From: Baekduia soli
GTDB taxonomy: Bacteria; Actinomycetota; Thermoleophilia; Solirubrobacterales; Solirubrobacteraceae
Direction of reading: 5' to 3'
DNA: 64,000 nt
Assembly: GCF_007970665.1 (NCBI RefSeq)
Contig: NZ_CP042430.1
Coordinates: 868,001-932,000 of the forward strand
The first letter of the stretch is position 1; each line of letters begins with the position of its first letter. This document shows positions 1 to 64,000 of the stretch, in pieces. Position numbers and translations under genes: made by a program. The notes beneath the pieces are model-generated. The model saw nothing but the letters and a program-made list of their open reading frames with translations. It was not told the DNA's origin and ran no database searches.

Positions 1-1
1 G

Positions 2-52
2 GGCCTGCCCGCCGGCCCCCACGCGCACGCCGCGTTCGACCGGGCCGGCTGA
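2..52 (+). CDS. 3' end of an upstream gene (partial)
   Basis: An open frame enters from the left edge and stops at a TGA at 50-52, leaving about 16 residues (ending AAFDRAG). All third positions are G or C, as in the real genes here. It is too short to identify. The gap to the next promoter is about 50 bases, consistent with the end of a separate transcript. Confidence 0.3.
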   Translation, partial: GLPAGPHAHAAFDRAG

Positions 53-103
53 TCGGCGCCCGCGCGCCCCGACGTCGGCGTCCAGACGTCTCTGGACACC
101 GTC

Positions 104-131
104 CTCAAGCGCGCCGGTGATCGACCGAGAA
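104..131 (+). promoter_or_regulatory. sigma-28-like promoter of the flgB operon
   Basis: CTCAAG (104-109), a 14-base spacer, then ACCGAGAA (124-131). The layout matches the other CTCAAG/(G/A)CCGATCA sites in the window, although the last three bases of the -10 deviate. It lies 73 bases upstream of flgB, the first gene of the rod operon, so it probably drives flgB through fliI. Confidence 0.55.
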
Positions 132-204
132 CCAGGAGTGGGTCACCAAGGCCGGTGACCGAGGCAGAGCCCAAGGACGGGCGACGAACTTCCGCACGTC
201 CCTC

Positions 205-561
205 ATGGAGCTCTTCGACACCACCCAGACCGGCCTGGAGCGCGCGCTCTCGGGCTCCGCCCTCCGCCAGGAGGCGATCGCGTCCAACATCGCGAACGTC
301 AACACGCCCGGCTACCGGCGCCAGGACGTCGACTTCCAGTCCGCCCTGCAGGCCGCCTGGGGCGAGGGCAGGTCGGCCGTGGAGGCGGTGAGCCCCGCGG
401 TATCGGTCGACCCGACCGCCGCGGTGCGCCAGGACGGCAGCTCCGTCGACATCGACGTCGAGTCGGCCGCCCAGAGCAAGAACGGGCTCCAGTACGAGGC
501 GATCACCACGGTGCTCAAGACGCGCAACGCGATCCTGCGCTCGGCGATCGGGATCAACTGA
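205..561 (+). CDS. flgB: flagellar basal-body rod protein FlgB
   Basis: 118 residues, near the family's usual length. FlgB is a proximal rod subunit exported by the flagellar type III system. The rod-family signature is at residues 26-38 (ASNIANVNTPGYR), followed by a hydrophilic middle and the amphipathic C-terminal helix that pairs with the N-terminal helix in rod proteins. First gene of a run ordered flgB-flgC-fliE-fliF-fliG as in Bacillus. Its TGA overlaps the ATG of flgC. No strong ribosome binding site is visible before the ATG at 205; the signature position supports that start. Confidence 0.96.
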   Translation: MELFDTTQTGLERALSGSALRQEAIASNIANVNTPGYRRQDVDFQSALQAAWGEGRSAVEAVSPAVSVDPTAAVRQDGSSVDIDVESAAQSKNGLQYEAITTVLKTRNAILRSAIGIN

Positions 562-1004
562 TGGGCCTCTTCGACGCCATCGACGTCACCGGGTCCGGCC
601 TGTCGGCCGAGCGCCTGCGCATGGACGTCACGGCCGAGAACCTCGCCAACGCGCAGACGACCAAGGACGCCAGCGGCCAGCCCTACCGCCGCAAGGAGGT
701 CGTCCTCCAGCAGGCCGGCACCTCGAGCTCCTTCGGCACCGTGCTGCAGAACGCGATGGGCGGCACCTCGGCCGTGCGCGGCGTGCAGGTCGCCGGCATC
801 GTGCAGGACTCCACCCCGCTCAAGCGCATCTACGACCCCGGGCACCCCGACGCCGACAAGAACGGCTACGTGACCATGCCCAACGTCAACACCGTGACGG
901 AGATGACCGACCTCATCTCCTCGTCGCGCGCCTACGAGGCCGACGTCACGGCGATGCAGACGGCCAAGCAGATGTTCACCAAGACGCTGGACATCCTGCG
1001 CTGA
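561..1004 (+). CDS. flgC: flagellar basal-body rod protein FlgC
   Basis: 147 residues, typical FlgC length. Proximal rod subunit acting beside FlgB and FliE. The rod-family motif near residues 27-40 reads MDVTAENLANAQTT, and the C-terminus carries the conserved heptad helix (DLISSSRAYEADVTAMQTAK). The start codon overlaps the flgB stop (TGATG), and the stop overlaps the fliE start in the same way, so the three are translationally coupled. Confidence 0.96.
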   Translation: MGLFDAIDVTGSGLSAERLRMDVTAENLANAQTTKDASGQPYRRKEVVLQQAGTSSSFGTVLQNAMGGTSAVRGVQVAGIVQDSTPLKRIYDPGHPDADKNGYVTMPNVNTVTEMTDLISSSRAYEADVTAMQTAKQMFTKTLDILR

Positions 1005-1324
1005 TGCCGATCGACCCCTCCATGGCGCTCAAGGGCGTCACCGGCGGCCCGGAGTGGTCCGTCGGCGCGCTCGACGGCACGCCGGTCGGCTCGGGCACCT
1101 CGGGCGCGAGCTTCGGCGCGATGCTCGGCAACCAGATCAGCGCGCTCGAGCAGTCCCAGAGCGCGGCGGCGGGCGCCTCGCGCTCGCTGGCCGACGGGAC
1201 GGCGACCGACCCGACCCAGGCGATCATCGCCGTCGAGCGCGCGCAGCTCTCCATGCAGCTGGCCTCCCAGCTGCGTACGAAGGGCGTCGAAGCCCTCCAG
1301 GACATCTTCCACACGCAGGTCTAA
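1004..1324 (+). CDS. fliE: flagellar hook-basal body complex protein FliE
   Basis: 106 residues. FliE joins the MS ring to the rod and is among the first export substrates. The conserved C-terminal block is present (QLSMQLASQLRTKGVEALQD). The N-terminal third is low complexity and carries FGAML at residues 37-41, which fits the FxxxPhi gate-recognition motif known from rod and hook substrates. Coupled to flgC by TGATG. A 33-base gap follows before fliF. Confidence 0.94.
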   Translation: MPIDPSMALKGVTGGPEWSVGALDGTPVGSGTSGASFGAMLGNQISALEQSQSAAAGASRSLADGTATDPTQAIIAVERAQLSMQLASQLRTKGVEALQDIFHTQV

Positions 1325-1357
1325 CGCCCCACCCTCCGACTTGGAGCCCCTCCCTCC

Positions 1358-2899
1358 ATGGCTCTCCTGAACTCCATGAGCACGAAGGGCAAGCTGACGC
1401 TTGCCGGCTGTGCCCTCGCCTTCCTGGCCGCCGCCGTCCTCATCATGAAGATGGCGGGCGCTCCGTCGTACACGACGGTGATGACCGGGGTCGACCCGGC
1501 CAAGGCCAGCCAGATCACCGCGGCGCTGAGCGCCGTCGGCGTCTCGAGCGAGATCCAGAACGGCGGTACCGCGATCGCCGTCCAGAAGGGCAAGGAGACG
1601 CTGGCGGCGACGACCCTGGCCGCCAAGGGGCTGAACAGCACCTCGACGCAGCCCGGCTTCGAGATCCTCGACAAGCAGAAGCTCGGCGCCTCCAGCCAGC
1701 AGCAGCAGATCGCCTACCAGCGCGGCCTGGAGGGCACGATCGCCAACACGGTCTCCCAGATCCAGGGCGCCTCCGGCGCGCAGGTGCACCTCACCCTGCC
1801 CCAGGACAACCTCTTCGCCGACGAGTCGCGCGGCGCGACCGCCGCGGTGCTGTTGCCCAACGACGGCAGCGCGCTGGACGGCAACGCCGTGCGCGGCATC
1901 GCCAACCTCGTGGCCTCCTCGGTCCCCGGCCTGAAGGCCTCGGCCGTGACGATCACCGACGGCAGCGGCGCGATGCTCTGGCCCGCGGCCGACGGCGGCT
2001 CCGACAGCGGCGGTCTGCCCGCCAAGACGGCGGCCGAGACCCGCTACAACCTGGCCTCCGAGTCCGACCTGCAGAGCCTGCTGGACCGCACGCTCGGTCC
2101 CGGCAAGGCCCAGGTCGAGGTGCACTCCGACCTCAACGTCGACAAGATCGACCAGCAGGCGCTGACCTACGGCACCAAGGGCGTGCCGCAGACCGAGAAG
2201 AAGCAGACCGAGACGCTGACGGGCGCCGGCGCCGGCGCCGCCGCGGGCGCCGCGGGCACCGCTAGCAACCTGCCGGGCTACGCCGCCGGCAGCGCGACGG
2301 GCGGGTCGGCCAAGAACAACTACAAGAACACGACGACCGACAGCGCGTTCGCGATCGACAAGAAGATCACGAAGACGACGGTCGCCCCCGGCGCGGTCAA
2401 CAACCTCCAGGTCTCCGTCCTGGTCGACAAGAACGCCAAGCTGGCCGCGGCCGACATCACGGCGCTGAACAAGACGCTGTCCAGCGCCGCGGGCATCCAG
2501 GCCAAGCGCGGCGACGTGCTGACGATCAACCAGGTCGCCTTCGCCAAGCAGCCCGCCGCCGCCAAGGCCGCCGGCCTGCCGATCCCGCCCGCCTTCGCCG
2601 GCATCCTCAAGGGCGTGGGCATCGGCCTCGGCGCGCTGATGTTCCTGTTCTTCGTCACCCGCCACCTGCGCAAGCGCGAGCGCGAGACGCTCACCGACGA
2701 GCCCAGCTGGCTGCGCCAGCTCGAGGCCCACCGCCCGACGCTCGAGATCCCCGAGTCGATGCTGAGCCCCGCGGGCGAGGCCATGCCGCCCGTCGCCAAC
2801 GGCGACCCGCGCCGCCAGCAGCTCGAGACGCTCATCAGCCAGGACCCTGAGCGCGTCGCCACGCACCTGCGCCAGTGGATCACCGAGGACGCCCACTGA
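1358..2899 (+). CDS. fliF: flagellar M-ring protein FliF
   Basis: 513 residues. FliF builds the MS ring in the cytoplasmic membrane around the export gate. A first membrane segment lies near residues 13-30 and a second near 412-435 (FAGILKGVGIGLGALMFLFF). Ring-building motifs of the YscJ/FliF fold sit between them, with an Ala/Gly-rich insert around residues 285-320. The C-terminal cytoplasmic tail (DPERVATHLRQWI) is the usual FliG-binding end. A GGAG precedes the ATG at 1358 by about 14 bases. The stop overlaps the fliG start. Confidence 0.96.
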   Translation: MALLNSMSTKGKLTLAGCALAFLAAAVLIMKMAGAPSYTTVMTGVDPAKASQITAALSAVGVSSEIQNGGTAIAVQKGKETLAATTLAAKGLNSTSTQPGFEILDKQKLGASSQQQQIAYQRGLEGTIANTVSQIQGASGAQVHLTLPQDNLFADESRGATAAVLLPNDGSALDGNAVRGIANLVASSVPGLKASAVTITDGSGAMLWPAADGGSDSGGLPAKTAAETRYNLASESDLQSLLDRTLGPGKAQVEVHSDLNVDKIDQQALTYGTKGVPQTEKKQTETLTGAGAGAAAGAAGTASNLPGYAAGSATGGSAKNNYKNTTTDSAFAIDKKITKTTVAPGAVNNLQVSVLVDKNAKLAAADITALNKTLSSAAGIQAKRGDVLTINQVAFAKQPAAAKAAGLPIPPAFAGILKGVGIGLGALMFLFFVTRHLRKRERETLTDEPSWLRQLEAHRPTLEIPESMLSPAGEAMPPVANGDPRRQQLETLISQDPERVATHLRQWITEDAH

Positions 2900-3942
2900 T
2901 GGGCACCGCGGTCCAGCGCACGGGCGCGCGCGGCCTGACGGGCCGGCAGAAGGCGGCGGTCTTCCTCATCACGATCGGCTCGGCCGCGGCCGCCGAGGTG
3001 CTCAAGCACCTCAGCGAGCGCGAGGTCGAGGCGCTGTCGGGCGAGATGGCCGCGCTGTGGCGCGTGAAGTCCGAGACGGCCGACCAGGTCGTGCAGGAGC
3101 TCGCCGAGCGCTTCGGCAGCGCGACCGACTTCGCGATGGGCGGCCCGCAGTTCACCCGCGAGGTGCTCGAGCACCTGCTCGGCGCCGAGCGCGCGGACGA
3201 GATCCTCGGCCAGATCACCTCCTCGGCCGAGCTGCGGCCCTTCGACTTCCTGAGACGCACCCCGCCGGAGCAGATCGCGACGTTCCTGGCCGACGAGGCC
3301 CCGCAGACCGTCGCGCTCGTCGTCGCCTCGCTGCACACGTCGCTGGGCGCGAAGGTGCTGGGCTGCCTGCCCGGCGAGCTGCAGGCCGACGTCGCCATGC
3401 GCATCGCCACGATGGAGGACACGAACCCCGGCGTGGTCGAGGACATCGAGCGCGGGCTGCGCCTCAAGCTCTCCAACGTCCTGACCCAGGAGTTCTCGCA
3501 GGCCGGCGGCGTCGACTCGCTCGCCGAGCTGCTCAACCGCGCCGGGCGCTCGACCGAGCGCACCGTGCTCGAGGCGATCGCGCAGGCCGACGGCGAGCTG
3601 GCCGACGAGATCCGCCAGAAGCTCTTCACGTTCGACGACATCATCATCCTCAGCGACCGCGACATCCAGCTCCTGCTGCGCGACGTGGACCAGAAGGACC
3701 TCGCCCTCGCACTGCGCGGGGTCAGCGACGAGGTCAAGGACACCATCTTCCGCAACATGTCCCAGCGCGGGACGGAGATGCTCAAGGAGGAGCTCGACAC
3801 CGGCAAGCCGCAGCGGCGGTCGGTCGTCGAGGAGGCCCAGAGCCGCATCGTCGCCTCGATCCGCCGCCTGGAGGAGGCCGGCGCGATCACGATCGGGCGC
3901 GGCGGCGAAGAGGGCGAGTCCACCGAGGACGACATCATCTGA
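2899..3942 (+). CDS. fliG: flagellar motor switch protein FliG
   Basis: 347 residues from the ATG at 2899, which overlaps the fliF stop (TGATG). The start matches the family's beginning (LTGRQKAAVFLITIG). FliG is the rotor protein between FliF and FliM that interacts with MotA. N-terminal, middle and C-terminal domains are all recognisable, with the charged C-terminal motor region around residues 240-310 (FDDIIILSDRDIQLLLRDVD). The stop overlaps the start of fliH. Confidence 0.96.
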   Translation: MGTAVQRTGARGLTGRQKAAVFLITIGSAAAAEVLKHLSEREVEALSGEMAALWRVKSETADQVVQELAERFGSATDFAMGGPQFTREVLEHLLGAERADEILGQITSSAELRPFDFLRRTPPEQIATFLADEAPQTVALVVASLHTSLGAKVLGCLPGELQADVAMRIATMEDTNPGVVEDIERGLRLKLSNVLTQEFSQAGGVDSLAELLNRAGRSTERTVLEAIAQADGELADEIRQKLFTFDDIIILSDRDIQLLLRDVDQKDLALALRGVSDEVKDTIFRNMSQRGTEMLKEELDTGKPQRRSVVEEAQSRIVASIRRLEEAGAITIGRGGEEGESTEDDII

Positions 3943-4546
3943 TGGACACGCGCGCGTTCGAGTTCCCGGCCCTCGAGGCCCCGCCCGGACTGGAGCCCTA
4001 CCCGGGCCCCGCCCTGGCCCCGCCCCGCCGGACCTGGCCGCCGAGGCCGAGGCCGCGCGCGCCGCCGGCCGCGAGGAGGGCCTGCAGATGGGCCTGCTCG
4101 AGGCCCAGCAGCACATCGCCCCTGCGATCTCCGCGCTGCAGCAGGCCGCCGCCGAGCTCGGCGCCGAGCGCGACCGCGTCTGCGCTGCGGTGGAGTCCGC
4201 CGCCGTGCAGCTCGGCCTGAAGATCGCCGAGCAGGCGCTGGCCGCCGCGGTCGCCGCCGACCCCGTCGTCGTCGTCGACGTCGTGCGCGGCGCGCTGCGC
4301 CGTCTCGTCGAGCGCGACCGCGTCACCGTCCTGGTCAACCCCGAGGACCTCGACCTCGTCCGCGAGGCGTCCGAGCGCCTGGTCGCCGAGCTCGGCGGGA
4401 TCGAGCACTGCGACGTCCAGGCCGAGCGCCGCGTCGCGCGGGGCGGGGCCATCGTCCGCACCGTCGACGGCGAGGTCGACGCGACGCTGGCGACCAAGCT
4501 CTCCCGTGCCCGCGAGGTCCTCGAGGCCGAGCTGCGCCGTGCCTGA
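3942..4546 (+). CDS. fliH: flagellar assembly protein FliH, apparently frameshifted near its start
   Basis: FliH regulates the FliI ATPase. The ATG at 3942 overlaps the fliG stop (TGATG), as everywhere in this operon, and opens a coding-like frame (MDTRAFEFPALEAPP). FliH-like coding then continues in another frame, from about 4020 to the stop at 4546. The intact frame contains EEGLQMGLLEAQQHIAPAI and the C-terminal FliH core. The 605 bases need one extra base to be in frame (201 residues). The shift lies among runs of four C at 4007-4010, 4018-4021 and 4023-4026. The longest undisturbed piece from an ATG is 4088-4546 (152 residues). A sequencing error is most likely, but a real lesion is possible. 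Confidence 0.82.
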
Positions 4547-6017
4547 GGCCCTGCTCGAGCGCCTCGGCGAGGCCGGGCGCGCCGTCGCTCGCGCCGACCT
4601 CCACCGCCTGCACGGCCGGGTGAGCGACCTCATCGGGCTGATCGTCGAGGCCACCGGCCTGGAGGCCGAGGTCGGCGAGGTCTGCGACGTGCGCACGGGC
4701 CGCGACGCCGCCACGGGCGGCTGGACCACGCTGCCGGCCGAGGTCGTCGGCTTCCGCTCGGGGCGCACGCTGCTCATGCCGCTGGGCGAGATGCAGGGCA
4801 TCGGCCCCGGCGACGTCGTGACCGCGACGGGGCGCCGCGTGTCGGTCCCGACCGGGGCCGCCCTGCTCGGGCGCGTCCTGGACGGCCTGGGCAACCCGAT
4901 CGACGGCGGCCCGTCGCTGGAGGGTCTCGCGCACCGGCCGATCGTCGGCTCGCCGCCATCCCCGCTGGAGCGGCCGCGCATCACCGACCGCGTGACGCTG
5001 GGCGTGCGCGCGCTGGACTCGCTCGTCCCGTGCGGCCGCGGCCAGCGCCTGGGCATCTTCGCCGGCTCGGGAGTGGGCAAGTCCTCCCTGCTGGGGATGA
5101 TCGCCCGCTCGACGTCGGCCGACATCAACGTGATCTGCCTCGTCGGCGAGCGCGGCCGCGAGGTCCGGGAGTTCATCGACCGCGATCTCGGCCCCGCCAT
5201 CGAGCGCTCCGTCGTCGTCGTGGCGACCTCCGACCAGCCCGCGCTCGTGCGCATCAAGGCCGCGCTGACGGCGACGGCCATCGCCGAGCACTTCCGCGAC
5301 CAGGGCGCCGACGTGATGTTGATGATGGACTCGGTCACCCGCTTCGCGATGGCCCAGCGCGAGGTCGGGCTGGCGATCGGCGAGCCGCCGGCCACGCGCG
5401 GCTACACGCCGTCGGTCTTCGCGCTGCTGCCCAAGCTGCTCGAGCGCTCGGGCACCAGCCCCGAGGGCTCGATCACCGCCCTGTACACGGTGCTCGTCGA
5501 CGGCGACGACATGAACGAGCCCGTCGCCGACGCGGTGCGCTCGATCCTGGACGGCCACATCGTCCTCACGCGCGAGCTCGCGCACGCCGGCCACTACCCG
5601 GCCGTCGACGTGCTCCAGTCCGTCTCGCGCCTGGAGCGCGAGATCAACGCGCCCGACGTGCTGGAGGGCGCCACGCGACTGCGCTCGCTGCTGGCCGCCT
5701 ACCGCGACAAGCGCGACCTCATCGCCATCGGCGCCTACGAGCGCGGCTCGGACCCGGTGACCGACCGGGCCATCGACCTCAAGGACGCGATCGACGGCTT
5801 CCTCAAGCAGCGCCCCGAGGAGGCCGTCCCCGGCCCCGACTCCGACGACGCGCTGCTGCGCACGGTCGGCTACGTCGGCACGTCGGTCGGCGAGCTGGCC
5901 GCCGAGCTCGGCGCCGGCGACGAGATCCCGCTCGCCCGCGTCGCCGCCGACCTGGGCCTGGAGCCCGCGGTCGCGACCGGCCCGTCGGCCATCCCGCCCC
6001 TCAACCTCGCGGTGTAG
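4539..6017 (+). CDS. fliI: flagellum-specific ATPase FliI
   Basis: 492 residues from the GTG at 4539, which overlaps the fliH stop; an alternative GTG lies at 4506. FliI is the peripheral hexameric ATPase of the flagellar type III export apparatus. Walker A is visible as FAGSGVGKSSL and Walker B as DVMLMMDSVTR, plus the F1-beta-like PATRGYTPSVFALLPKLLER. The protein is longer than most FliI (about 440) because of an acidic, Ala-rich C-terminal tail. Partners FliH and FliJ flank it. Confidence 0.96.
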   Translation: MPEALLERLGEAGRAVARADLHRLHGRVSDLIGLIVEATGLEAEVGEVCDVRTGRDAATGGWTTLPAEVVGFRSGRTLLMPLGEMQGIGPGDVVTATGRRVSVPTGAALLGRVLDGLGNPIDGGPSLEGLAHRPIVGSPPSPLERPRITDRVTLGVRALDSLVPCGRGQRLGIFAGSGVGKSSLLGMIARSTSADINVICLVGERGREVREFIDRDLGPAIERSVVVVATSDQPALVRIKAALTATAIAEHFRDQGADVMLMMDSVTRFAMAQREVGLAIGEPPATRGYTPSVFALLPKLLERSGTSPEGSITALYTVLVDGDDMNEPVADAVRSILDGHIVLTRELAHAGHYPAVDVLQSVSRLEREINAPDVLEGATRLRSLLAAYRDKRDLIAIGAYERGSDPVTDRAIDLKDAIDGFLKQRPEEAVPGPDSDDALLRTVGYVGTSVGELAAELGAGDEIPLARVAADLGLEPAVATGPSAIPPLNLAV

Positions 6018-6048
6018 CGGGCTCCTGTCCGAACAGGCGTCCACGCAC

Positions 6049-6076
6049 CTCAACGAGCCACGGCACCGGCCGACCA
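6049..6076 (+). promoter_or_regulatory. sigma-28-like promoter before fliJ
   Basis: CTCAAC (6049-6054), a 14-base spacer and GCCGACCA (6069-6076). It lies in the 69-base gap between fliI and fliJ. Only 10 bases separate the -10 box from the fliJ ATG, so the mRNA leader would be a few bases long. Confidence 0.5.
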
Positions 6077-6086
6077 CCTGGGCGAG

Positions 6087-6542
6087 ATGGAGACCCCCTT
6101 CCGATTCGGCCTCGAGCGGGTGCGCGAGATTCGCGCGCACGACGAGCAGCAGGCCAAGGAACGGTTCGCCGCAAGCCTCAACGAGCGGCTGCGCGCCGAG
6201 GCGGTGCTGCGCGCCGCGCAGGAGCGCCTCGACGACGCGCGCGGTCCCGGCGCGCCCGCGGCCCCCGTGGCGGTCTCCGGCCAGACGCTCCTGGCCCGCC
6301 AGGCCTGGGTCGACCGCCTGCAGCGCTCGCGCGAGGACGCACAGCGCCGCCTGCAGGGCACCGACGAGGACCTGCGCCGCGTCCGCGTCGAGCTCACCGA
6401 CGCCAGCCGGCGCCGCGAGGTGCTCGACAAGCTCAAGGAGCGCCAGCGCGAGGCCCACCGCCAGGCCGCCGAGCGCCGCGAGAGCGCCGCGCTGGACGAG
6501 ATGGCGCTGGCCGTGCACTCCCGCAGGCGGGCGGCGGCATGA
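6087..6542 (+). CDS. fliJ: flagellar export protein FliJ
   Basis: 151 residues with the FliJ opening (FRFGLERVREIRAHDEQQAK) followed by long charged helices rich in Arg, Glu, Ala and Gln, the expected antiparallel coiled coil. FliJ is the central stalk of the FliI ring and an export chaperone escort. It overlaps the following gene by ATGA (6539-6542). FliJ is poorly conserved in sequence; position after fliI and the coiled-coil pattern make the call firm. Confidence 0.9.
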   Translation: METPFRFGLERVREIRAHDEQQAKERFAASLNERLRAEAVLRAAQERLDDARGPGAPAAPVAVSGQTLLARQAWVDRLQRSREDAQRRLQGTDEDLRRVRVELTDASRRREVLDKLKERQREAHRQAAERRESAALDEMALAVHSRRRAAA

Positions 6543-7180
6543 GCATCACCGCCATCGGCTCGCGCGTCGCCGAGATCGACCAGATGGTCGCCACCGTCGG
6601 CGGGCAGGTCGTACCGCCGACCTCCACCTTCGCCTCCGCGCTGCAGTCCGCGCAGGGCGCGACCCAGACCTCGACCGCCACGGGCACCGCGGGCGGCGAC
6701 ACCCCCTTCGGAGCCGAGATCGATGCGGCAGCGACACGGAACGGGATCGACCCCGCACTCCTCAAAGGCCTCATCAGGCAGGAGTCGGGGTTCGATCCGG
6801 CCGCGCGGTCCGGCGCCGGCGCCGTGGGGCTCACGCAGCTCATGCCCGGCACCGCGGCGTCCCTGGGCGTCGACCCGACCGACCCGGCGCAGGCCATCGA
6901 CGGCGGCGCGCGCTACCTCAAGCAGCAGCTCGACCGCTTCGGCGGCGACGCCTCCAAGGCCCTGGCGGCCTACAACGCCGGCCCCGGCGCCGTGGCGCGC
7001 TACGGCGGAGTGCCGCCCTACGCCGAGACCCAGGACTACGTCAGCAACGTCCTGGCCTTCGCCGACCAGTACCGCGCAGCGGGCACGGCCGCGCCCGTCG
7101 CGGCGCTCCCGGCGACCACCACGCCCGTCCTGGCCGCCCCGGCCGCGACCGGCGCCTCCCTGGACTTCTCCACCCTCTGA
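6539..7180 (+). CDS. lytic transglycosylase, flagellar-locus type
   Basis: 213 residues. A Slt/MltE-type transglycosylase domain occupies about 60-175. The catalytic Glu is E82 (LIRQESGFDP), followed by GAVGLTQLMPGTA and AAYNAGPGAV. It should cleave peptidoglycan so the rod can pass, the role FlgJ plays elsewhere. There is no ordinary signal peptide. Instead the N-terminus reads MSITAIGSRVAEIDQM, then STFASAL with an FxxxL at residues 31-35, resembling a type III export signal. Coupled to fliJ by ATGA and to fliK by TGATG. Confidence 0.9.
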   Translation: MSITAIGSRVAEIDQMVATVGGQVVPPTSTFASALQSAQGATQTSTATGTAGGDTPFGAEIDAAATRNGIDPALLKGLIRQESGFDPAARSGAGAVGLTQLMPGTAASLGVDPTDPAQAIDGGARYLKQQLDRFGGDASKALAAYNAGPGAVARYGGVPPYAETQDYVSNVLAFADQYRAAGTAAPVAALPATTTPVLAAPAATGASLDFSTL

Positions 7181-8907
7181 TGCGACCCATCCCCATCACG
7201 CCCTCTGCCGAGGCGCGCAGCCGCCCGCCGGGACCCGACACGGGCTCACCGCCCGGAGCGGGCGGCGGCGACTTCGCCGCCCTGCTGCACCAGACCACGG
7301 CCCGGACCGCACCTGCGGAAGGCCCCCAGACCCAGCCGGCGCAGGCGCTGCACGACCGCGCCGACTCGGCCGCGGCCGCCGACGCGGCGCTCGCACCCGA
7401 CGCTGCCACGGCGGCGGCTGCGGCCCTGGCCGCGGCCCCCGTCGCGCCCTCGGTGGCCGCCGAGCACGCCGGGGCCGGCGCGGCGCCCGAGCCCGGCGAC
7501 GCCCGCGAGGCCGCGGGCGATGCGGCCCCGGACCCTGCTGCGCCCGCGCCGCCCGTCGCGCCACCGCTGCCGCTCGTCGATCCCGCCGCCGCGGTGCCCG
7601 CGCCCGTGACCGCCGCCGCGGCGCCCGCCGCGACGCACGGCGAGCCGATCGTCCCGGCCCGGCCGCGCCTGGCCACCCCGGCCGTTCCCGCCCGCCGACC
7701 GGCCGAGGTCGGCGCGGTGCCCGGCCCCGACGCCGGCATGCCTGGCGCGGCGCCCGTCCCCGCTCCGCCCGCCGGCGCCCAGGCGTCCGTCCCCGCGGCG
7801 GCCGGCGCCCAGGCGCCTGCCCCCGCCGGCGCGCTGGTGACCCCTGCGCCGGTGACCCCTGCGTCGGGGGCGCCCGCGACCCCACCGGCGTCGTCGTCGA
7901 CCGCGACCCCGGGGCCGGCCGACCAGCCGCACCGGGCGGCCGAGGCCGGGGCGCCGTCCCTGCCGTCCCTGCCGTCCGCGCCGTCCGCGGCCGCGACGAC
8001 CTCTGCTCAGGACGCCGCGGCCGCGACGTCCGCAGCGATCACGCCGCCGTCCGCGCCCGCCGCCGCAGCATCGACGACTCACGGCGGCGGCACCCCCGCC
8101 GTGGCGGTCGCCGGCGATCCCGCTCGTCCCGAAGGCCCGTCCCCGGCCGGTCCCGACGCCGCGCCCGCCGGCCCGGGCCGGCGGGCCGACACCGGCACGG
8201 GCACCGGCACCTCCGGCAGCCCGGAGCACCAGGGCCATGGTCCGGGCGACCGCGCGCCCGGGACGCTCGCCGCGGCCGCGGCCGCTCCCGCCGCGCCGGC
8301 GGCCGACCTGCCGCCATCCGCGGCAGCCGCGCCGGCGGCGCCGCCCGCCGACGTCGCGCCCCTCGCGCCGGCCACGAGCACCGCCCCCGCGCCGATGGCG
8401 CAGGCCGCGCCGGCGCCCTCGGCCCCCGCACCGATCGCCGCGGCGCCCGTCGCGCTCACGTACGCCTCGCTGCATGGCGCGGTCGAGCGCGTCCACGACC
8501 TCGTGCGCATCGCGACGATGCGCTCCGGCGGCGCCCGCGCCACGCTGCAGCTCAAGCCCGTCGAGCTCGGTGCGGTCGACGTGCAGCTGCGGACCACCCG
8601 AGACGGCCTGGTCGCCACGATCAGCGCCCAGGACCACGCCGGCCTCGCCGCGCTCCAGCAGGCCGGCGGCGAGCTGCGCCGCTCCCTCGAGGACCGCGGC
8701 GTCGCCCTGCACCGGCTGGACCTCCAGCTCAGCCCCGGGCCCGACGGCCGCGGCGCGGGCGACGGGGGCGCGGGGCGCTCGTCCACCGGCGGGCGCCGCC
8801 CGGCCCCCTCGGCCGTGACGCCCGTGGGCGAGGAGCCCGCCGGCGCCGAGATCCTGGTCGCCACCGTGACCCGGGCCGCCACCGGCCTCGTCGACATCCA
8901 GGCCTAG
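7180..8907 (+). CDS. fliK: flagellar hook-length control protein FliK
   Basis: 575 residues. Residues 1 to about 425 are an Ala/Pro-rich, low-complexity molecular-ruler region with small internal repeats. Residues about 430-530 are the conserved Flg_hook domain (ATLQLKPVELGAVDVQLRTT, then GVALHRLDLQL). FliK measures the hook and switches the export gate from hook to filament substrates through FlhB. FAALL at residues 32-36 fits an export-gate motif. It starts at the TGATG overlap with the transglycosylase gene. The extreme base composition of the ruler is a likely spot for sequence variation. Confidence 0.9.
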   Translation: MRPIPITPSAEARSRPPGPDTGSPPGAGGGDFAALLHQTTARTAPAEGPQTQPAQALHDRADSAAAADAALAPDAATAAAAALAAAPVAPSVAAEHAGAGAAPEPGDAREAAGDAAPDPAAPAPPVAPPLPLVDPAAAVPAPVTAAAAPAATHGEPIVPARPRLATPAVPARRPAEVGAVPGPDAGMPGAAPVPAPPAGAQASVPAAAGAQAPAPAGALVTPAPVTPASGAPATPPASSSTATPGPADQPHRAAEAGAPSLPSLPSAPSAAATTSAQDAAAATSAAITPPSAPAAAASTTHGGGTPAVAVAGDPARPEGPSPAGPDAAPAGPGRRADTGTGTGTSGSPEHQGHGPGDRAPGTLAAAAAAPAAPAADLPPSAAAAPAAPPADVAPLAPATSTAPAPMAQAAPAPSAPAPIAAAPVALTYASLHGAVERVHDLVRIATMRSGGARATLQLKPVELGAVDVQLRTTRDGLVATISAQDHAGLAALQQAGGELRRSLEDRGVALHRLDLQLSPGPDGRGAGDGGAGRSSTGGRRPAPSAVTPVGEEPAGAEILVATVTRAATGLVDIQA

Positions 8908-8929
8908 ACCCCCGACCAAGGACACCACC

Positions 8930-9319
8930 ATGGCCACCAACCCCATCTCGACCAGCTACGTGCCGCCTTCGGCGCAGCCCAAGAGCGCGGCGAGCTCCAC
9001 CCTGGACAAGAACGGGTTCCTGAAGATGCTCACCGAGCAGATCAAGAACCAGGACCCGTCCTCCAACCAGGACCCCAACCAGTACTTCCAGACGATCTCG
9101 TCGATGACGATGGTCGAGCAGATGACCAACGTGGCGACCATGCAGCGCCAGGCCTCCGCGACCGCGCTCCTGGGCCGCACCGTCTCCTACACCGACCTCA
9201 ACGGCGCTCCCGTGACCGGCGTGGTGGACAACGTGACGCTGGCCGGCTCCGACGGGCCGACGCTGTCGATCAACGGCGTGGCGGGCATCACCATGGACAA
9301 GATCGGCTCGGTGAGGTGA
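8930..9319 (+). CDS. flgD: flagellar hook assembly scaffold FlgD (short form)
   Basis: 129 residues, much shorter than the roughly 230 of enteric FlgD. It holds the conserved N-terminal core (FLKMLTEQIKNQDPSS, then SMTMVEQMTNVATM) and a short beta-rich end but no full FlgD-Ig/TUDOR domain, as is usual for Gram-positive FlgD. FlgD caps the growing hook. FLKML at residues 30-34 aligns with the gate-recognition motif of Salmonella FlgD. It overlaps the next gene by four bases. Confidence 0.93.
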   Translation: MATNPISTSYVPPSAQPKSAASSTLDKNGFLKMLTEQIKNQDPSSNQDPNQYFQTISSMTMVEQMTNVATMQRQASATALLGRTVSYTDLNGAPVTGVVDNVTLAGSDGPTLSINGVAGITMDKIGSVR

Positions 9320-9717
9320 GCCAGTCCTTCAACCCCGCGCTGGTCCCTCCCGGAGTCTCGGCTCCGGCCGATGTCCGTGCCCGCACGCAGCCGGTTCGGC
9401 CTTCCGTCCAGACGCCTCAAGGACCGGCGTTCGCGGACGTTCTACGGGATACGGCGGGCACGCAGCCCGTCCAGTTCTCAAAGCATGCCGTCCAGCGCCT
9501 GGAGCGCCGCAACCTCGCCGTCGACCCGACGTCGATGCAGCGCCTCCAGGACGGGGTCGATCGTGCCGCGGGCAAGGGTGCCCGTGACGCGGTGGTCCTC
9601 GTGGACGACACGGCCTTCGTGGTCTCGGTCCGCAACCGCACGGTCATCACCGCCGTCGGCAGGGACCAGATGAAGGACCACGTCTTCACCAACATCGACG
9701 GCGCCGTCATCGCCTGA
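9316..9717 (+). CDS. TIGR02530-type flagellar operon protein
   Basis: 133 residues from a GTG overlapping the flgD stop. The core, around residues 52-130 (FSKHAVQRLERRNLAVD to FTNIDGAVIA), matches the small conserved protein found between flgD and flgE in Gram-positive flagellar operons. Its exact role is not established; a hook-assembly role is inferred from position. FADVL at residues 39-43 again fits FxxxPhi, which suggests it may be exported. Confidence 0.85.
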   Translation: MSQSFNPALVPPGVSAPADVRARTQPVRPSVQTPQGPAFADVLRDTAGTQPVQFSKHAVQRLERRNLAVDPTSMQRLQDGVDRAAGKGARDAVVLVDDTAFVVSVRNRTVITAVGRDQMKDHVFTNIDGAVIA

Positions 9718-9805
9718 GCGCCATGACGGCGGCCCACCACCAGATTCACCATCACCGGCTGGACCCCACTGGGGAAGCCGGAGGACCCACAAGGAGTCTC
9801 TCCAC

Positions 9806-10681
9806 ATGATCCGCGGCATGTACTCGGCCATCTCCGGCCTGCGCACGCACCAGACGATGCTGGACGTCACGGCCAACAACCTGGCCAACGTCAACACCGT
9901 CGGCTACAAGGCGTCGCGCACGACGTTCAAGGACCAGCTGCAGCAGACGCTGGCCGGCGGCTCGGCGTCCAACGGCGCCAACACGGGCGGCACGAACGCC
10001 GCCCAGGTCGGCCTCGGCGTCCAGCTCGGCTCCGTCGACCCCGTCATGGGCGAGGGCTCGCTGCAGTCCACGGGCAACTCGCTCGACGTCGCCATCCAGG
10101 GCGACGGGTGGTTCCAGGTCGGCCTCGGCGACCCGGCCCCGGCCGGCGGCGGCACCCCCGCCGCGCCGACGGACATGAACTACACCCGCGCGGGCAACTT
10201 CATCCGCAACGACCAGGGCTACCTGACGACGTCGGAGGGCTACTACGTCCTCGCCGACCCGACCACCACGCCGACCAACCCGATCACGAGCAACCCGGCC
10301 GGCCCGTACATCGTGATCCCCGACGGCGCCACCAACGTCTCCGTCGGCTCCGACGGCTCGGTGAGCTACCTGCCGGGCGGCGGCGGCACGCGCGTCTCGG
10401 CGGGCAAGATCCAGCTCGCCAAGTTCCCCAACGACTCGGGCCTGCTGCGCCAGTCGGGCAACCGCTGGTCCGCCGACCCGGCCGCCGGCACGCCCGACGT
10501 GGGCACGCCCAACGGCACGACGTTCGGCGCCACGATCGGCGGCACGCTGGAGATGTCCAACGTCGACCTGGCGTCGGAGTTCACCAACATGATCGTCGCC
10601 CAGCGCGGCTTCCAGGCCAACTCGCGGGTCATCTCGACGGCCGACGAGATGCTCCAGGACCTGGTCAACCTCAAGCGCTAG
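9806..10681 (+). CDS. flgE: flagellar hook protein FlgE (short, FlgE/FlgG family)
   Basis: 291 residues, short for a hook protein and closer in size to distal-rod FlgG. The N-terminal rod/hook signature is at residues 1-35 (MYSAISGLRTHQTMLDV, then NNLANVNTVGYKAS). The D1 motif GNSLDVAIQGDGWFQV sits near residue 95, and the C-terminal helix is GFQANSRVISTADEMLQDLV. Position after fliK, flgD and the TIGR02530 gene argues for FlgE. A clear AAGGAG precedes the ATG. Confidence 0.88.
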   Translation: MIRGMYSAISGLRTHQTMLDVTANNLANVNTVGYKASRTTFKDQLQQTLAGGSASNGANTGGTNAAQVGLGVQLGSVDPVMGEGSLQSTGNSLDVAIQGDGWFQVGLGDPAPAGGGTPAAPTDMNYTRAGNFIRNDQGYLTTSEGYYVLADPTTTPTNPITSNPAGPYIVIPDGATNVSVGSDGSVSYLPGGGGTRVSAGKIQLAKFPNDSGLLRQSGNRWSADPAAGTPDVGTPNGTTFGATIGGTLEMSNVDLASEFTNMIVAQRGFQANSRVISTADEMLQDLVNLKR

Positions 10682-10700
10682 TCCCGGCAGGCGCCGTGGC

Positions 10701-10741
10701 CGGGCGGCGCGGCCGCCCGCGCGAAGGTGGAGGGCCTTCGC
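10701..10741 (+). terminator. tandem hairpins after flgE
   Basis: Two adjacent stem-loops: CGGGCGGC/GCCGCCCG (10701-10719, 3-base loop) and GCGAAGG/CCTTCGC (10721-10741). There is no T run. They may attenuate read-through from flgE into flbD or protect the mRNA end. Confidence 0.4.
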
Positions 10742-10805
10742 TCGGGCGGGCGCGACGCCGGCCACGGTGCCGTCCATCGTGTCCCTGACAGCAGGAGCCC
10801 ATCCC

Positions 10806-11015
10806 ATGATCGAGCTGCACAAGCTCTCGCACGAGCGGGAGCCGTTCCGCCTGAACCCCGACCTGGTCGAGCGCGTCGACGCGTCCCCCGACTGCCACGT
10901 CACGCTGACGACCGGCACCCGGATCGCGGTCTGCGAGTCGGTCGACGAGGTCATCGCGCGCATCAAGGCGTGGCGCGTCGAGGTCCTCTCCGAGGCCCTG
11001 CGCAAGAGCCGCTGA
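10806..11015 (+). CDS. flbD: flagellar FlbD family protein
   Basis: 69 residues, the usual size of the FlbD family (the small flagellar-operon protein, not the Caulobacter regulator). It begins MIELHKLSHEREPFRLNPDL and contains the expected short beta core (VTLTTGTRIAVCESVDEVI). A good AGGAG lies 10 bases upstream of the ATG at 10806. In Gram-positive operons it sits between flgE and motA. Function is unknown, perhaps a cytoplasmic assembly factor. Confidence 0.88.
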   Translation: MIELHKLSHEREPFRLNPDLVERVDASPDCHVTLTTGTRIAVCESVDEVIARIKAWRVEVLSEALRKSR

Positions 11016-11033
11016 CGGCGCCCGTCCCGCCAC

Positions 11034-11062
11034 CTCAAGAGCGGCGGGCGTCCGGTCGATCA
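11034..11062 (+). promoter_or_regulatory. sigma-28-like promoter of the cheW operon
   Basis: CTCAAG (11034-11039), a 15-base spacer and GTCGATCA (11055-11062), in the gap between flbD and cheW. It probably starts the chemotaxis/switch transcript running to cheY. Confidence 0.6.
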
Positions 11063-11108
11063 CCGGGGCAGGCCCCCCTGCCCCACCCTTCCCCCACACG
11101 GAGTGCCC

Positions 11109-11594
11109 ATGTCCGAAGATCCGCTCTTGCGCCAGCTCGTGGTGTTCTCGCTCGGCGACGAGGAGTACGCCCTGCCGATCACCCAGGTGCACGAGATCAT
11201 CCGCTTCACCGAGCCCCGCTCGGTGGCCTCGTCGGATCCGAGCGTGCGGGGCGTCATCTCCCTGCGCGGCAGGATCCTGCCCGTGTACGACCTCGCCACG
11301 CGGCTGGGCCTCGACCATCCCGGCGAGGTGACCGACGCCAAGATCGTCATCGTCGAGACCGCCGACGACATGGCCGGCGTGGTCGTCGACGACGTCGAGG
11401 AGGTCATCACCGTGGACCTGGAGGCCCTCGAGGACGCCCCGACCGCGGGCGGCCGCGCCATCGACGGCATCGCCAAGATCGGCGACCGCCTCGTCGTGCT
11501 GCTCGACCCCGAGGGGATCGTCGGTGCCGGCCCGGTGTCCGCGGACGCCGCCGCTGCGCGGTCCGCGGCCGACGACGTGCGCGCCGCCGCATAG
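11109..11594 (+). CDS. cheW: chemotaxis coupling protein CheW
   Basis: 161 residues from the ATG at 11109, with GGAG just upstream; a GTG at 11103 in the same frame is less likely. CheW links chemoreceptors to CheA. The whole protein is one CheW domain (LVVFSLGDEEYALPITQVHE, then RGVISLRGRILPVYDLATRLG), followed by an Ala-rich tail. No receptor gene is in the window. Confidence 0.95.
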   Translation: MSEDPLLRQLVVFSLGDEEYALPITQVHEIIRFTEPRSVASSDPSVRGVISLRGRILPVYDLATRLGLDHPGEVTDAKIVIVETADDMAGVVVDDVEEVITVDLEALEDAPTAGGRAIDGIAKIGDRLVVLLDPEGIVGAGPVSADAAAARSAADDVRAAA

Positions 11595-11616
11595 AGCACG
11601 AGCGGCCCCCTCCGCC

Positions 11617-12678
11617 GTGCTCCCCTCCCCCCGTACCGCGAAGCCGTCGCGCATCCTGGTCGCTGACGACTCGACCTTCATGCGCCGCCTGCTCTCGCAG
11701 GCGCTGCGCGATGCGGGCTTCGACGTCGTCGGCCAGGCCGGCGACGGCGACGAGGCCCTCGCGCTGCACCGCGAGCTGCGCCCCGACGCCATGACGCTCG
11801 ATCTCGCCATGCCCGGCATGGACGGGATCGGCGTCCTGCGCGCCCTGCGCGGGCAGCGCTCGTCGCTGCCGGTGGTCGTCGTGTCCGCGTTCTCGCCGGC
11901 CCACGGCGCCCGCGCCGTCGACGCCCTCGCCGAGGGCGCGTTCGACCTCGTGGCCAAGCCGGCCATGGGCGAGCCGCTCGAGGTCTTCGTGGCCGCGCTG
12001 CACGAGAAGGTCGCGGCCGCCGTCTCCTCCGCGGCGGGGGCGACCCTGCGCCGCGTGCCCGCCGCGACCGCCCCGGCGGCCGCACCGCCGCGCCGGGCCG
12101 TGCGCCCGTCGACGTCGAGCCGCATCGTCCTCATCGCCACCTCGACCGGCGGCCCGCGGGCCCTGGCCGAGCTCGTGCCCTCGCTGCCCAGCCCCCTGGG
12201 CGGCGGCGGCATGATCGTCCAGCACATGCCGCCGGGCTTCACCGCCTCGCTGGCCCAGCGCCTGGACCGCGGCGCCCGCCTGAACGTCATCGAGGCCCAG
12301 GGGGGCGAGCGCCTGACGCCCGACACCCTGCTGCTCGCCCCGGGCGGCAGCCACCTGCGCTTGGGCACCGACGGCGCGATGCGCCTCACCGACGAGGCCG
12401 CGATCGGCGGCCTGCGGCCCCGGGCGGACCTCACGATCGCCGACGCCGCCCAGGCCTTCGGCGAGCGCCTCGTGCTCGTCGTGATGACCGGCATGGGCAA
12501 GGACGGCCTGGCCGGCGCCCGCGACGTGCGGGCCCGCGGCGGGCGCATCCTCGCCGAGGCCGAGTCCAGCTGCACCGTCTACGGCATGCCGCGCGCGATC
12601 GTCGAGGCCCGGCTGGCCGACGACGTCCTGCCGCTCGGCGAGCTCGCCCACGCCATCGCCACCGAGGTCGGAGCATGA
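11617..12678 (+). CDS. cheB: chemotaxis protein-glutamate methylesterase/deamidase CheB
   Basis: 353 residues from the GTG at 11617. The N-terminal receiver domain has the phospho-acceptor D62 (TLDLAMPGMDG). A linker follows, then the C-terminal methylesterase with the catalytic Ser in ATSTGGPRAL, the His in VQHMPPGFTASLAQRL and the Asp near MTGMGKDGL. It demethylates and deamidates receptors during adaptation. It overlaps cheR by ATGA. Confidence 0.95.
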   Translation: MLPSPRTAKPSRILVADDSTFMRRLLSQALRDAGFDVVGQAGDGDEALALHRELRPDAMTLDLAMPGMDGIGVLRALRGQRSSLPVVVVSAFSPAHGARAVDALAEGAFDLVAKPAMGEPLEVFVAALHEKVAAAVSSAAGATLRRVPAATAPAAAPPRRAVRPSTSSRIVLIATSTGGPRALAELVPSLPSPLGGGGMIVQHMPPGFTASLAQRLDRGARLNVIEAQGGERLTPDTLLLAPGGSHLRLGTDGAMRLTDEAAIGGLRPRADLTIADAAQAFGERLVLVVMTGMGKDGLAGARDVRARGGRILAEAESSCTVYGMPRAIVEARLADDVLPLGELAHAIATEVGA

Positions 12679-13556
12679 CCCCCCACGCCCCCCGCGGCAG
12701 CGCGATCGACGCCGTCGAGGCCCTCGCCGTCGCCGTCCGCCGGCCGGCGGCCGAGGGTGGGCGGGCCCTCGTCTCCGACTACGAGCCCTTCTGCGAGGCG
12801 GTCCGCCGCCTGTGCGGCATCGACCTGCTGCAGTACAAGCGCGGCCAGATGGAGCGCCGGATCCGGTCCTTCGTCGCCACGCGCGGGGCGGCCGACCTCA
12901 CGTCCTACACCGTGCAGCTCAAGGCCGACAAGTCCGAGCTCGAGCGGCTCCTGGACCGTGTCACCATCAACGTGTCCCAGCTCTGGCGCAACCCGGAGCA
13001 GTGGGCGGTCCTGGAGGAGCGCATCCTCCCCGACCTCGCGGCGAGCGCCCCCGGCGGCACGCCGCGGCTGAAGGCCTGGAGCGCGGGCTGCTCCTACGGC
13101 GCCGAGGCCTACACCCTGGCCGCCGTCGCCCGCCGGGCCCTGGGCCGCGCCCAGATCTCCATCCTGGGCACCGACATCGACGCCCGCATGGTCGCCCGCG
13201 CCCGCGCCGGCGTCTTCACGGCCGACGACGCCCGCGCCGCGCCGACGGCGACGCTGGCGGCGCACTTCTCGATGGTCGGCGGCGCCTGGCACGCCGGCGA
13301 CGACCTCAAGCGCCTCGTGCGCTTCGAGGAGGGCGACCTGCTGCGGGTGCGCCCCGCGGCCGGCTCGTTCGACCTCGTGCTCTGCCGCAACACCGTCATC
13401 TACTTCAACGAGGACGTGCGCGACGACCTGCACGGCCGCCTGGCCCACAGCCTGCGGGCCGGCGGTCGCCTCGTCGTGGGTGCCACCGAGCGCGTCTCGC
13501 AGCCCGCCCGCCACGGCCTCGAGCCCGAGTCCCCCTTCGTCTATCGGAAGTCGTGA
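12675..13556 (+). CDS. cheR: chemotaxis protein methyltransferase CheR
   Basis: 293 residues. The N-terminal helical CheR domain is followed by a SAM-binding domain with KAWSAGCSYGAEAYTLAAV, GTDIDARMVARAR and LVLCRNTVIYFNEDV. It methylates receptor glutamates, opposing CheB. It begins inside the cheB stop (ATGA) and its stop overlaps the cheA ATG (TGATG). Confidence 0.95.
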   Translation: MTPHAPRGSAIDAVEALAVAVRRPAAEGGRALVSDYEPFCEAVRRLCGIDLLQYKRGQMERRIRSFVATRGAADLTSYTVQLKADKSELERLLDRVTINVSQLWRNPEQWAVLEERILPDLAASAPGGTPRLKAWSAGCSYGAEAYTLAAVARRALGRAQISILGTDIDARMVARARAGVFTADDARAAPTATLAAHFSMVGGAWHAGDDLKRLVRFEEGDLLRVRPAAGSFDLVLCRNTVIYFNEDVRDDLHGRLAHSLRAGGRLVVGATERVSQPARHGLEPESPFVYRKS

Positions 13557-15562
13557 TGGACACCTCCGAGTACCTCCCGATGTTCCTGGCCGAGTGCCGG
13601 GAGAACCTCCAGGAGCTCAACCTCGCCGTCGTGCGCCTCGAGGAGGCGCCCGAGGACCGCGAGACGATCGACTCGATCTTCCGCATCGCGCACTCGCTCA
13701 AGGGCATGGCCGCCACGATGGGCTTCGAGAGCATGGCGAAGCTCACCCACAAGATGGAGGACGTCTTCGAGCTGCTGCGCCAGCGCGGGACGGGCCTGAC
13801 CGGCGCCGTCGTCGACGTCGTGCTGGCCTGCCTGGACGCGCTGGAGGCCGCCGTGGACTCCATCGACGCCGACGGCGCCGAGCACCTCGACCCCGCCGAG
13901 CTCGTCGGGCGCCTCGGCACCCTGGTCCGCGACCAGGACGATCCCGACGCGGCCGAGCCCGAGCCCGAGGCGCCGTCCGCTCCCCGGCTCGCCGAGGTCG
14001 GCGACGGGCGCGTCGTGCTCGAGCTGGCCGTCGTGCTGGCCGAGGACGTGCAGATGCCGGCCGTGCGGGCCTTCCAGGTGCTGGCCGGCGCGGCCGAGCA
14101 CGGCGACGTGCTGCGCTCGTCCCCGACGGGGTCCGGCGTCGACACGTTCGACGGCCGCCTCGTCGAGATCCTGCTGGCCACCGAGCACGGGCTCGACGCC
14201 GTGGCCGCCGCGATCCGCGCCGTGCCCGACGTCGCCGAGGCCCGCGTGGCCGAGGCCGCCGCCGGCCCCGACGCCGAGCCCGGCGTGCTGACCGTCGTCG
14301 GCGACGCCCCCGTGGCCGGCGCCGCCGCGACCGCCGGCCCCGCGGGCGGCCGCCGCTCCGGCGGGCGCCAGACCGTCCGCGTCGACGCCGACCGCCTCGA
14401 CCAGCTCATGCACCTCATGGGCGAGGTCGTCGTGCAGCGCACCCACATCGAGGCGCTCTCGGCCCAGGCCGAGGTGCCGGGGCTCAGTCAGGCCATGCAG
14501 GAGCTCACCCGCAGCTCGCAGGCGCTGCAGGCCATGGTCATGCAGATCCGCATGATCCCGATCGACGCCGTCCTCGTGCGCTTCCCGCGCCTGGTCCGCG
14601 ACGTCGCCAGCCGCCTGGGCAAGCAGGTCGACCTCCAGCTCGTCGGCAAGGACACCGACCTGGACCGCACCGTCGTCGACGCCATCGGCGACCCGCTCGT
14701 CCACCTCATCCGCAACTCCCTCGACCACGGCCTGGAGTCGCCGGCCGAGCGGGTCGCCGCCGGCAAGCCGCCGACGGGCGTCCTGACGATCGCCGCCCGC
14801 CACGCCGGCGGCAGCATCGCGATCACGGTCTCCGACGACGGGCGCGGCATCGATCCCGCGCGCGTCGCGGCCGTCGCCGAGCGCCGCGGCCTCATCACGG
14901 CCGAGCAGGGGCGCCGGCTCGACGTGCGCGGCGCCATCGACCTGCTCTTCGCGCCCGGCTTCTCGACCTCCGACGAGGTCGGCGACCTGTCGGGCCGCGG
15001 CGTCGGCATGGACGCCGTGCGCGAGAAGATCCGCGAGCTGGGCGGCGAGGTCACCGTGACCTCGGTGCCCGGCCAGGGCACGTTCAACGAGATCCGCCTG
15101 CCGCTCACGCTGGCGATCGTCTCCGCCCTGCTCGTCGAGGCCGGCGGCCGCCCGTTCGGCATCCCGCTGCAGCGCGTCGAGCGCACGATGCGCCTCGACG
15201 ACAACCCGGTGCGCTCCGTCGCCGGCCAGAGGATGCTCGTCCTCAAGGACGAGGCGCTGCCGCTGCGGCGGGCCAGCGAGATCTTCGGCCGGGCCGCCGG
15301 CGGCGGGGACGAGCCCGACACCCACGTCGTGATCGTCCGCGGGCCCGAGCGCAGCGTCGCGCTGTCGGTCTCGCGCCTGGTCGGCCAGCGCGAGCTCGTC
15401 GCCCGGCCGCTGCCGCCCAACCTCGCGCACGAGGCCGCGGTCTCGTGCGCGGCCGTGCTGTCGGACCGCTCGATCGTCCTGCTGGCCGACTGCGACGCCC
15501 TCATCCGCACCGCCCACTCCACCAAGGCCCGCGTCGATCGCGTCGCGCTGGCCGCCGTCTGA
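13556..15562 (+). CDS. cheA: chemotaxis histidine kinase CheA
   Basis: 668 residues from the ATG at 13556. In order: the P1 phosphotransfer domain with H46 (FRIAHSLKGMAATMG), a P2-like CheY/CheB-docking domain at about 150-235, an Ala/Gly linker, the P3 dimerisation helix (QTVRVDADRLDQLMHLMGEV), the P4 ATPase with the N box (HLIRNSLDHG), G1 (DDGRGID) and G2 (GRGVGMDAV), and the P5 CheW-like regulatory domain. It phosphorylates CheY and CheB. All key residues are present. Confidence 0.96.
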   Translation: MDTSEYLPMFLAECRENLQELNLAVVRLEEAPEDRETIDSIFRIAHSLKGMAATMGFESMAKLTHKMEDVFELLRQRGTGLTGAVVDVVLACLDALEAAVDSIDADGAEHLDPAELVGRLGTLVRDQDDPDAAEPEPEAPSAPRLAEVGDGRVVLELAVVLAEDVQMPAVRAFQVLAGAAEHGDVLRSSPTGSGVDTFDGRLVEILLATEHGLDAVAAAIRAVPDVAEARVAEAAAGPDAEPGVLTVVGDAPVAGAAATAGPAGGRRSGGRQTVRVDADRLDQLMHLMGEVVVQRTHIEALSAQAEVPGLSQAMQELTRSSQALQAMVMQIRMIPIDAVLVRFPRLVRDVASRLGKQVDLQLVGKDTDLDRTVVDAIGDPLVHLIRNSLDHGLESPAERVAAGKPPTGVLTIAARHAGGSIAITVSDDGRGIDPARVAAVAERRGLITAEQGRRLDVRGAIDLLFAPGFSTSDEVGDLSGRGVGMDAVREKIRELGGEVTVTSVPGQGTFNEIRLPLTLAIVSALLVEAGGRPFGIPLQRVERTMRLDDNPVRSVAGQRMLVLKDEALPLRRASEIFGRAAGGGDEPDTHVVIVRGPERSVALSVSRLVGQRELVARPLPPNLAHEAAVSCAAVLSDRSIVLLADCDALIRTAHSTKARVDRVALAAV

Positions 15563-15576
15563 CCGCCGAGGAACCC

Positions 15577-16158
15577 ATGAACACCTACACCGACCTGCAG
15601 CTCGACGCGCTGCGCGAGCTCGCCAACATCGGGTCCGGCAACGCCGGCACCGCCCTGAGCCAGATGCTCGGGCGCTCCGTCGACATCTCCGTGCCGACGG
15701 CCGCCGTGCTCCCGCTGCCCGAGGCGGTCGCGATCGCCGGCGAGCCCGACGACCTGCGCTACGGCGTGGTCGTCCGGGTCCTCGGCGGCTTCGACGCGAT
15801 CGTCCTGCTGCTCTTCCCCGAGGCCGACGCGCAGACCCTGTGCGGGATCTACGGCCTGGAGCTCGACACCCCCGACGGGTTCTCGCTGCTCGGCGAGGTC
15901 GGCAACATCCTGGGCACGAGCTACATCAACGTGCTGGCACGGATGACGTCCATGGCCCTCGAGCCCACCCCGCCCCAGCCGGTGCGGGACATGCTCGGCG
16001 CGATCCTGCAGACCGTCCTGGTCAGCCGCGGCGACATCGAGGGCGCGCTCGTCCTGGACTCGGCGCTCATGGTCGAGGGCGAGGAGTGCTCGCTCTCGTT
16101 CCTGATGCTCCCCGCCCACGGCGGGATCCGCCAGCTGCTGGAGCGTCTGGGACTCTAG
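15577..16158 (+). CDS. cheC: CheY-P phosphatase CheC
   Basis: 193 residues. CheC removes phosphate from CheY and is stimulated by CheD. Two pseudo-symmetric active-site helices are visible: LRELANIGSGNAGTALSQML near residue 8 and LLGEVGNILGTSYINVLARM near residue 107. Each has the Glu/Asn pair of the family. The ATG at 15577 has a GAGG about 7 bases upstream. Its partner cheD follows immediately. Confidence 0.93.
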   Translation: MNTYTDLQLDALRELANIGSGNAGTALSQMLGRSVDISVPTAAVLPLPEAVAIAGEPDDLRYGVVVRVLGGFDAIVLLLFPEADAQTLCGIYGLELDTPDGFSLLGEVGNILGTSYINVLARMTSMALEPTPPQPVRDMLGAILQTVLVSRGDIEGALVLDSALMVEGEECSLSFLMLPAHGGIRQLLERLGL

Positions 16159-16662
16159 ATGGAGACCGTCGTCCGCATGGGCGAGGCCGCCGCCTCCTGC
16201 ACGCCCGCCGACGTGCTGGCCTGCATCGGGCTGGGCTCCTGCATCGGCCTGGTGCTCGTCGACGCCCCCGGGGGGGTCGCGGCCCTGGCCCACGTCATGC
16301 TGCCCGAGGCGACGCAGGCCGACCCCGAGCAGCCGCCGCGCTTCGCCGACCTGGCGGTGCCGTTCCTGCTCGACCAGGCCGAGGCCCACGGTGCCCGGCG
16401 CGCCCGCGTCCGCGCCGTGCTCGTCGGCGGCGCGGCGATGTTCACCTTCGGCGGCGGGCAGGACATCGGCGCCCGCAACGAGGCCGCCGTCCGCGCCGGC
16501 CTGAGGGCGGCCGGGATCACCGTCGCGGCCGCGGCGACCGGCGGCAGCCGCGGGCGCACGGTCCGCGTGCACGTCGGCGAGCAGCCCTCGATCACGGTGC
16601 GCGAGGCCGGCGGCACCGACGAGCAGCTCTTCGGGGCCCGGCGCGAGGGGGTGGCGGCATGA
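16159..16662 (+). CDS. cheD: chemoreceptor glutamine deamidase CheD
   Basis: 167 residues starting directly after the cheC stop. The catalytic Cys is in GLGSCIGLVLVD and the His in ALAHVMLPEA, followed by VLVGGAAMFTFGGGQDIGARN. CheD deamidates receptor glutamines and binds CheC. The CheC-CheD pair supports Bacillus-like adaptation. It overlaps fliM by ATGA. Confidence 0.94.
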   Translation: METVVRMGEAAASCTPADVLACIGLGSCIGLVLVDAPGGVAALAHVMLPEATQADPEQPPRFADLAVPFLLDQAEAHGARRARVRAVLVGGAAMFTFGGGQDIGARNEAAVRAGLRAAGITVAAAATGGSRGRTVRVHVGEQPSITVREAGGTDEQLFGARREGVAA

Positions 16663-17648
16663 GCGGCGGCTTCATGGACTCCGGCGAGATCGAGAAGCTC
16701 TTCCAGCGCGCCAGCGAGGGCGAGATGCCCGTCGAGCAGGAGACGCCCGCCGCGGGCCGGCGCTCCCGCTGGCTGCGGACGGTCGACTTCACGCGCCCGA
16801 CGAAGTTCTCCACCGACCAGGAGCGCCGCATCCGCCGCGCGCTGGACACGTTCGCCGAGCGCGCCGCCACGCGGCTGGTCGCCGAGCACCGCACCTCCAT
16901 CGAGCTCGAGGTCATCGACGTCGGGCAGTTCACATGGGCCAACGCGTTCTCCCAGGTCCCCGACGGTTCGGTGTTCGTCACGCTGGGCACGGCCCCGCAC
17001 GACGGCCACCTGCTGCTGACGGCCGAGCTGCCCATCGTGCTCGTCACGCTGGAGGGCATGCTCGGCGGGCGCCCGGAGACCGCGTCGCGCGACCGCGCGC
17101 TGACCGACATCGACCTCATGGTCGTGCGCCGGCTGTTCGCCACGATCGTCGAGGCGCTGTCGTCGGTGTGGTTCGACACGGCCGAGATGACCCTCGACAT
17201 CGCCGACGTCGACACCCAGCGCGAGACCGTGATGGTCGCCGCCGGCGCCGAGCCCACGCTCGCGCTGACGCTCGAGGCCCGCCTCGACGGCCTGGCCTCG
17301 ACGATGTCGCTGCTCGTGCCCTACGCGACGATCGCCCCGGTCGCCTCGGCGTTCTCGCGCCACGAGGAGGAGGCGCCGGCCGCCGACCCGCGCACGAGGG
17401 CCGCCGTCACCCACGGCCTCAGCCTCGTCGACGTCTCCCTGCGGGCCGAGGTCGCCTCGACCACGCTGACGCTCGAGCAGGTCCTCGCGCTGGCGCCCGG
17501 CGACGTCGTCCGCCTCGACGCCGACGCCGACGCCGACGCCGAGGTCACGCTCTTCGCCGACCGCACGCCCCTGCATCGCGCACGCGGCGGCCGCAGCGGC
17601 ACGCGCCGTGCCGTCCAGATCATCGCCCCCGTGGAGCCCGCCCCATGA
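16659..17648 (+). CDS. fliM: flagellar motor switch protein FliM
   Basis: 329 residues from the ATG at 16659. The short N-terminal segment (SGEIEKLFQRA) stands where the CheY-P-binding peptide lies in other FliM proteins. The middle CheC-like domain has LRTVDFTRPTKFSTDQERRI, and a C-terminal SpoA domain ends the protein. The SpoA domain contains a short DADADADAE stretch from four perfect GACGCC units (17517-17540). FliM forms the C-ring wall and sets rotation direction. Confidence 0.94.
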   Translation: MSGGFMDSGEIEKLFQRASEGEMPVEQETPAAGRRSRWLRTVDFTRPTKFSTDQERRIRRALDTFAERAATRLVAEHRTSIELEVIDVGQFTWANAFSQVPDGSVFVTLGTAPHDGHLLLTAELPIVLVTLEGMLGGRPETASRDRALTDIDLMVVRRLFATIVEALSSVWFDTAEMTLDIADVDTQRETVMVAAGAEPTLALTLEARLDGLASTMSLLVPYATIAPVASAFSRHEEEAPAADPRTRAAVTHGLSLVDVSLRAEVASTTLTLEQVLALAPGDVVRLDADADADAEVTLFADRTPLHRARGGRSGTRRAVQIIAPVEPAP

Positions 17649-17701
17649 CGACCCACGGCCCGACCACGGAGATCACCATCGTCATGAGGTCCACCCGATG
17701 A
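17645..17701 (+). CDS. 18-codon bridging ORF between fliM and fliY
   Basis: The ATG at 17645 overlaps the fliM stop (ATGA), and the stop overlaps the fliY ATG at 17698 (ATGA). It would encode MTTHGPTTEITIVMRSTR. I do not recognise the peptide. The double overlap suggests a translational relay that carries ribosomes from fliM to fliY rather than a functional product, but chance cannot be excluded. Confidence 0.3.
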   Translation: MTTHGPTTEITIVMRSTR

Positions 17702-18570
17702 ACGCCGAGCAGGCCCTCCTGCACCTGGGCACCTCGACGGCCGAGGCCGTCCAGGGCGTCCTGCAGATGTTCAGCCCCGACGGCGTCTCGCCGGGCTCGG
17801 TCGACGTGCTGGCGCCCGGCGGGAGGCCGTTCGCCGGCGTCGCGCTACCCGCGATCGCCGCCGACGTGTCCTACGTCGACGGCGTCACCGGCGGCAACGT
17901 GATGGTCATCGGCGTCGAGGGCGCACGGCGCCTGGCCGCCGCGATGATGGGCGCCGACCCCAACGCCGTCGAGGCCGGAGGCGAGCTGTCCGAGCTCGAG
18001 TTCTCCGCCGTCGGAGAGGCGATGAACCAGATGATGTCGGCCGCCGCGCTGGCCTCCGGCGCCGTGCTCGGCGAGGCGGTCGAGATCGCGCCGCCCGACG
18101 TGCGGCACATCTCGTCACTGCACGACGGCGGCGGCCTCTGGGACCACGCGGGCCACGCGATCTCGGTCACCTTCACCTTCTGCGGCGCCCCCTGCCTCCT
18201 CGTGCAGCTCGTGCCCAACGCCTTCGTCGTGCGCATGACGCGCGCGCTGGACGGGATGACCGAGACCCACCACGACGACGCCCCGCTCAGCGACGTGCTG
18301 CGCGACGTCGAGGTGCGCGTCTGGGCCGAGCTGGGTCGCACGAAGATGTCGTCGGGGCGCGTCGTGGCGCTGCCCGGTGGGGCCGTCGTCGAGCTCGACC
18401 GCGAGGTCGACGCCCCGATCGACATCTTCGCCGACGGCATGCGCTTCGCCACCGGCCGGCTCGTCGTCACCGACGACGGCGGCCTCGCGATCCGGGTCGA
18501 GGAGATCCTCGGCCGGGGCGCGCCGCCCCCCTGCCCACCCGATTCGATTCCCACGGAGGTTGAAGTCTGA
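17698..18570 (+). CDS. fliY: FliY-like motor switch protein (CheC-like domain fused to FliN)
   Basis: 290 residues. The N-terminal 200 residues are a CheC/FliY-like domain containing one phosphatase-type helix (LSELEFSAVGEAMNQMMSAA). The C-terminal 85 residues are a FliN-type SpoA domain (LRDVEVRVWAELGRTKMSSG). By family it belongs to the C ring and may dephosphorylate CheY-P. Only one ExxN helix is evident, whereas Bacillus FliY has two, so the phosphatase role is less certain. A separate short FliN follows at 21197. Its stop overlaps the cheY start. Confidence 0.85.
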   Translation: MNAEQALLHLGTSTAEAVQGVLQMFSPDGVSPGSVDVLAPGGRPFAGVALPAIAADVSYVDGVTGGNVMVIGVEGARRLAAAMMGADPNAVEAGGELSELEFSAVGEAMNQMMSAAALASGAVLGEAVEIAPPDVRHISSLHDGGGLWDHAGHAISVTFTFCGAPCLLVQLVPNAFVVRMTRALDGMTETHHDDAPLSDVLRDVEVRVWAELGRTKMSSGRVVALPGGAVVELDREVDAPIDIFADGMRFATGRLVVTDDGGLAIRVEEILGRGAPPPCPPDSIPTEVEV

Positions 18571-18929
18571 TGGCACGTGTCCTGGTCGTGGATGACGCCG
18601 CGTTCATGCGGAAGATGGTCACCGACGTCGTGAGCGGCGGCGGTCACGACGTCGTCGGCGAGGCCGGCGACGGCGTCGAGGCGGTGGAGCGCTTCCGCGA
18701 GCTCCGTCCCGACGTGATCACCCTGGACATCACGATGCCCCAGAAGGACGGCCTGGCCGCCCTGAAGGACATCATCGCGGTGGACCCCGGCGCGAAGGTC
18801 GTGATGTGCTCGGCCCTGGGCCAGGAGTCCAAGGTCCTGGAATCGATCAAGCTCGGCGCGAAGGACTTCGTCGTCAAGCCGTTCGAGGCCGATCGCGTCC
18901 TGTCGGCGATCCAGAAGGCGCTCGGCTAG
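18570..18929 (+). CDS. cheY: chemotaxis response regulator CheY
   Basis: 119 residues, a lone receiver domain. The acidic pair is in VLVVDDAAFMRK, the phospho-acceptor is D53 (TLDITMPQKDG), and the conserved Lys lies in FVVKPFEADR. CheY-P binds FliM and controls rotation. A ribosome binding site (ACGGAGG) lies about 11 bases upstream of the ATG. Last gene before a terminator-like repeat and a new promoter. Confidence 0.95.
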   Translation: MARVLVVDDAAFMRKMVTDVVSGGGHDVVGEAGDGVEAVERFRELRPDVITLDITMPQKDGLAALKDIIAVDPGAKVVMCSALGQESKVLESIKLGAKDFVVKPFEADRVLSAIQKALG

Positions 18930-18962
18930 CACCCAGCGCACCGTGTCGCCCGGGCCGGGTGC
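18929..18962 (+). terminator. stem-loop after cheY
   Basis: GCACCC (18929-18934) pairs with GGGTGC (18957-18962) around a GC-rich interior. It lies between the cheY stop and the motA promoter and lacks a T tract. Plausible end of the chemotaxis transcript. Confidence 0.4.
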
Positions 18963-18990
18963 CCGAAGTGTCCTCGGAGCTTCAGATGGC

Positions 18991-19018
18991 CTGAAGTCCG
19001 GCGGCGCGCGGCCGACGA
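18991..19018 (+). promoter_or_regulatory. sigma-28-like promoter of motA-motB
   Basis: CTGAAG (18991-18996), a 14-base spacer and GCCGACGA (19011-19018). It stands immediately upstream of motA; motor stator genes are sigma-28 targets in many bacteria. The -10 ends 6 bases before a GTG (19025) and 15 before the ATG (19034). Confidence 0.55.
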
Positions 19019-19033
19019 CAGTGAGTGAACGTC

Positions 19034-19852
19034 ATGAAGGCCGCCACCGCCATCGGAATCGGGATCGCCGCCATCGCCATCATCATGGCGGGCATCATGG
19101 AGGGCGTCACGCCCACCGCGCTCCTGAACATCAACGCCCTCATCCTGGTGCTCGGTGGCACGGCCGGCGCAGTCTTCGGCGGCGTCGGGATGAAGCGCTT
19201 CATGGCCATCCCCAAGCTGTACATGAAGGCCATCCTCAGCCAACAGCCCAACCTCGCCGAGCGGGTCACGACGCTCGTCGCCTTCGCCGAGCGCGCCCGC
19301 AAGGACGGCCTGCTGGCGCTCGAGGAGGAGATCGAGGCCATCGAGGACCCGTTCACCCGCAAGGGCATGCAGCTCGTCGTCGACGGCACCGACCCCGACC
19401 TCCTGCGGGAGATCCTCGAGGCCGAGATCGACGCCATGGCCGCCCGGCACAAGCTCGGCTCGTCCGTCTTCGAGAAGGCCGGCGGGATCGCCCCGACGAT
19501 CGGCGTGCTCGGGACCGTCGTCTCGCTCGTGCACGTGCTCGGCAACCTGTCGGCGCCCGAGACCCTGGGCCCGGCCATCTCCGGCGCGTTCATCGCCACG
19601 CTCTACGGCGTCGGCTCGGCCAACGTCGTGTACCTGCCCGTCTGCTACTCGCTGCAGATGATGTCGGCCAAGGAGGTCGACGAGCGCAGCCTCATCCTCG
19701 AGGGCGTGCTGGCCATCCAGGCCGGCGACAACCCGCGCATCGTCCAGCAGAAGCTGCTCAGCTACGTGGCCCCCGCCGAGCGTCTCGAGGTCGAGGGCGG
19801 CGGCAAGGCCGACCTGAAGGCCGTCGCCGAGCCGGCCGCCGAGGCGGCATAG
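19034..19852 (+). CDS. motA: flagellar motor stator protein MotA
   Basis: 272 residues from the ATG at 19034 (MKAATAIGIG); an in-frame GTG at 19025 would add three. MotA has four membrane helices: two near residues 3-50 and two near 150-210 (GGIAPTIGVLGTVVSLVHVL). A large cytoplasmic loop around 65-140 carries the charged residues that touch FliG. It forms the proton or sodium channel with MotB, ten bases downstream. Which ion is used cannot be told from sequence alone. Confidence 0.94.
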   Translation: MKAATAIGIGIAAIAIIMAGIMEGVTPTALLNINALILVLGGTAGAVFGGVGMKRFMAIPKLYMKAILSQQPNLAERVTTLVAFAERARKDGLLALEEEIEAIEDPFTRKGMQLVVDGTDPDLLREILEAEIDAMAARHKLGSSVFEKAGGIAPTIGVLGTVVSLVHVLGNLSAPETLGPAISGAFIATLYGVGSANVVYLPVCYSLQMMSAKEVDERSLILEGVLAIQAGDNPRIVQQKLLSYVAPAERLEVEGGGKADLKAVAEPAAEAA

Positions 19853-19861
19853 GTCGGGCGG

Positions 19862-20737
19862 ATGGCCGCCCACGGCAAGAAGAAGCGCCATGACGACCAT
19901 GGCGAGCACCCCGACGAGCGCTGGCTGGTCACCTACGCCGACCTGATGACGCTGCTCGTGGCGCTGTTCATGGTGCTCTTCTCGATCTCCTCGGTCAACA
20001 AGTCCAAGTTCGAGTCGATCCAGCGGTCGCTGCAGGACGCCTTCTCCGGGCGGATCCTGCCCGGCGGCAAGTCGATCAAGGACGCCGGCGGCAGCGCGAA
20101 CATCGTCAACCCCTCGGTCGCGGCGCCCAGGTCGAGCCTGGAGCCCTACGTGGGCGGCCGGCCCAAGAACGCGTCCAGCACCGGCGGCGCGGCCAAGGAG
20201 CAGAAGGACTTCCAGAAGGTCAAGGCCCAGATCGACGCCTACGTCGCCAAGAAGGGCCTGTCGGGCAAGGTCAAGACCGAGATCACCGACGACGGCCTGC
20301 TCATCCGGCTGCTGACCGACAACCTGCTCTTCGACAGCGGCTCGGCGGTGCCGCGGGCCGGCTCCGACGGCCTGCTCACCGAGCTCGCGGGCACCCTGGC
20401 CGCCGAGGGCGACCACCAGCTCGTGGTCTCCGGCAACACCGACACGGTGCCGATCCACTCCGGGCGCTACACCGACAACCTCGACCTGTCCACGGCGCGC
20501 GCGGGCGCGGTCGTGCGGATCTTCGCCCAGCACGGCGTCTCGCCCGCGCGGATGACCGCCGCCGGCCGCGGCCAGTACAACCCCGTCGCGCCCAACACGA
20601 CCGCGGGCGGACGCAGCCTCAACCGCCGCGTGGAGATCCTCGTGCCGCGCACCGCGGCGGCCGCCACCTCGTCCTCCTCGGCGGGGGCGACGACGATCCC
20701 CTCGATCAAGCCCGACCTGACCCCGACAAAGCCCTGA
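19862..20737 (+). CDS. motB: flagellar motor stator protein MotB
   Basis: 291 residues. A basic N-terminus precedes one membrane helix containing the ion-binding Asp D27 (VTYADLMTLLVALFMVLFSI). The plug and linker follow, then a C-terminal OmpA-type peptidoglycan-binding domain (SGNTDTVPIHSGRYTDN, RGQYNPVAPNTT, SLNRRVEI). It anchors the stator to the wall. Its stop overlaps the fliL ATG (TGATG). Confidence 0.94.
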   Translation: MAAHGKKKRHDDHGEHPDERWLVTYADLMTLLVALFMVLFSISSVNKSKFESIQRSLQDAFSGRILPGGKSIKDAGGSANIVNPSVAAPRSSLEPYVGGRPKNASSTGGAAKEQKDFQKVKAQIDAYVAKKGLSGKVKTEITDDGLLIRLLTDNLLFDSGSAVPRAGSDGLLTELAGTLAAEGDHQLVVSGNTDTVPIHSGRYTDNLDLSTARAGAVVRIFAQHGVSPARMTAAGRGQYNPVAPNTTAGGRSLNRRVEILVPRTAAAATSSSSAGATTIPSIKPDLTPTKP

Positions 20738-21177
20738 TGTCCAAGATCAAGATCATCCTGCCCGTCCTGCTCATCGCGCTCGGCGGGGTCTACAAGTTCG
20801 TGCTCGCCAGGCCCGCGCCCGTGCCCAAGCCGCACATCGCCGGCGAGGTGTACGTCCTGCCCAAGGACTTCCTCATCAACCTCAAGGGCGGGCGCTTCGC
20901 GAAGCTCAGCGTCGCGCTCGTGCTCAAGGAGGGCTTCGTCGCGGCCGCGCCCGCCCACGGCGAGGCCGCCGCAGCGCCGCCCACGGGCTACGGCGTGCTG
21001 GCCCAGGAGGCCGTCGTGCGCTCCATCATCACCGATGGCCTGACCGACGTCTCCGCGGCGCGCCTGCAGCGCGAGGCCTCGCGGGTCAGGCTCCAGAAGG
21101 CGATCCTCAAGACGATCACCAAGGAGACCGACGTCAAGGTCGACGACGTGCTCTTCACCGACGTCGCCATCCAGTAG
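20737..21177 (+). CDS. fliL: flagellar basal body-associated protein FliL
   Basis: 146 residues with a short cytoplasmic N-terminus, one membrane helix (IKIILPVLLIALGGVYKFVL) and an extracytoplasmic domain (VYVLPKDFLINLKGGRFAKL, ending VDDVLFTDVAIQ). FliL rings the stator and supports motor torque. It is directly coupled to motB. An Ala-rich loop interrupts the domain near residue 72. Confidence 0.92.
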   Translation: MSKIKIILPVLLIALGGVYKFVLARPAPVPKPHIAGEVYVLPKDFLINLKGGRFAKLSVALVLKEGFVAAAPAHGEAAAAPPTGYGVLAQEAVVRSIITDGLTDVSAARLQREASRVRLQKAILKTITKETDVKVDDVLFTDVAIQ

Positions 21178-21196
21178 TGACCCTCAGGAGCCCGCA

Positions 21197-21571
21197 ATGA
21201 GCGATCTCGAGTTCAGCCCCCTCGGCGGGGACCCGGCCGCCGGCCTGCAGCCGGTGGGCGACGCCGACCTCAGCCGCCTGACCGACGTCACCGTGGAGCT
21301 CACGGTCGAGGTCGGCCGCACGAACATGTCGCTCGGCGAGACGATGAGCCTCGGCCCGGGGTCGGTCGTCACGCTGGACCGCCTGGCCGACAAGCCCGTG
21401 GACCTGCTCGTCAACGGGCGCCCGATCGCCCGCGGCGAGGTCGTGGTCATCGACGAGCAGTTCGGCCTGCGCATCACCGAGGTCGTCGGGGCCGAGCGTC
21501 CCGGGGCCTCCGCGCCCGTGGCCTTCACGCCGCAGCCCGTCGGCGAGCTGCCGCCCGCCGAGGCCGCCTAG
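21197..21571 (+). CDS. fliN: flagellar motor switch protein FliN
   Basis: 124 residues. A short variable N-terminus is followed by one SpoA domain (DVTVELTVEVGRTNMSLGE, then GSVVTLDRLADKPVDLLVNG and GEVVVIDEQFGLRITEVV). A good AGGAG precedes the ATG. It forms the base of the C ring and binds FliH. It is the second FliN-like domain here besides the C-terminus of the FliY-like protein at 17698, so the C ring likely contains both. Confidence 0.92.
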   Translation: MSDLEFSPLGGDPAAGLQPVGDADLSRLTDVTVELTVEVGRTNMSLGETMSLGPGSVVTLDRLADKPVDLLVNGRPIARGEVVVIDEQFGLRITEVVGAERPGASAPVAFTPQPVGELPPAEAA

Positions 21572-21620
21572 CGGGCCTGCAGACGGGCCCTGGTTCGGTC
21601 TCGAACGACCGTCGGCCCGC
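21571..21620 (+). terminator. stem-loop after fliN
   Basis: GCGGGCC (21571-21577) pairs with GGCCCGC (21614-21620). An inner hairpin of GTTCG and CGAAC lies within. It starts in the fliN stop codon and ends five bases before the next promoter, so it likely separates the two transcripts. Confidence 0.5.
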
Positions 21621-21624
21621 GGGA

Positions 21625-21652
21625 CTCAAGTCGAACGGCGTGACGCCGATCT
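21625..21652 (+). promoter_or_regulatory. sigma-28-like promoter of the export-gate operon
   Basis: CTCAAG (21625-21630), a 14-base spacer and GCCGATCT (21645-21652). It lies in the 124-base gap before fliO and should drive fliO-fliP-fliQ-fliR-flhB-flhA-flhF. A filament-class sigma on early export genes differs from the enteric hierarchy. Confidence 0.65.
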
Positions 21653-21695
21653 AAGGGACTGGCTGGTCGCCCTCCCGACCTACCGAGTCCCTCCA

Positions 21696-22262
21696 GTGAA
21701 GCCCCATCGCCTGCTCACGGCCGCCTGCGCGGCCGCACTCCTCTGCGTCCTGCTCGCCCCGGCCACCGTGCTGGCGGCCACGAGCAAGGACCCCTACGGC
21801 GAGAAGACGCCGTTGAACCTGCCCGCCGACTCCGGCGGAGCGGCGCACGCCAGCGTCGGCGGCGGCACCGGCGGCTCGCTGGCCCGCACGTTCATCGGCC
21901 TGGCCGTGGTCGTCGCCGTCATCTACGGCCTCACCTGGGTCCTGCGCCAGCTCAAGGCCTCCAAGGCGGAGCGCTCCCACGGCGTGGGCCTCAGCACGGA
22001 GGCCAGCATGCCCCTCGGCCCCGGGCGCTCCGTGCACCTCATCCGCGCCGGCCGCGAGCTCGTGCTCGTCGGCAGCGCCGAGCACGGCATCATGCCGATC
22101 CGCACCTACACAGAGGACGAGGCGCGGTCGCTCGGGCTGCTGGCCCCGACCCAGCTCGAGGCCGGCGACGTGATCGACGCCACGACCGGCGGCCCCGCCG
22201 CCCTGGCCCGGGCCCGCATCGGCGACGTCCTGGACCGCCTGCGCGATCGGACCGCGCGGTGA
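21696..22262 (+). CDS. fliO: flagellar biosynthesis protein FliO
   Basis: 188 residues from a GTG at 21696. A signal-peptide-like N-terminus (LLTAACAAALLCVLLAPATV) is followed by an extracytoplasmic linker. One membrane helix lies near residues 65-85 (FIGLAVVVAVIYGLTWVLRQ), and a small cytoplasmic FliO domain follows (LGPGRSVHLIRAGRELVLVG). FliO helps assemble the FliP ring. It overlaps fliP by GTGA. Confidence 0.88.
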   Translation: MKPHRLLTAACAAALLCVLLAPATVLAATSKDPYGEKTPLNLPADSGGAAHASVGGGTGGSLARTFIGLAVVVAVIYGLTWVLRQLKASKAERSHGVGLSTEASMPLGPGRSVHLIRAGRELVLVGSAEHGIMPIRTYTEDEARSLGLLAPTQLEAGDVIDATTGGPAALARARIGDVLDRLRDRTAR

Positions 22263-22924
22263 TCGCGCTGACCACCGCCCAGAACGGGCTGTCGACCGAC
22301 GGCGGCAATGCCGTCCAGCTGCTCGTCCTCGTCGGCGCCGTCACGCTGGTCCCCGCCCTGCTGTTCTGCGTCACCGGGTTCTCGCGGATCCTGATCGTGC
22401 TGGGCTTCATCCGGACCGGGCTGGGCACGCCGACCGCGCCGCCCAACCAGGTCCTGATCGGCATCGCGCTCTTCCTCACCATCTTCGTCATGGCGCCGAC
22501 CTTCACCAAGGTCAAGACGGACGCCATCGACCCGCTGAGCCGGCACCAGATCACGCAGACCGAGGCGCTGCAGCGTGGGCAGCTGCCGCTGCGCGAGTTC
22601 ATGTTCCGCCAGACGCGCACGAAGGACCTGGCGCTGTTCGTGAAGCTCTCCAAGCGCCCGCGGCCGAAGACCCGCGCCGACGTCCCGACCTACGTCCTGA
22701 TCCCGGCGTTCATCATCTCCGAGCTCAAGACGGCGTTCCAGATCGGCTTCCTGATCTTCCTGCCGTTCCTGGTCATCGACCTCGTCGTGAGCTCCACCTT
22801 GATGTCCATGGGCATGATGATGCTGCCCCCGGTCTTCATCTCGCTCCCGTTCAAGATCCTCCTCTTCGTCCTCGTCGACGGATGGGACCTCGTCATCAAA
22901 TCGCTCGTGGAGTCCTTTCACTGA
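22259..22924 (+). CDS. fliP: flagellar type III export gate protein FliP
   Basis: 221 residues from the GTG at 22259 overlapping the fliO stop. Hallmarks are LFCVTGFSRILIVLGFIRTG, YVLIPAFIISELKTAFQIGF and LMSMGMMMLPPVFISLPFKI. FliP is the main pore-forming subunit of the FliPQR gate. The N-terminal segment before the first helix is short. Coupled to fliQ by TGATG. Confidence 0.95.
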   Translation: MIALTTAQNGLSTDGGNAVQLLVLVGAVTLVPALLFCVTGFSRILIVLGFIRTGLGTPTAPPNQVLIGIALFLTIFVMAPTFTKVKTDAIDPLSRHQITQTEALQRGQLPLREFMFRQTRTKDLALFVKLSKRPRPKTRADVPTYVLIPAFIISELKTAFQIGFLIFLPFLVIDLVVSSTLMSMGMMMLPPVFISLPFKILLFVLVDGWDLVIKSLVESFH

Positions 22925-23193
22925 TGGACCAGGACGTCGTCGTCTCCCTCGCGACCCAGGCCATGAGCCTGGCGCTCAAGCTCGCCCTGCCGCTGCTGGG
23001 CGTCGGCCTCGTCGTCGGCGTGCTCATCTCGATCGTCCAGGCGGTGACCCAGATCCAGGAGCAGACGCTGTCGTTCATCCCCAAGGTCCTGGCCATGGCC
23101 GTGGTCCTGGTGGTGGGCGGCCCGTGGATGCTCAACCAGCTGTTGTCCTACACGGCCGAGCTGTGGTCGTCGATCCCGAACATGGTGGGGTAG
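22924..23193 (+). CDS. fliQ: flagellar type III export gate protein FliQ
   Basis: 89 residues, the usual FliQ length, with two membrane helices (LGVGLVVGVLISIVQAVTQI, and a second around LAMAVVLVVGGPWMLNQLL). It packs around FliP in the gate. It starts at the fliP stop and ends directly at the fliR GTG. Confidence 0.95.
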   Translation: MDQDVVVSLATQAMSLALKLALPLLGVGLVVGVLISIVQAVTQIQEQTLSFIPKVLAMAVVLVVGGPWMLNQLLSYTAELWSSIPNMVG

Positions 23194-24000
23194 GTGGGAC
23201 CGCAGCTCCAGGTCGGTGCGCAGCAGCTGATCGCCGAGTTCGGCGAGCAGCGCGTGCTCGCGTTCTTCCTGGTGCTCGCGCGCACCTCCCCCCTGTTCCT
23301 GCTCGCGCCGCTGTTCTCGAGCAAGATGGTGCCGGCGCGCGTCCGAGGCGTCCTCGCCGTGGGCCTGGCGATCGGCCTGTCACCCGTGGTCACCGCCGGG
23401 CACGCGGTGCTGCCCACCGACGTCCTGGGCATCGGGACGCTGCTGTTCAAGGAGATCCTCGTCGGCTCGGCCTTCGCCTTCGCCCTGGCGGCCACGTTCG
23501 CCGCCCTCGCCGTGGCGGGATCGTTCCTGGACACGTCGATCGGCTTCTCCTACGGCGGGCTCGTCGATCCGGTCAACGGCAACCAGTCCGCCGTGCTCAG
23601 CACGACCTACAGCATGATCGGGTTGATGGTGTTCATCGCCATCGACGGCGACGGATGGGTCATCCGCGGCCTGGCCCGCACCTACGATGTCGTCGGCCTG
23701 CTGCAGTACCCGTCGCTGGCCCACCTGCTCAGCGGGGCCACCGCGGCGTTCACCGGCATCTTCGCCAGCGCGATCCAGGTGGCCGGGCCGGTGCTGCTCG
23801 CGCTGACGCTCACCGACGCCGCGTTCGGCGTCGTCAGCCGGGTCGTGCCCCAGCTCAACGTCTTCCAGGTCGGCATCCCGGCCAAGGTCATCGTCGGCCT
23901 GCTGCTCATCGGCGCCACGATGCCGTTCGTCGCAGGCTGGCTCTCGGGCCAGCTGCAGGCCGATGTCGGCGCCGCGCTCAACACCCTGCGGGTGGGCTGA
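23194..24000 (+). CDS. fliR: flagellar type III export gate protein FliR
   Basis: 268 residues from a GTG that abuts the fliQ stop. Polytopic membrane protein with family features (LVLARTSPLFLLAPLFSSKM, then GSFLDTSIGFSYGGLVDPVN). Single-copy cap of the FliPQR helix and contact to FlhB, which follows four bases later. Confidence 0.94.
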   Translation: MGPQLQVGAQQLIAEFGEQRVLAFFLVLARTSPLFLLAPLFSSKMVPARVRGVLAVGLAIGLSPVVTAGHAVLPTDVLGIGTLLFKEILVGSAFAFALAATFAALAVAGSFLDTSIGFSYGGLVDPVNGNQSAVLSTTYSMIGLMVFIAIDGDGWVIRGLARTYDVVGLLQYPSLAHLLSGATAAFTGIFASAIQVAGPVLLALTLTDAAFGVVSRVVPQLNVFQVGIPAKVIVGLLLIGATMPFVAGWLSGQLQADVGAALNTLRVG

Positions 24001-24003
24001 TCC

Positions 24004-25068
24004 ATGGCGGGTGAGAAGACCGAGAAGGCGACGCCCAAGCGCCGCGAGGAGGCGCGCAAGAAGGGGCAGGTCCCCAAGTCGCACGACCTCAACGGCGCCG
24101 TGATCATGCTCGTGGGCATCTTCACGCTCGGCCTCACGGGCCCCGGGATCGCCCAGCGGCTCGGCGACGGCCTGACCTCCGCGCTGCAGGCCGGCTCGGG
24201 CCGCGACCCGGTGACGATCTCCACCGTCGGCGACCTGTTCATGAGCTCCGGGCGCTCGGCCGCCCTGGCGCTAGCGCCGGTCCTCGGCGCCTGCGCGCTG
24301 GCCGCGATCGTCATCTCGGTCCTGCAGGTCGGCATCAGGCCCAAGACCGGCGCCCTGAAGCCCGATCCCAAGCGGCTGAACCCGGTCACGGGCTTCAAGA
24401 ACATCTACGGCAAGAACAGCCTCGTCGAGCTCGTCAAGAACCTCGTGAAGATCTCGGTCGTGGCGACCATCGTGCTCAGCGCGGTGCTGCCGCACCTCGG
24501 CGACTGGGCGGCCATGGTCGGCATGTCGCCCTACCAGCTGGCCGGCGCCATGGCGGCGCAGGTCAAGTCGATCTTCCTGCGGGCCGGCCTGGCCTACCTG
24601 CTCATCGGCGTTATCGACGCCGTCTACCAGCGCTTCCGCCACGAGAAGGGCATGCGCATGGACAAGCAGGAGGTCAAGGAGGAGGCCAAGCAGCAGGACC
24701 TGCCGCCCGAGGTCCGCGGGGCGATCCGCCGGCGCCAGCGCGAGGCCGCGCGCGCCCGCATGATGGCCGCCGTCCCCGAGGCCGACGTCATCGTCACCAA
24801 CCCCACGCACTACTCCGTCGCCCTGAAGTACGACGGGGCCTCGGCGGCCCCGCAGGTCATCGCCAAGGGCAAGGACATCGTCGCGCTGCGCATCCGCGAG
24901 ATCGCGGCCGAGCACGACATCCCGATCGTCCCCGACCCGCCGCTGGCGCGCTCGCTGCACGCCTCCGTCGAGGTCGGTGAGGAGATCCCCGAAGAGCTCT
25001 TCCAGGCCGTGGCTCAGATCCTGGCCTACGTCTACCGCGTCGCCGGCCGCCGCCGGCTGGCGTCCTAG
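24004..25068 (+). CDS. flhB: flagellar export switch protein FlhB
   Basis: 354 residues. The N-terminus is typical (EKTEKATPKRREEARKKGQV). Four membrane helices and a cytoplasmic domain follow, with the autocleavage motif N266-P267-T-H (VIVTNPTHYSVALKY). FlhB switches substrate class together with FliK. The IVPDPPLARSLHASVEVGEE region is conserved. Confidence 0.96.
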   Translation: MAGEKTEKATPKRREEARKKGQVPKSHDLNGAVIMLVGIFTLGLTGPGIAQRLGDGLTSALQAGSGRDPVTISTVGDLFMSSGRSAALALAPVLGACALAAIVISVLQVGIRPKTGALKPDPKRLNPVTGFKNIYGKNSLVELVKNLVKISVVATIVLSAVLPHLGDWAAMVGMSPYQLAGAMAAQVKSIFLRAGLAYLLIGVIDAVYQRFRHEKGMRMDKQEVKEEAKQQDLPPEVRGAIRRRQREAARARMMAAVPEADVIVTNPTHYSVALKYDGASAAPQVIAKGKDIVALRIREIAAEHDIPIVPDPPLARSLHASVEVGEEIPEELFQAVAQILAYVYRVAGRRRLAS

Positions 25069-25076
25069 AGGACACC

Positions 25077-27143
25077 GTGCAAGGCATGCTCAGCAAGCTC
25101 GGCAGGTACACCGACCTGATCGCCGCCGGCGTCGTGGTCCTGGTCGTGGTGATGTTGATCATCCCGCTGCCGCCCGTCCTGCTCGACCTCCTCATCACCC
25201 TCAACATCTCCTGCGCCCTGGCCATCGTGGTCACCACGATGTACGTGCAGAAGGCGCTGGACTTCTCCGTCTTCCCGTCGCTGCTGCTGATCACGACGCT
25301 GTTCCGCCTGGCGATCAACGTCAGCGTGACGCGGCTCATCCTGCTGCACGGCGACGCGGGCGGGGTCGTCACCGCGTTCGGGCACTTCGTCGTCGGCGGC
25401 AACGTGGTCGTCGGCCTCGTCGTCTTCCTCATCCTCATCGTCATCCAGTTCGTCGTCGTCACCAACGGCGCGGGGCGCGTGGCCGAGGTCGGCGCCCGCT
25501 TCACCCTGGACGCCATGCCCGGCAAGCAGATGGCGATCGACGCCGACCTCAACGCCGGTCAGATCACCGACGAGCAGGCGCGCCAGCGCCGCGCCGAGAT
25601 CGCCCAGGAGGCCGACTTCTACGGCGCGATGGACGGCGCCTCGAAGTTCGTCAAGGGCGACGCGATGGCCGCCGTGCTCATCACGATGATCAACCTGCTC
25701 GGCGGCATCGTGGTCGGCGTGCTGATGCAGAAGCGCTCGTTCGGCGACGCCGTGCAGCACTTCTCGCTGCTGTCGGTCGGCGACGGCCTGGCTGCGCAGA
25801 TCCCCGCACTGCTGATCTCCGTCGCCACGGGCATCATCGTCACGCGTGCCGCGAGCACCGAGGACCTCGGGTCGCAGGTCGTCGGCCAGATCGGCGCCCA
25901 GCGCCGCGCCCCGCAGGTCGCCGGCGCGGTCATCGCCGCGTTCGCGCTGGTCCCGGGCCTGCCCAAGATCCCCTTCCTGGTCATCGGCGCGGCGTTCTTC
26001 TTCGGGGGACGCGCGATGAGCCGCAACGCCGACGCCGCGGCGGCCACCGCCGCCGAGGCCGCCGCGATGCAGGCCGCGCTGCCCCCGCCGGTCGCCTCGC
26101 CGCGCGACCAGGTCCAGGACGCGCTGTCGCTCGACCCGCTGGAGCTGTGCATCGGCTTCGGCCTCGTCCCGCTCGTCGACGGCTCCTCGGGCGGCTCGCT
26201 GCTGCAGCGCGTCTCGGCCGTGCGCCGTCAGATCGCGGCGGAGGTCGGCACGATCATCCCGTCGGTCCGCATCCACGACGAGGTCGGCCTCCAGAGCCAC
26301 GAGTACCTCATCAAGGTCCGCGGCACCGAGGTGGCGCGCGGCCAGATCATGGCCGGCCACCAGCTCGCGCTGGACCCGGGCGACGCCGTCGGGCGGCTGG
26401 AGGGCATCCCGACGACCGACCCGGCCTACGGCATGGCGGCGGTGTGGATCACCGACGCCGGGCGCGCCGAGGCCGAGGCGCTGGGCTACACGGTCGTCGA
26501 CGCCGAGAGCGTCGTCGTCACGCACCTGACCGAGACGATCCGCCGCCACACGGCCGACCTGCTCACCCGCCAGGACGTGCGGACGCTGCTCGACACGCTC
26601 AAGGAGCACAACGCCGCGGTCGTCGACGAGGTCATTCCCGACCTCCTGTCGGTCGGCGAGCTGCAACGCGTCCTGCAGGCGCTGCTGCGCGAGGGCGTGT
26701 CGATCCGCGACCTCGGCGCCGTCGTCGAGGCCTCGGGGGATCGCGCCCGCGTCACCCGCGACCCCGAGCTCCTGGCCGAGTACGCCAGGCAGGCGCTGGG
26801 CCGCACGATCGTCTCGCCCTACATCGACGCCGAGCGCACGCTGCGCGCGATCACGCTGGACCCCCACCTCGAGCAGGAGGTCTCCGACGCCATCGCCCAG
26901 ACCCCCGACGGGGAGTACCTCGCGATGGATCCCACCCGCGCGCAGGCATTGGTGCATTCTCTGTCGAACCATGTCGAGCAGGCCGTCGCCCGCGGGCGTC
27001 GTCCGGTGCTGATCTGCTCCTCTCGCGTGCGGCGGCACCTCCGGCGACTCTGCGAGCAGGCCCTGCCCCAGCTCTCGGTCTGCGCGTACAACGAGATCGC
27101 GCCCGGGATCGGTGTGGAGACGATCGGAGTGGTGGCCCTATGA
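25077..27143 (+). CDS. flhA: flagellar export gate protein FlhA
   Basis: 688 residues from the GTG at 25077, six bases after a GAGG; an ATG at 25086 is possible. About eight membrane helices lie in the first 310 residues, with the FHIPEP-family segment (PSLLLITTLFRLAINVSVTR, RFTLDAMPGKQMAIDADLNA). The large cytoplasmic ring domain docks substrates and chaperones (RQDVRTLLDTLKEHNAAVVD). Its stop overlaps a 9-codon ORF that leads into flhF. Confidence 0.96.
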   Translation: MQGMLSKLGRYTDLIAAGVVVLVVVMLIIPLPPVLLDLLITLNISCALAIVVTTMYVQKALDFSVFPSLLLITTLFRLAINVSVTRLILLHGDAGGVVTAFGHFVVGGNVVVGLVVFLILIVIQFVVVTNGAGRVAEVGARFTLDAMPGKQMAIDADLNAGQITDEQARQRRAEIAQEADFYGAMDGASKFVKGDAMAAVLITMINLLGGIVVGVLMQKRSFGDAVQHFSLLSVGDGLAAQIPALLISVATGIIVTRAASTEDLGSQVVGQIGAQRRAPQVAGAVIAAFALVPGLPKIPFLVIGAAFFFGGRAMSRNADAAAATAAEAAAMQAALPPPVASPRDQVQDALSLDPLELCIGFGLVPLVDGSSGGSLLQRVSAVRRQIAAEVGTIIPSVRIHDEVGLQSHEYLIKVRGTEVARGQIMAGHQLALDPGDAVGRLEGIPTTDPAYGMAAVWITDAGRAEAEALGYTVVDAESVVVTHLTETIRRHTADLLTRQDVRTLLDTLKEHNAAVVDEVIPDLLSVGELQRVLQALLREGVSIRDLGAVVEASGDRARVTRDPELLAEYARQALGRTIVSPYIDAERTLRAITLDPHLEQEVSDAIAQTPDGEYLAMDPTRAQALVHSLSNHVEQAVARGRRPVLICSSRVRRHLRRLCEQALPQLSVCAYNEIAPGIGVETIGVVAL

Positions 27144-27169
27144 CGATGGATGACGGCAGGACGCGATGA
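27140..27169 (+). CDS. 9-codon bridging ORF between flhA and flhF
   Basis: The ATG at 27140 overlaps the flhA stop (ATGA), and the TGA at 27167-27169 overlaps the flhF ATG at 27166 (ATGA). It encodes MTMDDGRTR. The arrangement is the same as at 17645-17701. A relay for reinitiating ribosomes is the simplest reading. Confidence 0.3.
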   Translation: MTMDDGRTR

Positions 27170-28653
27170 CCCCGCAGCACCAGGAGACCTACACCTACCG
27201 CGGACGCTCGCTGGAGGAGCTCGTCCCCCGCATCCGCTCCGAGCTCGGCGACGACGCCGTGATCGTGGCGCGCCGGGAGACCAGCAGCGGTGGCGTCGGC
27301 GGGTTCTTCGCACGGCGCGAGATCGAGATCGAGGTGCGCCCCGGCGGCGAGACCTCGCCCGAGGTCGCCCGGGCGTTCGCCCACCAGCTCGCGCAGGCGC
27401 ACGAGCGCCAGCAGGGCGGCCTCCTGGACGACCCGCCGGTCCCGCCGGCGCGGCCCGCCACGGGCCCGCAGGTCGACGCGCTGCCCTCGTCGGCCGACGT
27501 CACCGTCGACGACCTCTTCCCCTCGCCGGCCTCGCAGTCCCATGGCCTCGCGGCGCTCTTCAACGCCGGGGTCGCCGAGCCGCCGCCCCCGCCGCCGGCG
27601 GAGCGCCGGCCCGAGCCCGCCGCGGAGGCGGAGCCCGAGCCGGAGCCGTGGCACGAGCCCGAGCCCGCGTTCGAGCCCGAGGCGCCGGCCGCCGAGCCCG
27701 TCGCCGAGCAGCCCACCGGCGTGTTCGACTACCTCGGCGTCGGCGACGTCGCCGCCGAGGCCGAGCCGGAGCCGGAGCCGGAGGCCGCCACGCCCGAGCC
27801 CGTCGCAGCCGAGCCCGTGACGCCGGCACCCGAGCCGGCCCCGGCGTTCGTGCCCGAGCCCACCGTGGCGCCTGTGCAGCACGGGCCGCGCCCGCTGCCC
27901 GAGCCCGCCCGCGCGGCCGTCGAGCAGATGGTCGGCCGCGGCCTGCGCCGCGGGCTCGCCGAGGCGGTCGCCGAGGAGGCCATGTCCGGCCTGGCGCCGC
28001 TGCTGCCCGACGCCGACCCCAAGGACCTCGTCGTCGCCGCCCTGGCGCGCCGCATCCCCGTGCACCCGCTGCGCCCCGGCCCCGGGGTCGTCGGGTTCGT
28101 GGGCTCCGGCGGCGCGGGCAAGACGCGCTGCGTCGCGCGGCTGGCCGCCGCCCACGCCCGCCACGGCGCCGTCCCCGTCACGGTGCTGTCGCTGCGCTCG
28201 CCCGACGCGGGCGCCGAGCTGCTGCGCCTGCTGGCGCCCTACGACGTCACGCTGCACACCGTCGAGTCCGGCGCGGAGGGCGCCGGGCTCATCGCCGGCC
28301 TGCGTGGCCAGGGCCTCGTCATCGTCGACACGCCGGGCGTCAGCCCGCGGTCGGCGGCCGAGCTGCGCGCCCTGGGCGACGAGCTCCGCGCGCTGGCGCC
28401 CGACGAGCTGCACCTCACGGTGTCGGCGACGATCGGGCCCGACGCGGCCCGGGAGCTCGTCGGCGGCGTCCGCGAGCTCGGCGTGGGGGCCGTCGCGGTC
28501 ACCCACACCGACGAGACCGAGATGCTCGGCACGGTCATCGGCCTGGCCGTGGACTGCAACCTGCCGCTGTCCTACCTGGCCCGCGGCCAGGCCGTCGAGG
28601 CCGGGCTGCGCCCCGCATCGCCGGCCGAGCTGGCCGCCGACCTGGTCCCGTGA
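27166..28653 (+). CDS. flhF: flagellar SRP-type GTPase FlhF
   Basis: 495 residues. The N-terminal B-like region (YRGRSLEELVPRIRSELGDD) is followed by a very long Pro/Glu/Ala linker (about residues 80-250) and a C-terminal NG GTPase domain. The domain has Walker A/G1 GSGGAGKTRC near residue 310, G3 VDTPGVSPRS near 386 and G4 THTDE in place of the more usual TKxD. FlhF helps place and number flagella. Its usual partner FlhG is not downstream, which is unusual. Confidence 0.9.
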   Translation: MTPQHQETYTYRGRSLEELVPRIRSELGDDAVIVARRETSSGGVGGFFARREIEIEVRPGGETSPEVARAFAHQLAQAHERQQGGLLDDPPVPPARPATGPQVDALPSSADVTVDDLFPSPASQSHGLAALFNAGVAEPPPPPPAERRPEPAAEAEPEPEPWHEPEPAFEPEAPAAEPVAEQPTGVFDYLGVGDVAAEAEPEPEPEAATPEPVAAEPVTPAPEPAPAFVPEPTVAPVQHGPRPLPEPARAAVEQMVGRGLRRGLAEAVAEEAMSGLAPLLPDADPKDLVVAALARRIPVHPLRPGPGVVGFVGSGGAGKTRCVARLAAAHARHGAVPVTVLSLRSPDAGAELLRLLAPYDVTLHTVESGAEGAGLIAGLRGQGLVIVDTPGVSPRSAAELRALGDELRALAPDELHLTVSATIGPDAARELVGGVRELGVGAVAVTHTDETEMLGTVIGLAVDCNLPLSYLARGQAVEAGLRPASPAELAADLVP

Positions 28654-28751
28654 CCGCCGGCGGGCTCAGGGTCGGGCGGCCAGCCGCCGATGAAGAGGGT
28701 GTGACCCGCCCGGTCCCCACATCCGTCGCGGTGCCCCGAGGGGCCCGCTAG
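28650..28751 (+). CDS. 33-codon ORF linking flhF to the next gene
   Basis: A GTG at 28650 overlaps the flhF stop (GTGA), and the TAG at 28749-28751 ends two bases before the next ATG. The predicted peptide (LRVGRPAADEEG in the middle) is not recognisable. It contains the sigma-28-like promoter at 28665-28693, so translation may be incidental. Confidence 0.22.
   Translation: MTAGGLRVGRPAADEEGVTRPVPTSVAVPRGAR
28665..28693 (+). promoter_or_regulatory. sigma-28-like promoter after flhF
   Basis: CTCAGG (28665-28670), a 15-base spacer and GCCGATGA (28686-28693). The -35 has one mismatch to CTCAAG. It is located between flhF and the membrane protein gene at 28754, 60 bases upstream of its ATG. Confidence 0.45.
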
Positions 28752-28753
28752 CC

Positions 28754-29149
28754 ATGGCCAGGAAGGCCAAGGCCGATCCCGGCGCCGGCGAGGCCGGCAG
28801 CGGCATCACGCTGACCCGGCACCCCAAGGCCCGGCGCCAGATCGCCATGGCCAAGGGCTGGGGCGGGCTGCTGGCCTTCGCCGTCGTCGTCCACCTCTCC
28901 AGCAAGGCGGGGCTGCCGACGGTCAACGCCGTGCTGCGCGGCCTGCTCGGCGGCCTGGCCGGCTACGTCGTGGCGTGGGTCATCGCCGTCAACGTCTGGC
29001 GCCATCTCGCGCTGGCCGAGCTCGAGGCGCTGCGCCGCCGCGTGGTGGAGTCGATGGAGGCCCAGGCCCAGGCCGCGGCCGCCGCCACCGGCGCGGTCGT
29101 CAAGCACGACGGCTCCCGCTCGTCCGGCGACCCGGTCGCCCAGGGCTGA
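28754..29149 (+). CDS. small membrane protein of unknown function next to fliC
   Basis: 131 residues. A charged N-terminus of about 35 residues is followed by two hydrophobic segments (WGGLLAFAVVVHLSSKAGL, and GLLGGLAGYVVAWVIAVNVW). A cytoplasmic-looking helix (ALAELEALRRRVVESMEAQA) and a loose tail end it. I do not recognise the family. Its position between flhF and fliC behind a flagellar-type promoter suggests a motility role. Confidence 0.75.
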   Translation: MARKAKADPGAGEAGSGITLTRHPKARRQIAMAKGWGGLLAFAVVVHLSSKAGLPTVNAVLRGLLGGLAGYVVAWVIAVNVWRHLALAELEALRRRVVESMEAQAQAAAAATGAVVKHDGSRSSGDPVAQG

Positions 29150-29169
29150 CCCCTCGGAGAGGCTGACCG

Positions 29170-29361
29170 GTGGACCGCATCGAGCCCATCCGGCCCCAGC
29201 CGCCCGCCGCGCGCCCGATCCCCGCGATCCGCCGCACGGCGCGCCCCGGCGAGGAGTCCCGCCCCGACCCCGACGAGGGCCGCCGCAGGCGCCGCCGGCC
29301 GCCGCCCCCGCCGCCGCAGCCGCCCGACGACGGGCGCCCGCACGTCGACGTGACCGTGTAG
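29170..29361 (+). CDS. small Pro/Arg-rich protein of unknown function
   Basis: 63 residues from a GTG at 29170, with a purine-rich GGAGAGG about 11 bases upstream. It is composed mainly of Pro, Arg and Asp (PARPIPAIRRTARPG, then an Arg run and a Pro run) and ends PHVDVTV. It has no membrane segment or known domain. Third positions are G/C-rich, supporting coding. It lies between the unknown membrane protein and fliC. Confidence 0.6.
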   Translation: MDRIEPIRPQPPAARPIPAIRRTARPGEESRPDPDEGRRRRRRPPPPPPQPPDDGRPHVDVTV

Positions 29362-29406
29362 GCCCGCGCCGCCCGCGGCGCACCGTCCACCCACCGCTGG
29401 ACGGAT

Positions 29407-29435
29407 CTCAAGATGGCCCGCGGCGGCGCCGATCA
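29407..29435 (+). promoter_or_regulatory. sigma-28-like promoter of fliC
   Basis: CTCAAG (29407-29412), a 15-base spacer and GCCGATCA (29428-29435): the best match in the window, in front of the flagellin gene as expected for a sigma-28 class promoter. The predicted transcript start near 29442 gives a leader of roughly 68 bases. Confidence 0.8.
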
Positions 29436-29449
29436 TCGGGGTGCAGGAA

Positions 29450-29470
29450 GGAGCGACATGGAGTCGCTCC
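29450..29470 (+). promoter_or_regulatory. hairpin in the fliC leader with an ATG in its loop
   Basis: GGAGCGAC (29450-29457) pairs perfectly with GTCGCTCC (29463-29470). The loop ATGGA contains an ATG at 29458 that has its own strong GGAAGGAG. This ATG is out of frame with fliC. The hairpin would hide that decoy start while leaving the fliC ribosome binding site (AAGGAG, 29497-29502) open. A stability or translational-control element is inferred. Confidence 0.5.
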
Positions 29471-29509
29471 GGGACGAACACTCACACAACGTCATCAAGG
29501 AGATCGACG

Positions 29510-30310
29510 ATGTCCCTTCGTATCACGCAGAACGTGGAGGCCTTCAACGCCTACCGCCACCTGAACAACACCTCCGCCCAGGTCTCGAAGTCGATGGCGC
29601 GTCTGTCGTCGGGCTACCGGATCAACAGCGCGGCCGACGATGCGGCCGGGCTGGGCATCTCCGAGCAGATGCGCTCGCAGATCCGCGGTCTGGCCCAGGC
29701 GCAGCGCAACATCCAGGACGGCGTGTCCATGGTGCAGACCGCAGAGGGCAACCTCGACGAGGTCCACAGCATGCTGCAGCGCGTCCGTGAGCTGGCCGTG
29801 CAGTACAAGAACGGCACGCTCGACACCAACGCCAAGACGTCGATCGAGAACGAGGTCAACCAGCTGGCGTCCGAGATCAGCCGCATCGGCTCCTCGGCCC
29901 AGTTCAACGGCACCAACCTGCTGAGCGGCACCTCCACGGTGTCCTTCCAGGTCGGCGCCAACGACGGTCAGCAGATCGGTGTGACCCTGGTCAACCTGTC
30001 GACCGAGGTCGGCACCTCGTACTCCAACCTGGCCGGCGGTGCCACGATCTCCGACATCGACGCGGCGATCACCAACGTCAGCACGGCTCGCGCCAAGTTC
30101 GGCGCGGTCCAGAACCGGCTCGATCACTCGCTGGCCGTCGCGGGCTCCTACCAGGAGAACCTGACCGCGGCCGAGTCGCGGATCCGCGACGTCGACATGG
30201 CGGACGAGATGGTGTCGCTGACCAAGAACCAGATCCTCACGCAGGCCGGCACGGCCATGCTCTCGCAGGCCAACCAGGCCCCGCAGAGCGTGCTCCGCCT
30301 CCTGCAGTAA
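29510..30310 (+). CDS. fliC: flagellin
   Basis: 266 residues. Highly conserved D0/D1 N-terminus (RITQNVEAFNAYRHLNNTSA, then LSSGYRINSAADDAAGLGIS) and C-terminus (ESRIRDVDMADEMVSLTKNQ, ending QAPQSVLRLLQ) flank a short, Ser/Thr-rich variable part around residues 140-190. This is a minimal flagellin without large outer domains. An AAGGAG lies 7 bases before the ATG. The Ser/Thr-rich middle is where glycan attachment would be expected if the nearby glycosyltransferases act on it. Confidence 0.97.
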   Translation: MSLRITQNVEAFNAYRHLNNTSAQVSKSMARLSSGYRINSAADDAAGLGISEQMRSQIRGLAQAQRNIQDGVSMVQTAEGNLDEVHSMLQRVRELAVQYKNGTLDTNAKTSIENEVNQLASEISRIGSSAQFNGTNLLSGTSTVSFQVGANDGQQIGVTLVNLSTEVGTSYSNLAGGATISDIDAAITNVSTARAKFGAVQNRLDHSLAVAGSYQENLTAAESRIRDVDMADEMVSLTKNQILTQAGTAMLSQANQAPQSVLRLLQ

Positions 30311-30365
30311 GGACCGAGGATCACCGTCCGGCCGGGGCAGCGCGACCGGCAGGACACCCGGCATC

Positions 30366-30391
30366 GGAGGGCGGCCCATGGGCCGCCCTCC
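30366..30391 (+). terminator. perfect hairpin after fliC
   Basis: A 26-base near-perfect palindrome: GGAGGGCGGCCC (30366-30377) and GGGCCGCCCTCC (30380-30391), 56 bases after the fliC stop. There is no T run, but it is the strongest inverted repeat in the window and sits where the abundant fliC mRNA should end. Confidence 0.75.
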
Positions 30392-30414
30392 CGTCGTCGG
30401 CCTGACCGGCGCCG

Positions 30415-30442
30415 CTGAAGGATCGGCGGCCCGGGCCGATCA
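30415..30442 (+). promoter_or_regulatory. sigma-28-like promoter of the CHAP gene
   Basis: CTGAAG (30415-30420), a 14-base spacer and GCCGATCA (30435-30442). The -10 box ends eight bases before the ATG at 30451, implying a leaderless or nearly leaderless mRNA. Confidence 0.6.
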
Positions 30443-30450
30443 CCGTGGCG

Positions 30451-31071
30451 ATGAGCGTCGACGCCGTCATGCTCCGGATCGCCGAGCTGCAGCAGGGCCT
30501 GCAGCCGTCGACCCCTGCGAGCGACGGCGCCGCCGCGCCGGCGTCGACGTTCTCGGCGCTGCTGGCCGGCCAGGCCGGGACGACCGCGTCCGCGGCCCTG
30601 CTGCCGACCGCCTCCGCCGCCGGGCAGACGGCCGGCCAGCGCGCCCTGGCCGCCGCGCAGGGCGAGGTCGGCGTGGCCGAGCAGCCTCCGGGCTCCAACG
30701 ACGCGCCGCGGATCGCTCAGTACCGCCAGGCCACCGCCGGCAGCGGCATCGGCCCGTGGTGCGCCTACTTCGTCTCCTGGGCCGCCCAGCAGGCCGGCAC
30801 GCCGCTCGGCGAGGCCGGCCAGGGCTTCGGCTCGGTCGGCGCCGTCGCCTCCTGGGCCCAGCGCACCGGGCGCTGGAACCCCGCCGGCAGCGGTACGCCG
30901 CCGCAGGCCGGCGACCTCATCGTCTGGGGCGGGCACCACATCGGCATCGTGGAGTCCGTCGACCCCGACGGGTCGATCCACACCATCGAGGGCAACTCCT
31001 CCAACGCGGTCACGCGCCGCACCCACGGCGCCGACGGCGACGGCGCCAGCGGCTTCGTGCGGCTCGGGTGA
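30451..31071 (+). CDS. CHAP-domain peptidoglycan hydrolase in the flagellar regulon
   Basis: 206 residues from the ATG at 30451; an in-frame GTG at 30445 adds two. A CHAP amidase/endopeptidase domain occupies about 60-206, with catalytic C104 (GIGPWCAYFVSWAAQQ) and a His at 162 or 163 (WGGHHIGIVESV). No signal peptide is present. The N-terminus (MSVDAVMLRIAELQQ, then STFSALL with F34-L38) resembles that of the transglycosylase at 6539, hinting at export through the flagellar apparatus. Probable wall remodelling during flagellar assembly. Confidence 0.85.
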   Translation: MSVDAVMLRIAELQQGLQPSTPASDGAAAPASTFSALLAGQAGTTASAALLPTASAAGQTAGQRALAAAQGEVGVAEQPPGSNDAPRIAQYRQATAGSGIGPWCAYFVSWAAQQAGTPLGEAGQGFGSVGAVASWAQRTGRWNPAGSGTPPQAGDLIVWGGHHIGIVESVDPDGSIHTIEGNSSNAVTRRTHGADGDGASGFVRLG

Positions 31072-31080
31072 CCTGCGGGC

Positions 31081-31108
31081 CTCAAGCGCCCGCGCGCACG
31101 ACCGATCG
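31081..31108 (+). promoter_or_regulatory. sigma-28-like promoter of a giant glycosyltransferase
   Basis: CTCAAG (31081-31086), a 14-base spacer and ACCGATCG (31101-31108), ten bases from the ATG at 31119. Strong match and fully intergenic. Confidence 0.65.
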
Positions 31109-31118
31109 TCCGGAGTGG

Positions 31119-33269
31119 ATGCCTCCCTCCCCGCGTGTCACGCTGGGCGTCGCGACGTACTCGCGCGACGCCTTCCTGGCCGAGGCCGTCGCCTCGTGCC
31201 TGGCCCAGGACTACGAGTCCCTCGAGGTGCTCGTCGTCGTCGACGGCGCGGCCAACCCGCGCATCGACGAGGTGCTGGCGGGCCTGGACGGCGACCCGCG
31301 CCTGCGCGTCGTGCGCCACGACGTCAACCGCGGGATCTCCGAGGCCTACAACACGATCGTGCGCGAGGGTCGCGGCGAGCTCATCGCCATGCTCGGCGAC
31401 GACGACGTCTGCCTGCCCGACCGCATCCGCCGCCAGGTGGCGGTCTTCGACGCCCACCCCGACACGGGCGTCGTGCACGGCGACGCGATCGTCATCGACG
31501 GCGACGGGGTGGCCCACGGCCGCCTGCGCGTCGCCGACATGACCGGCGCGCGGCTCATGCACCACTTCTGGCGCGAGCACAACACGCTGCTGGACCCGAC
31601 GCGCATGGTCCATCGCCGCGTGTACCAGGCCGTCGGCGGCTACGACCCCGCCCACACGCTCGCCCAGGACTTCAACTTCTGGCTGCGGGCGGCGCCGCGG
31701 TTCCGCTTCCGCCACGCCGGCGGCGACCCGCTCATCCGCCTGCGCCGCCACGACGACAACTTCTCCGGCGAGGACGCCGCGGCGCTGGCGACCCAGGTCG
31801 ACCAGGTCCAGCGCACGCTGCTGGAGTCCCTGGAGCGCGAGCCGCTGAGCGACCTCGTGCCCGAGCTCGACTGGCCGCTGCTGCATCCCGACAGCGCGCG
31901 CCGCCGCGCGCTGGAGACCCTGGCCGGTGCCGTCGAGCGCCGCGGCCTGCCGCTGCCCGCCCTGGGCGCCCGCCTGCGGGCCATGGCCGCCGAGGTCCCG
32001 CCGGCGCCCGCGCCCCGGCGCGACAAGGGCCGGCTGCTCATGACGATGTTCGGCTTCGACGACGCCGGCGGCGGCACGATGCTGCCGCGCTTCGCCGCCA
32101 AGGAGCTCGTGCGCCGCGGATGGGACGTCTGCGTCTTCCACGCCGCCGTGGACCCCGACCCCTCCGGCGTGCCCTACGCGCTGCGCGAGTGGGAGGAGGA
32201 CGGCGTGCGGCTCGTCGGCGTCCACAACCGGCCCTCGGGCCTGTGGGACGCCCAGCGCCCCGACCGCGAGCTCGAGGACCCGCCGGTCGCCGACGCGTTC
32301 GCCGACCTCCTGGACCGCTTCGGGCCCGATGTCGTGCACTTCCACAACCTGCACAACCTCGGCGCCGCGCTCATGGACGTCGCGGCCGCCCGCGGCGTGC
32401 CCGCCTACTTCACGACCCACAACTACTGGCTCGTCTGCCCGCGCGCGTACCTCCTGCGCGGCGACGGAGCGATGTGCGGCGGGCCCGGCGACGCCGGCGC
32501 CGACTGCGCGGCCTGCACCGGCGGCCCCGACCCCGCCGCCTACCAGGAGCGCCTGGCCGCGATCCGCGAGTCCTTCGCGCGCTCGATCACCGCGTGCATG
32601 GCCGTCTCGCACGGGGTGCGGCGCACGCTGATCGACCAGGGCTACCCGCCCGAGGCCATCGACGTCGTGCACCAGAACGTGCCCGCCCAGGACGAGACCT
32701 GGGAGCGCGTCGGCCGTGACCGCCCGCCCGGCCGCGTCGGCGACGAGCTCGTCGTCGGGTTCTTCGGCTCGGCCTACGCGCACAAGGGGCCGCAGGTCCT
32801 CGTGCGGGCCGCCCAGCTCACGGCCTCCGGCGTGCGCGTGCGCATCCACGGCGAGCTGCCGCGCGGCATGGCCGACGCCCTGGCGCGCCTGGACACCCGC
32901 GGCGTCGTCGAGCTGCACGGGGCGTTCTCGCCGGCCGAGCTGCCCGCCCTGCTGGCCGGGGTGGACGCCGCCGCCCTGCCGTCGCTGTGGTGGGACTGCG
33001 CGCCGCTGGCCGCCGGCGAGTGCCTCGCCGCGCGCGTCCCGCTGCTGGCCCCCGGATGGGCGGGCTGGCCGAGGCGATCCGCGACGAGGTCGACGGGCTG
33101 GCCTTCGACGGCGGCGACGTCGCCGGGCTGGCCGCCCAGATGGAGCGCCTGGCCTCCGAGCCCGGGCTGCTCGAGCGCCTGCAGGCCGGCATCCAGGCCC
33201 CGCGCGGGTTCGGCGCCTACGTCGACGAGCTCGAGGCCTACTACGCCGGCGGCCGCCCGTCGCGCGTGA
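31119..33269 (+). CDS. multi-domain glycosyltransferase, first part (GT2 plus GT4-like), frameshifted
   Basis: 716 residues to the in-frame stop, of which about 645 are genuine. Residues 1 to about 250 are a GT2 domain (VTLGVATYSRDAFLAEAVAS, metal-binding LGDDDVCLPDR). Residues about 305-645 are a GT4-like domain (GFDDAGGGTMLPRFAAKELV, YFTTHNYWLVCPRAYLL, then FFGSAYAHKGPQVLVRAAQL). From 33054 the frame turns to non-coding-like sequence. The natural continuation is in another frame (MGGLAEAIRDEVDG). Adding one C in the run at 33049-33053 would give a 1228-residue protein ending at 34804. Substrate unknown; flagellin or a surface glycan is inferred from the promoter. Confidence 0.85.
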   Translation: MPPSPRVTLGVATYSRDAFLAEAVASCLAQDYESLEVLVVVDGAANPRIDEVLAGLDGDPRLRVVRHDVNRGISEAYNTIVREGRGELIAMLGDDDVCLPDRIRRQVAVFDAHPDTGVVHGDAIVIDGDGVAHGRLRVADMTGARLMHHFWREHNTLLDPTRMVHRRVYQAVGGYDPAHTLAQDFNFWLRAAPRFRFRHAGGDPLIRLRRHDDNFSGEDAAALATQVDQVQRTLLESLEREPLSDLVPELDWPLLHPDSARRRALETLAGAVERRGLPLPALGARLRAMAAEVPPAPAPRRDKGRLLMTMFGFDDAGGGTMLPRFAAKELVRRGWDVCVFHAAVDPDPSGVPYALREWEEDGVRLVGVHNRPSGLWDAQRPDRELEDPPVADAFADLLDRFGPDVVHFHNLHNLGAALMDVAAARGVPAYFTTHNYWLVCPRAYLLRGDGAMCGGPGDAGADCAACTGGPDPAAYQERLAAIRESFARSITACMAVSHGVRRTLIDQGYPPEAIDVVHQNVPAQDETWERVGRDRPPGRVGDELVVGFFGSAYAHKGPQVLVRAAQLTASGVRVRIHGELPRGMADALARLDTRGVVELHGAFSPAELPALLAGVDAAALPSLWWDCAPLAAGECLAARVPLLAPGWAGWPRRSATRSTGWPSTAATSPGWPPRWSAWPPSPGCSSACRPASRPRAGSAPTSTSSRPTTPAAARRA

Positions 33270-34804
33270 CGCGGGAGCCGGCGACCGCCGTCGCCTGGGT
33301 CGGCGAGCAGGACGCCCCGACGAGCCTGGCGCGCATCAACCGCGAGGTCGGCGACGTGCTCGACCGTGAGCCCGGCCTCGCCCTGCGCCGCGACGCCACC
33401 GACCGCCCGGCGCCGCCCGCGCCGCTGCCCCACGCCGCCGACGTCGAGGTCCGCCACCAGTGGCCGCCGGACCTCTCGCCGCCGGCCTCCGGGCGCCTCG
33501 CGCTCATCCAGCCCTGGGAGTTCGGCTCGGTGCCCGCCGCCTGGGGCCCCGCGCTGCGCGAGGTCGTCGACGAGCTGTGGGTGCCCTCCGAGCACGTGCG
33601 CGGCATGTACCTCGAGGCCGGGATGGACCCCGGCCGCGTCGCCGTCGTGCCCAACGGCGTCGACCTGGCCACCTACGCCCCCGAGGGCCCGGCCGCCGAT
33701 CTCGGCCTCGCCGGCGGCCTGCGATTCCTCTTCGTCGGCGGCGCGATCGGCCGCAAGGGCATCGACGTCCTGCTCGACGCGTGGGCGCAGGCCTTCGCGG
33801 GCCGCGGCGACGTGACGCTGGTCGTCAAGGACTTCGGCGCCGACGGCGTCTACCGCGGCGCCGACCGCACCGCGCTGGAGCGCGCGGCCGCCGACCCCGA
33901 CGCGCGTGTCATCCACCTGACCGACGTGCTCGACGACGCCGGCGTCGCGGCGCTGTACCGCGCCTGCGACGTGCTCGTGCACCCCTACCGGGGCGAGGGC
34001 TTCGCGATGCCGGTGCTGGAGGCGATGGCCTGCGGCGTGCCCGCGATCGTCACCGCGGGCGGCCCGACGGACGAGTTCTGCCCGCCCGCGGCGGGCTGGC
34101 GGATCCCCTCGCGGCGCGTGACGCTGCCCGGGCGCTCGGTCAGCGGGATGCCGACCCACGGCGACCCGTGGATGCTCGAGCCCGACCGCGACGCGCTGGC
34201 CGCGCTGCTGCGAGAGGCCGCCGACGCCCCCGCCGCCGAGCGCGCCCGCCGCGGCGCCGCCGCCCGCGCCGCGGCGCTCGAGCTCGGCTGGGACGCCGTC
34301 GGCGCGCAGTACGCCCGGCGCCTGCGGGCCCTCGCGACCCGCCCGCCGCGCCTGGCGCAGCGCGCGGCGACGGACCTCGGCCTGGAGGGCCCCGGCCGCC
34401 GGCTGCTGGCCCTGCCCGCCTTCCGAGGTCCCCGTCCCGATCGGCTCTCCGAGCTGCTTGCGGCCTGGGCCACCGCGGCCCCCGCCGGCACCGACGCCAC
34501 GCTGGTGCTCGTCGCCGACCCCGCGCGCGACGGCGAGCCCGCCGACGTCGAGGGCCGGATCCTGGCGGCTGCGCAGGACGCGGGCGCCGACCTCGAGGGC
34601 TGCGCCGACATCGAGGTGCGCTTCCTGCACGCCGTGCTCGGCCGCGACGCCGCGCTGCACGCCGCCACCGACGCGTTCGTGGCGCTGCACGGCGCCTCGG
34701 CCGGCCACGAGCGCCTGGCGCGCGCCGCCGGCAACGCCGTGCTCGAGCCCCGCGCGGGCGCGATCGCCGCGTTCCTGGGCGCGGCCGTGGCCACCCGCCC
34801 CTAG
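33056..34804 (+). CDS. multi-domain glycosyltransferase, second part (end of first GT4 plus second GT4)
   Basis: Continuation of the gene at 31119 in a different frame. It begins with the missing GT4 tail (MGGLAEAIRDEVDGLAFDGG). A complete second GT4 domain follows (LALIQPWEFGSVPAAWGPAL, VVPNGVDLATYAPE, GAIGRKGIDVLLDAWAQAF, HPYRGEGFAMPVLEAMACGV with the E-x7-E pattern). A C-terminal region of about 150 residues ends it. The pieces join at a five-C run, so either the assembly lost a base or the gene is truly interrupted. The stop shares the bases CTAG with the convergent purM stop. Confidence 0.82.
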   Translation: MGGLAEAIRDEVDGLAFDGGDVAGLAAQMERLASEPGLLERLQAGIQAPRGFGAYVDELEAYYAGGRPSRVTREPATAVAWVGEQDAPTSLARINREVGDVLDREPGLALRRDATDRPAPPAPLPHAADVEVRHQWPPDLSPPASGRLALIQPWEFGSVPAAWGPALREVVDELWVPSEHVRGMYLEAGMDPGRVAVVPNGVDLATYAPEGPAADLGLAGGLRFLFVGGAIGRKGIDVLLDAWAQAFAGRGDVTLVVKDFGADGVYRGADRTALERAAADPDARVIHLTDVLDDAGVAALYRACDVLVHPYRGEGFAMPVLEAMACGVPAIVTAGGPTDEFCPPAAGWRIPSRRVTLPGRSVSGMPTHGDPWMLEPDRDALAALLREAADAPAAERARRGAAARAAALELGWDAVGAQYARRLRALATRPPRLAQRAATDLGLEGPGRRLLALPAFRGPRPDRLSELLAAWATAAPAGTDATLVLVADPARDGEPADVEGRILAAAQDAGADLEGCADIEVRFLHAVLGRDAALHAATDAFVALHGASAGHERLARAAGNAVLEPRAGAIAAFLGAAVATRP

Positions 34805-35868
34805 CGCAGCGGGTAGGACAGGCCCAGCTCGGGCACGTCGACGCGCCCGGTGCGGTCGGTCGCCGTGCCGATCCTGCGGGCGCCCGGGTGGGCGGCCGCG
34901 AGGATCGCCGCCGCGTCGTCGGCCCGGTCCTCGGGGACGACGGCCACCAGCCCGCACCCCATGTTGAAGACCTCCCACATCTCGGCGTCCTCGACGTCGC
35001 CCAGGCGCGCGACGAGGTCGAAGACCGGGGTGACCGGCAGCGGGTCCTCGATCGCGTAGCCGCCGCCGAGGCGCAGCAGGTTGGTCAGGCCGCCGCCGGT
35101 GATGTGCGCGAGGCCGTGCACCGGCACGTCGGAGGCCAGCAGCTCCAGGACGGCGCGGACGTAGATCACCGTGGGCTCCAGGAGCACGTCGGCGACGCTG
35201 GCGCCGCCGAGCTCGGCCGGGCGGTCGTCCAGCCCCAGCGCGGGCAGCCCCGGCGCGTCCTCGAGCAGGGCGCGGCGCGCCAGCGTGTAGCCGTTGGAGT
35301 GCAGCCCGCTGGACGGGACGCCGATGAGCGCGTCGCCCGGTGCGATGCGCTCACCGGTGATGATCGTGTCGAGGCCCACGGTGCCGATGCACGTCGCGCA
35401 CAGGTCGAAGCCGCCGGGCGACGGGTGGCCGCGGATGAGCTCGGGCAGGACGGCCAGCTCGCCGCCCGGGACCTCGCAGCCGGCCTCCTGGGCGCCGACC
35501 TTCAGGCCCTGGGCGATGCGCGCCAGGCGGCCGGCGTCGACCTGCTCGACGGCGAGGTAGTCGACGAGCGCGATGGGCTCGGCGCCGACGCAGATGATGT
35601 CGTTGACGTTCATCGCCACGCAGTCGATGCCGACGGTCTCGAGCCGGTCGGCCTCCTCGGCGACGACGAGCTTGGAGCCCACGCCGTCGGTCGAGATCGC
35701 GATGCCCAGCTCGTCGGTGACCCGCAGCACGGAGGCGTAGTGGCCGCTGCGCAGCACCGAGCGCGACGGGCGCCCGAGCTCGATCGTGCGCAGGACGCCG
35801 ACGAGCGCGTCGACCCCAGCGTCGGCCTGGTCGGTGTCCACGCCGGCTGCGGAGTACGCGTCGCTCAT
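34801..35868 (-). CDS. purM: phosphoribosylformylglycinamidine cyclo-ligase
   Basis: 355 residues from the ATG at 35868 (MSDAYSAAGVDTDQADAGVD). PurM converts FGAM and ATP to AIR in purine synthesis. Family motifs include DGVGSKLVVAEEADR, AMNVNDIICVGAEPIALVDY, LIGVPSSGLHSNGYTLARRA and AHITGGGLTNLLRL. It is the last gene of a minus-strand block; its ATG overlaps the stop of the UppP-like gene. Housekeeping, probably unrelated to the flagellar genes around it. Confidence 0.95.
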   Translation of the reverse strand: MSDAYSAAGVDTDQADAGVDALVGVLRTIELGRPSRSVLRSGHYASVLRVTDELGIAISTDGVGSKLVVAEEADRLETVGIDCVAMNVNDIICVGAEPIALVDYLAVEQVDAGRLARIAQGLKVGAQEAGCEVPGGELAVLPELIRGHPSPGGFDLCATCIGTVGLDTIITGERIAPGDALIGVPSSGLHSNGYTLARRALLEDAPGLPALGLDDRPAELGGASVADVLLEPTVIYVRAVLELLASDVPVHGLAHITGGGLTNLLRLGGGYAIEDPLPVTPVFDLVARLGDVEDAEMWEVFNMGCGLVAVVPEDRADDAAAILAAAHPGARRIGTATDRTGRVDVPELGLSYPLR

Positions 35869-36638
35869 CGCGGAGATCGTCTCAGACCCGCCAGCGCGAC
35901 GGCGGCCAGCGCGACGCGCTCGGCGGCCGGCGGCCACACCGAGGTGACCCGGCGCAGTGGCGCGGCGGCTAGCGTCGCGGCCAGCGCGGCGCCCGCCCCG
36001 GCGGCGAACGGGGCTCGCAGCCCCGGGTCCACGCCGCGTCGGGCCAGGCGCCAGGCCTTCAGCCCCGTCGCGCCGGCGACGACCGGCAGCCCGGCCTGGC
36101 GGCCGAGCGCGAACGCCGCGCCGCGGTCGAAGCCCCGCAGCCGGGCGGCGGCGACCGTCAAGCCCAGCCGCGACAGCCCGGGCCACAGCGCCAGGGCCTG
36201 GGCGGCGCCGAGCCAGAGCGCGTCGGCGGGCCCGGCCTCGGCGGCGCCGCGGCCCGTGGCCCCGCGGGCGTCGGCGGCCACCAGCAGCGCCGAGCCCGCG
36301 ACGAGCCCGGCTGCCGTGGCGCGCACGCCGCCCAGGCGGCGCTCGATCGGGTCCTCGAGCAGGAGCCCGGCGGCCGCGGCGGGCGCCGTGGCCACCACGG
36401 CGAAGCCGGGGGAGGGCAGCGGCACGAGCACGAGCAGGCCCGCGAGCGTCCCGGCGTGCAGCGCCACCGCGAAGGCCTTGCGCACATCGGCGGGCAGGGC
36501 CGCCGACGGCCAGCCCAGCAGCCGCGGGATCAGCTCGACGTGGGCCGAGGAGGAGACGGGGACGAGCTCGGCCGGCCCGTGCAGCGCCCCGAGCGCGAGC
36601 GCGTGGGCCAGCGGCAGCCGGGCCGTCTCAGGCGGCAT
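35865..36638 (-). CDS. UppP/BacA-like undecaprenyl-diphosphatase
   Basis: 257 residues, polytopic. The N-terminal active-site region ALHGPAELVPVSSSAHVELI resembles the BacA/UppP motif (ExxxPVSSxxH), with AFAVALHAGTLAGLLVLV and PGLSRLGLTVAAARLRGFDR as the second conserved parts. It would recycle the lipid carrier used by the polysaccharide clusters nearby. It is more divergent than typical UppP, so a BacA-family paralogue is possible. Overlaps both neighbours. Confidence 0.8.
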   Translation of the reverse strand: MPPETARLPLAHALALGALHGPAELVPVSSSAHVELIPRLLGWPSAALPADVRKAFAVALHAGTLAGLLVLVPLPSPGFAVVATAPAAAAGLLLEDPIERRLGGVRATAAGLVAGSALLVAADARGATGRGAAEAGPADALWLGAAQALALWPGLSRLGLTVAAARLRGFDRGAAFALGRQAGLPVVAGATGLKAWRLARRGVDPGLRAPFAAGAGAALAATLAAAPLRRVTSVWPPAAERVALAAVALAGLRRSPR

Positions 36639-37281
36639 CGGTCGCCGGCCGCGCCCGGCGCCCGCGCCACCAGCGCTGCAGGAGCCACACGATGCCCAGC
36701 ACGATGAGCACCGCCACCGCGTAGTCGACGTAGTGCAGGCGGTCCTTCCACACGTCCCAGTTGTCGCGCGCGGCCTTGCCGACCAGCGTCAGCATGAGGA
36801 TCCACGGCACGCAGCCCGCCAGCGTCAGCACCGAGAAGCGCCAGAACGGCATCCGCGCCACGCCCGCCGGCAGCGAGATGAACGTGCGCACGATGGGCAG
36901 CATGCGGCTGAAGAACACCGCCCACGCGCCCCAGCGCTGAAACCAGCGCTCCGTGAGCGCCAGGTGCTCGGGCCTGACGTGGAAGACCCGGTGGCGCTCC
37001 AGGAGCTCCAGGCGGCCGTAGTAGCCGACGGCGTAGGCGATCCACGACCCGACGAGGTTGGCGACCGAGCCCACCGCCACGGCGGCGAAGAGGCTGTACT
37101 TGCCCTCGCTGACGTTGAAGCCCGCGAAGAGCATCGTGGCCTCCGACGGGATCGGGATGCAGGCGCTCTCGGGCACCATGAGCAGGAAGATCCCGGGCAG
37201 GCCGAGGTCGCCGACGACCCGGGTGGCGAAGTCGGCCAGCTTGTCGGTCACCGACGCGAGGACCAGGAGCGCGAGCAGCAT
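36628..37281 (-). CDS. DedA family membrane protein
   Basis: 217 residues. DedA/SNARE-associated features: PESACIPIPSEATMLFAGF, the conserved Gly-rich GSVANLVGSWIAYAVGYYGR and FFSRMLPIVRTFISLPAGVA, between hydrophobic segments. DedA proteins act in membrane homeostasis and some flip undecaprenyl phosphate, which would fit the overlap with the UppP-like gene. First gene of the minus-strand block. Confidence 0.9.
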   Translation of the reverse strand: MLLALLVLASVTDKLADFATRVVGDLGLPGIFLLMVPESACIPIPSEATMLFAGFNVSEGKYSLFAAVAVGSVANLVGSWIAYAVGYYGRLELLERHRVFHVRPEHLALTERWFQRWGAWAVFFSRMLPIVRTFISLPAGVARMPFWRFSVLTLAGCVPWILMLTLVGKAARDNWDVWKDRLHYVDYAVAVLIVLGIVWLLQRWWRGRRARPATDAA

Positions 37282-37290
37282 CGCGCGCGA

Positions 37291-37296
37291 AGGTTA
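37291..37296 (-). promoter_or_regulatory. possible -10 box of the dedA-purM block
   Basis: TAACCT on the minus strand, nine bases before the ATG at 37281. No clear -35. The leader would be very short. Confidence 0.3.
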
Positions 37297-37347
37297 GGCG
37301 TCCCGCGCCCGCCGCGGCGTCCGGCGGCCGCGTCGGGGGCCGGCGCG

Positions 37348-37353
37348 TAGGCT
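37348..37353 (+). promoter_or_regulatory. leaderless-type -10 box before the methyltransferase gene
   Basis: TAGGCT exactly six bases before the ATG at 37360, the spacing expected when transcription starts at the A of the ATG. No clear -35 element. The same TAGGCT-N6-start pattern occurs at 45848. Confidence 0.45.
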
Positions 37354-37359
37354 GCGCCC

Positions 37360-37875
37360 ATGGACGACCCCGCGGCGCGCAGCCGGGCCATCTTCACGGT
37401 CGTGGGGGACCCTCCGCGCGTGCACGAGCACGCAGGGGCGCAGGAGGGCGTCTACTCCACCGACCTGGACTGCTATGAGTTCCTGGCGCGCCACGCGGCT
37501 CCCGGGTCGCGCACGCTGGAGACCGGATGTGGGATCTCCACCGCGCTGTTCGCGGTGTGGGGGACGCGCCACACGTGCGTGGTCGGCGACCGGCGCGAGG
37601 TCGACATCCTCGTCGAGTGGGCGGCGGCGCGCGACATCGACCTCGGGGCCATGACGTTCGAGATCGGGATGTCGGACGCGGTCCTGCCGCGCCTGGAGCC
37701 GACCGAGCTGGACCTGGTGTTCATCGACGGCGGCCACGCGTTCCCGATGGCGATCATCGACTGGTACTACGGCGCGGGCCGGCTGTGCGAGGGCGGGATC
37801 GTCGTCCTCGACGACGTCCAGCTGCCCAGCGTCCGCCTCGGCCTGTTCGAGGCGCTCGAGCGCGACCCGCGCTAG
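37360..37875 (+). CDS. class I SAM-dependent methyltransferase, C-terminus cut by a stop codon
   Basis: 171 residues with a SAM-binding motif (SRTLETGCGISTALFAVWG) and an acidic FIDGGHAFPMAIIDW motif, as in class I methyltransferases acting on sugars or small molecules. After DPR comes TAG at 37873-37875. The same frame stays coding-like for about 12 codons (EAVAVTSKWAA), then coding character moves to another frame (LLRPLHEVWEDQPFLNG) up to a TGA at 37973. So the C-terminus looks damaged by a nonsense codon (TGG to TAG would explain it) and a one-base shift. Function may be lost. Confidence 0.75.
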   Translation: MDDPAARSRAIFTVVGDPPRVHEHAGAQEGVYSTDLDCYEFLARHAAPGSRTLETGCGISTALFAVWGTRHTCVVGDRREVDILVEWAAARDIDLGAMTFEIGMSDAVLPRLEPTELDLVFIDGGHAFPMAIIDWYYGAGRLCEGGIVVLDDVQLPSVRLGLFEALERDPR

Positions 37876-37973
37876 GAGGCGGTGGCGGTGACCTCCAAGT
37901 GGGCGGCCTGCCTGCGGCGCTCCTCCGGCCCCTGCACGAGGTGTGGGAGGACCAGCCGTTCCTCAACGGCTGA
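37876..37973 (+). pseudogene. degraded C-terminal tail of the methyltransferase
   Basis: About 30 codons of coding-like sequence split over two frames behind the TAG at 37873. Third positions are all G/C in the first frame until about 37915 and in the second frame thereafter. The final TGA at 37971-37973 lies 25 bases before the next promoter, where a normal gene would end. Confidence 0.5.
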
Positions 37974-37998
37974 GCGTCGCCGTCCGGCCCGCCCGGAC

Positions 37999-38027
37999 CT
38001 CAAGCAGGCCCGCCGCGCTGCCGACCA
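37999..38027 (+). promoter_or_regulatory. sigma-28-like promoter of the second giant glycosyltransferase
   Basis: CTCAAG (37999-38004), a 15-base spacer and GCCGACCA (38020-38027). Nine bases separate it from the ATG at 38037, again a nearly leaderless arrangement. Confidence 0.6.
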
Positions 38028-38036
38028 CCCCGAGGG

Positions 38037-41000
38037 ATGTCCCAGACCCCGCTGCCGACGGGTGGCGATCGACCCCTGTCGGTCCTCGTCATCACCCCCG
38101 ACGTCCCGCCGGCCGACCGGGACGCCGGCTCCCTGCGCCTGTTCCGGCTGCTGGAGCTGCTCGTCGCCGACGGCCATCGCGTCCACCTGCTCGCGCGGCT
38201 CGGCGTGGGGCAGGAGCCGGCCGCGCTCGCCCTGGAGCGCCTGGGCATCGAGACCGTGCGGGCCGACCCGCAGCGGCTGCCCGAGGCGCAGCGGGCGCAG
38301 GTCGATGCCCCGGCCGTCGACGTGCCGGGGCTGCTGCGCCGCCTGCGGCCCGATGTGGTCTGGATGTCCTTCCACGACGTCGCCGAGGCCTACCTGCCGC
38401 TGGTGCGGCGCCACGCCCCCGGAGCGCGCGTGATCGTCGACACCGTCGACGTCCACTTCGTGCGCGAGGCGCGCGCCGCAGCGCTGTCCGGCCGCCCCGC
38501 CGACCATGAGCGCGCCGCGCACACCCGTGCCCGGGAGGCCGCCACGTACGCCGCGGCCGACGCGCTGGTGGCCGTCAGCGCCGACGACGGCGCCGCCCTG
38601 GCCGAGCTGGCGCCCGGCGTCCCCGTCCACGTCATCGCCACCATCCACGCCGCCGAGGAACCCGGCCCGGCCTTCGACGCGCGCCACGGCGTCGTCTTCG
38701 TCGGCAACTTCCGCCATGCCCCGAACGTCGACGCGGTCGTCCACTTCGTGACGACCTCGTGGCCGCTGGTCCGCGACGCGCTTCCGGGCGCGCGGCTGAC
38801 GCTCGTCGGCACCGCGCCCCCGGCCGAGGTCCAGGCCCTCGCCGGGCCCGACGTCGCCGTGACCGGCTGGGTCCCCGAGACGCGCCCCCACCTCGACGCC
38901 GCCCGTGTGTCGGTGGCGCCGCTGCGCTACGGCGCGGGCGTCAAGGGCAAGATCGGCGAGGCCATGGCCTGCGGCCTGCCCGTCGTCACGACGACGATCG
39001 GCGCCGAGGGGATGGGGCTGGTGGACGGCGAGCACGCGCTCGTCGCCGACGATCCCGCGCAGCTGGCCGCCGCGGTCGTCGCACTGCACACCGACGCCGG
39101 GCTGTGGGGCCGCCTGGCCGATGCCGGCCGCGCGCGCCTGGCCGCCGCCCTGTCGCCAGCGGTCGCGCACCGCGCCCTGCGCGCGTTGCTGGCCGATGCC
39201 GCACCGCAGCTCTTCGTCGCCACCTCCGCGCTCGAGGACGAGGACGTCCTGGACGCGACCCTGGGCGGCTACCTCGACGCCTTCGACGCGGGCGACGCCG
39301 TCTCGCTCGTCGTCCCGGTGCGAGAGGGCCGCGATCCGCAGGTCCTGTTCGCCGCGCTGGCCCGGGCGCTGGACCGCCTGGGCCACGACCCCGAGCACAT
39401 CCCCGACATCGCGCTCGTCGCCTGGGCCCAGGACGCCGTCCTGCCCGCCGCGGCGCTGGAGGCGCCCGCGGCGACGTGGCGCGTGCCGCCGCAGCCCTCG
39501 CGCGGGCCCGGCCGTACGCCGGCGGCCGCGATCGTGGTCCGCCTCCCCGAGGACGCCGCGGCCGCCGCCACGCAGGTCGACGCCCTGGCCAGGGCCCGCG
39601 TGGCCGATGACGTGGAGATCGTGCTCGTGGCCGCCGAGGACGCCGGCCTGGACGCGGTGCTCGCCTCCGCCTCCGGCGCGCGCGTCGTCCGCATCGGCGC
39701 CCATCTCGGGCGCCGCGCCGCGTGGCAGCGCGCCGCCGCCGCGACGCGGGCGCCCACGATCGTCATGCTCGAGCCCCACGCGCTGCCGCGCCCGGGCTTC
39801 GCGGCACCGCTGCTCGACGCGATCTCCGCCGGTGCCGCGCTGGCCGGCCCCGTCGTCGCCGGCGCGCACGGTCTGCGGGTCGCCGCCGATGGCGCGCTGT
39901 GGCCGCTGGCGGATGCGACCACGGCTCCCGACGCCCTCGCGATGGACTGCCTGGCGGCCGCGCGCGGCACGTGGCTGGACGCTCCCGCGGTCCTCCCGTC
40001 CCGCGAGGGCCACGCGGAGGCCCAGCTCGCCGCCTGGGCCGCGGCGCGTGGTCCGCTGACCGTGGCGCCCGGCGCGCGCGTCGGGCGTGCGCCGGCGCCC
40101 GAGGCCTCCGTCCTGATCTGCACGCGCAACCGCGCCGAGGAGCTCGAGGACGCCGTCGGCCTTCTCGTCGCCTCCGGCGCCCGCGACGTGGTCGTCGTCG
40201 ACAACGCCTCGACCGACGCGACGCCGGAGGTCGCGGCCCGGCTCGCGGCGGCCCACCCCGGCGTCGTGCGCGTGGTCGTCGAGGAGCGCGGGGGCCTGGG
40301 CCACGCGCGCAACGCGGCCGCGGCCGCAGCCCGGCACGACCTCCTGCTCTACCTGGACGACGACGCGCGGCCCGCTCCCGGATGGGCCGCCGCCGCCGCT
40401 CGCGAGCTCGCGCGCCCGGGCGTCGCCAACGTCGGCGGCCCGATCGCGGCGCTGTGGCCGCCGGAGCGCCCGGCGGACTGGCCGGCCCCGGGCCTCGAGC
40501 CGCTGCTGAGCGTGCTGGACCTCGGCGACGCCGACCGCACGCTCGTCCCGCCCGACGTCGTCTACGGGGCCAACTGGGGCGTGCGCCGCAGTGCGCTGGA
40601 CGCCGCCGGCGGCTTCGATCCGGCCTTCGGCGTCGGACCCGACGTGCGGATCGGCGGCGACGAGGTCTCCGTGGCGTGGCGGCTGCACCGAGCAGGGCTC
40701 GGGGCGACCCGGTACGTGGCCGCGGCCGCCGTCGGCCATCGCATCGACCCCGCGCGGATCAGCGAGCCGTTCCTGACCCACCGAGCGATGGCGTGCGGGA
40801 TCGAGCGCGCGCGGCACGCCGCGGCGCTGGACGGCATCGACCGCGGCCGGCTGATGGGCACGGCGTCGGCCGCCGCGGGGCGGCTGCTGCGGCTCATCGC
40901 CCTGTCCGGTGACCTGCGCCTCGAGCAGGCGTTCGACGTCGTCGCGGCGTCCACGCTGGACCCGCGCCTGCGCATCGTCGCCGCCGACGCGCTCGGCGAG

Positions 41001-41114
41001 CTCTCGGGCTCGGTGCTGCTGCTCGGCGAGACGGAGGTCCGCGCGGCCGGGCTGCGCCTGCTGCTCGCCCCCGAGCATCTGCGCGCGGTGCTGCGCCCGG
41101 CCGTCGCGGCCTGA
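38037..41114 (+). CDS. giant glycosyltransferase (GT4 - middle domain - GT2)
   Basis: 1025 residues. Residues about 14-385 are a GT4-type domain (LVITPDVPPADRDAGSLRLF, VVFVGNFRHAPNVDAVVHF, RYGAGVKGKIGEAMACGLPV). Residues about 400-690 are a divergent region that reads like a decayed GT2 fold (VSLVVPVREGRDPQVLFAAL, IVMLEPHALPRPGFA). Residues about 695-1000 are a GT2 domain (ASVLICTRNRAEELEDAVG, YLDDDARPAPGW, GANWGVRRSALDAAGGFDP). Probably builds a glycan with more than one linkage. The ATG has a modest CGAGGG just upstream. Promoter type ties it to motility. Confidence 0.88.
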   Translation: MSQTPLPTGGDRPLSVLVITPDVPPADRDAGSLRLFRLLELLVADGHRVHLLARLGVGQEPAALALERLGIETVRADPQRLPEAQRAQVDAPAVDVPGLLRRLRPDVVWMSFHDVAEAYLPLVRRHAPGARVIVDTVDVHFVREARAAALSGRPADHERAAHTRAREAATYAAADALVAVSADDGAALAELAPGVPVHVIATIHAAEEPGPAFDARHGVVFVGNFRHAPNVDAVVHFVTTSWPLVRDALPGARLTLVGTAPPAEVQALAGPDVAVTGWVPETRPHLDAARVSVAPLRYGAGVKGKIGEAMACGLPVVTTTIGAEGMGLVDGEHALVADDPAQLAAAVVALHTDAGLWGRLADAGRARLAAALSPAVAHRALRALLADAAPQLFVATSALEDEDVLDATLGGYLDAFDAGDAVSLVVPVREGRDPQVLFAALARALDRLGHDPEHIPDIALVAWAQDAVLPAAALEAPAATWRVPPQPSRGPGRTPAAAIVVRLPEDAAAAATQVDALARARVADDVEIVLVAAEDAGLDAVLASASGARVVRIGAHLGRRAAWQRAAAATRAPTIVMLEPHALPRPGFAAPLLDAISAGAALAGPVVAGAHGLRVAADGALWPLADATTAPDALAMDCLAAARGTWLDAPAVLPSREGHAEAQLAAWAAARGPLTVAPGARVGRAPAPEASVLICTRNRAEELEDAVGLLVASGARDVVVVDNASTDATPEVAARLAAAHPGVVRVVVEERGGLGHARNAAAAAARHDLLLYLDDDARPAPGWAAAAARELARPGVANVGGPIAALWPPERPADWPAPGLEPLLSVLDLGDADRTLVPPDVVYGANWGVRRSALDAAGGFDPAFGVGPDVRIGGDEVSVAWRLHRAGLGATRYVAAAAVGHRIDPARISEPFLTHRAMACGIERARHAAALDGIDRGRLMGTASAAAGRLLRLIALSGDLRLEQAFDVVAASTLDPRLRIVAADALGELSGSVLLLGETEVRAAGLRLLLAPEHLRAVLRPAVAA

Positions 41115-41121
41115 GCGCCCC

Positions 41122-41149
41122 CTCAAGCAGGGCCGTCGCCGACCGATCA
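41122..41149 (+). promoter_or_regulatory. sigma-28-like promoter upstream of the 41183 gene and glf
   Basis: CTCAAG (41122-41127), a 14-base spacer and ACCGATCA (41142-41149). Seven bases downstream lies the ATG of a 9-codon ORF (41157) that ends on the next gene's start. Confidence 0.7.
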
Positions 41150-41156
41150 CCGGGCC

Positions 41157-41186
41157 ATGTCCTCCCTCCTCCGGGACACGCCGTGA
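41157..41186 (+). CDS. 9-codon leader ORF overlapping the next start
   Basis: ATG at 41157, seven bases after the -10 box, so probably leaderless. It encodes MSSLLRDTP and stops with TGA inside the GTG start of the next gene (GTGA, 41183-41186). It may load ribosomes for that gene. Confidence 0.35.
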   Translation: MSSLLRDTP

Positions 41187-42079
41187 AGGCCGTCGTCGTC
41201 GTCTGCCTCGAGCCCGAGCACCTCGACCTGTGCCTCGACGCGCTGCTGCGCTGGCTCCCGCACGAGGACATCCTGGTCATCAACAACGCCAACACCCTCG
41301 AGCGCGTCGGCGCCATCGAGCGCACGGCGCGACGGTGGAGTGTCAGCACGGGCCGCGGCCACGACCTGGTCAACGGTGAGAACACGCTCGTCCACATCCA
41401 CGAGGCGCTGAAGGACGTCGCGGCCATGTGGCCCGGCGAGACCGTCCTGAAGCTCGACGAGGACATCCTGCTCGTCTCGCGGCCGGAGGACTGGGACGTG
41501 GGCCCCATGGAGCTCCTGGTCCCCGCGGTGACGATCAACAACCACACCTCCCGCTTCTTCCTGCGCGAGCTCGATCCCGAGCTGGCCGACATCGCCGACC
41601 GCCACGCGTGGCTCTGGCACCTCCCGGACCCGCGGACGGGCGAGGAGACCCGGGGGCGCGCCCTGCGCGCCGTCTACGGCGCCGAGCCCGAGGCGCTGGT
41701 CGAGCACTGCCGCCGCCATGGCGACCGCCGGCGCTACGGCCGCGAGGACTGGGACGGCGAGGCGTTCATGACCGACCCCGCCAACGGCGACCGTCGCGGG
41801 ATCTCGAGCACGGTCATGGCCTTCCGCAGCGACGACTACGTGGCGATGTGCGGCCGGGCCGCGGGCATCGAGGAGGTCCTCCTGGCCGGCGCGGTGTATG
41901 AGGGTCGCGCGACCTACGTCGTCGACACCGGCATCTTCTGCCACCACGTCAACTACCACAGCGTGCGCGACGCGGTCCTGGAGCTCGGCGAGCACGCCGA
42001 GCGCTGGAACCGGCGGGCCGTCGTGGCCGCGACCGCCGCCACGCGCGCGGCGGCCCCCAACCCGGTGCTGTCCGCCTAG
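41183..42079 (+). CDS. unknown protein, possible glycosyltransferase
   Basis: 298 residues from a GTG at 41183. I do not recognise the family. It opens with a beta strand (MKAVVVVCLEPEHLDLCLDA), then VINNANTLERVGAIERTARR, and has an acidic KLDEDILL near residue 93 that could serve as a DxD-type metal site of a GT-A fold. The C-terminal part has VVDTGIFCHHVNYHS. Promoter, the giant glycosyltransferase upstream and glf downstream suggest a glycan role. It ends 13 bases before glf. Confidence 0.7.
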   Translation: MKAVVVVCLEPEHLDLCLDALLRWLPHEDILVINNANTLERVGAIERTARRWSVSTGRGHDLVNGENTLVHIHEALKDVAAMWPGETVLKLDEDILLVSRPEDWDVGPMELLVPAVTINNHTSRFFLRELDPELADIADRHAWLWHLPDPRTGEETRGRALRAVYGAEPEALVEHCRRHGDRRRYGREDWDGEAFMTDPANGDRRGISSTVMAFRSDDYVAMCGRAAGIEEVLLAGAVYEGRATYVVDTGIFCHHVNYHSVRDAVLELGEHAERWNRRAVVAATAATRAAAPNPVLSA

Positions 42080-42092
42080 CGCGGGACCGCGC

Positions 42093-43262
42093 ATGGCCCC
42101 TTCGCTCCCCTCCCGTCCCGCGGACGTCCTCGTGGTCGGCGCCGGGTTCGCCGGCGCGATCATGGCCGAGCGGATCGCCAGCGTCCTGGACCTGCGAGTC
42201 CTGGTCGTCGACCGTCGCGAGCACATCGCCGGCAACGCCTACGACGAGCTCGACGAGCACGGCATCCGCATCCATCGCTACGGGCCGCACCTGTTCCACG
42301 CCAACTCGGACAAGGTCGTCGCGTTCCTGTCGCGGTTCACGGACTGGTGGCCCTACGAGCACCGCGTCCGGGCGTCGGTCGGCGAGCAGCTGCTGCCCGT
42401 CCCGATCAACCTGGACACCATCAACGCGCGCTACGGCGCCGGGCTGTCCGAGGGCGACGTCGAGGCCTGGCTCGCGGCCCAGGCCGAGCCGATGAGCCAC
42501 GTCCGCACCGCCGAGGACGCGGTGGTGGCGCGGATGGGCCGCGCCGTCTACGAGGACTTCTTCCGCGGCTACACGCGCAAGCAGTGGGGGCTGGACCCGA
42601 GGCAGCTCGACGCGAGCGTCACCGCGAGGATCCCGGTGCGGACCGATCGCGACGACCGCTACTTCACCGATCGCTTCCAGGCGCTGCCGGCCGAGGGCTA
42701 CACGGCGATGTTCGCCCGCATCCTCGACCACCCCAACATCGAGGTGCGGCTCGGGACCGAGTACGCGGAGGCCGCGGCCCACGCCGGCCACCGGCATCTG
42801 GTCTACACCGGCTGCATCGACGAGTTCTTCGAGCGGCGCTTCGGCGCGCTGCCCTACCGCAGCCTGACGTTCGACCTGCGCCACGAGCCGACGCCCGGCG
42901 GGGCCACCGTCCTCCCGGTCGGCCAGGTCAACTTCCCCTCCGAGGACGTCGCGCACACGCGCGTGACCGAGTTCCGCCACTTCCAGCCCGCCGAGCCGCG
43001 CGCGGTGACCGCGCTGGCCTTCGAGTACCCGAGCGCCACGGGCGACCCGTTCTATCCCATCCCGCGGCCGGCCAACCGGGAGCGCTACCGCCAGTACCAG
43101 GTCCTGGCGCGCACCCGGTCCGACGTAACGTTCGTCGGGCGCCTCGCGCGCTACCAGTACCTCAACATGGACCAGGTGACCGGGCAGGCGCTGGCGACCT
43201 TCGCCGAGCGGGCCGCGGTCATCGCGGCGTCGGCCCGCCGCCCGGTCGCCCGGGCGGCGTGA
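42093..43262 (+). CDS. glf: UDP-galactopyranose mutase
   Basis: 389 residues from the ATG at 42093. FAD-binding motif (DVLVVGAGFAGAIMAERIA) and family hallmarks RYGPHLFHANSDKVVAFL, FFRGYTRKQWGLDPRQLD and a C-terminal ARYQYLNMDQVTGQAL. It makes UDP-galactofuranose, so this organism probably has galactofuranose-containing glycans. Likely cotranscribed with 41183 from the sigma-28-like promoter. Its 3' end overlaps the convergent glycosyltransferase gene by 44 bases. Confidence 0.95.
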   Translation: MAPSLPSRPADVLVVGAGFAGAIMAERIASVLDLRVLVVDRREHIAGNAYDELDEHGIRIHRYGPHLFHANSDKVVAFLSRFTDWWPYEHRVRASVGEQLLPVPINLDTINARYGAGLSEGDVEAWLAAQAEPMSHVRTAEDAVVARMGRAVYEDFFRGYTRKQWGLDPRQLDASVTARIPVRTDRDDRYFTDRFQALPAEGYTAMFARILDHPNIEVRLGTEYAEAAAHAGHRHLVYTGCIDEFFERRFGALPYRSLTFDLRHEPTPGGATVLPVGQVNFPSEDVAHTRVTEFRHFQPAEPRAVTALAFEYPSATGDPFYPIPRPANRERYRQYQVLARTRSDVTFVGRLARYQYLNMDQVTGQALATFAERAAVIAASARRPVARAA

Positions 43263-44691
43263 TCGCGGCCGCCAGGCGCCGCGCGTGTGCCGCGAGCGCG
43301 GCGACGTCGCCGGCTCCGAACCGCGGTGGGCCGGAGGCCTCGGGACCCGTGCCGAGCACCGCGTCGGCGGCGGCCAGCAGCTCGGCGCGCGCCAGGTGCC
43401 GGCCCGGATCGGGCAGCGCCAGGAGGTCCGGGCCACCGTCGTCGGGCAGGCCTGCCGCCGCGGCCAGCGCGCCGAGGTCGGTCGCCACCCGGCCGGCATC
43501 CCAGCCCGCGGCGTGGATGGCGAGCGTGACATCGTCGTGGTCGAGGAGGGCCGCGCCGTAGGCGGCCAGCAGACGCACGTCGGCGACGAGCTCGTCGGCG
43601 TCGGCGAGCACGACGACGGTGCGCGCGCCCGCCAGCGGGTGCGAGGCAGGGGCGTCGCCCGACGCCAGGGCCGCCTGCAGGTCCTGCAGCCGCCGCCGGG
43701 CGTCGGGGTCGCTGGGCCGGTGGGCGGCGGCGACCAGCGCCTCGCGCAGCGCGGGCTCCAGCGCGCCGCGCGCCGCCAGCGCGGCGGACCGCGCCGCCGC
43801 CTGCGCGGCCGCAGCGGCGTCCTCACGCCAGGCCGGCGGGTACTGGAGGTAAACGGTGCCCGCCGCCTGCACGGCCTCGGCCCCGTCGCGCTCCACGGCC
43901 GACCACGCCGCCACGAGCGCCTCGGCGGGCAGGGCGCCCGCGCCGCCGTGGCGGATGGCGCACCGGCGCGTCATGGCCTCCTTGAGCTTCTCCCGAGCCA
44001 GGCCCGCACCGCTGGCGTTCAGCGTGAGGTTGGCGCCGTGCTGGCGATAGCCGACCTTGGGCTCCAGCAGGTAGTCGATCGAGGCGACGGCCGCGATCTG
44101 CATCACGCACCACCAGTCGACGAACGCGACGTCGGGCGGGATCGGGTGGAAGCGCCCGGCCAGCGCGGCACGCACGGTGATCGACGACGCGGTCGCCACG
44201 TTGCTGTGCACGAGCAGGTGGGGGAACACGTCGGCGCCCCGCATCGGCTTGAGCCCGATCGACTCCCAGTAGGAGGGCATGAGCACCGCGTCGTCGCGGT
44301 CGATCAGCGTCAGGTCGCCGTAGACGGCGCCGACCTCGGGCCGGCGCGCGAAGACGTCCACGGTGGCCGCGGTCTTGCCGGACGGCCAGAGGTCGTCGGC
44401 GTCCAGGAGGGCCCAGAGCTCGCCCCGGGCCTCGGAGAATGCGCGGTTGGTCGCGGCCACGTAGCCGGCGTTGTCCTGGCGGAAGGCCCGGATGCGCCCC
44501 GGGTGGCGCGCGGCGTACTCGGCGAGCACGTCCGGCGTGTGGTCGGTGGAGCCGTCGTCGACGACGACGATCTCGAGGCGGTCGGCGGGGTAGTCCTGGG
44601 CCAGCGCGCTGTCGAGGGTCCGCGCGAGGAAGTCGCCGTAGTTGTAGGCCGCCACGATCGCCGACACCAGCGGCTGCGCCGCCTCGCTCAC
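43219..44691 (-). CDS. glycosyltransferase family 2 with a long C-terminal region
   Basis: 490 residues from a GTG at 44691. GT-A domain at 1 to about 245: VSAIVAAYNYGDFLARTLDS, VVVDDGSTDHTP, metal site ALLDADDLWPSG and FVDWWCVMQ. The C-terminal 240 residues are Ala-rich and resemble the tails of similar proteins without a clear domain. It overlaps glf tail to tail. Confidence 0.85.
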   Translation of the reverse strand: MSEAAQPLVSAIVAAYNYGDFLARTLDSALAQDYPADRLEIVVVDDGSTDHTPDVLAEYAARHPGRIRAFRQDNAGYVAATNRAFSEARGELWALLDADDLWPSGKTAATVDVFARRPEVGAVYGDLTLIDRDDAVLMPSYWESIGLKPMRGADVFPHLLVHSNVATASSITVRAALAGRFHPIPPDVAFVDWWCVMQIAAVASIDYLLEPKVGYRQHGANLTLNASGAGLAREKLKEAMTRRCAIRHGGAGALPAEALVAAWSAVERDGAEAVQAAGTVYLQYPPAWREDAAAAAQAAARSAALAARGALEPALREALVAAAHRPSDPDARRRLQDLQAALASGDAPASHPLAGARTVVVLADADELVADVRLLAAYGAALLDHDDVTLAIHAAGWDAGRVATDLGALAAAAGLPDDGGPDLLALPDPGRHLARAELLAAADAVLGTGPEASGPPRFGAGDVAALAAHARRLAAAITPPGRPGGGPTPR

Positions 44692-44757
44692 CGTCGTCGC
44701 CTCATCCGGCCCGAGTATCCCACCGCGACCGGCTCCTCATGCCCGCCGGCGCGCCGT

Positions 44758-45837
44758 TCAGGCGCCGTACGCCCGGATCTGACCCAGCGTCGTCTCGCGG
44801 TGGTCGGCGCCGTCGCGGTGGGCGCGATACCAGTCCGCCGTGCGCGCCAGTGCCTCGCCGAGGTCCCAGCGGGGCGCCCAGCCCAGACGCGCGCGGGCGC
44901 GCGAGGAGTCGAGCTTGAGCCAGTGGGCCTCGTGGGGGTGCGGGCCCGGGTCGGCCTCCCAGCGCAGCGGGGCGTCCCACAGCGCCGCCAGGCGCTCGGC
45001 GATCCAGCGCACGGGCCGCGCGTCGTCCTCCGCCGGCCCGAAGTTCCAGCCCCCGGCCGCACCGGGCGTGCCGTCGGCCAGGGCCTCGGCCAGGCGCAGG
45101 TAGCCGGCCAGCGGGCTGAGCACGTGCTGCCACGGGCGCACGGCGTCGGGGTTGCGCAGGCGCAGCGGCGCCTCGTCCAGCGCCGCGCGGAAGAGGTCGG
45201 GCAGCAGCCGGTCGGCGCCCCAGTCGCCCCCGCCGATGACGTTGCCCGCGCGGGCCGTCGCCACCGCGGGCGCGCCGGGGCCGGAGAAGAACGAGGCGCG
45301 GTAGGCGGCGACGACGAGCTCGGCGGCGCCCTTCGAGCTCGAGTAGGGGTCCGCACCGCCCATGGGCTCGTCCTCGCGGTAGCCCCACTCCCACTCGCGG
45401 TTGGCGTAGCACTTGTCCGAGGTGGCCACGACGACCGCGCGCACGTCGGCCGGCGCGCGGCGGACGGCGTCGAGCACGTGGACGGTGCCCATGACGTTGG
45501 TGGCGTAGGTGCCGGCGGGGTCCCCGAAGGAGCGGCGCACGAGCGGCTGGGCGGCGAGGTGCAGCACGACCTCGGGGCGCGCGGCGGCCACGGCGCGCGC
45601 GACGGCCGCGGGGTCGCGGACGTCGCCCTCGTGGTGGGCGACGAGCTCGCCGACGCGCGCCAGCGAGAACAGCGCGGGGTCGGTCGGGATCCCGCGCGAC
45701 AGGCCGCTGACCTCCGCCCCCATCGCCGTCAGCCACAGGCACAGCCACGCGCCCTTGAAGCCCGTGTGGCCCGTGACCAGCACCCGCCGGCCGGCCCAGG
45801 CGCGCGCGTCCGGGAGGGCGCTTCGGGGCTCGGCCAT
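44758..45837 (-). CDS. rfbG: CDP-glucose 4,6-dehydratase
   Basis: 359 residues from the ATG at 45837 (MAEPRSALPDARAWAGRRVL). Extended SDR with NAD site VLVTGHTGFKGAWLCLWL, the specific VVATSDKCYANREWEWGYRE and catalytic GADPYSSSKGAAELV. It makes CDP-4-keto-6-deoxyglucose for dideoxy- or amino-deoxy sugars. The CDP-glucose synthase (RfbF) is not in the window. The divergent aminotransferase may act on its product. A TATAGT box lies exactly six bases before the ATG. Confidence 0.92.
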   Translation of the reverse strand: MAEPRSALPDARAWAGRRVLVTGHTGFKGAWLCLWLTAMGAEVSGLSRGIPTDPALFSLARVGELVAHHEGDVRDPAAVARAVAAARPEVVLHLAAQPLVRRSFGDPAGTYATNVMGTVHVLDAVRRAPADVRAVVVATSDKCYANREWEWGYREDEPMGGADPYSSSKGAAELVVAAYRASFFSGPGAPAVATARAGNVIGGGDWGADRLLPDLFRAALDEAPLRLRNPDAVRPWQHVLSPLAGYLRLAEALADGTPGAAGGWNFGPAEDDARPVRWIAERLAALWDAPLRWEADPGPHPHEAHWLKLDSSRARARLGWAPRWDLGEALARTADWYRAHRDGADHRETTLGQIRAYGA

Positions 45838-45843
45838 GGCCGG

Positions 45844-45853
45844 ACTATAGGCT
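45844..45853. promoter_or_regulatory. overlapping divergent leaderless -10 boxes
   Basis: On the minus strand TATAGT (45849-45844) is six bases from the rfbG ATG at 45837. On the plus strand TAGGCT (45848-45853) is six bases from the aminotransferase GTG at 45860. The two boxes share two bases, so polymerase can occupy only one at a time. Both spacings are those of leaderless transcripts. Confidence 0.55.
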
Positions 45854-45859
45854 TGCCGC

Positions 45860-46957
45860 GTGCCGGTCCCCCTGTTCGACACCGAGACGCCGCGCCTACC
45901 CCTGCGCGCGGATCTGCGCAGCGCCGTGCACCGCGTCCTCGACGCGGGCCGGTTCGTGCTGGGCCCCGAGGTCCAGGCCTTCGAGCGCGAGTGGGCCGCC
46001 TACCTCGGCGCCGCGCACGCGATCGGCGTGGCCAACGGCACCGAGGCCATCACGATCGCCCTGCGCGCGCTGGGCGTCGGCCCGGGCGACGAGGTCGTCG
46101 TGCCCTCCTTCACGTTCTGGGCCAGCGCCGAGGCGATCCCCCACACGGGCGCCACCCCGGTGTTCTGCGACATCGACCCCGAGACGTTCTGCGTCACGCC
46201 CGAGACCGTCAAGGCCGCGATGACGCCGCGGACGAAGGCCGTCATCGTCGTGCACCTGTTCGGCAACGTCGCGCCGGTGGCCGAGATCGAGGCGCTGGGC
46301 GTCCCGGTCCTGGAGGACGCCGCGCAGGCCGCGGGCTCCATCGGCCCCGCCGGGCGCCCGGGCGCCCTGGGCACCGTGGCGACGTTCTCGTTCTACCCCT
46401 CCAAGAACCTCGGGGCCTTCGGCGACGGCGGCGCGATCACCACGCGCGACGACGACGTCGCCCAGCGCGTGCGCACCCTGCGCTTCCACGGCTCGGCCGA
46501 CAAGAAGGACTACTCCATGGTCGGCTACAACAGCCGCCTGGACGAGCTGCAGGCCGCGATCCTGCGGGTCCAGCTGCCCGAGCTCGACCGCTGGGCGCAG
46601 GCCCGCGTCGAGGCGGGCGACCGCTACGAGCAGGCGCTGGACGGCCTGGTCGGCCTGCCGCGCGCGACCCCGGGCGCGCGTCCCGCGTGGCACCTCTACG
46701 TCGTCCGCCACCCCGACCCCGACGCGCTGCAGGCGGCGCTGACCGAGCGCGGCGTGGCCTGCGCGCCGTACTACCGGCGCCCGATCCACGAGCAGCCGCC
46801 CATGCGGTCCTATGCCCCGGCCCACGACCTGCCCGGGACCGCCGAGGCGGCCCGCACGCACCTGGCGATCCCCATGTCGGCGGCGCTGCGCGCCGAGCAG
46901 GTCGATGAGGTCGCGGCCGCCGTGCGCGATGCGGGTCTGGTTCGACCTCACCAATAG
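45860..46957 (+). CDS. DegT/DnrJ/EryC1/StrS family aminotransferase
   Basis: 365 residues from a GTG. PLP-binding Lys K182 (FYPSKNLGAFGDGGAI), with VANGTEAITIALRALGV, VVVPSFTFWASAEAI and VLEDAAQAAGSIGP as family motifs. It transfers an amino group to a keto-sugar nucleotide, possibly the product of RfbG or of the PglF-like dehydratase at 49019. It overlaps the next gene by 29 bases. Confidence 0.92.
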   Translation: MPVPLFDTETPRLPLRADLRSAVHRVLDAGRFVLGPEVQAFEREWAAYLGAAHAIGVANGTEAITIALRALGVGPGDEVVVPSFTFWASAEAIPHTGATPVFCDIDPETFCVTPETVKAAMTPRTKAVIVVHLFGNVAPVAEIEALGVPVLEDAAQAAGSIGPAGRPGALGTVATFSFYPSKNLGAFGDGGAITTRDDDVAQRVRTLRFHGSADKKDYSMVGYNSRLDELQAAILRVQLPELDRWAQARVEAGDRYEQALDGLVGLPRATPGARPAWHLYVVRHPDPDALQAALTERGVACAPYYRRPIHEQPPMRSYAPAHDLPGTAEAARTHLAIPMSAALRAEQVDEVAAAVRDAGLVRPHQ

Positions 46958-47954
46958 CCCGCACGTCCTCGTCCTGCGCCCGCTCATCGCGGCGCTGCAG
47001 GCCGACGGCGCCGAGGTGGCGGTCACCGCGCGCGACTTCGCGCAGACCGTCGCGCTGTGCGAGCGCTTCGGGATCGACTGCGAGGTCATCGGCCGCCATC
47101 GCGGCGCCCGGCTGGGCGCCAAGGCCCTGGGGCTGGCCGACCGCTCGCTGGCCCTGACGCGCTTCGCGCGCGGGCGTCGGTTCGACCTGGCGATCGGGCA
47201 CGGGTCCAACGACGTCAGCGTCGCCGCGTTCGCCCTGCGCATCCCGGCCACGACGATGTTCGACTACGAGTGGGCCACCGTGCAGCACTCGGTCAACTGC
47301 CGGCTGTGCCGGGCGGTCGTCGTGCCCGACGCGATCCCGCCGCAGCGGCTGGAGCGCTACGGCGCCCGCGGCAAGCTCGGGCGCTACCCGGGCCTCAAGG
47401 AGGAGTACTACCTGGCCGACTTCGAGCCCGACCCGGCCGTGCCCGCCCAGCTCGGCCTCGACGTCGCACGGCCCATCGCGGTCGTCCGCACCCCGCCGTC
47501 GGTCTCGCTGTACCACCGCTTCGAGAACGACCTCTTCGCCCAGGTCCTGCTCGCGCTGCGCGAGCAGGCGCAGGTCGTCGTGCTGCCGCGCGTCGACGCC
47601 CAGCGCGCCGAGCTGCAGCGCGCGGGCGGGTTCATCGTGCCCGAGCGCGCCATCGACGCGCAGTCGCTCATCGCCTGCGCCGACCTCGTCGTCAGCGCGG
47701 GCGGGACGATGAACCGCGAGGCCGTCGCGCTGGGCACGCCGGTGGCCACGACGTTCGAGGGCCGCCTGGGCGCCGTCGACGAGCGCCTTATCGCGCAGGG
47801 GCGCATGGCCCGCCTGGAGTCGGCCGAGGCCCTGCGCGTCGTCAAGCGGGCCGACGCCGCCGGCGCGGCCGCCGCCCGGATTCGCCGCGACCCGCGCATC
47901 CTGCTGGACCTGGCCACCGCGCCGTTGCGCGCGCGCCGCCGCGGCGGCGGCTAG
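46929..47954 (+). CDS. DUF354 domain protein (GT-B-like)
   Basis: 341 residues from the ATG at 46929, within the 3' end of the aminotransferase gene. It opens MRVWFDLTNSPHVLVLRPLI, typical of DUF354, with TTMFDYEWATVQHSVNCRL and VSAGGTMNREAVALGTPVAT. The fold resembles UDP-GlcNAc 2-epimerase and GT-B enzymes. The substrate is not known; a sugar-nucleotide or glycosyl-transfer step fits the context. Confidence 0.85.
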   Translation: MRVWFDLTNSPHVLVLRPLIAALQADGAEVAVTARDFAQTVALCERFGIDCEVIGRHRGARLGAKALGLADRSLALTRFARGRRFDLAIGHGSNDVSVAAFALRIPATTMFDYEWATVQHSVNCRLCRAVVVPDAIPPQRLERYGARGKLGRYPGLKEEYYLADFEPDPAVPAQLGLDVARPIAVVRTPPSVSLYHRFENDLFAQVLLALREQAQVVVLPRVDAQRAELQRAGGFIVPERAIDAQSLIACADLVVSAGGTMNREAVALGTPVATTFEGRLGAVDERLIAQGRMARLESAEALRVVKRADAAGAAAARIRRDPRILLDLATAPLRARRRGGG

Positions 47955-47966
47955 GCCGGGGCGGCG

Positions 47967-48953
47967 TCAGGCGGCCTGGGGGCCGCGGCGCGCCGCGGGG
48001 CGGTGCGCGACGAGCTCGATGCGCTTGAGGATGGCCAGCGCGGCCTCCTGGCAGGCGATCGCGGCGCCGATCCCGACCTGCGGGGCCGTGCGGCGCTGGA
48101 CGCACTGCAGGAAGGCCTCGGCCTGCACGACGACGGCCTCGCGCGGCGGGACCTCGATGCGGTGCGTGAACGCCTCGTGGCGCCCGGCGTCGGAGACCGT
48201 CGTGCGCACGGCCTCGATCGTGCGGGTGTCCAGGTCGGCGCAGACCCGGGCCTGCTGGGTCGTGACGGTGATGCGGCGTACGCGCGTGCCGCTGGCGCGC
48301 GAGGCGACGAGCGTGGCCACGAGGTCGTCCTCCATGACGAGCAGCGCGTGGGCGTGGTCGACGGGGCCGCCGCGGCGGGTGCGGCGCCCGGCGGCCTGCG
48401 TCGCGGCGATCGTCTCGCCCGACAGCGCCAGGACGAACTGGAGGTCCTGCTGCATGAGGTCCTGGACGACGTCGCCCGGCGGGATCGGGCCCGCGACGGC
48501 CGGGTCCATGCGCTCGGCGTGGACGGCGATCACGTCCTGCTCGGCGACGAGGACGCGCAGCTCGCGCACGGTCGGGTCGAAGTGCTCGTCGAAGGCGGTC
48601 ATCGCGACGGGGCGCCGCGGCGAGCGCACGATGGCCGACAGCAGGCCGTGGGCGAGGTCGGGCGTCGTGGCCAGCGGCGGCTCGACGAGCACGTCGAGCC
48701 CGCGCTCCAGCGCCGTGCGCATGAGGGTCGGGCGCCGCTCCAGGGCGCCGGCGACGACGGCGGCCTCCGCGGTCTCCAGGGCCGGCTCGAGCTCGTCGGC
48801 GACGGGGATGCCGAGGGCCTGCGCGGTGGCCCGGGCGGCCGCCGGGTCGTGGTCGTAGACGCCCGTGAGCGTGCAGCGGTCCGCGAGACCGCGCAGCGCG
48901 CGGCCGTGGCGCTCGCCGGCCTCGCCGGCACCGAGCATGAGGACCCTGACCAT
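47967..48953 (-). CDS. Gfo/Idh/MocA family oxidoreductase
   Basis: 328 residues from the ATG at 48953 with a GGTGGGAG just upstream. N-terminal Rossmann motif (VRVLMLGAGEAGERHGRAL) and the family's LDVLVEPPLATT in place of EKPxA. It likely oxidises or reduces a sugar nucleotide. Driven by the sigma-28-like promoter on its own strand, which joins it to the flagellar regulon. Convergent with DUF354. Confidence 0.87.
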   Translation of the reverse strand: MVRVLMLGAGEAGERHGRALRGLADRCTLTGVYDHDPAAARATAQALGIPVADELEPALETAEAAVVAGALERRPTLMRTALERGLDVLVEPPLATTPDLAHGLLSAIVRSPRRPVAMTAFDEHFDPTVRELRVLVAEQDVIAVHAERMDPAVAGPIPPGDVVQDLMQQDLQFVLALSGETIAATQAAGRRTRRGGPVDHAHALLVMEDDLVATLVASRASGTRVRRITVTTQQARVCADLDTRTIEAVRTTVSDAGRHEAFTHRIEVPPREAVVVQAEAFLQCVQRRTAPQVGIGAAIACQEAALAILKRIELVAHRPAARRGPQAA

Positions 48954-48964
48954 CTCCCACCGGG

Positions 48965-48992
48965 TGATCGGTCCCGGAGACGGCCGCTTGAG
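48965..48992 (-). promoter_or_regulatory. sigma-28-like promoter of the Gfo/Idh oxidoreductase
   Basis: Minus strand: CTCAAG (48992-48987), a 14-base spacer and ACCGATCA (48972-48965), eleven bases from the ATG at 48953. The only copy on the minus strand. Confidence 0.65.
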
Positions 48993-49006
48993 ACCGGGAG
49001 GCGCTC

Positions 49007-49012
49007 TACAAT
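49007..49012 (+). promoter_or_regulatory. leaderless -10 box of the PglF-like gene
   Basis: TACAAT exactly six bases before the ATG at 49019. This is the best -10 hexamer of the sigma-70 type in the window. No consensus -35. Divergent from the sigma-28-like promoter only 14 bases away. Confidence 0.65.
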
Positions 49013-49018
49013 GCGGCG

Positions 49019-50977
49019 ATGCGCCGGCGCCTCCGCTCGGTCGCGCTACCCCTCCACCGTCACTCGATGCCGCAGGTGGGCATCGACGCGGCGCTGGTGG
49101 CGCTGGCCTACTTCCTCGCGTTCCGCCTGCGGTTCGACAACGGCGTGCCCGACGACTACGCCGACCTGCAGGCGGCGACCATCGCCTGGGTCGTGGGCGC
49201 CAGCGTCGTGGTGTTCACGCTGTTCCGGCTCTACGAGAAGTGGTGGCGCTACACCGGCCACCGCGACTACGTGAACATCGTCGAGGCCGTCACCGTCGGC
49301 ACGCTGTTCGTGCCGGCGTTCGTGGCGCTGACCCAGCCCGTCATCGTGCGCTCGGGGCGGGGCGACGTCGCCCTGACCGTGCCCACGGGCGTCCTGGCGC
49401 TGTTCTTCCTGCTCACGCTGACGCTCGTGGGCGGGGCGCGCTTCGTCAGCCGGGCCGTCTACGAGCGCCCGCCGGGCGGCTTCCGCGCGCGCTCGGACGC
49501 CCGCCGCGTGCTCATCGTCGGCGCCGGCGACGGCGGCCGCCTCGTGCTGCGCGAGATCCTGCGCAACCGCGACCTGGGCCTGGACCCCGTCGGCTTCGTC
49601 GACGACGACCCGACCAAGCACCGCGTGCGCATCGACGGCGTCCGCGTGCTGGGACGCACCGACGAGCTGCCGCGCATCCTCGACGAGGCCGAGCCCGACG
49701 AGGTCACCATCGCGATCCCGTCGGCACCGGGCACCCTGCGCGCCCGCGTCGTGTCGGCCTGCCGCACCCGCGGCATCCCGGTCCGGACGCTGCCGACCGT
49801 CTTCGAGCTGCTGCAGACCGGCGGCGCCAACGTCGTGCGCCAGGCGCGCCCCGTCGAGGTCGAGGACATCCTGGGCCGCGAGCCCGTGCGGATGGAGCTC
49901 GACCGCGTGGGGCGCTACCTCGACGGCGAGGTCGTCATGGTCACGGGCGCCGGCGGCTCCATCGGCTCGGAGCTGTGCCGCCAGATCTCGCGCGTGGCCC
50001 CGCGCAAGCTCATCCTCCTCGACCACGCCGAGGACAACCTCTTCCGCATCCAGCGCGAGCTGGAGGACGACCGTCACGTCCACCCCTCCACGCTGGCGGT
50101 GGTGCTCGCCGACTGCAAGGAGGGCGAGCGGATGCGCGAGGTCTTCGCCGAGCACCGCCCGACCGTCGTCTTCCACGCCGCGGCCTACAAGCACGTCGGG
50201 CTCATGGAGCTCAACCCGGTCGAGGCCGTGCGCAACAACGCGGTCGCCACGCGGCTGCTGGCGCGCGTGGCCGGCGAGCACGAGGTCAAGCGCTTCGTGC
50301 TCATCTCGACGGACAAGGCCGTCGCGCCGGCCACCGTGATGGGCGCCTCCAAGGCGCTGGCCGAGTACGCCGTCGAGGCCGCGCAGGACCGCTGGCCGCG
50401 CACGCGCTTCGCGATCGTCCGGTTCGGCAACGTCCTGGGCTCCTCGGGCTCCGTCGTGCCGATCTTCCGCCGCCAGATCGCCCGCGGTGGGCCGGTCACC
50501 GTCACCGACCTACGGATGACGCGCTACTTCATGACGATCCCGGAGGCCGTGCAGCTCGTCATCCGGTCCGGGTCGCTGGGGCAGGGCGGCGAGATCTTCG
50601 TGCTCGAGATGGGCGACCCGGTGTCGATCCGCCACCTCGCCGAGACGATGATCGAGCTCTCGGGCCTGCGTCCCGGGGAGGACATCGCCATCGAGGAGGT
50701 GGGACGCCGCCCCGGCGAGAAGCTCCACGAGGACCTCTTCAACCCCTACGAGCGCACGCAGCCCACCCCGGCCGAGAAGATCACCCGCGCCGAGCGCGAC
50801 CGCCTCGACCCCGCGGTCGTCGAGGCCATGTTCGACGAGGTCGGGCTGCTGGTCCTCGAGGGGGACGCGGCGGCGCTCGCGGCCAAGGTCTCCGAGCTCA
50901 CCGGGATGCGGGCCTCCGCCGCGCTGGCCGACCCCCCCGACGCGCCCGGACCCCAGGCAGGCCGGGCCGTTCTCTAG
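49019..50977 (+). CDS. PglF/CapD-type nucleoside-diphosphate-sugar 4,6-dehydratase
   Basis: 652 residues. About four N-terminal membrane helices lie in the first 150 residues. A CoA-binding-like Rossmann domain follows (RRVLIVGAGDGGRLVLREIL near 160), then a C-terminal SDR domain (VMVTGAGGSIGSELCRQIS near 305). The catalytic region ISTDKAVAPATVMGASKALA has Met in the place of the usual catalytic Tyr, as in PglF and WbpM. These enzymes start synthesis of bacillosamine-like and related amino sugars, often for protein glycosylation. Confidence 0.93.
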   Translation: MRRRLRSVALPLHRHSMPQVGIDAALVALAYFLAFRLRFDNGVPDDYADLQAATIAWVVGASVVVFTLFRLYEKWWRYTGHRDYVNIVEAVTVGTLFVPAFVALTQPVIVRSGRGDVALTVPTGVLALFFLLTLTLVGGARFVSRAVYERPPGGFRARSDARRVLIVGAGDGGRLVLREILRNRDLGLDPVGFVDDDPTKHRVRIDGVRVLGRTDELPRILDEAEPDEVTIAIPSAPGTLRARVVSACRTRGIPVRTLPTVFELLQTGGANVVRQARPVEVEDILGREPVRMELDRVGRYLDGEVVMVTGAGGSIGSELCRQISRVAPRKLILLDHAEDNLFRIQRELEDDRHVHPSTLAVVLADCKEGERMREVFAEHRPTVVFHAAAYKHVGLMELNPVEAVRNNAVATRLLARVAGEHEVKRFVLISTDKAVAPATVMGASKALAEYAVEAAQDRWPRTRFAIVRFGNVLGSSGSVVPIFRRQIARGGPVTVTDLRMTRYFMTIPEAVQLVIRSGSLGQGGEIFVLEMGDPVSIRHLAETMIELSGLRPGEDIAIEEVGRRPGEKLHEDLFNPYERTQPTPAEKITRAERDRLDPAVVEAMFDEVGLLVLEGDAAALAAKVSELTGMRASAALADPPDAPGPQAGRAVL

Positions 50978-50978
50978 C

Positions 50979-52082
50979 ATGGCCCCCTCCATGGTCTCGA
51001 TCCTGGCCTTCTCGGTTACGGGCAAGATCGAGCAGTACGGCGCCTACGCGGGCTTCGCCAGTGTTCTGGGGCTCGCCGTGCTCTCGCTGCTCTACTTCGC
51101 CCAGGCCCGCGAGCTCAAGCGCCTGCGCGAATGGGCGGGGCGCTCGCCCGAGCGCGCGGCCGAGCTGCAGGAACGCGTGCAGGCCGACGCCGCCCGGCGC
51201 GCCGCCGTCGTCCCTCAGGTCCAGCCCTCGCGCGTCATCCCGGCCACGCCGGGCGCGCAGGTGCCCGCCACGCCCGCCGGCCAGGCCGCCCAGGTCGCCG
51301 CACCGGGCGCGGCCGCCGGGACCACCGCCGCCGGTGCGGCCGCCGCCGCGACGGCCGCCGGCGCCGGCGTCGCCACCCCTCCCGCCGCTCCGGGCACGCC
51401 TCCGGCCGTCCCCGGCCAGTCCACCACGGTGCAGCCCGCCGCCGCGTCGGCGCCCGCCAACGGCACGGGCTCCGGCCCCGTCGTCCGTCCCGGGCAGCCG
51501 CTGCGCGTGCCGCCCGCCACCGCCGCGGCCGCCCGTGGACCCGTCACCCCCGAGCCGCCCGAGGCCGAGGGCGGCCGCAACCGGCTGCTCATCGGCGGCG
51601 CGGTCGCCGCCGTGCTCGCCGTGGTCGTCGTGGCGGTCGTGCTGCTCGTCGGCGGTGGCAGCTCGCACAGCCCCAAGAAGCCGAACACGATCTCGCAGTC
51701 GGCGGCCGGCCAGTCCAGCGCCAGCACCGCGGCGCCCGACACCAGCACCGCCGCGGCGCTGAAGCCCGGCGCGTTCACGACCGCGGTGCTCAACGGCACC
51801 ACGACGCCGGGCCTGGCGCGTGGCGTGGCCGTGCGGCTGCAGAACGCCGACTTCAAGATCGGCAACGTCACCAACGCGACCGACCAGAGCCACTCGGCGA
51901 CGATCGTCGAGTACGCGCCCAAGCACCGCAAGGAGGGCCTGGAGGTCGCCAAGGCGATCGACGTCAGCCCCGACGCGGTCCAGGCGCTGACCCCCGCCTC
52001 GCGGGCGATCGCCGGCGCCGAGGCCTTCGTCGTGGTCACGGTCGGCAACGACCAGAACCAGTCACCCCAGCAGCAGCCCTAG
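50979..52082 (+). CDS. membrane protein with LytR C-terminal domain
   Basis: 367 residues, starting one base after the previous stop. A first hydrophobic segment lies near residues 18-38 (YAGFASVLGLAVLSLLYFAQ) and a second near 200-225 (LLIGGAVAAVLAVVVVAVVL). An Ala/Pro-rich linker separates them. A C-terminal LytR_C domain near 260-350 reads FTTAVLNGTTTPGLARGVAV and IVEYAPKHRKEGLEVAKAI. LytR_C domains accompany enzymes that attach glycopolymers to the wall. Here no LCP catalytic domain is present. Confidence 0.85.
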   Translation: MAPSMVSILAFSVTGKIEQYGAYAGFASVLGLAVLSLLYFAQARELKRLREWAGRSPERAAELQERVQADAARRAAVVPQVQPSRVIPATPGAQVPATPAGQAAQVAAPGAAAGTTAAGAAAAATAAGAGVATPPAAPGTPPAVPGQSTTVQPAAASAPANGTGSGPVVRPGQPLRVPPATAAAARGPVTPEPPEAEGGRNRLLIGGAVAAVLAVVVVAVVLLVGGGSSHSPKKPNTISQSAAGQSSASTAAPDTSTAAALKPGAFTTAVLNGTTTPGLARGVAVRLQNADFKIGNVTNATDQSHSATIVEYAPKHRKEGLEVAKAIDVSPDAVQALTPASRAIAGAEAFVVVTVGNDQNQSPQQQP

Positions 52083-52097
52083 CTGACCTCGCACGCC

Positions 52098-52847
52098 GTG
52101 GCCGGCTTCCTCGACCTTCCCGAGCGCAGCCCGAAGCCGCGCCAGCACGGACTGACCAACGTCCTGGACAAGGGCCTGTCGACCGCCGAGGTCGACGGCC
52201 TCATGGAGGTCGCGGGCGCCGCCGTGGACTTCGTCAAGCTCGGCTGGGGCACCGCGCTGGTCACGGGCAATCTGGACGCCAAGCTGGCCCGCTACCGCGC
52301 CCACGGGGTGCCGGTCGTCCTCGGCGGCACGCTCACGGAGATCGCGCTGCGCGACGGGCGCCTGGACGGCCTCGTCGCCTGGCTCAAGGAGCTGGGCCTG
52401 GGCCACGTCGAGGTCAGCGACGGCACGATCGAGCTCGAGCCGGAGCGCAAGCGCGAGATCATCGCCCGGCTGGCGCGTGACTTCACGGTGTTCTCCGAGG
52501 TCGGGTCCAAGGACGCCGAGCGGATCATGGCCCCCTACCGCTGGGTGCAGGACATCGAGGCCGAGCTGGCGGCCGGGGCCTGGAAGGTCATCGCCGAGGC
52601 GCGCGAGTCGGGCACCGCCGGCATCTTCCGCCCCGACGGCGAGGTGCGCATGGGCCTCATCGACGAGATCGTCCACGCCGTGGACCCCGCGCGGCTGGTC
52701 TTCGAGGCGCCCCAGAAGGTCCAGCAGGTGTGGTTCCTGCGCCGCTTCGGGCGCGAGGTCAACCTCGGCAACATCGCGCCGGCCGACGTCCTGTCGCTGG
52801 AGACCCTGCGCCTGGGCCTGCGCTCGGACACGATGGAGGACGCATGA
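52098..52847 (+). CDS. phosphosulfolactate synthase-like protein (ComA family)
   Basis: 249 residues from a GTG at 52098. ComA-type TIM-barrel features: GLTNVLDKGLSTAEVDGLME, VDFVKLGWGTALVTGNLDAK, VVLGGTLTEIALRDGRLDGL and VSDGTIELEPERKREII. In methanogens the enzyme adds sulfite to phosphoenolpyruvate for coenzyme M; bacterial homologues have been linked to sulfolactate. It overlaps the phosphatase gene by ATGA, so a sulfolactate pathway with that phosphatase is possible but unproven. Confidence 0.85.
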   Translation: MAGFLDLPERSPKPRQHGLTNVLDKGLSTAEVDGLMEVAGAAVDFVKLGWGTALVTGNLDAKLARYRAHGVPVVLGGTLTEIALRDGRLDGLVAWLKELGLGHVEVSDGTIELEPERKREIIARLARDFTVFSEVGSKDAERIMAPYRWVQDIEAELAAGAWKVIAEARESGTAGIFRPDGEVRMGLIDEIVHAVDPARLVFEAPQKVQQVWFLRRFGREVNLGNIAPADVLSLETLRLGLRSDTMEDA

Positions 52848-53380
52848 AGATCGCGCTGGCCCGGCACGGGGAGACGCCCTACAACGCCGAGCACCGCTTC
52901 CAGGGCCACCTCCCCGTGCCCCTGACCGAGCGCGGGCGCGAGCAGGCCCACGAGCTGGCCCGTGCGGCCGCCACGCGCGACTGGGGGGCGCTGTACTGCT
53001 CGCCCCTGGCCCGCGCCCGCGAGACGGCCGACATCGTCGCCGCGGCCATCGGGCACCACCCGATGGAGGACGCCCGCTTCGCCGAGACCGACTGCGGCGA
53101 CTGGACCGACCGGTTCTTCGCCGACGTCCAGGCCGCCGAGCCCGAGCTCTTCGCCGCCTACCAGCGCGCCGACCCGGCCTTCGCCTTCCCCGGCGGCGAG
53201 TCCTTCGCCGCCCAGCAGCTGCGCGTGCTCGAGGGCATCGACGCGGTGCGCCAGGGCCCGCTGCCGGCGCTCGTGGTCTGCCACCGCGGCTCGATCCGCC
53301 TGGCCCTGGCCGCGCTGCACGCCGACGACGCGCAGCGCACGGCCGAGGTCCCCAACGCGTCGCTGGTGGACCTGCCGTGA
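52844..53380 (+). CDS. histidine phosphatase family protein
   Basis: 178 residues from the ATG at 52844. RHG motif at the start (IALARHGETPYNAEHRFQGH), LYCSPLARARETADIVAAAI and the second His in VVCHRGSIRLALAALH. It may dephosphorylate phosphosulfolactate or another phospho-ester; its true substrate cannot be told. Coupled to genes on both sides by ATGA and GTGA overlaps. Confidence 0.9.
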   Translation: MKIALARHGETPYNAEHRFQGHLPVPLTERGREQAHELARAAATRDWGALYCSPLARARETADIVAAAIGHHPMEDARFAETDCGDWTDRFFADVQAAEPELFAAYQRADPAFAFPGGESFAAQQLRVLEGIDAVRQGPLPALVVCHRGSIRLALAALHADDAQRTAEVPNASLVDLP

Positions 53381-55257
53381 GCCCGGTCGGGGCCAGACCC
53401 CGGCCCACGACGGTCGTCGTCCTCTTCGGGATCCTCGTCGCCGCGACGTTCGCGGCGTTCTTCGTCGCCCAGCGGCTCAAGAACGCCCCGAGCGTGATCC
53501 AGTCGCTGCGCATCAACAGCGCCGGGCCCGGCAACGTGTTCTCGCCCAACGGCGACGGGCGGCGCGAGCGCGTGCGCATCGCGCTCAAGCTCAAGAAGGC
53601 CGACCGCGTCACGCTGGCGGTGCTCGACGCCCGGGGCGACGTCGTGCGCACGCTCGTCGACGACCGCCCGGTCAGGGCCTACGAGACGATCGGCCTGCCG
53701 GGCGTGCCGTGGGACGGCCGCGACGATGCCGGCCGCGTCGTCCCCGACGGGCGCTACCGGCTGCGGATCACGCTGCGCAACCAGGGCCGCTCGGTCGTCG
53801 TGCCGCGGTCGATCCTCAAGGACACCAAGCCGCCCACGCCGCTGGTCACCGCGATCGGTCCCGAGACCGCCTACGGCCCCGAGCTGCTGCCCGAGGCCGG
53901 CGACCGGCCCGCGCAGATCCACTTCGGCCCTGCGCTGGCCTTCGCGCGCCTGCACATCTTCCGCACCGCGCCGGGGACGATCCGCGTGGTGCGCACGGCC
54001 GACCTCAAGCCGGGCGCCCGCGAGTTCGACTGGGACGGCACCGACGACACCGGGCGCCGCGTGTCGCCCGGCACCTACCTCGCGGTGCCCGAGTGGCGCG
54101 ACGTGGCCGGCAACATCGGCACGTCGGTCCCGCTGGACAAGGCCGGCCTGCCCGTCCTGGGCCACGGGCGCCTGCGCGGCCGCGGCGGCATCACGGTCCG
54201 CTACCTCGGGGCCCGGCCGCCCGTGACGCCGGCGCTGGCGCGCGACCGGGTGACGATCGACGTCGACAGCCGGCGGCAGCGCTACACGTGGGAGGTCCGG
54301 CGCGTCGGCGGCACCGCCGTCAAGCGCTCGGGCGCGCCGAAGACCAGGCCGCGCGTCGTGTTCGCCGCCCCTGGGGGCACCTCGGGCGCCTACGTCTTCC
54401 AGGCGCGCACGCGGACGCACACGACGCGCGTGGTCTTCGCCGTGCAGGCCCGCCGCTCCGTCGCGGGCACCGCGGCCCGGCCGCGCGGCGTGCTCGTGGT
54501 GCTGCCCGTCATCACCTGGCAGGGCCTGAACCCCGTCGACGACGACGGCGACGGCGCGCCGAACACGCTGGCGCTCGGCGTGCCCTCGCGGCCGTTCCGC
54601 GTCATGGGCGGCGGCGGCCTGCCCGCCGGGTTCACCGACCGCGAGGCGCCCATCCTGCGCTGGCTGGACCGCACGGGGCGCCGCTACGACGTGACGACCG
54701 ACCTCGCGCTCATGCTCGGCCGCGGCCCGCGGCTGACGGGCCACCACGGCGTCCTCATCCCCGGTGACGCCCGTTGGCTGCCCAGCCGGGTGCGCACCAA
54801 CCTGCGCACGTTCGCGCGCGAGGGCGGCACCGTGGTCTCCGCGGGCATCGACAGCCTGCGCCGCACGGTGCGCATCGACGACAACGGCCGTCTGGCCGAC
54901 CCGTCGGCGGAGCGGGCCACCGACCTGTTCGGCGCGCGCCTGCGGCCGCTCGTGCAGCACACGAGCGACCTGGAGAACTTCCAGGACGACGCCGACGTCA
55001 GCCTGTTCTCCGGCGGCGACGGGCTGTTCGGCGCGGTGCCGTCCTGGGAGCCGACGATGAGCGCCGGCCCCGACGCCGACCTCGTGGCCCGTGCGGTCAC
55101 CGTCGACCCCGCCGGCTTCAACGTCATCGTCGCCGTGCGCTTCGGCAAGGGACTGGTCATCCGGCCCGGCTTCCCGGCCTTCGCCCCGCGCCTGTCCACC
55201 AACGACCCCGCCGTCACCGCGCTGATGGCCCGCATGTGGACGCTCCTGTCCCGCTGA
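53377..55257 (+). CDS. membrane-anchored protein with FlgD-type Ig domains
   Basis: 626 residues from a GTG at 53377 overlapping the phosphatase stop. One N-terminal membrane helix (TTVVVLFGILVAATFAAFFV) is followed by outside domains. FlgD-Ig-like signatures include NVFSPNGDGRRERVRIALKL and WDGRDDAGRVVPDGRYRLRI, with a second copy at FDWDGTDDTGRRVSPGTYLA. The last 230 residues form another domain (LVVLPVITWQGLNPVDDDGD, GGTVVSAGIDSLRRTVRI) that resembles beta-subunit-like cell-surface proteins. Possibly part of a wall or polysaccharide scaffold. Confidence 0.8.
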   Translation: MSPVGARPRPTTVVVLFGILVAATFAAFFVAQRLKNAPSVIQSLRINSAGPGNVFSPNGDGRRERVRIALKLKKADRVTLAVLDARGDVVRTLVDDRPVRAYETIGLPGVPWDGRDDAGRVVPDGRYRLRITLRNQGRSVVVPRSILKDTKPPTPLVTAIGPETAYGPELLPEAGDRPAQIHFGPALAFARLHIFRTAPGTIRVVRTADLKPGAREFDWDGTDDTGRRVSPGTYLAVPEWRDVAGNIGTSVPLDKAGLPVLGHGRLRGRGGITVRYLGARPPVTPALARDRVTIDVDSRRQRYTWEVRRVGGTAVKRSGAPKTRPRVVFAAPGGTSGAYVFQARTRTHTTRVVFAVQARRSVAGTAARPRGVLVVLPVITWQGLNPVDDDGDGAPNTLALGVPSRPFRVMGGGGLPAGFTDREAPILRWLDRTGRRYDVTTDLALMLGRGPRLTGHHGVLIPGDARWLPSRVRTNLRTFAREGGTVVSAGIDSLRRTVRIDDNGRLADPSAERATDLFGARLRPLVQHTSDLENFQDDADVSLFSGGDGLFGAVPSWEPTMSAGPDADLVARAVTVDPAGFNVIVAVRFGKGLVIRPGFPAFAPRLSTNDPAVTALMARMWTLLSR

Positions 55258-56708
55258 TCCTCTGCGCGCTGCTGGCCGCCGGCGCCGTGCTGCTGCCCGG
55301 GGTGCGACTGCGCGCGCTGGCGACCCTCGGCGCCCTGGTGCTCGCGCCCGTCCTGCTGGTGTCCGACATCTGGGACACCGACCAGGTGCGCCCGCTGCGC
55401 GACCACCCGTCCGTGGCCGTCGCGGGGGTGGCCGCCGGGGTCGTCGTGCTCGCGGCGCTGGCCGTGCTGTTCGCCCGCCGGCCCCCGGCGTTCCCGATCG
55501 CGGCCGCCGCGGCCATCCCGTTCCGCGTCCCGATCGCCTCGGGCGGCTCGACGGCCAACCTGCTCGTCCCGCTCTACGTCGTCGTCGGCGCCGGCGCCCT
55601 GGCCTACGCGGTGCCCCGGCTGCTGCCCGGCCGCGACGACGGGCGCGAGCGCGCGGCCGGCGCGATCGAGTGGCTGCTGGCGGTCTCCGTCGTCCTCTAC
55701 GCCGTGCAGTCCTCCTACTCCGACGACTTCGGCAAGGCCCTGGAGAACGTCGTGTTCTTCTACGTGCCGTTCGCGCTGCTCTTCGCGCTGGTGGCGCGCA
55801 TCGCGTGGACGCGGCGCCTGGCCGTGCAGGTCCTCGGCGTCCTCGCCGCGCTCGCGCTGGTCTTCGCGGCCGTCGGCTTCGTCGAGTACGCCACGCGCCA
55901 CCTGCTCCTGAACCCCAAGGTCATCGCGTCGAACCAGTTCGAGTCCTCGTTCCGCGTCAACTCGCTGTTCTTCGATCCCAACATCTACGGGCGCTTCCTG
56001 GCCGTCGTGATGATCGGCGTGGCCTCCGTGCTGCTGTGGGCGCGCCGCGGGCGCGACGTCTGGGGCGCCGCGGCCGTGCTCGCGGTCCTCTGGGCCGGGC
56101 TGCTGCTCACCTTGTCGCAGTCGAGCTTCGCGGCGCTCCTGCTCGGGCTCGTCGTCCTGGCCGGCGCGCGCTGGCGCCCGCGCTGGGCGGTGGCCACCGC
56201 GGTGGCCGCGCTCGTCGTCGGCGCCGTCTTCGTCGTCGCCGCGCCGTCGGCGCTGCACCTGAACCTCAACAATTCCAAGTCGGCCGACACCGCCACGAGC
56301 GGGCGCTACGACCTCGTCAAGGGCGGGCTGCGCCTGTTCATCGCCCGCCCGCTGCAGGGCCACGGGTCGGGCTCGTTCTCGCGCTCCTACCGCCGCGCCG
56401 AGAAGGGCTCGCAGGAGCGGGCGGTCTCCGCGTCGCACACCATCCCGATCACCGTGGCCGCCGAGCAGGGGATCGGCGGCCTGCTCGTCTACCTGGCGCT
56501 CCTGGCCGCCGCGGCGGTCATGCTGTTGCGCGGCGCCCGCGGCGATCCCGTCCGGGCGACGATCGCCGCCGCCTTCATCGCGCTCGTGCTGCACACCTGG
56601 AGCTACGCCTCGTTCCTGGAGGACCCCCTGACGTGGGCGCTGCTCGGCGTGGGCCTGGCGCTGGACGTCGCGCGGAGGGCCCGGGCCGCCGGCGTGGCGC
56701 CGTCGTGA
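55236..56708 (+). CDS. O-antigen ligase-like membrane protein
   Basis: 490 residues from a GTG at 55236, overlapping the previous gene by 22 bases. About ten to twelve membrane helices. The Wzy_C/O-antigen ligase-like extracytoplasmic loop has SFRVNSLFFDPNIYGRFLAV and TSGRYDLVKGGLRLFIARPL, then SASHTIPITVAAEQGIGGLL with the conserved His. It would polymerise or ligate the glycan made by this cluster. The start is uncertain because coding overlaps; the GTG is the only good choice before the first helix. Confidence 0.85.
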   Translation: MDAPVPLILCALLAAGAVLLPGVRLRALATLGALVLAPVLLVSDIWDTDQVRPLRDHPSVAVAGVAAGVVVLAALAVLFARRPPAFPIAAAAAIPFRVPIASGGSTANLLVPLYVVVGAGALAYAVPRLLPGRDDGRERAAGAIEWLLAVSVVLYAVQSSYSDDFGKALENVVFFYVPFALLFALVARIAWTRRLAVQVLGVLAALALVFAAVGFVEYATRHLLLNPKVIASNQFESSFRVNSLFFDPNIYGRFLAVVMIGVASVLLWARRGRDVWGAAAVLAVLWAGLLLTLSQSSFAALLLGLVVLAGARWRPRWAVATAVAALVVGAVFVVAAPSALHLNLNNSKSADTATSGRYDLVKGGLRLFIARPLQGHGSGSFSRSYRRAEKGSQERAVSASHTIPITVAAEQGIGGLLVYLALLAAAAVMLLRGARGDPVRATIAAAFIALVLHTWSYASFLEDPLTWALLGVGLALDVARRARAAGVAPS

Positions 56709-58063
56709 GCGCGCGCCGGACCGAGCTGGCGGTCGTCGCGGCGCTCGCGCTGATCGCCGTGCTCGCCTGGGCGCTCGTCCCGACCTATCCCAACTACGAC
56801 GCCTACTACCACCTGGCCTGGGGGCGGGAGATCACCGGCGGCCACCTGCCGACCTTCGGCGCCTACCAGGCGCCGACCGAGCACCCGCTGTACCTCGCGC
56901 TGTGCGCGGTGCTCGGCCTGGTCGGCGAGCACGCCGACCGCCTGCTCGTGCTGCTCACCTGCCTGTGTCACGTCGCGTTCACCTACGCCGTCTACCGGCT
57001 GGGCACCGCGATCTGGGACCGCCGCGCCGGCCTGGCCGCGGCGCTGCTGGCCGGCTCGTCGTTCGCACTGCTGCTCTACGCCGCGCGGGCCTACGTCGAC
57101 GAGCCGTTCCTGGCGCTCGTGCTGTGGGCCGCGGCGCTGGAGGCCGAGCGCCCGCGGCGCGGCGGGCCCGTCTGGGTCCTGCTCGTCCTGGCCGGCCTGC
57201 TGCGGCCCGAGGCCTGGGTCCTGGGTGGGCTGTACTGGCTGTGGGTCGGCCCACGGCCGCGGCGCCTGGCGCTCGTGCTGGTGGCGCCGGTGCTGTGGTG
57301 CGTGGTCGACGCGGTCGTCACCGGAGACCCGCTGTTCTCGCTGCACGCGACCTCGGACCTCGCCGACGAGCTCAACCGCAGCCGGTCGTTCTCCGAGGTC
57401 CCCGGCGACTTCGTCTCGTTCCTGGCCGACACCGCGCGCCTGCCCGTGGCCGTGGCCGGCGTGCTCGGCGCGCTGTGGGCGTGGCGGCGGCGCGAGGGGC
57501 GCAGCACCCACGTCGCCCTGGCGCTGTTCGCGGCCGGGACGTTCACGTTCTTCGTCACGTCGATCGCCGGGCTGTCGGTGCTGCCGCGCTACCTCACGGT
57601 GCCCGCGGTGGCGCTCTGCCTGCCCGCGGGCTGGCTGGTGACGCGCACGCGCTGGCTGCTGGCGGTCGCCGTCGTCGCGGGGGTGGCGTTCGTCGTCGTG
57701 CGCGCCGACGCGTTCGGCAAGCTGGCCACCGAGCTGCGCTTCATCCGCTCGACGCACGACGACCTGTCGGCCGTGCTGCACACGCCGCAGGTGCGTGCCG
57801 GGCGCCGGTGTGGCGCGGTGACGCTGCCCAACTACCGGCTGGTGCCGGACACGCGCTGGATCCTGGACGCCACCCAGCGCCAGGTCGGATCGCGCAGCGC
57901 GCGGACGCGCACGTCGGGCGTCGCGCTGCTGCTCGTGGGCGACAAGCTGCTGCGCCGCTACGGCTTCGCCGACGGCGCCAGCCCGAGGACCAACGCGCCG
58001 CCCGACGGCTTCGTCCGCGCCGTGCGGCGCGGCGGCTTCACGGCCTACGTCGGCTGCCCGTGA
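56705..58063 (+). CDS. membrane glycosyltransferase (GT39/ArnT-like)
   Basis: 452 residues from a GTG in the previous stop (GTGA). An N-terminal helix is followed by NYDAYYHLAWGREITGGHLP, where the Asp fits the catalytic position of polyprenyl-phosphate-dependent GT-C enzymes, and by EHPLYLALCAVLGLVG. About eight to ten helices, then an outer C-terminal domain of about 110 residues. It probably transfers a sugar from a lipid carrier to an outside acceptor. Confidence 0.8.
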   Translation: MSARRTELAVVAALALIAVLAWALVPTYPNYDAYYHLAWGREITGGHLPTFGAYQAPTEHPLYLALCAVLGLVGEHADRLLVLLTCLCHVAFTYAVYRLGTAIWDRRAGLAAALLAGSSFALLLYAARAYVDEPFLALVLWAAALEAERPRRGGPVWVLLVLAGLLRPEAWVLGGLYWLWVGPRPRRLALVLVAPVLWCVVDAVVTGDPLFSLHATSDLADELNRSRSFSEVPGDFVSFLADTARLPVAVAGVLGALWAWRRREGRSTHVALALFAAGTFTFFVTSIAGLSVLPRYLTVPAVALCLPAGWLVTRTRWLLAVAVVAGVAFVVVRADAFGKLATELRFIRSTHDDLSAVLHTPQVRAGRRCGAVTLPNYRLVPDTRWILDATQRQVGSRSARTRTSGVALLLVGDKLLRRYGFADGASPRTNAPPDGFVRAVRRGGFTAYVGCP

Positions 58064-58074
58064 GGCGCAGGAAG

Positions 58075-58220
58075 GCGGGCGGGAAGCCCTCGCGCTCGTG
58101 GAAGCGCAGCGCACGAGCGCCAGCAGCCGGGTGCCAGGTCGCCGCGCCGCGGCCGCGCCCACGTCCCCTCGTCGCCACGGACGGGGTCCTGCTCCGGCGC
58201 GACCTCGCCGAGCAGCTCAT
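58075..58220 (-). pseudogene. remnant of a GNAT-like acetyltransferase gene
   Basis: Behind the glycosyltransferase stop on the minus strand, an ATG at 58220 overlaps that stop (ATGA). Coding-like third positions run first in one frame and then in another (ALRFHEREGFPPAFLRL, which looks like the end of a GNAT domain). No frame holds a complete domain. I read it as a small decayed or miscalled gene; the identification is weak. Confidence 0.3.
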
Positions 58221-59272
58221 GACAGGCCCAGGGCCCACAGCCGCTCCCACAGCGGCCCGTTCTGGGCGCGGGCGGTCTGCTCCAGCGCCCAGATGCGCAG
58301 GGCCTCGTCGGGGTCGGTGCGCCGCCCGGCCTGCGCGGCCAGCGCGGCGGCGAACGCGTCCGCGCCGGCGGCGGTCGTCACGGCCCGCTCCCACGTGCGC
58401 ACGCCGGCCAGGTCCGGCGCGACGGTGCGCCGGCCCAGGCGCGCGTACTTCAGGATCCGGTAGGGCAGCCCGGCGTCGTTGAACGGCTCGACCTTGAAGG
58501 GCACGATCCCGACGTCGGCGCACAGGATGAGCCGGGCGGCCTCCTCGTCGGTACGCGGCCCGAGCCAGACGAACCCTGGGTGCGCGCGGCACCAGGCGTA
58601 GTCGGGGTCCTTGCGGCACTCGTCGTCGTGCCAGGCGCCGACGAGCAGCAGGACGAGGCCGGGCATCCGCTGGGCGACCTCGCGCAGCAGCGTCCAGTCC
58701 GTGCGCCACCCGAGGTGGCCCAGCGACACGGCGACGACCGCACCCGCCGGGTCCGGGGCCGGGAACGTGTCGGCCGACAGCGGCACGAGCGTCGCGCGGC
58801 GGCCCTCCTGCTCCTCGAGGCGGGCGAGCTCCTCGCTGGCCACGAACGTCAGCGACGACATGCGGGCGGCGGCGTCGTGCAGGACCTCCAGGCGCCGGCG
58901 CCGCGCCGGCCCGGCGTCGTAGGCGTGCTCGTAGCGGTCCCAGCGCCCGTACCAGAGCTCGCAGCCGGGGACGCGGCGCAGGATCGCGTGGCCGAGCAGG
59001 ATCTGGACCGGGTGGAAGATGACGACGACGCGCGGCCGGTCGCCGTTGCGCCGCAGCGCGCGCACGAGCCGCTTGGCCACGCCGTCGGCCAGCCGCTCGC
59101 CGACGCCGGGCGGCATCCGCACCAGCGCGCCGTAGGGGATGCGCGGCGGGTCGACCGCGACGACCTGCTGGGCCTGCATGAGGTCCTCGACCTGGTCGCG
59201 CAGGATGAACTGCTCGAGCTCACGGGGGAGGAGGAGCAGGCACAGGGGGCGCAGGTGGTCGTCGGCGTCCAC
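58217..59272 (-). CDS. glycosyltransferase, GT4-like
   Basis: 351 residues from a GTG at 59272. GT-B arrangement: the N-terminal half has RVVVIFHPVQILLGHAILR, and the C-terminal half has VSLGHLGWRTDWTLLREVAQ and GIVPFKVEPFNDAGLPYRIL, where the Glu and the GLP turn fit the acceptor-domain motif. Similar proteins transfer sugars to surface polysaccharides. A TACATT box lies eight bases before the start. Confidence 0.8.
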   Translation of the reverse strand: MDADDHLRPLCLLLLPRELEQFILRDQVEDLMQAQQVVAVDPPRIPYGALVRMPPGVGERLADGVAKRLVRALRRNGDRPRVVVIFHPVQILLGHAILRRVPGCELWYGRWDRYEHAYDAGPARRRRLEVLHDAAARMSSLTFVASEELARLEEQEGRRATLVPLSADTFPAPDPAGAVVAVSLGHLGWRTDWTLLREVAQRMPGLVLLLVGAWHDDECRKDPDYAWCRAHPGFVWLGPRTDEEAARLILCADVGIVPFKVEPFNDAGLPYRILKYARLGRRTVAPDLAGVRTWERAVTTAAGADAFAAALAAQAGRRTDPDEALRIWALEQTARAQNGPLWERLWALGLS

Positions 59273-59280
59273 GGCGCTGC

Positions 59281-59304
59281 AATGTAGACGGTGCGCGGTA
59301 GCGT
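59281..59304. promoter_or_regulatory. divergent -10 boxes between a glycosyltransferase and the flippase
   Basis: Minus strand TACATT (59286-59281), eight bases from the GTG at 59272. Plus strand TAGCGT (59299-59304), nine bases from the ATG at 59314. Short leaders on both sides of a 41-base gap. No -35 elements are evident. Confidence 0.35.
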
Positions 59305-59313
59305 GCCGCGCTC

Positions 59314-60768
59314 ATGGCCGGCCTCCTCCGCCGACTGCTCGCCAGCACCGCGGCCTACCAGGCCCCCAGCATCCTCTCCAGCGTCCTGGCGCTGGTGACG
59401 ATCCGGCTGTACACGGGCCACCTGACCACGACGGACTACGGCTACGCCGAGAACCTGCTCACGGCGATCATCTTCACGAGCATCCTGCTGCGCTTCGGGA
59501 TCGGCGAGGCGTTCGTGCGCTTCTGGTTCGACGACGACGACCACGGGCGCCGCGTCGGTCTCGCGCGCACGACGACGGCGTGGGCGTTCTGGGCGGCGAC
59601 GGCCGTGGCGCTCGTGGGCCTGGCCCTGGCCGGGCCGCTGTCGCGGCTGATCCTCGACGTCGACGACGCCACGCTCATGGCCTGCGGGCTGCTCGGCCTG
59701 TGGGCGTTCACCAACCTCGAGGTGGCCTACGCGCTGCTGCGGGTCGAGGAGCGCCGGCGCGACTACGTCGTGGCCGGGCTGGCCAACGTCATGCTGACCG
59801 TCGTGCTGACGGTGGTGCTCGTCGTCGTGCTCGACGGCGGTGCGCGCGGCTACGTCCTGGGCAACTACGGCGCGTCGGCCGTCGTGCTCGTGGGCCTGTG
59901 GATCCGCCAGCGCGACCGCGTGTCGTTCCGGCCGCCGCGGGCCCTGGCGCCGCTGCTGCGCTTCGGCGGCCCGACCGTGCCGGCCGACGCGGCGGCCTTC
60001 GGCCTCAACGTCGTCGACCGGACCTACCTGCTGCACGCCGACTCCGCCGCGGCCGCCGGACGCTACGCGTTCGCCGCCAAGCTCTCGACCGTGGTCATCG
60101 TCGCGGTGCGCGGGTTCCAGGCCGCGTGGCCGCCGCTGGCCTACTCCGTCACCGACGAGGCCCAGGCCGCGCGCCTGTACGCGCGCGTCACGACGGCCTA
60201 TGTCGTCGTCACCGGCCTCGTCGTCGTCGGGGCGACGCTCACCGGCCGCTGGGTCGTGCGTGCGCTGGCCGCCCAGGCGTCCTACTACCCGGCCTCGCAG
60301 GCGCTGCCGTGGGTCGCCCTGGGGTGGGCGCTGTACGGCCTGGTGCTCGTGCTCGTCACCGTGGCCGGGCGGGCGAAGGTCACGACGCGCAACTTCCCCG
60401 CGACGGCGGCGGGCCTGATCGTCAACGTCGTGCTGCTCGTCGTGCTCGTCGGGCCGCTGGGCATCGCGGGCGCGGGCATCGCGCTGTGCGGGGCCTACGT
60501 GGTGATCATCGTCGTCCTGCACCTGCTGACCCGCCGCCTGTTCGTCGTCGGCTTCGAGCGCCGGCGGCTGGTCAGCGCGGTCGTGGTCATGGGGGCGGTG
60601 GCCGCCGGCGGCGACCTCCTGCTCCCGACCCACGGGGCGGCGGGCCTGGCCGAGCGCCTCGCGCTGCTGGCCGTCACCCCGCTGCTGCTGCTCGCCGCGC
60701 GCGTGGTCACCCTGGGGGAGCTGCGGGCGCTGGCGGCGCTGCGGCGCGCGGCGCCGGCGGGGCTGTAG
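59314..60768 (+). CDS. Wzx-type polysaccharide flippase
   Basis: 484 residues, hydrophobic, about twelve to fourteen helices. Polysaccharide-biosynthesis/MATE-like features: STAAYQAPSILSSVLALVTI, ADAAAFGLNVVDRTYLLHAD and AGRYAFAAKLSTVVIVAVRG. It flips lipid-linked oligosaccharide across the membrane. It works with the O-antigen-ligase-like protein and the GT-C enzyme nearby. Confidence 0.9.
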   Translation: MAGLLRRLLASTAAYQAPSILSSVLALVTIRLYTGHLTTTDYGYAENLLTAIIFTSILLRFGIGEAFVRFWFDDDDHGRRVGLARTTTAWAFWAATAVALVGLALAGPLSRLILDVDDATLMACGLLGLWAFTNLEVAYALLRVEERRRDYVVAGLANVMLTVVLTVVLVVVLDGGARGYVLGNYGASAVVLVGLWIRQRDRVSFRPPRALAPLLRFGGPTVPADAAAFGLNVVDRTYLLHADSAAAAGRYAFAAKLSTVVIVAVRGFQAAWPPLAYSVTDEAQAARLYARVTTAYVVVTGLVVVGATLTGRWVVRALAAQASYYPASQALPWVALGWALYGLVLVLVTVAGRAKVTTRNFPATAAGLIVNVVLLVVLVGPLGIAGAGIALCGAYVVIIVVLHLLTRRLFVVGFERRRLVSAVVVMGAVAAGGDLLLPTHGAAGLAERLALLAVTPLLLLAARVVTLGELRALAALRRAAPAGL

Positions 60769-60789
60769 CGGGCGGGCACGGGTGTCGCT

Positions 60790-60801
60790 CCGGCGCGCCG
60801 G
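60790..60801. terminator. palindrome between convergent genes
   Basis: CCGGCGCGCCGG, a perfect 12-base palindrome in the 43-base gap between the flippase and the convergent glycosyltransferase. It could end transcription in both directions but has no T tract. Confidence 0.25.
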
Positions 60802-60811
60802 CGCCCGAGCC

Positions 60812-61750
60812 CTACAACGTCGGCCCACCGCGGTTGAACTCGTGCGCCGCCTCGCGCAGCCCCTCGCCGCGGCCCGGGCGCAGCGTCGCGGTGACGTGGC
60901 ACCAGTAGCGGCGCGGGTCGTGGCCCGGCATGACCATTGCGGCGGCGGCGCGCACGACATACGCCCAGGCCGTCAGGACCCGCACGACGAGCGCCGCGCC
61001 GAGCGAGTGGTGCTTGCGCATGTAGCGGTCGCGGTTGCGCGAGAGCTCGACGATGCGCCGCTCGGGCACCGCGCCCGTGGAGAGCTGCTCGTGGTGGACG
61101 GCCTCGGCGCCGGGAACCCACAGCGTCGCCCAGCCCGCGTCGGCCAGGCGCTTGCAGAAGTCGACCTCGTCGGAGTACACGAAGAACTGCGGGTCGAACC
61201 ACCCGATGTCGCGCGCGGCCTGGCGGCGCACCATGAGCGCGGCCGACTGCGCCCAGTCCACGACGCGTGTGCCGCGGCCGCGGCTCTGCACGGTGAAGTG
61301 CCGGTGCAGGAACAGCGCGCCGATCGCGGCGGTCGCCGGCGTCGGGAACCGCCAGGCCGACGGCTGCACGCGGCCGTCGGGGCGCAGGAGCCGGGCCCCG
61401 GCCGCGGCGGCCCGCGGATGCTCGAGCAGCGCGTCGCGCAGCGCGGCGGTCGCGCCCGGACGCAGCTCGGAGTCCTCGTTGAGCAGCAGGCAGTAGCGGC
61501 CGCGCGCCCGCTGGAGCAGGTGGCTGTCGTTCTCGCCCTTGCCGCGGCGCTGCTCGAGCACGACGACCTCGGTCGTGGTCGGATGGTGGCGCGCGGCGCC
61601 GGCCGAGCCGTCGGTGGAGGCGTTGTCCAGGACGAGCACCTCGGTCTCGAACGGCAGCGCATCGCGCTCGCGCGCGATGGCGTCCAGGCACCGGACCAGC
61701 AGCTCGCGCTGGTCGGTGTTCACCACGCAGAAGGAGACCTCGACGCCCAC
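60812..61750 (-). CDS. glycosyltransferase family 2 (rhamnosyltransferase-like)
   Basis: 312 residues from a GTG at 61750. GT-A motifs: VSFCVVNTDQRELLVRCLDA, VLVLDNASTDGSAGA, LLLNEDSELRPGATAALRDA and DWAQSAALMVRRQAARDIGW, then FFVYSDEVDFCKRLADAGW. This pattern is common in dTDP-rhamnosyl- and galactofuranosyl-transferases. It lies 14 bases after the GH2 gene on the same strand. The start is the only plausible one, though no clear ribosome binding site precedes it. Confidence 0.87.
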   Translation of the reverse strand: MGVEVSFCVVNTDQRELLVRCLDAIARERDALPFETEVLVLDNASTDGSAGAARHHPTTTEVVVLEQRRGKGENDSHLLQRARGRYCLLLNEDSELRPGATAALRDALLEHPRAAAAGARLLRPDGRVQPSAWRFPTPATAAIGALFLHRHFTVQSRGRGTRVVDWAQSAALMVRRQAARDIGWFDPQFFVYSDEVDFCKRLADAGWATLWVPGAEAVHHEQLSTGAVPERRIVELSRNRDRYMRKHHSLGAALVVRVLTAWAYVVRAAAAMVMPGHDPRRYWCHVTATLRPGRGEGLREAAHEFNRGGPTL

Positions 61751-61764
61751 CGGGGAGCGGGAGG

Positions 61765-64000
61765 CTAGTGCGCGGGCGCGACGGCCGCCGTCCCGCCCGC
61801 CGCGTTGAGCGCGGTGACGGTGATCGCGCCCGTCGCGACGCCGCCGCGCGGGGTCAGCACCACGGTCTGCGGCGTGCCCGGCACGAGGACGAGGTCGTCG
61901 TCGGAGGGCAGCAGGCCCGCGGCGGCGAGCCGGACGCCGTAGGCCAGCCGGGCGGCCGACAGCGTCACCGCGATCGTCCCGTCCGGCGCCGGGGCCGCGG
62001 CGACCGCGGTGAGCCCGAGATCCTCGACGGGTGCCCCCGGCCGTCCGGCGGGGAAGTGGCAGGCCTGCCCGAGCACGGTCCCGCCGTCGCGCAGGGTGGC
62101 GACGACGACGTCGTGCGCCGGCGGCCCGAACCTGTAGGCGTAGGCGGCGTCGGCGAACCGGCCCAGAACGCCCTCGGCGTTGCGGCACGCCACGGCGTGG
62201 GGCCCGACCTCCAGGTCGGCCTCCGCCTCGGCCACGACGTGCGCGCCGCCGGCCAGCAGCGCGACGTGCAGCCGGGCGCGCAGGGCCTCCGGGCCGTCGT
62301 TGGCCACGTGGACGTCCAGCCCACCCAGGCCCTCGTCGGTGATCCAGACCGCGCGCGGCGCCAGGACCCGGCGCAGGTGGGCCAGCGCGACCTTGGGGGC
62401 GCCCGTGTGGTCCAGCAGGCCCCAGCCCGCGCCGGGCGCCAGGTCGCGCAGCCACAGCACGATCGCCCCCGCGCACGGCGAGGCCGCGCGGCGCCACTCG
62501 CCCATCACCGCGGCCATGACCTCGCCGCCGGCCGTCCGCGACAGCGCGAGGTAGCGCTCGCGGTCGGCGGCCTTCAGCGCGGCGGGATCGACGTCGTGCA
62601 GGAGCGCGAGGTAGTGGTCGCGGACGTCGGCGAAGTCCCACGGGGCTCCGACGTCGCGCATGACGCCCTCGCCGTCGGCGACCGGGCCGTCGGGGAGGTT
62701 GGCCAGCGCCAGGCACTCCGAGGCGAAGCGCACGCCGGCGCGCCGGGCGTCGTCCAGGGGCCGGCGGTAGCCGCCGACCCCGAAGTAGTTGGCCACGCCG
62801 CGCGACGGCTGCATCGGCAGCGCGCCGCCGCAGGGGGCCGAGGGCACGTAGGGGACGTCGGCCCCGGCCCGGGCGGCCAGCGCCGGCAGCAGCTCGCCGA
62901 ACAGCTCGCCGCGGCCCAGTGCGGGATCGGCGCCGAACATCGCGGCCTGCTGCTCGACCTCGCTGTTGCCGCACAGCACGGCGAGGCTCGGGCGTCCGGC
63001 CACCCGCGCCAGGGCCTGCTCGGCCTCCTGCACGACCGCGGCCCGGAAGGCCTCGTCGGCGATGGGGTAGTCCAGGTTGGCGAACATGAAGTCCTGCCAG
63101 ACCAGCAGGCCGAGCTCGTCGCACAGGTCGTGGAACGCGTCGTCCTCGTAGACGCCGATGCCGGGGACGCGCACGAGGTTCAGCCCGGCGTCGCGGGCGG
63201 TCTGCAGCGTGGCGCGCAGCCCGTCGGCGGGCACGGGGGTCCACACCGCGCCGCGGGCGAAGACCGGCACGTCGTTGACCGCGAGGTCCAGGCCCTCGGC
63301 GTCGACGTCGTGGCCGGGCCCGGGGGAGAGGTCGCGGAAGCCCGTGCGCCCCAGGCCGGCGACCGTCGTGTCCTGCATGGCGCCGACCACGAGCGCGACG
63401 TCGTGCAGGGCCGGCGCGCCGTGGGTGTGCGGCCACCAGCGCGCGACGGACGGGACGCGCACCGCGCCGTGCAGCGTGCCGTCGGCCTCCAGGGTCAGCG
63501 GGGCGCCGGCGTGCACGCCCTCGGGGCGCCCGACGACGACCGAGACCGGCCCGGGGACCGCCCCGCCGCCGGCCATCCGCACGTGCGCCGCGATCTCCAG
63601 CACGCCGTCGTCGCCCTCCAGGCGCGGGCGCAGCGCCACGTCGGAGACCACGACGCCGCGGCGGCGCACGAGCCACACCGGGCGCCACGGGCCGACGATC
63701 GGCGGCCCGGGCGCGAAGCCCGCCGCTCGCCCCAGGACGGCGGTGCGCACGAAGCGCAGCGCGCCGTCGGCCACGACGCGGGTGCGCCAGCGCTGCCGCG
63801 GGCGCCGGGGCGCCCCGGCGAGCACGTCGGCCAGCGCGCGGCAGTGGATCACCAGCTCGTTGCCGCCGGCGCGCAGCAGGCCGCCGACGTCGGCCTCCAC
63901 GCCGACGAACATCGAGGAGCCCTCGGCCACCCGCGTGCCGTTCAGCGTGGCGGTGAAGACGGTCGCGACGCCGTCGAGGGCCAGGACCACCTCCTCGCCC
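61765..64000 (-). CDS. glycoside hydrolase family 2, beta-mannosidase-like (partial)
   Basis: More than 740 residues; the 5' end runs off the window. Order: a galactose-binding-like N-terminal domain (TATLNGTRVAEGSSMFVGVE), Ig-like domains, a TIM barrel with the acid/base Glu in VLCGNSEVEQQAAMFG and the nucleophile Glu in RFASECLALANLP, then further beta domains. The visible part suits beta-mannosidase (NE/E pair). It has no visible signal peptide because the start is missing. It probably trims or recycles a mannose-containing glycan of this cluster. Confidence 0.87.
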   Translation of the reverse strand, partial: GEEVVLALDGVATVFTATLNGTRVAEGSSMFVGVEADVGGLLRAGGNELVIHCRALADVLAGAPRRPRQRWRTRVVADGALRFVRTAVLGRAAGFAPGPPIVGPWRPVWLVRRRGVVVSDVALRPRLEGDDGVLEIAAHVRMAGGGAVPGPVSVVVGRPEGVHAGAPLTLEADGTLHGAVRVPSVARWWPHTHGAPALHDVALVVGAMQDTTVAGLGRTGFRDLSPGPGHDVDAEGLDLAVNDVPVFARGAVWTPVPADGLRATLQTARDAGLNLVRVPGIGVYEDDAFHDLCDELGLLVWQDFMFANLDYPIADEAFRAAVVQEAEQALARVAGRPSLAVLCGNSEVEQQAAMFGADPALGRGELFGELLPALAARAGADVPYVPSAPCGGALPMQPSRGVANYFGVGGYRRPLDDARRAGVRFASECLALANLPDGPVADGEGVMRDVGAPWDFADVRDHYLALLHDVDPAALKAADRERYLALSRTAGGEVMAAVMGEWRRAASPCAGAIVLWLRDLAPGAGWGLLDHTGAPKVALAHLRRVLAPRAVWITDEGLGGLDVHVANDGPEALRARLHVALLAGGAHVVAEAEADLEVGPHAVACRNAEGVLGRFADAAYAYRFGPPAHDVVVATLRDGGTVLGQACHFPAGRPGAPVEDLGLTAVAAAPAPDGTIAVTLSAARLAYGVRLAAAGLLPSDDDLVLVPGTPQTVVLTPRGGVATGAITVTALNAAGGTAAVAPAH

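What the first reader, a model, noticed from the sequence alone, without database searches (positions are those of the whole stretch)
52098..53380. Phosphosulfolactate synthase-like gene coupled to a phosphatase in a glycan cluster
ComA-type enzymes make phosphosulfolactate from PEP and sulfite; a phosphatase would give sulfolactate. ATGA coupling to a histidine phosphatase (not the usual ComB type) is suggestive. Sulfolactate or a sulfonated group could end up on the surface glycan.
Basis: inference. Interest (0 to 1): 0.5.

Follow-up and report, generated by a model that had tools for sequence, protein, structure and literature searches.

The report
Sulfonate-making enzyme in surface-glycan operon
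An actinobacterium carries a well-preserved enzyme of the kind that turns sulfite into an organic sulfonate, placed inside an operon for building its surface sugars, which hints that the cell coat may carry a sulfonate; the phosphatase gene beside it, however, is not a dedicated partner.

Summary
52098-52847 encodes a ComA-family protein (PF02679, 288 bits; model TM 0.95 to B. subtilis PSL synthase). 52844-53380, overlapping by ATGA, encodes a histidine phosphatase (HP), not ComB. Family-invariant Lys and Glu residues are present; no His is conserved family-wide. The genome has no PF04029 (ComB) and no PF02615 (ComC-type) gene, so archaeal-type CoM synthesis is unlikely.

New: in 26 of the 35 ComA-positive relatives ComA sits in one glycan operon (LytR_C - ComA - HP - FlgD_ig protein - Wzy). 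In sister families ComA lies beside CysH, APS-kinase and TauE genes, often with the same glycan genes nearby. This supports sulfite as substrate.

HP stands in the same place in 25 of 40 loci without ComA and is missing in 6 of 26 with it. Where HP is missing, an in-frame start lets ComA overlap the FlgD_ig gene instead (14 of 15).

Best reading: a real PSL synthase supplying (phospho)sulfolactate to the envelope glycan. Enzyme identity is likely, the glycan destination is inferred, and HP as PSL phosphatase is possible but unproven.

The parts
45860..46957 (+). DegT/DnrJ/EryC1/StrS aminotransferase
   Evidence: PF01041 366.8 bits
46896..47954 (+). DUF354 protein (start uncertain)
   Evidence: PF04007 165.2 bits
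47967..48953 (-). Gfo/Idh/MocA oxidoreductase
   Evidence: PF01408 58.6 bits
49019..50977 (+). CapD-like nucleotide-sugar dehydratase
   Evidence: PF02719 363.7 bits
50979..52082 (+). Protein with C-terminal LytR_C domain
   Evidence: PF13399 41.8 bits
52098..52847 (+). ComA-family protein, phosphosulfolactate synthase-like
   Evidence: PF02679 288.3 bits; PDB 1u83 and 1qwg; conserved residues
52844..53380 (+). Histidine phosphatase, branch 1 (HP)
   Evidence: PF00300 151.9 bits; ATGA overlap
53377..55257 (+). Predicted membrane-anchored protein with FlgD_ig and DMFA2_C-like domains (called FlgIg here)
   Evidence: PF13860 57.2 and PF20254 41.7 bits; model pLDDT 89.5 with an N-terminal helix 10-36
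55242..56708 (+). Wzy_C / O-antigen ligase-like protein (start uncertain)
   Evidence: PF04932 64.2 bits
56692..58063 (+). Hydrophobic protein, PMT-like by eye only (start uncertain)
   Evidence: ORF; no Pfam match
58217..59272 (-). Glycosyltransferase-like protein (match below cut-off)
   Evidence: PF13692 22.8 bits, cut-off 27
59314..60768 (+). Flippase-like polysaccharide protein
   Evidence: PF01943 33.4 bits
60812..61720 (-). GT2 glycosyltransferase
   Evidence: PF00535 49 bits

Best explanation
The 52098 gene encodes a working member of the phosphosulfolactate (PSL) synthase family: sulfite adds to C3 of PEP to give (2R)-phospho-3-sulfolactate. Its product is used by the surface-glycan operon in which it sits, most likely as sulfolactate or phosphosulfolactate put on a sugar or carrier of that glycan. 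HP is a core gene of the operon with a role that does not need ComA; it may also dephosphorylate PSL, but it is not a dedicated partner. Shown: family, fold, conserved residues, operon, recurrence, absence of PF04029 and PF02615 in this genome. Inferred: activity, use of sulfite, glycan destination, any HP action on PSL.
For: ComA identity: PF02679 288.3 bits over the full profile; model pLDDT 91.9, TM 0.95 to 1u83 and 0.90 to 1qwg by target length; 68 residues identical in the M. jannaschii, B. subtilis and window proteins, of which D24, D44, K62, E81, E105, E134, K138, E167, R169, Q210, N225, E235, R238 and R242 are invariant in 98 of 98 family rows. Locus: 26 of 35 ComA-positive relatives and 19 of 20 further f1/f2 genomes fetched, out of 33. 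Overlap of ComA with the next gene: HP 18 of 20 and FlgIg 6 of 6; HP 3 of 10 and FlgIg 8 of 9 in the second set. The ComA tree follows the families, with the f1 locus genes as one group, support 94. Sulfite: CysH directly after ComA in 5 of 8 f7/f11 loci, with APS kinase and TauE; 6 of those 8 also show FlgIg-like and Wzy matches. No PF04029 and no PF02615 in this genome.
Against: No gene in the fetched stretches is clearly restricted to ComA-positive loci apart from ComA, so no transferase that would attach a sulfonate is seen (best other family 6 of 38 against 0 of 40). The operon exists without ComA in many relatives, so ComA is dispensable for it. In the window, sulfate-assimilation genes are far away (PF01507 matches at 233.6-235.9 kb, window at 868-932 kb). 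The score on the archaeal equivalog model TIGR03849 is below its cut-off (245 against 280). ComA's place could be a relic of an older shared region. No chemistry was measured.
Confidence: 0.5

Rival explanations
1. ComA and HP form a dedicated two-step module: HP replaces ComB and hydrolyses PSL to sulfolactate.
For: HP follows ComA in 20 of 26 relatives. In another family, f6, HP follows ComA in 9 of 10 longer loci, and in the tenth it follows the second ComA copy. ComB is absent in all 26 relatives with ComA in the locus and present in 7 of 8 with ComA elsewhere. By family ComB goes with ComA in f7 75 of 87, f10 10 of 11, f11 4 of 5, but in f6 3 of 12 and f2 0 of 8. In Oceanibacterium (L104) ComA, a glyoxalase-like gene, an HP and an ATP-grasp gene stand in a row.
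Against: HP stands in the same place in 25 of 40 loci without ComA and keeps its catalytic residues there. ComA and HP presence are not associated (Fisher p 0.58) and independent pairs show no link. 15 examined genomes have ComA followed by FlgIg without HP, 12 of them also without ComB; family f5 has 33 ComA genomes and no ComB, with no HP next to ComA in the 12 loci examined with a GH-like gene. Seven of the 19 further locus genomes do have ComB, four of them with HP too; I fetched those seven on purpose.
Confidence: 0.3
2. ComA makes free sulfolactate as a pool (solute, sulfite sink or sulfur store, as in B. subtilis spores) and its place in the glycan operon is a relic of an older region in which sulfur and glycan genes were neighbours.
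For: In f7/f11 ComA lies inside a CysH - APS kinase - TauE block next to glycan genes. In B. subtilis yitCD and yitBA-yisZ, inferred to make phosphosulfolactate, go with sulfolactate at about 5% of spore dry weight (PMC517825, passages read).
Against: In f1/f2 the sulfur genes are not beside ComA, yet ComA stayed in the glycan operon with overlapping starts across two families.
Confidence: 0.3
3. Coenzyme M synthesis.
For: ComA is the first enzyme of both known CoM routes (PMC8727900 and PMC11507031, passages read).
Against: No PF04029 and no PF02615 in the genome; no argininosuccinate-lyase-like gene among the 20 window proteins of 37-64 kb scanned. A lyase of that kind elsewhere in the genome was not searched for.
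Confidence: 0.04
4. ComA has changed substrate and adds another nucleophile to PEP, for example a glycan-related one.
For: The setting is glycan, not sulfur; a sister group (f2 locus plus f1 ATP-grasp type) has changed otherwise fixed residues (S137E, E170A).
Against: The window protein keeps the residues shared by the M. jannaschii and B. subtilis enzymes at those places, and CysH is next to ComA in f7/f11.
Confidence: 0.1

Closest known systems
Phosphosulfolactate synthase ComA / YitD (PF02679; PDB 1qwg, 1u83)
   Same: Full-length domain, fold, 68 shared residues
   Different: No ComB or PF02615 gene in the genome; lies in a glycan operon; 245 bits on TIGR03849, cut-off 280
B. subtilis yitCD / yitBA-yisZ sulfolactate genes (PMC517825, passages)
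   Same: Same first enzyme; sister families f7/f11 pair ComA with CysH and APS kinase, which I recall to be the yitBA-yisZ arrangement
   Different: The window has neither ComB nor sulfur genes beside ComA
Bacterial CoM cluster xcbB1-E1 (PMC8727900, PMC11507031, passages)
   Same: xcbB1 is a ComA homologue
   Different: No lyase-type partner in the window; the Myxococcota-type loci L110 and L111 do have a ComA with an argininosuccinate-lyase-like gene
Wzy-type surface polysaccharide loci
   Same: CapD-like, DegT, Wzy_C, flippase and glycosyltransferase genes
   Different: Contains a PSL synthase-like gene; I know of no such locus with a proven sulfolactate (recalled; searches)

Membership tests
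ComA / PSL synthase (PF02679) | Full-length domain over the curated cut-off | tested here: met
   288.3 bits against 25.2
ComA / PSL synthase (PF02679) | Fold of solved PSL synthases | tested here: met
   Model pLDDT 91.9; TM 0.95 (1u83) and 0.90 (1qwg) by target length
ComA / PSL synthase (PF02679) | Conserved Lys and acidic residues | tested here: met
   K138 (M. jannaschii K137, catalytic role recalled), K62, E81, E105, E134, E167, E235 present and invariant in 98 rows
ComA / PSL synthase (PF02679) | PEP- and sulfite-dependent activity | not testable with these tools
   Needs an enzyme assay
Archaeal ComA equivalog TIGR03849 | Score over the equivalog cut-off | tested here: not met
   245 against 280
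CoM biosynthesis, archaeal route | ComB (PF04029) and ComC (PF02615) in the genome | tested here: not met
   Neither found; controls positive in M. jannaschii
CoM biosynthesis, bacterial route | Argininosuccinate-lyase-like XcbC1 beside ComA | tested here: not met
   None among the 20 window proteins scanned at 37-64 kb; rest of the genome not searched
Dedicated ComA-HP module | The two genes are gained and lost together | tested here: not met
   HP without ComA in 25 of 40 loci, ComA without HP in 6 of 26; Fisher p 0.58
ComB phosphatase | HP belongs to PF04029 | tested here: not met
   Only PF00300 matched
Wzy-type surface polysaccharide locus | Polymerase/ligase, flippase, glycosyltransferases, sugar-nucleotide enzymes together | tested here: met
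Sulfonated surface glycan | Sulfonate bound in the polysaccharide | not testable with these tools
   Needs chemistry

The most novel reading that the evidence does not exclude
Thermoleophilia build a surface polysaccharide that carries sulfolactate or phosphosulfolactate, made by a PSL synthase kept in the glycan operon; in sister families the same region brings its own sulfite supply (CysH, APS kinase). It would be a biosynthetic route to a sulfonated cell-surface glycan that does not use sulfotransferases.
Probability: 0.35. Interest if true: 0.7.

Novelty: new variant of a known kind. Interest (0 to 1): 0.5.

Why it matters
ComA is known from coenzyme M synthesis and from sulfolactate in B. 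subtilis spores. If ComA feeds a surface glycan across a class of common soil actinobacteria, this would name a new fate for sulfolactate, a likely source of this abundant soil sulfonate, and a route to strongly acidic cell coats. It also gives a ready genetic test, because natural relatives have the same operon with and without ComA.

Tried and rejected
Rejected: HP as a dedicated ComA partner. Rejected as likely: CoM synthesis. My own first reading, was that HP replaces ComB because ComB was absent from all 26 locus genomes; weakened it (HP without ComA; locus genomes with ComB; f5 with neither), so it stands as a rival only.

Led nowhere: a search for a gene restricted to ComA-positive loci; Rfam and tRNA scans of the window (nothing); papers on the ComA active site (not held; one search found none in its ten listed papers); papers joining sulfolactate with glycans or Thermoleophilia (listings only, nothing to the point among the papers listed); FlgIg fold search (best hits are amidohydrolase-type proteins with TM about 0.4, no function follows). 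For ComA in Bacteroidota the neighbours are a TPR protein, a DUF368-like, an AroE-like and a UvrB-like protein, named by eye, with no glycan link.

Limits: my ORF caller is crude. Gene maps rest on my own HMMs, and the HP model was built from ComA-positive loci, so it favours those. The Fisher test counted L033 as ComA-negative because its contig ends before FlgIg; its true state is ComA and HP present, which does not change the conclusion. The 4-bp overlap test asks only for an in-frame start at the stop, not that it is used. Many relatives are draft genomes, so absences there are weaker. The 20 genomes are 20 of 33 further f1/f2 ComA genomes and were chosen to include seven with ComB.

Full report
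What is there. The window is 64 kb of a 5.2-Mb single-contig genome. The ORF at 52098-52847 is a full-length ComA-family protein (PF02679, 288.3 bits, cut-off 25.2) and the ORF at 52844-53380 a branch-1 histidine phosphatase (PF00300, 151.9 bits). The start of the second overlaps the stop of the first as ATGA, and the second in turn overlaps a third gene, 53377-55257, as GTGA. This third gene, called FlgIg here, has FlgD_ig and DMFA2_C-like domains. Around them are DegT, DUF354, Gfo, CapD-like, LytR_C, Wzy_C, flippase, glycosyltransferase and UDP-galactopyranose mutase genes.

Is it a PSL synthase? By sequence the solved structures closest to it are B. subtilis PSL synthase (1u83, E 2.6e-51) and M. 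jannaschii PSL synthase (1qwg, E 7.6e-45). An AlphaFold2 model (pLDDT 91.9) matches 1u83 with TM 0.95 and 1qwg with TM 0.90 by target length. Sixty-eight residues are identical in the M. jannaschii, B. subtilis and window proteins; 14 polar ones (D24, D44, K62, E81, E105, E134, K138, E167, R169, Q210, N225, E235, R238, R242) are invariant in all 98 rows of my family alignment. K138 is M. jannaschii K137 by the alignment; that K137 is catalytic is recalled, and the structure paper was not held. No His is among the 68. The score on the archaeal equivalog model is below its cut-off (245 against 280), as a bacterial member may well be. Activity is not shown.

Not coenzyme M by the archaeal route. 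This genome has no PF04029 (ComB) match and no PF02615 (the family of ComC) match, while the controls include M. jannaschii as positive. Two PF01507 matches (the family holds CysH and CysD) lie at 233.6-235.9 kb, far from the window at 868-932 kb, so sulfite can be made, but not by genes next door.

The operon recurs. PF02679 was found in 35 of 101 relatives. In 26 of them, the window's genome included, ComA stands in the same gene set: LytR_C upstream, HP and/or FlgIg downstream, then Wzy; some contigs end inside the set, and L045 has HP and Wzy but no detected FlgIg. Of the other nine, seven have ComA followed by an ATP-grasp gene, one (G007) has ComA-ComB-ATP-grasp, and one (G051) is a match below the cut-off that I did not examine. 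I then fetched 20 of 33 further ComA-positive genomes of the two families f1 and f2: 19 have LytR_C, then ComA, then HP or FlgIg; in the twentieth (L257) my stricter model found no ComA. The ComA tree groups the f1 locus genes together (support 94), with f2 and the ATP-grasp type beside them (support 80), and f6 (99) and Bacteroidota (96) apart. The best named relatives are Solirubrobacteraceae, Conexibacter and other Thermoleophilia metagenome assemblies.

The phosphatase is not ComA's own. I fetched 40 FlgIg loci from relatives without ComA in that place, seven of which have ComA elsewhere. HP is present between LytR_C and FlgIg in 25 of the 40. Among 59 loci that my script counted as resolved the table was ComA+HP+ 16, ComA+HP- 6, ComA-HP+ 24, ComA-HP- 13; Fisher p 0.58 (L033 is misfiled there as neither, because its contig ends early). 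Independent pairs on the locus tree gave no link either. HP keeps R57, E81, H147 and R152 in 25 of 25 ComA-less loci, and R7 and H8 in the 23 that show them. Position E10 is E in 18 of 19 ComA-positive HPs but E in 13, Q in 6 and R in 4 of the ComA-less ones, so some drift without ComA is possible.

The overlap belongs to the operon. A start codon overlapping the ComA stop by 4 bp opens the next gene in 18 of 20 ComA-HP pairs and in 6 of 6 ComA-FlgIg pairs where HP is missing; HP-FlgIg overlaps 16 of 18 times with ComA and 21 of 25 times without it; LytR_C-ComA 0 of 22. In the further set it is 3 of 10 for ComA-HP and 8 of 9 for ComA-FlgIg. ComA is thus tied to FlgIg at least as tightly as to HP.

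Other families of the class. PF02679 occurs in 212 of 399 genomes of the class. In f7/f11, CysH follows ComA in 5 of 8 loci, with APS kinase (PF01583, 142.3 bits) and TauE (PF01925, 136.8 bits) nearby; FlgIg-like and Wzy matches lie downstream in 6 of the 8, and DegT, CapD or DUF354 matches upstream in 3 of the 8. The CysH protein of L096 scores 243 bits on the phosphoadenylyl-sulfate reductase model NF002537, cut-off 154. In f6, HP follows ComA in 9 of 10 longer loci, and in the tenth it follows the second ComA copy; DegT and DUF354 lie upstream in 5 of the 10 and a flippase-like gene downstream in 7. In f5, ComA lies between a FAD protein of the NadB/FrdA kind (below cut-offs) and a glycosyl-hydrolase-like gene. 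So in several families ComA is found near glycan genes, and in f7/f11 with a sulfite supply. This is the main support for sulfite as substrate and for the glycan reading, though a shared old chromosomal region could give the same picture.

ComB. By family, ComB is present in f7 75 of 87, f10 10 of 11, f11 4 of 5, f6 3 of 12, f5 0 of 33, f2 0 of 8 and f1 15 of 56 ComA genomes. By what follows ComA in the 92 genomes examined, ComB is present with HP in 6 of 38, FlgIg 3 of 15, ATP-grasp 6 of 7, CysH 5 of 5, FAD protein 3 of 4, GH-like 0 of 12, other 3 of 7, unresolved 0 of 4. HP and ComB tend to avoid each other, but families confound this, and many ComA genomes have neither. HP as a PSL phosphatase is therefore a rival, not the conclusion.

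Literature. In B. [quoted passage not shown] In the bacterial CoM route the ComA homologue XcbB1 is followed by a lyase that removes phosphate (PMC8727900, PMC11507031, passages). A ComA homologue in C. glutamicum, cg2797, is raised at acid pH (PMC2627906, passages). Eight library searches listed no paper that by title or abstract start deals with ComA in a glycan locus or a sulfolactate-bearing bacterial glycan; subscription papers are mostly not held.

Verdict. How sulfolactate would be attached is unknown: no gene in the stretches fetched marks the ComA-positive loci apart from ComA.

Noticed in passing
window 205-29150 and 29441-30310: A run of genes that reads as a flagellar cluster followed by a flagellin-like gene lies upstream of the glycan region (named by eye from translations); a link between flagellin and the glycan was not tested.
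   Followed up: no
L050, L053, L054, L058, L059 and L055-L057, L060-L063 (ComA genes): One ComA subgroup (f2 locus plus f1 ATP-grasp type, 12 rows, support 100) has E at position 137 and A at 170 in all 12 rows, where the other groups have S (one N) and E; its substrate may differ.
   Followed up: partly
L226-L229, L231, L232, L234, L235: FAD protein of the NadB/fumarate-reductase kind, then a class I fumarase alpha gene, then ComA, mostly then CysH. Since sulfolactate is a sulfonate analogue of malate, a sulfo-version of malate to fumarate to succinate is conceivable.
   Followed up: partly
L055-L057, L060-L063, L064: ComA directly followed by an ATP-grasp gene (7 loci), and ComA-ComB-ATP-grasp in L064: perhaps sulfolactate is ligated to an amine.
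   Followed up: partly
L104:2359-11803: Oceanibacterium hippocampi (Alphaproteobacteria): polysaccharide flippase, glutamine amidotransferase-type protein, ComA, glyoxalase, HP, ATP-grasp, a separate case of ComA and HP in a polysaccharide setting.
   Followed up: partly
L107, L110, L111: ComA with an argininosuccinate-lyase-like gene upstream (PF00206 in L111), as in the bacterial CoM route; a further upstream protein that I took for ATP-grasp has no Pfam match.
   Followed up: partly
L049:9937-12233 and L052:9405-11881: A divergent second ComA-type protein beside a MmgE/PrpD protein (PF03972 in L049).
   Followed up: no
L081, L083: Records titled Bifidobacterium breve MAG carry ComA genes that fall inside the Thermoleophilia group (L083 identical to an f5 genome's), so the titles look wrong.
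   Followed up: no
window 53377-55257: FlgIg is a confident model (pLDDT 89.5) with weak overall likeness (TM about 0.4) to N-acyl amino acid acylase and dimethylformamidase; PF13860/FlgIg-type matches occur in 96 of 101 relatives, many of them short.
   Followed up: partly
L223: G107 carries two ComA genes 2.7 kb apart; only the second is followed by HP.
   Followed up: no
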